12,308 nt of DNA from the NCBI GenBank assembly GCA_009840695.1, contig VXNG01000035.1, forward strand, positions 1-12,308, written 5' to 3'. The notes under the pieces are model-generated. The model was not told the DNA's origin. It saw only the letters and a program-made list of their open reading frames with translations, and ran no database searches. This DNA is from Acidimicrobiaceae bacterium. GTDB lineage: Bacteria; Actinomycetota; Acidimicrobiia; Acidimicrobiales; Aldehydirespiratoraceae. Each line of letters begins with the position of its first letter. Positions within the stretch are counted from its first letter, which is position 1. Both the position numbers and the translations under genes were made by a program. This document shows positions 1 to 12,308 of the stretch, in pieces.

Positions 1-149
1 GGCACGCAGATCTCGCCCAGGCACGCGCCCTCAGGCTTCATCTGCCAGCCGGTGGTGTCAGGGAGCTCGCCGAGTCGCACCCACAGCGTCTCCGTGTCAT
101 CGGTCCGCTGGGCGACCTCGTTGGTCTTGCCGTCTGAGAGGATGATCAC
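1..149 (-). CDS. Unidentified protein, N-terminal fragment (runs off left edge)
   Basis: This is a minus-strand reading frame starting at a GTG (complement of 147-149). It is open for 49 codons to the window edge, so the C-terminal part is missing. An in-frame stop lies 21-24 bases upstream of the GTG, and GTG is the only common start codon after it; a short purine run (GGGGAA) sits just before. The start reads MIILSDGKTNEVAQ. Further on it has a Trp-containing LWVRLGELP stretch and an end rich in Cys (MKPEGAC, then EICVP). From memory, this KPEGxC...CVP style resembles leaders of some actinobacterial redoxin/peroxiredoxin-like proteins, but that is a weak recollection and no catalytic domain is visible. 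It lies downstream of the epoxidase-cyclase gene on the same strand, separated by 147 bp that includes a hairpin, so cotranscription is doubtful. It is coding on the evidence of protein-like composition only. Confidence 0.5.
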   Translation of the reverse strand, partial: MIILSDGKTNEVAQRTDDTETLWVRLGELPDTTGWQMKPEGACLGEICV

Positions 150-179
150 GATTTCCCCGCGAGAGCCGATTCATTCGGC

Positions 180-210
180 CGGGCAGGCGCATGGCTGTGC
201 GTCCTGCCCG
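180..210 (-). terminator. Hairpin between two minus-strand genes, possible terminator
   Basis: An inverted repeat has arms CGGGCAGG (180-187) and CCTGCCCG (203-210). The stem is extended inward by CGCA/TGCG with one bulged T, around a 6-base loop (192-197). It lies 87 bp past the stop of the epoxidase-cyclase gene and upstream of the left-edge gene, where a terminator would be expected. No U-tract follows on the minus strand, so it is not a textbook intrinsic terminator. A smaller GCCGA/TCGGC inverted repeat follows at 165-179. Confidence 0.4.
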
Positions 211-296
211 AGCGACAGGTGACCGTAGTGCTCACGTGCGATGAAGGAAAGAACGACGAAGGCCGGAGGGTCGGAGTACGTGTCACGGTCATGCGG

Positions 297-3200
297 TCAC
301 ACCAACCGAGTGTCGCGCCGCTGTTCGTAGAGCGCGAGGGCGTGCAGCGGGAAGTACTGCCTGTACAGGGCGTAGTCCAGAAGCGCGGTGCGGAAGAACA
401 CCCCGGCCGTGTCCTGCTTGGGCCATTGCCCGCTCTCGGCCTGGGTGTTGATCAGGAACCGCGCGCCCCGCGAGATCGCGGTCCAATCCGGATGGCCGGC
501 CTCGAGAAGAGCAATCAGCGCCCACGCAGTGTGGATGACCTGACTCTCGTCGTGCGCGACGTAGTGGCCGGTCAGGCAGCCGCGGTGGTGCTCGCCCCAC
601 CCGCCGTCGGGCTGCTGACGGTCCAGCAGCCAGCGGCAGGCTGCACGAAGCGCCGGATCGCCGGGAGCGGCCCCGGCGGCCAGCAGGCCTCGGATCCCGA
701 AGAAGGTGCCGTAGATGTACTGGACGCCCCAAGCGCCTCGCCACGACCCGTCGTGCTCCTGAGCCTCGCGCAGCCACGAGTCGGCTCGCGTGAGTGCTCT
801 CGCGACCTCCGCGTCCAGCACCTGAGGCGAGTGCTGCCGGCAGGCGGCGATCGCGGCCAGGCAGGACGCCGTGCACTCGACATGGGAACGCTCGGTCATC
901 GACTCGCCGAACATCTCCGCGGGATTCAGCCACTCGAGACCGACCGCTGAACGCCTCGACTCGTAGCTACCGAAACCGCCGTCGCGGTTCTGGCCCCGCA
1001 GCATGAAGCGGACGGCCTCGCCGAGCGCGGCGGGGCTCGCGGCCTCGGGGTCGGCTGCGATCATGCCTCGCACCGCTTCTGCGGTGCAGTCCGTGACCGG
1101 CCAGCCGTGCCACGCCCCGGCGAAGCACCAGCCACCCTTGGGGTCGATCCGGAAGGCTTCGCGGAACCCTTCGAAGCTGGTGTCGATCTGTTGGCGGCGC
1201 AGGAAGTCGGCGCCTCGCCGCAGCGCTCCTGCGACCTCCTCGATCTCCGGTACGGTCGCTAGCGCCTGCAGGGCGAATCCGGTGTCCCAGGAGGTGCTCC
1301 TGGCCCCGGCGACCCTTGTTCCGGTCTCCTCGTCCTCCCAGATCCAGCCCTCGAGCTGCGCCAGAGCCTTGCTGCAGTCGGTGTCGTGCGGGTCACGCAG
1401 CCACAGGCTGAGAATGTTGAGAAGGCCGCTGACCGGAGAGATGCTCGTGTGGTCGGTGGTCCGCAGCTCCCACCGGATGCGGTCGATGAGCTGAGCAGTG
1501 CAGCGGGCGCGCAGGCGCTTGCTTCCGAACCGCTCGTACAACCTTGCCAGCCCGTATCCGGCGCGCAGGCATACGCCGGGGCGGGCGTAAAGGTCGGCGT
1601 CCCTTAGCCGGTTGCGGGACGCGGCGAAGTCCACGCCGGCGAAGCCGTCGGGGTACAACTCCTCCCGCAGTGACGCGATCACGGGCGTGACCGGTGCTTG
1701 GAACCGCGCCGGGTAGATGGCCGCCATCGCCATGTAGATGAGCCGCGTGTGGCAGTACCAGTTCGAAGGATGCAGCGGCACCCGGCGCGGCAGCCGCCAC
1801 GACTCCGGCAGAACGGGGTTGACGCCCCGCCAGTCGTAGAGATTGAGCAGAGCCAGCCAGAACTTCCCCCAGGTCGGGATGTTGCGCACCCCCTCTGCCT
1901 GCAGGAAGCACCGGGCCGGCGCGATCAGCGGATCGTCCCGCTCGACGCCGAGCAGCCTCGCCGCGACGTAGACCAGGGTGGTGACGAACAGGTGCGGTGG
2001 CGAGTCTCGGTGCAGGCCCCAGGTGCCTCCGGCGAGGCGGGTGTGTTCGAAGGAGCGCAGCACGAGCCGGCGCCGGCCCGGATCAAGCGGCTGCTCTGTG
2101 ATGTGGTGCAGCAGCACGTACTGCGCGGTGAGCATGGGGCACCACACCACCTCACCCTCCCAGGAGCCGTCGTCTCGCTGAAGGCTCAACAGGTGCGCGG
2201 CCGCGCTGCGGAGTGCCGCAGAGGCATCGGGTGGGTCGGACTCCTCGATGCGGCCGGGTCTGGGATCGGTGCCGTGCATCGGCATGGAGACCGGAAACGC
2301 GCTGGACAGGATCGACCGAGCACGTTCCTCCCTGGCGGTGACGCCGCCCGCCTTGCGAAGCTGCAGCATCCCGCGGCCGAGCGAGAGGAAGCGAACCGCG
2401 ATCGCATGCACTATGGGGCGTGTCCGGCGCAGGGCAGAAGGCCTGTAGCACTTCCTGATCTCGGTTGCGAGCGCCCGCGCCGCCGTCGCCCCGACGGCCC
2501 GACTCAGGCTTACGACCGAGGTGTCCTCGCAGGCGAGCAGCCGGATGGTGCGGTCTCGGATAGCGGGCTTCTCCCGCCACTGCCGGTAGATCGTGCGCCG
2601 GAGCGCGGCGGCCTCCAGCCTGCGGTCGGCGAACACCTCGTACAGCCCCATGGCGAGGAGTTCCGGCGAGCGGGTCTCCTGGAGCCGCCTGTTGGCGAAG
2701 TCGCGATAGTCACCGCCTTCTGCTAGTGTGAACGCGTCGCCGAAGCCGAGGGTCATGCCCGCCGCCGTCAGCGGGTGGTAGTGCCCGGCGGCGTCCCCGA
2801 TGAGGACCCGACCGGGGGTGCCGTAGGTGTGGCGAGGCCTTATCGCATTGGTCGCAGCGAGGAACCGACCCTCGCGCAACGCTTCGAGGAACGCGGGACC
2901 CAGGGTGCCGGGCAGGCTGCGGGCGTATGACGCCGCCAGCGTGTCGATCATCTCCCGGGTCGAATACCCCGGCGGGACGTCCACGATCAGCCGGGCAGAG
3001 TGCTCCCCCAAGCGATAGATCAGGATTGGACCGCGCTCGGCGCATATGACATGCCCGTATTCCTCGAACGGCAACCGCACGTCGTTCAGCAGGACTCCGA
3101 GCATCTGCGAGTAGGTCTGCGGCTTCGTGGACAGTCCCAACGACCGGCGCACCACCGAGGCTCGACCGTCCGCTCCGACGATCAGCCTGGCGGCGACCGA

Positions 3201-3773
3201 TCCGGCTTCACCGTTGCGGGAGTAGGAGACCCGGTTGTCCTCGATGCTGCGCACACGCGCGTTCATCATCATGTCGACGCTCGGCTCGTCCTCGACAGCT
3301 CGGCGCAATCGTGAGACGAGTCGCTCGTGTTCCCACACCACACCGTGACGCCCGTCTGGATAGGGGAGGTGTATCGGCTCGCCCCCGTCCTCGGGGAACA
3401 CGACGAATCCCTTCCCCGGGATGCAGCCGGCGTCGGTATCAGCCTCCATTCCGAGTGCGCTGAGTATCCGCACCGACGGCGGATGCAGCCACTCGCCCGC
3501 CAGCCGCTTGGAGGTGTTCGGGTTCGCCTCGAGCAGGACGACCGAGTAGCCGTTCCGGGCGTGGGCCAGCGCGCACAGGCTGCCCACCGGACCGGCGCCG
3601 ACTATGGCGACATCGTATCGGCGGGGTTCGGCGCCACTCACCGGATAACCGCAGTTGGTGAACGTCGCCAGCACCGCAGCCGACAGGCTTCCTCCAGTCC
3701 GGTGCTCGCCACCGCGACATAGTAGTAGCAACATCCTGGCAGGGAGGGACCGCCGCCGACGATGCAGGCCCAT
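297..3773 (-). CDS. Squalene epoxidase-like / oxidosqualene cyclase fusion protein
   Basis: One open frame of up to 1158 residues holds two enzymes. Residues about 53-470 are a group-A FAD monooxygenase: GAGPVG at 59-64, GADGR at 200-204, and GD at 326-327 followed by HPLTAAGMT, close to the HPLTGGGMT of squalene epoxidases. Residues about 515-1158 are a triterpene cyclase with QW-type repeats (near 532, 928, 1005, 1053, 1111) and the oxidosqualene-cyclase motif DCTAE at 895-899, not the DxDD of squalene-hopene cyclases. Counterparts of human lanosterol synthase H232, W387, F444, D455, C456, Y503, C533, W581 and F696 are present (H675, W829, F884, D895, C896, Y937, C967, W1084, F1126). The inferred role is squalene to 2,3-oxidosqualene to a sterol or other cyclic triterpenol, probably membrane-associated. 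The start is uncertain: ATG 3773, ATG 3734, or GTG 3641, which begins just before the Rossmann fold; none has a strong ribosome-binding site. No other sterol gene is in the window. Confidence 0.88.
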   Translation of the reverse strand: MGLHRRRRSLPARMLLLLCRGGEHRTGGSLSAAVLATFTNCGYPVSGAEPRRYDVAIVGAGPVGSLCALAHARNGYSVVLLEANPNTSKRLAGEWLHPPSVRILSALGMEADTDAGCIPGKGFVVFPEDGGEPIHLPYPDGRHGVVWEHERLVSRLRRAVEDEPSVDMMMNARVRSIEDNRVSYSRNGEAGSVAARLIVGADGRASVVRRSLGLSTKPQTYSQMLGVLLNDVRLPFEEYGHVICAERGPILIYRLGEHSARLIVDVPPGYSTREMIDTLAASYARSLPGTLGPAFLEALREGRFLAATNAIRPRHTYGTPGRVLIGDAAGHYHPLTAAGMTLGFGDAFTLAEGGDYRDFANRRLQETRSPELLAMGLYEVFADRRLEAAALRRTIYRQWREKPAIRDRTIRLLACEDTSVVSLSRAVGATAARALATEIRKCYRPSALRRTRPIVHAIAVRFLSLGRGMLQLRKAGGVTAREERARSILSSAFPVSMPMHGTDPRPGRIEESDPPDASAALRSAAAHLLSLQRDDGSWEGEVVWCPMLTAQYVLLHHITEQPLDPGRRRLVLRSFEHTRLAGGTWGLHRDSPPHLFVTTLVYVAARLLGVERDDPLIAPARCFLQAEGVRNIPTWGKFWLALLNLYDWRGVNPVLPESWRLPRRVPLHPSNWYCHTRLIYMAMAAIYPARFQAPVTPVIASLREELYPDGFAGVDFAASRNRLRDADLYARPGVCLRAGYGLARLYERFGSKRLRARCTAQLIDRIRWELRTTDHTSISPVSGLLNILSLWLRDPHDTDCSKALAQLEGWIWEDEETGTRVAGARSTSWDTGFALQALATVPEIEEVAGALRRGADFLRRQQIDTSFEGFREAFRIDPKGGWCFAGAWHGWPVTDCTAEAVRGMIAADPEAASPAALGEAVRFMLRGQNRDGGFGSYESRRSAVGLEWLNPAEMFGESMTERSHVECTASCLAAIAACRQHSPQVLDAEVARALTRADSWLREAQEHDGSWRGAWGVQYIYGTFFGIRGLLAAGAAPGDPALRAACRWLLDRQQPDGGWGEHHRGCLTGHYVAHDESQVIHTAWALIALLEAGHPDWTAISRGARFLINTQAESGQWPKQDTAGVFFRTALLDYALYRQYFPLHALALYEQRRDTRLV

Positions 3774-3989
3774 GGTTCCGCATCAGGGAGTGAGGCTGAC
3801 ACCGGGCCTGAGACAGCGATCCAGCTGATCCTCGTTGCGCTCGTTGTAAGCCGTCTGGCTCGTCACCCCTGCTGATCAGCGATATCGGCGACCGGACGAA
3901 ACCCGCCGACAGTATCCCGCGGAGGTGAGAGCCCAGGCGGACCGACGCGGTGGCGACGCGAGGCCAACAACTGGGCGTACCGGCTCCCC

Positions 3990-4019
3990 TTGATCTTCCA
4001 TACGGGTTGCGTGTAAGAT
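3990..4019 (+). promoter_or_regulatory. Putative sigma-70-type promoter of binding-protein gene
   Basis: TTGATC (3990-3995) and TAAGAT (4014-4019) each match four of six consensus bases and are separated by 18 bp. They lie immediately upstream of, and overlap, the operator at 4014-4041. The position fits a repressible promoter driving the gene that starts at 4086. It is predicted by eye; no transcription start is known. Confidence 0.5.
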
Positions 4020-4041
4020 AGTTCGTGTACGAACTACCTTA
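4014..4041. promoter_or_regulatory. 28-bp operator, copy 1 (likely MarR-family site)
   Basis: This is a near-perfect inverted repeat centred between 4027 and 4028. All pairs match except 4018/4037 and the central G/T. The core is TAGTTCGTGTACGAACTA (4019-4036). The 16-mer ATAGTTCGTGTACGAA (4018-4033) recurs exactly at 12028-12043 upstream of the GcvT-like gene. The site overlaps the putative -10 box and extends downstream of it, the usual geometry for repression. The regulator encoded at 5346-5897 is the obvious candidate ligand, which is inferred from proximity and the dimeric site shape. Confidence 0.8.
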
Positions 4042-4070
4042 TGTCGGCGGCGGCGCCTCCGGCAGGCAAG

Positions 4071-4078
4071 GGAGGAGG
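4071..4078 (+). promoter_or_regulatory. Ribosome-binding site fixing the start at 4086
   Basis: GGAGGAGG stands 7 bases before the ATG at 4086. It favours that codon over the in-frame ATG at 4041, which lies within the operator's last base and would put 15 extra residues ahead of a clean lipoprotein signal. Confidence 0.8.
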
Positions 4079-4085
4079 ATCCCAA

Positions 4086-5345
4086 ATGACTCGTCGATCA
4101 CGATGGGGCAGGCTGATCAGCCTGCTCGTTGCCCTGATGGCGCTAGCGCTCATTGCAGCCGCGTGCGGCGGTGATGACGACGGCGACTCGGCCGAACCGG
4201 TCGGCACGGAAGAACCAGCCGAACCAGAAGGAACCACGCCCGCCGCGACGGAAGAACCAGCCGAACCAGAAGGAACCACGCCCGAGCCGGCTGCCACGGA
4301 CGAACCAGCCGACGAGGACGATGACGGCATGGCGGTAGCCGACTTCGGCACGCTGGACTACATGGGTTGGGAAGGATACGACACGTTCTTCGGGGTGACC
4401 GAGGCGCAGTTGGCCGAACTCGGCATCGAGATCAACGCCACGTACATCGGCGCCCCGTCCGACATCGTCGCCCGGTTCGCCAGCGGGGGCGGCGCGGGGA
4501 TCGACCTGCTCGGGTGGACCTCGGCCGAGCATGCGCCGTACCGGGCCACCGAGGGTGTGCTCTCGCCCATCGCTCCCGAGGAGGTCCCCAATCTGGAGGG
4601 TCTGATCTCGCAGTTCGCCGACGACGAGTGGGACCACTTCAAGGACGAAGACGGGAACTGGCTGGCCATCCCCTTCAGCTTCGCTCCTCTCGGCATCACC
4701 TATGACAGCTCCGCGATCTCGCCCGCGTCCTACGCAGACCTGCTCGATCCCGAGTTGACGGGCAAGGTCGCCATCCCCGACGTGCCCGGCTTGCACCTAC
4801 AGGCGGCCGCGGCTGCCCTCGGCTATCCGGCTCAGACGCTCACGCCCGATCAGCTCGATGACGTCATCGAGTTCATGCGGGGAATCTGGGCGCAGGCACG
4901 GGTCCTGTCGCCCTCGTTCGGCGACGTGATCGGTCTGTTGGCATCGGGCGAGGTGCTCGCCAGCTACGGCGGGTACCCCGGGCTGGGCGCGTTCACCGAG
5001 AACCCCGACATCGTCACGGTCTTCCCCGAGGAAGGAACGTTCTCGTTCGTCGAGGTCTATTCGATCCCGGCCGACGCTGACAACCGCGAGGGAGCGCTGG
5101 CGTTCATCAATGCCATGCTCGACCCGGAGGTCAACGCGGCCATCAACGACGCCTTCGCCCAGGCCACACCGGTCCAGGCCTCGATCGAGTTGATCAGCGA
5201 CGCCAACCGAGCGCTGTATCCCTACGACGATCTCGATGCCTTCCTGGCTGCCAACCCGGTTTCCGCGCTGCCGACGGGCGAGGGCGGGTCGGTCTCGATG
5301 GGCGACTTCATCGAGGCATACGCCTCGCTGAGCACCGGCGGCTGA
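4086..5345 (+). CDS. ABC transporter substrate-binding lipoprotein, polyamine/betaine (PotD-like) class
   Basis: The 419-residue product starts with a basic stretch (MTRRSRWGR), a hydrophobic segment (10-26) and a lipobox ending LIAAAC with Cys27, so it should be a lipid-anchored extracellular receptor. Residues 28-82 are a low-complexity acidic spacer with a 14-residue tandem repeat (EEPAEPEGTTP...). The binding domain begins near DYMGWEGYD (91-99) and continues with features of the spermidine/putrescine-type family: a DLLGWTS segment, an IPFSFAPLGITYDSS segment near 195-209, and the LTGKVAIPD hinge-like segment near 224-232. It is first in the import cluster, ahead of permeases and ATPase, but separated from them by the inverted marR-like gene. 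Its promoter overlaps the operator at 4014-4041. The ligand cannot be read from sequence; a cationic or quaternary amine fits the neighbouring TMADH-like and GcvT-like genes. Confidence 0.88.
   Translation: MTRRSRWGRLISLLVALMALALIAAACGGDDDGDSAEPVGTEEPAEPEGTTPAATEEPAEPEGTTPEPAATDEPADEDDDGMAVADFGTLDYMGWEGYDTFFGVTEAQLAELGIEINATYIGAPSDIVARFASGGGAGIDLLGWTSAEHAPYRATEGVLSPIAPEEVPNLEGLISQFADDEWDHFKDEDGNWLAIPFSFAPLGITYDSSAISPASYADLLDPELTGKVAIPDVPGLHLQAAAAALGYPAQTLTPDQLDDVIEFMRGIWAQARVLSPSFGDVIGLLASGEVLASYGGYPGLGAFTENPDIVTVFPEEGTFSFVEVYSIPADADNREGALAFINAMLDPEVNAAINDAFAQATPVQASIELISDANRALYPYDDLDAFLAANPVSALPTGEGGSVSMGDFIEAYASLSTGG
4206..4284 (+). repeat. Tandem 37-bp direct repeat, period 42, in spacer of binding protein
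   Basis: The 37 bases at 4206-4242 are repeated exactly at 4248-4284, giving a 42-base (14-codon) period. The repeat encodes the Glu/Pro/Thr-rich spacer between the lipid anchor and the binding domain. Identity at the nucleotide level, including third positions, suggests a recent in-frame duplication. Confidence 0.85.
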
Positions 5346-5356
5346 TCAGCCGCCGG
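5335..5356. terminator. Perfect 22-bp palindrome across two abutting stop codons
   Basis: The left arm CCGGCGGCTGA (5335-5345) is exactly mirrored by TCAGCCGCCGG (5346-5356). The centre is the junction of the binding-protein TGA (5343-5345) and the complement of the regulator's TGA (5346-5348). In RNA of either strand it would form a 9-bp GC-rich stem with a GAUC tetraloop, so it could act as a bidirectional terminator or RNA 3'-end stabiliser. No U-tract is present, and a protein-binding site is also possible. Confidence 0.55.
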
Positions 5357-5897
5357 CTGCGGCCTCGTCCCGTAGGAGAGTCGTGAGCTGGTCGGCGACG
5401 CTGCGGAGCGCGTCGGCCAGCTCGCGGCGCCCGTCGGGGCCGAGGTGCTCCGAGAGTTGCTGCTCGCAGCGGTTGAGTTCGGGCCAGACCCGCTCCAGCA
5501 CGACGCGCCCCTGCTCGGTGAGCGAGAACAGTACCGCCCGGCCGTCATTGGGGCTCTGGCGCCGTTGAATGAGGCCGCGTTGCTCCAGCCGGTTCGCCAG
5601 CCCCGAGAAGCTCGAGCGGGCGATCCCGACCTCGGCCGCGACCTCGCGGCCCTCCATCTCGCCGCTCACCCGCAGCGCCCACAACGCGACGAAGCCCGAC
5701 ATTGAGAGGCGCTCCTCCGCCAGCGGCCCGCGCTCGAACAGTGCCTTCATCAAAGTGAAAGTCCAGTGCAGGTTCGATGCCACCTGGAAGGAACTCTGGT
5801 CGATGCCGAGTTCGCGGGCGAGCGCAACACCGCGTTGCTCGATGCCGTGGCGGGCCTCGAGCGGGTCGGTGAGACTGGTCCGGGACTGCTCAGCCAC
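5346..5897 (-). CDS. MarR-family transcriptional regulator
   Basis: The product has 183 residues if it starts at the GTG at 5897. It has a helical N-terminal region (about 20-60), then a winged helix-turn-helix: recognition segment EVAAEVGIARSSFSGLANRLEQRG (about 85-108) and the typical MarR wing NDGRAVLFSLTEQG (117-130). A C-terminal dimerisation helix pair follows. The N-terminus is about 30 residues longer than many MarR proteins, and no good ribosome-binding site precedes the GTG, so a later start is possible. It lies antisense within the importer cluster: tail-to-tail with the binding-protein gene, zero bases between stop codons, and only 17 bp head-to-head from the first permease. It probably represses the promoters at the two matching 28-bp operators. 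No copy of that operator lies in front of its own gene. Confidence 0.9.
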   Translation of the reverse strand: MAEQSRTSLTDPLEARHGIEQRGVALARELGIDQSSFQVASNLHWTFTLMKALFERGPLAEERLSMSGFVALWALRVSGEMEGREVAAEVGIARSSFSGLANRLEQRGLIQRRQSPNDGRAVLFSLTEQGRVVLERVWPELNRCEQQLSEHLGPDGRRELADALRSVADQLTTLLRDEAAAGG

Positions 5898-5914
5898 AGC
5901 CAGAAGAGTATGAG

Positions 5915-6805
5915 ATGATCGGTCAAACGAGTCGCAACCTAGCCACCCGAGCCAGCCGGGCGTCGCTGCTGGTCGCGACCCCGCCGGCCTTGGCGATGCT
6001 GGTGTTCTTCGTGGCGCCCATAGCCGTGGTGGTCGTCTACAGCTTCCTGACCGGCGAGCTCTTCCAGATCGGCAGGCCCGCGACCGTGGGCAACTACGAG
6101 AGTGCGCTGACTCTGGGCGTCAACCGGACGATGGTGTGGAACTCGATCGTCACCGGGACGATCACCGCCAGCGTGACGGTGGCCGTCGGTCTGCCCGTTG
6201 CCTATTGGCTGCAGTTCGGCGCGGGCCGGATGGCCACACCGGTGGTATCACTCGTGGTGGCTTCGATGTTCGCCGGCTACCTGGTCCGGATCTACGCCTG
6301 GCGTACCGTGCTCGGCTCCAACGGTGTCGTGAACGCCAGTCTCGAACGGGCCGGCCTCATCGATGAACCGGTGGGCTTTCTCATCTTCAGCCGGACCGCG
6401 GTGATCATCGCTGAACTCCATCTGTTGCTGCCGTTCGCGATCATCATCCTGTATGCCGCCATCCGCCCGGTGCGGTCCGAGTTGCTCGAGGCGGCCGAGG
6501 ACCTTGGAGCCGGCCCGGCCGTTCGCTGGCGGCAGGTGATCCTGCCGCTGATGGCCTCACCGATGGCGAGCGCGTGGACGTTCGTGTTCATTATCAGCTC
6601 CGCGGACTTCGTCACACCGCAGTTCCTCGGCGGGCTGAGGGGCCAACTGATCGGCACTCAGATCAACCGGTATTTCCGCGAAGCCGGCGACTACGGCAAG
6701 GGCGCAGCCCTGGCCATCCTGATGATCTTGTTCTATGCCGCGGTCTACGCCCTGATCCGGCTCGGCCTGCGGCTGGGGCGGCTGCATCGCGTCGACTGGG
6801 GCTGA
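5915..6805 (+). CDS. ABC transporter permease 1 (PotB-like)
   Basis: This 296-residue inner-membrane permease has about six hydrophobic segments (roughly 22-46, 76-100, 108-130, 161-183, 212-235 and 264-286). The cytoplasmic EAA loop, ELLEAAEDLGAGPAVRWRQVILP (189-211), contacts the ATPase. The family is that of spermidine/putrescine-type importers (PotB). The ATG at 5915 is preceded by an AGAAGAG run. Only 17 bp separate it from the divergent regulator start, so either its promoter lies within the regulator gene or it depends on read-through from the binding-protein promoter across the antisense regulator. The next permease starts one base after its stop, indicating translational coupling. 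Confidence 0.92.
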   Translation: MIGQTSRNLATRASRASLLVATPPALAMLVFFVAPIAVVVVYSFLTGELFQIGRPATVGNYESALTLGVNRTMVWNSIVTGTITASVTVAVGLPVAYWLQFGAGRMATPVVSLVVASMFAGYLVRIYAWRTVLGSNGVVNASLERAGLIDEPVGFLIFSRTAVIIAELHLLLPFAIIILYAAIRPVRSELLEAAEDLGAGPAVRWRQVILPLMASPMASAWTFVFIISSADFVTPQFLGGLRGQLIGTQINRYFREAGDYGKGAALAILMILFYAAVYALIRLGLRLGRLHRVDWG

Positions 6806-6806
6806 C

Positions 6807-7628
6807 ATGCACACGAGGAGAAGCATCCCCACGGCCGCCATCACTGTGGTCGCTCTCGTGTTCCTGTTCGCTCCTCTTGCGGTGGTCGTGCTGTTCTCGT
6901 TCCACAAGACGAACTCGCTCACACCGCCCTTTGAGGGGCTGTCGACTCGCTGGTACCGCGAGGTGCTCGCCGATAGAGCCGTCCGCAGCGGGCTGGCGAC
7001 TTCGCTTCGGATCGCGCTGCTGACCGCGGCAGCCACGTTCGTGTCCGGCACGGCGGCCGCCTACGGCGTGAGCCGCACCGAGTCTCGCCTCAAGACCGTC
7101 TACGGCGGGCTGTTCCTGCTGCCTGTGACCATTCCGCCGCTGATTCTGGGCATCGCGATGCTGTCGTTCTTCAGCAGTCGGGGCATCCCGCTGTCGACCA
7201 TGACGGTGGTCATCGCGCACGCGGTGTTCGTCGCGCCGGTGTTCTTCGTGATCGCCCGCACCGCCCTCGACCGGGTGGAGGTCGCCCAGCTCGAGGCCGC
7301 GGCCGACCTCGGCGCGCCACCGTGGTACCGGTTCTGGCATGTGATCCTGCCCCAGGTGCTTCCGGTACTGTTGGCGGGGGCGGCGATGGCCTTCGTCATC
7401 AGCTTCGACGAGTTCATCGTCACGTTCTTCGTGATCGGCAACGAGTCGACCCTGCCGCTGGTGATCTTCTCGCGGCTGCGGCGAACGATCGATCCGTCCG
7501 TGAACGCCATCTCCTCTCTGCTGCTGTTCGCCAACCTTGCGATCTGGCTGGTCGCGGTGGGTTATGCCGTTCGCCTGGAGCGCCGCCGGCGGCGCGACGC
7601 GCTCGCTCAGCGGGAGGGACAGCTATGA
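6807..7628 (+). CDS. ABC transporter permease 2 (PotC-like)
   Basis: This is a 273-residue membrane protein with about six hydrophobic segments and an EAA loop, LEAAADLGAPPWYRFWHVILP (162-182). FDEFIVTFFVIG (200-211) matches the equivalent segment in PotC-type permeases. It pairs with permease 1 to form the channel heterodimer. The ATG at 6807 lies one base after the upstream stop and has no strong ribosome-binding site of its own, so coupled translation is likely. Its stop overlaps the ATPase start in an ATGA arrangement. Confidence 0.92.
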   Translation: MHTRRSIPTAAITVVALVFLFAPLAVVVLFSFHKTNSLTPPFEGLSTRWYREVLADRAVRSGLATSLRIALLTAAATFVSGTAAAYGVSRTESRLKTVYGGLFLLPVTIPPLILGIAMLSFFSSRGIPLSTMTVVIAHAVFVAPVFFVIARTALDRVEVAQLEAAADLGAPPWYRFWHVILPQVLPVLLAGAAMAFVISFDEFIVTFFVIGNESTLPLVIFSRLRRTIDPSVNAISSLLLFANLAIWLVAVGYAVRLERRRRRDALAQREGQL

Positions 7629-8686
7629 CGGACCCGATCCGGCTGGCAGTGCAGGGACTCACCCACCAATTTGGCGACACCGAGGTCCTTACCGACGTCA
7701 ATCTCGATGTGCGCGACGGGGAGTTCCTCACGTTCCTCGGTCCTTCGGGCTGCGGCAAGACCACGACGCTGCGCGCCATCGCGGGGTTCCTGACACCAAC
7801 CGAGGGTCGGATCGTGCTCGACGGCGAGGACGTCACCGGCGTGCCTGCGCATCGTCGCCCGGTCAACATGGTGTTCCAGCAGAGCACCCTGTTTCCTCAC
7901 CTCGACGTGGGGCGCAACATCGCATTCGGTCTTCGGGTGGCGAAGATCGCAAAGGCGGAGATCAGCGACCGGGTGGCCGAGGCGCTGAGTCTCGTACGCC
8001 TGGAGGGATTTGAGCGGCGCCGCCCCACCGAGCTGTCGGGAGGTCAGCGCCAGCGCGTCAACCTAGCTCGGGCATTGGTCAACCGACCGAAGGTGTTGCT
8101 GCTCGACGAGCCGCTGTCGGCTCTCGACCTCAAGATCCGCCTGGAGATGGAAGTCGAGCTGCGCAGGGTCCACCGGGAGTTGGGAGCAACCTTCATCTAC
8201 GTCACGCACGATCAGCGCGAAGCCCTGGCCCTGTCGGATCGGATAGCGGTGTTCAACAGCGGCCGGGTCGTGCAACTCGGTAGCGCTGAGGCCATATACC
8301 GCGAGCCCCAGTCGGACTTCGCGGCCAGCTTCGTCGGCGACGCCAACGTGTTCGCCGTCGATATCGCCCGGTCCGACGCCGTCGAGGTGAGCACCACCGA
8401 CGGACTCAGGTTGCCGATCGCAGGGTCGGAGCGTGTGAGCGGGCCCCACTGGCTCGTCGTGCGTCCCACCGACGTCCGGTTCGGCCCACCGGGTGGCGCG
8501 CTCGAGGCGACGGTCATCGACGCCGCCTTCCGGGGGTCGGCCCTCACCTACCGGGCCGAGTGCACTGCACTGGACTCGACGGTCAAGGCTGAGATCCCCG
8601 ACGAGTGCGCGACTGCGGCCGTCGGCTCGCGGGTCACCGTGACCTGGAACCCGGACCGGGCCAGGCTGTTGCCCAGGCGCGACTAG
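7625..8686 (+). CDS. ABC transporter ATPase (PotA-like, with TOBE domain)
   Basis: The 353-residue product starts at ATG 7625, overlapping the permease 2 stop by four bases, with GGGAGGGA just upstream; the same frame stays open further upstream, but that part is not coding. It contains Walker A GPSGCGKTT (39-47), Q-loop Gln85, signature LSGGQ (137-141), Walker B VLLLDEP (157-163), D-loop SALD and the switch His195. After about residue 240 comes the regulatory TOBE-like domain seen in PotA, MalK and CysA-type importers. It energises uptake through the two permeases. The gene ends convergently with the dehydrogenase gene, the two stop codons overlapping within CTAG at 8683-8686. Confidence 0.95.
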   Translation: MTDPIRLAVQGLTHQFGDTEVLTDVNLDVRDGEFLTFLGPSGCGKTTTLRAIAGFLTPTEGRIVLDGEDVTGVPAHRRPVNMVFQQSTLFPHLDVGRNIAFGLRVAKIAKAEISDRVAEALSLVRLEGFERRRPTELSGGQRQRVNLARALVNRPKVLLLDEPLSALDLKIRLEMEVELRRVHRELGATFIYVTHDQREALALSDRIAVFNSGRVVQLGSAEAIYREPQSDFAASFVGDANVFAVDIARSDAVEVSTTDGLRLPIAGSERVSGPHWLVVRPTDVRFGPPGGALEATVIDAAFRGSALTYRAECTALDSTVKAEIPDECATAAVGSRVTVTWNPDRARLLPRRD

Positions 8687-10821
8687 GGCCTGATCGACAC
8701 CGACGCCAGGCTGTAGTCGTCGTCGGTGCCGCCCACGAGACGGCGCTCGCGGATGAACGGCAGAGCGACCGATGGATCGGGCGAGTCGAACTCGCGGGCC
8801 AGGCGGTGGCCGCTGAACACGCTCTGGGCGATCATCCCGGGCGTGTGGGCGTCGCCGATGAGATGGATCGACGCGATCCCGGCGTCGGCCAGACGGTCGT
8901 CGTCGGCGTGGAGTTCGTCGTAGATGTCGCACACCGAGTTGCGCTGGGTCACCAGTATCACCGAGTCGAAGTCGACGACCCGCTCCCGGCCCGACCACAG
9001 GTGCAGCAGGCTGCCGACGCCGCCCTCGACCGACAGCGTCAGGTGCTGGCTGAGAACCTCGACCCCCAGCTCGGTGAGCCGCTGCCACATGCGCTGCTCC
9101 TCCAGCGTGAAGCGGAGGTACTCACCGAGGCTGTCCCAATGGGTCACGTAGGTGACATCGCAGCCCTTCTCGGCCGCGAGCTGGGCCATAGCGCTGCCCA
9201 TGTAGTAGTTGTCGTGGTCCACGACCAGCACCCGCCGGCCCAGCTCCTTGCCGTCGACGACCACCTGCTCGGGAGTGCAGACGTGGGGTTGCGACGCGTC
9301 GGCGCCCGCGATCGGCTCGTGCATCGGGCCGTTCATGCCGTCTTCAGCCCAGACCGCGCCGGTGGCGATGATCACGTGCTCGGCCCCGTAGTCGACGATG
9401 TCGGAGGTCGACAGTCGGCTCGAGCCCACGAACTGCACGTTGTCGAGCTTGTCGATCTGGGTCTCGCGCCAGTCGATGACCCGCCGCCAGGCGCTGAAGC
9501 CCGGCATGGTGGACACCCAGCTGACGTGGCCGCCCATGCGCTTGTGGCCATCGACGATGTGGACGGCCTCATAGCCTCGCTTGCCGAGAACCATGGCCGC
9601 CTCGAGGCCTGCCGGTCCCGCGCCGACCACCAGAATGGCCGTGTCACGGTTCGAGGCCGGGGTGTAGTGCTCGGGGTGCCAGCCCCGCCGGTATTCCTCC
9701 CCGGAGGTCGGGTTCTGGGTACACCAGATGGGCGGGCCGCCGATCTCCCAGCGCGACACGCAGACGTTGCAGCCGATGCATTCCCGGATGTCATCGAGGC
9801 GGCCCTCCTCGATCTTCCGAGGAAGGTAGGGGTCACTTATCGAGGGACGGGCCGCCCCGATGACGTCGCATTGCCCCGAGGTGATGGCCTCAACCATCAC
9901 GTCGGGGTCAGTGAACCGGCCGACGTTGACGCACGGCTTGTCGGTGTGCCGCTTCGCGATGCGGGTGTAGTCGGCCTGATGGTTGGTGGCGAAGAACCGC
10001 GACGACCCGGCGTCCTCGCCCCAGTTGAGGGTGCCGACATTGAGATCCCAGTAGTCGACGAACGGGTCGAGGGTCTCGATGTACTCCGGAGCGTCGTGCT
10101 CGGCCCGGAAGCCGGCGTCGCCGTAGCCGTAGGGCTCATCGAGGGTGTCGATCGGCATACGGATCCCGATAGCGCAGTCGTCGATCGCGTCGCGCATCAT
10201 CTCCAGCACCTCTTTGGTGAATCGGATGCGGTTCTGGAACGAGCCGCCGTAGGCGTCAGTGCGCTTGTTGTAGAACGGATACATGAAGAAGTTCGTGATG
10301 TTGGCCAGGCCGCAGAACAGGGTGAGCAGATCGAACCCGGCGGCCCTGGCCCGCAGCGCGGCATCGACGTGCTCGCGCTGGATCTGACGGATCTCACGCA
10401 CAGACATCGCCCGGCAGCTGGCCGCGGAGATGTCGGAGGGGATCTGGCTGGCGCCCCGGGCCGGCAGGCGGGTCTCGGCGTTGTGGTTGAGCCCACCGCC
10501 ATGAGTCAACTCGACACCGGCCAGTGATCCGTGGGCCTGGACCTTCTCGCACATGAGGGCGAGGTTGCGGATGTCTCCGTTGTCCCAGATCCGGGATCCG
10601 ACCCACGGCAACGGATCGGAGTCGGGGGTCATGAGGCAGATTTCGGTGAACACCGCGGCCCAGCCCCCCTCGGCCTTGATGCCCCGGAACTCCGCCTGCA
10701 TGCCTGGCTTGTCGCTGCCGGCCCCATTGCAGTGGGGCACCTGCCAGAAGCGGTTGCGCAGAGTCTTCGGTCCCAGCGGGACCTGGTCGAACAGTACGTC
10801 GTACTTTGCCTCTCGGGCCAT
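8683..10821 (-). CDS. Trimethylamine/dimethylamine dehydrogenase-like FMN/4Fe-4S flavoprotein
   Basis: The 712-residue length is near that of trimethylamine dehydrogenase (about 729). The start at ATG 10821 follows GAAGGAG and gives MAREAKYDVLF, matching the TMADH N-terminus. Residues about 8-345 form the old-yellow-enzyme-type FMN barrel with VPHCNGAG (Cys31 equals the 6-S-cysteinyl FMN residue Cys30 of TMADH). The 4Fe-4S cysteines are 348, 351, 354 and 367. A dinucleotide-binding GAGPAG (400-405) opens the C-terminal domains. TMADH W264, D267, W355 and R222 have counterparts (W267, D270, W358, R221). TMADH Y60, W105, Y169 and H172 are instead I61, T106, F169 and L172. The inferred reaction is oxidative N-demethylation or deamination of a secondary, tertiary or cyclic N-methyl amine, passing electrons to a flavoprotein such as ETF (none in the window). 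It is second in an operon, 28 bp after the GcvT-like gene. Confidence 0.9.
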   Translation of the reverse strand: MAREAKYDVLFDQVPLGPKTLRNRFWQVPHCNGAGSDKPGMQAEFRGIKAEGGWAAVFTEICLMTPDSDPLPWVGSRIWDNGDIRNLALMCEKVQAHGSLAGVELTHGGGLNHNAETRLPARGASQIPSDISAASCRAMSVREIRQIQREHVDAALRARAAGFDLLTLFCGLANITNFFMYPFYNKRTDAYGGSFQNRIRFTKEVLEMMRDAIDDCAIGIRMPIDTLDEPYGYGDAGFRAEHDAPEYIETLDPFVDYWDLNVGTLNWGEDAGSSRFFATNHQADYTRIAKRHTDKPCVNVGRFTDPDVMVEAITSGQCDVIGAARPSISDPYLPRKIEEGRLDDIRECIGCNVCVSRWEIGGPPIWCTQNPTSGEEYRRGWHPEHYTPASNRDTAILVVGAGPAGLEAAMVLGKRGYEAVHIVDGHKRMGGHVSWVSTMPGFSAWRRVIDWRETQIDKLDNVQFVGSSRLSTSDIVDYGAEHVIIATGAVWAEDGMNGPMHEPIAGADASQPHVCTPEQVVVDGKELGRRVLVVDHDNYYMGSAMAQLAAEKGCDVTYVTHWDSLGEYLRFTLEEQRMWQRLTELGVEVLSQHLTLSVEGGVGSLLHLWSGRERVVDFDSVILVTQRNSVCDIYDELHADDDRLADAGIASIHLIGDAHTPGMIAQSVFSGHRLAREFDSPDPSVALPFIRERRLVGGTDDDYSLASVSIRP

Positions 10822-10849
10822 GGGTTCTCCTTCGTCGATGGGTCCGCGG

Positions 10850-11971
10850 TCAGCTGCGCACACGCGTGCGCTCGGGATCGAACACGGGCGTCGCCACGAC
10901 TTCGGCTCGGAACGAGGCACCGCTGGCCTCGCCAGTCAGGGCGGTCCCCACCGCGGCCGCCGACTTCCTGATGCGGGCCAGGCCGAGCGTTCGGCCTTCG
11001 AGATGCGGTGAGGGCAGCGCCATCGTGACCACGCCGACCGGTTCGCCATTGAGGGCGACGGGAGCGAACTCCGCCTCGGCCACGCCGTCGATCACGACGC
11101 TGACGACACGATCGGGAGCGTTGTCCCTCGCGGTCGCCAAGGCGTCGCGTCCACGAAACGGCCCCTTATCGAAGTCCACCGCCCAGCCGAGGCGACACTC
11201 GAACGGCGTCGAGGTGTGATCGTACTCCAGGTGGGCCATGACCATTCCGGCCTCGACACGGGCCATCATCACCGTGGCCGCGCCCGCCAGCCGCACGCCG
11301 GCGTCCTCGCCGGCCTCCAGCAGGACCGTGCCGAAGCTCACCGCGTCCTCGACGCCGGCGATGAACTCATATCCGAGCTCGGCGGTGAAACCCATCCGGT
11401 TGAGCTGGCCCTTGACCCCCGCGACCTCGATGTCACGGATGAAGTGATAATACGGCAGCGCTTCATTCGACAGGTCGGCGGCCGTCAGCGACTGCAGTAT
11501 CTCCCGGGATTTGGGCCCTTGGAACGATAGCTGCGCGGTGTCGTCGCGGCGCTGCACGACATCGACCCCCGCGGGTGCCGCATCGCGAAGCAGGGTGTCG
11601 TTGGCTTCTTCGTTGCCGCCTATGACCCTAACGAACCCGTCGCGGGGCGCCACAACGGTCACGTCGTCGATCATGGTTCCGTCGTCGGCCACGAACACTC
11701 CGTACGCGATCCGGTCAGGACCGAGGCGTCGCAGATCTCGCGAGAACACCGAGTTGACCGCCTCGAGCGCCCCGGGGCCGGTGACATCCCACCGGTAGAG
11801 CATCGAGAACTCCATCGCCGCCGCAGCCGTGCGCAGCGCCGTGTACTCCGCTCCGATGTCACCGCAATGCACAGGCACAGCGCAGCCGAACACGTCTATC
11901 CAGTCAGTGTCGAGATCGTCCGGATACAGCGGGCTGTAGGGGGTCGAGCGAAGATGCTTCGGTGCCGGCAC
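10850..11971 (-). CDS. GcvT-like aminomethyltransferase (folate-dependent demethylase family)
   Basis: The 373-residue product starts at GTG 11971, preceded by AGAGGAGG (complement of 11976-11983) four bases away. It belongs to the glycine-cleavage T-protein/DmdA/dimethylglycine-dehydrogenase folate-domain family. IDDVTV at 101-106 carries the conserved folate-site Asp, FTAELGYEF at 195-203 matches the GYTGExGYE segment of GcvT, and GLARIRK near 330-336 is the usual C-terminal signature. No gcvH or gcvP is nearby, so it is unlikely to be the housekeeping T-protein. Next to a TMADH-like enzyme it more plausibly transfers an N-linked one-carbon unit to tetrahydrofolate, giving methylene- or methyl-THF. 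It leads the two-gene operon and lies about 50 bp downstream of an operator-promoter overlapping at 12024-12070. Confidence 0.88.
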   Translation of the reverse strand: MPAPKHLRSTPYSPLYPDDLDTDWIDVFGCAVPVHCGDIGAEYTALRTAAAAMEFSMLYRWDVTGPGALEAVNSVFSRDLRRLGPDRIAYGVFVADDGTMIDDVTVVAPRDGFVRVIGGNEEANDTLLRDAAPAGVDVVQRRDDTAQLSFQGPKSREILQSLTAADLSNEALPYYHFIRDIEVAGVKGQLNRMGFTAELGYEFIAGVEDAVSFGTVLLEAGEDAGVRLAGAATVMMARVEAGMVMAHLEYDHTSTPFECRLGWAVDFDKGPFRGRDALATARDNAPDRVVSVVIDGVAEAEFAPVALNGEPVGVVTMALPSPHLEGRTLGLARIRKSAAAVGTALTGEASGASFRAEVVATPVFDPERTRVRS

Positions 11972-12023
11972 AGATCCTCCTCTGCGATGTCGGTTCCGCC
12001 AAACGGCGCGTCGGCGTGCGAGA

Positions 12024-12051
12024 GAATATAGTTCGTGTACGAATTATATTC
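12024..12051. promoter_or_regulatory. 28-bp operator, copy 2 (likely MarR-family site)
   Basis: This inverted repeat is centred between 12037 and 12038 and pairs throughout except at 12031/12044 and the central G/T. Its core TAGTTCGTGTACGAATTA (12029-12046) differs from copy 1 at one base. It overlaps the TATAAT box of the leftward promoter and lies 52 bp from the GTG of the GcvT-like gene, similar to the spacing of copy 1 from its gene. Confidence 0.85.
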
Positions 12052-12070
12052 AGTAGGACGGGCCCGTCCA
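12043..12070 (-). promoter_or_regulatory. Putative promoter of GcvT-like/dehydrogenase operon
   Basis: On the minus strand TATAAT (complement of 12043-12048) is a perfect -10 hexamer. TGGACG (complement of 12065-12070) matches four of six -35 bases with a 16-bp spacer. The -10 hexamer lies within the operator, consistent with repression by occlusion. Confidence 0.55.
12056..12069. repeat. 14-bp perfect palindrome next to operator 2
   Basis: GGACGGGCCCGTCC reads identically on both strands. It overlaps the putative -35 box of the leftward promoter and lies 61 bp past the stop of the right-edge gene. It may be a second protein-binding site or part of a 3' hairpin; a stem without a loop is less likely as a terminator. 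Confidence 0.4.
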
Positions 12071-12129
12071 GCCAGCGCCATCTGAGGTCCCCGACCCGAC
12101 AGCGAGAACTCTCGGCGTGCAGCTGCCCG

Positions 12130-12308
12130 TCAGAGGATCGCGAGAGGGTTGACTGGTGACCCGGTGCCTCCCGGTATCTGGAGTGGGGCCACTACGAGCT
12201 GGAACTCGTAACGACCCTCCTGCTCGCACGCGTGCGACAGCGGTTCGAGCAGGGCGTTGTCGACCAGAGCGACGCCGAAGGCCCACGCCGCGGCATGGAC
12301 CGCCCACG
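12130..12308 (-). CDS. Cyclase-family (kynurenine-formamidase-like) hydrolase, C-terminal fragment
   Basis: This is an open minus-strand frame entering from the right edge and ending at TGA (complement of 12130-12132), with 58 codons visible. The end reads EGRYEFQLVVAPLQIPGG followed by TGSPVNPLAIL. This is very like the C-terminus of metal-dependent cyclase-family hydrolases, which finish with DGVYEFLFVAPPL...G-GSP-NPLA patterns. The metal-binding His/Asp motifs of the family lie further N-terminal and are outside the window. It is upstream of operator 2 on the same strand as the GcvT-like operon, with 158 bp between, so it may be a separate transcript or a related catabolic gene. The substrate is unknown. 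Confidence 0.75.
   Translation of the reverse strand, partial: WAVHAAAWAFGVALVDNALLEPLSHACEQEGRYEFQLVVAPLQIPGGTGSPVNPLAIL

Follow-up and report, generated by a model that had tools for sequence, protein, structure and literature searches.

The minus strand of the window, the whole 12,308-nucleotide stretch analysed here, which probably comes from a relative of uncultured Acidimicrobiaceae, carries a gene in which a squalene-epoxidase-like half is joined to an oxidosqualene-cyclase-like half. The reading that we favour, with a probability of roughly 0.7 for all of its parts together, is that the gene encodes a bifunctional enzyme of the MsbE type, that its product is lanosterol, and that 14-demethylation does not take place in the window's lineage. 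The bifunctional enzyme by itself is very probable from the sequences compared. The N-terminal half would epoxidise squalene to 2,3-oxidosqualene, with O2 and with electrons from a separate reductase, and the C-terminal half would protonate and cyclise this epoxide, most likely to lanosterol, as the valine at position 453 (human numbering) suggests.

Layout of the gene and identity of its halves

The longest frame is open throughout from 297 to 3773 on the minus strand (1158 amino acids) and contains, all above cut-off, the Pfam domains FAD_binding_3 (residues 53-351 of the long frame), Squalene epoxidase PF08491 (195-362), SQHop_cyclase_N (522-815) and SQHop_cyclase_C (826-1150). This confirms the preliminary description of one frame with an epoxidase followed by a cyclase, and the HPLTAAGMT and DCTAE motifs that it named are both present. 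Its fusion within 297..3773 stands, but its start at 3773, the first ATG, was rejected. The start is probably the GTG at 3641, which is residue 45 in the long frame, because most of the eight full-length homologues examined begin there, P0075 having an annotated start 15 residues longer, and because in two relatives, L001 and L002, a stop closes the frame 9 codons upstream of their own GTG. The fused protein most likely comprises 1114 residues, encoded by 297-3641, with the following features.

297..3641, minus strand: fused squalene epoxidase-oxidosqualene cyclase gene, probable GTG start at 3641, stop at 297, 1114 amino acids
2340..3623, minus strand: squalene epoxidase half, about residues 7-434 of 1114, C-terminal helices included
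3582..3599, minus strand: GAGPVG, residues 15-20, located by alignments, which we take to be the FAD-binding motif
3480..3497, minus strand: GEWLHP, residues 49-54, aligned with GEFLQP of human squalene epoxidase (SQLE)
2751..2798, minus strand: GDAAGHYHPLTAAGMT, residues 282-297, aligned with GDAYNMRHPLTGGGMT of human SQLE
2241..2288, minus strand: linker between the halves, residues 452-467, pLDDT under 50 in the predicted structure
300..2231, minus strand: oxidosqualene cyclase half, about residues 471-1114
1077..1097, minus strand: V849-T-D851-C-T-A-E855, the product-marking valine (human V453) and the catalytic DCTAE (human D455)

The linker is probably flexible, judging by the model, and the stretch ahead of it resembles the C-terminal tail of epoxidases encoded by split genes, in the tails compared.

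Sequence and model alike show the N-terminal half to be an FAD monooxygenase resembling squalene epoxidase. PF08491 scores 90.7 bits against a gathering cut-off of 20.1, and human SQLE is the best solved relative by profile and by fold, well ahead of the other solved flavoproteins on both counts, C-terminal helices included; these results uphold the epoxidase identity proposed earlier. It has to be weighed against the alternative that the half fused to the cyclase is another member of the superfamily, a reductase or a hydroxylase. The UbiH-family model TIGR01988 (100.7 bits) and GG-red-SF (71.9 bits) point that way, both below their cut-offs, whereas PF08491 is above its own and SQLE is far ahead by profile and fold. 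Moreover, in its split version the epoxidase adjoins the same cyclase, and two genomes have it beside a Rieske gene and an oxidoreductase gene of the kind used in C-4 demethylation; a non-epoxidase is on these grounds highly improbable. A grouping with geranylgeranyl reductases, which the preliminary description had named as evidence against an epoxidase, was examined: the half lies nearer to SQLE than to geranylgeranyl reductase or other solved flavoprotein monooxygenases, and both a geranylgeranyl reductase and a UbiH-type flavoprotein were rejected on score and fold.

The C-terminal half, again by sequence and model, resembles the oxidosqualene cyclases: it is a class II cyclase that retains the catalytic residues. 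Human lanosterol synthase is its best solved relative by profile and by fold, and the squalene/oxidosqualene cyclase model TIGR01787 is passed with 503.4 bits against a cut-off of 322.7; together with the DCTAE motif, these bear out the earlier assignment to the oxidosqualene cyclases. The squalene-hopene cyclase model TIGR01507 stays below its cut-off (266.6 against 431.1 bits). The best-scoring model is TIGR03463, 2,3-oxidosqualene cyclase, but its 725.8 bits lie below the curated cut-off of 851, and the cyclase is therefore not filed under it. Residues of the human type are found at D455, C456, C533, E459, H232, W387, F444, W581, F696, Y503 and Y707, among which D455, C456 and C533 presumably have catalytic roles in oxidosqualene cyclase. 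With both halves recognised by Pfam, profile and fold, the idea of a natural bifunctional enzyme gains support at the level of predicted activities.

Spread and origin of the fusion

Other proteins of the same two-domain architecture, which the preliminary description had proposed to seek, were found by two routes. In a whole-protein search, scoring was confined to the 7996 candidates with the most shared words, and at least 525 proteins had E <= 1e-5. For the 120 homologues listed, the match extends over 93-97% of the query, both halves included, at 66-91% identity. A scan of named genomes with an alignment of epoxidase halves as query confirmed 196 stretches, the best 80 of which were kept, a few genomes contributing two loci. 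Among these best 80 of 196, both halves lie in one frame of at least 1080 amino acids in 71 loci, 5 show the joint in a frame that is cut short or runs into a contig edge, and 4 have no joint; a looser count of the same loci gives 76 with the joint and 4 without. The 71 full fusions (best 80 of 196 loci) span eight named phyla, comprising Pseudomonadota (36), Actinomycetota (9), Chloroflexota (8), Nitrospirota (7), Binatota (2), Acidobacteriota (1), Verrucomicrobiota (1) and Rhodothermota (1), with 6 loci without a named phylum. In two alphaproteobacterial loci (L071, L073), the epoxidase, 58% identical to that of the window, stands alone; the sole cyclase sequence there is a distant piece (37%) on the opposite strand.

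Seven fused-bearing relatives of the window's genus have open frames of 1120-1146 amino acids, and the stops inside the G013 and G015 matches fall upstream of the start. Six named loci (L046-L051) represent six of the seven genus copies, since their cyclase halves are identical to those of L002-L007. A false fusion, in which a sequencing or assembly error has removed the stop between neighbouring genes, could be imagined because split neighbours 4-34 bases apart occur in the same genus. It is already refuted by the many separate assemblies that carry the joint, which recurs in 71 of the 80 loci (best 80 of 196) and in the 120 homologues listed, and by the open frames of the seven relatives; its probability is negligible. 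On these comparisons, the fusion is genuine and not an assembly artefact.

In three genomes of the genus (G002, G006, G012), the epoxidase and cyclase genes are split and adjacent, 4 to 34 bases apart from stop to likely start, and their products are 44-47% (epoxidase) and 69% (cyclase) identical to the window's halves. The simplest reading is that the fusion represents two neighbouring genes read in one frame. At two split loci of the genus (L020, L021), the epoxidase and cyclase genes come after Rieske and oxidoreductase genes (SdmA/SdmB-like); the genomes are smaller (2.6 Mb), with CYP51 and ERG24 elsewhere in the genome.

Trees of 74 rows each, picked from many more, were built by a quick method and rooted on the human sequences. 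The epoxidase tree requires 3 changes of the fused label, all 3 forced by starred branches, and the cyclase tree 2, with 1 forced. The human root branches are very long (6.38 and 7.16), the rooting is unreliable in both trees, and the direction and number of fusions are thus not fixed by them; one fusion with later fission and several fusions both stand as readings. Both trees place the window among the fused genes of its genus, L052 being the next to join.

A lone gene in its genomic setting

The surroundings of the fused gene were searched with four genes of locus L104, namely an oxidoreductase, a Rieske protein, an ERG24-like reductase and CYP51, the last so named because it matches CYP51 structures (up to 361.8 bits). 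Within the best 80 of 196 loci, all four are found around the fused gene in 55, some in 9 and none in 16, contig ends having cut some loci. L052, the neighbour of the window's genus in both trees, carries the full cluster. The genus copies belong to the 16 loci without cluster genes: none of the four lies within 13-19 kb of six genus fused copies (L013-L018), and no ERG24-like or CYP51 gene is present among the 8 window ORFs scanned with Pfam.

None of the remaining window genes is evidently linked to sterols. Positions 4041-8686 hold ABC transporter genes of the polyamine type, for a binding protein, two permeases and an ATPase, with a MarR regulator amid them at 5346-5897 on the minus strand. 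A trimethylamine-dehydrogenase-like flavoprotein gene follows at 8683-10920 (minus strand, 719.9 bits to 1djn) and is overlapped by a GcvT/TMAO-demethylase-like gene at 10850-11971 (minus strand); this pair looks like one for methylamine or betaine use.

At the scale of whole genomes, CYP51 (E <= 1e-25) was found in none of the seven fused-bearing genomes of the genus (G001, G007, G008, G010, G011, G013, G015), in two of the three with split genes (G006, G012) and in none of the six with neither; the Rieske query has the same distribution. The nine genomes other than the fused-bearing ones thus comprise two with a fuller pathway and split genes, one with split genes and no CYP51, and six with no such cyclase. 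A close sterol reductase was not found in the fused-bearing genus genomes. All are metagenome-assembled genomes (MAGs) of 84-95% completeness, and the absence of CYP51 is consequently likely rather than proved for each. Ten of the 16 loci without cluster genes lie outside the genus copies. Five of them, L053-L056 and L060, which adjoin the window's clade in the epoxidase tree, have no CYP51 genome-wide, with the exception of L055, whose genome gives a weak partial match (92.6 bits, 31%). CYP51 is also absent genome-wide from L105, while the genomes of L062, L098, L106 and L115 contain CYP51 or a piece of one. As no CYP51 was found in the close relatives, the gene content suggests that in the window's lineage the product would escape 14-demethylation.

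The missing cluster around the gene and the failure to find CYP51 in relatives would also be expected of a decaying remnant of a lost sterol pathway. The frames are intact, however, and the catalytic residues are conserved, and dN/dS is low in both halves (0.19-0.33 and 0.20-0.25). Both halves are, on these ratios, under purifying selection, which makes decay distinctly unlikely.

The lone gene can be compared with known systems. SMO and OSC are encoded by separate genes in Methylococcus, Gemmata, Stigmatella and others. The same two reactions are expected of these enzymes and of the fused one, and the V453 rule is common to both, as far as the available text of PMC4919349 goes; its Table 2 contains no actinobacterium, whereas the window is actinobacterial. 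Actinobacteria are among the carriers of complex-sterol genes in the accessible part of PMC10202945, which counts isolates and MAGs with SMO and OSC. MsbE, in the part of its description available, shares with the window gene an N-terminal epoxidase and a C-terminal cyclase domain in one gene and the lanosterol-marking valine. It differs in clustering with msbA-D and msbF (oxidoreductase, Rieske, reductase, 14-demethylase, methyltransferase), whereas the window gene is alone; the kinship is judged from the 80 loci (best 80 of 196), 55 of which have all four msbA-D-like genes nearby. The ERG24-like gene, CYP51 and cyclase that together make up the msb/CSG steroid cluster do not occur together in the window or at the genus copies.

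According to the available text of PMC9531527, such ERG24-CYP51-LSS clusters (CSG) occur in 115 of 537 Ircinia MAGs from 10 phyla, with signs of horizontal transfer, and their LSS/ERG7 is found in Acidimicrobiia and in classes of nine other phyla. The 3765-position codon alignment of this LSS/ERG7 given there fits the fused length and may reflect a fusion; the CSG is defined by ERG24, CYP51 and LSS together, while the window is without ERG24 and CYP51. In the methods of Brown et al. 2023 (PMC10070321), as far as accessible, fused SMO/OSC homologues were trimmed for a tree, and the enzymes tested were sterol methyltransferases. The preliminary description knew of epoxidase and cyclase only as separate genes. 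It was right that they are fused here. The fusion type is already in print, from sponge bacteria, and the window gene is a further case. Among the leading matches of the literature surveyed, at partial coverage, neither an expression study of such a fused enzyme nor a description of a lone fused gene without the usual next enzymes was found.

Likely product and its fate

The product is most likely lanosterol, from the valine at human position 453, which is present in 8/8 genus, 5/5 other orphan, 54/54 full-cluster and 4/4 split rows. In the bacteria tested, V453 accompanies lanosterol and I453 cycloartenol, and of the three marks only residue 453 is conserved across the bacterial cyclases compared (both from the available text of PMC4919349). 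The eukaryotic lanosterol-synthase marks T381, C/Q449 and V453 read A381, H449 and V453 in the window, and positions 98, 233, 524 and 697 are altered in the window and its relatives with respect to the human enzyme; another skeleton is for these reasons possible.

Both halves could then be active and yield another tetracycle or an arborane-like pentacycle, the orphan setting marking a specialised triterpenoid and not a sterol. Such a product would suit the fused-bearing genus genomes, in which searches found neither CYP51 nor a close relative of the Rieske protein or the sterol reductase, and the departures from the human active site at the six positions 98, 233, 381, 449, 524 and 697; position 98 in addition is V in 7/8 genus rows and M in 53/54 full-cluster rows. 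Against it, V at 98 is present in 3/4 split rows too, the commonest residue is equal in genus and full-cluster rows at 40 of the 42 positions tabulated (exceptions 98 and 454), and V453, present in every row counted, correlates with lanosterol in the tested bacteria covered by the available text of PMC4919349. Single departures are seen elsewhere, with L instead of F at 444 in 3/5 other orphan rows and G instead of D at 455 in 1/54 full-cluster rows. We regard a product other than lanosterol as unlikely, though the most serious of the alternatives.

Other lipid genes of the genus may bear on the fate of the product. A P450 near the fused gene in L018 was considered as a CYP51 and rejected, being CYP125-like.

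L018 6163-7503, genome G008: CYP125-like P450 (steroid side-chain oxidase type), 284 bits to a CYP125 ancestor

Close copies (73-100%) are present in 9/16 genus genomes, namely in 7/7 fused-bearing, 1/3 split (G002) and 1/6 with neither (G009); the seven genomes are close kin, and the co-occurrence is for that reason weak evidence. With a CYP125-like P450 in all seven, the cyclase product may not be the end product. A Sterol_MT_C domain is found in 15/16 genus genomes, cyclase or not, and in 0/14 control genomes, and a weak ERG24-like gene in 11 genus genomes besides two close ones. Neither is thus tied to the fused gene; the Sterol_MT_C enzyme perhaps acts on scavenged sterols. Squalene-synthase-family pairs are present in 6/7 fused-bearing genomes, with none in G007, and a second cyclase above the squalene-hopene cyclase cut-off in 3/7 (G007, G011, G015) and in 0/9 other genus genomes.

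Lanosterol or a like C30 triterpenol might thus be the end product, be handed on, or be tailored by other enzymes. Tentatively, and with less confidence than in the enzyme and its product, we propose that the fused enzyme may have been freed from the usual pathway and kept by selection, its fully methylated C30 triterpenol, lanosterol or another skeleton, being used directly, shared with the community, or passed to the CYP125-like P450 for side-chain oxidation, without demethylation at C-14 or C-4.

The gene very probably encodes a one-piece enzyme for the first two squalene-to-sterol steps that is widespread in uncultured bacteria. It may serve as a tool for obtaining oxidosqualene products from one protein and as a test bed for whether the epoxide passes directly between the halves. 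What makes the case interesting is that the window's lineage retains the two initial, fused steps, apparently without those that usually follow. If the orphan reading is true, these bacteria would make lanosterol-type lipids without demethylation, which would bear on the interpretation of sterane biomarkers and on who feeds whom in the community.
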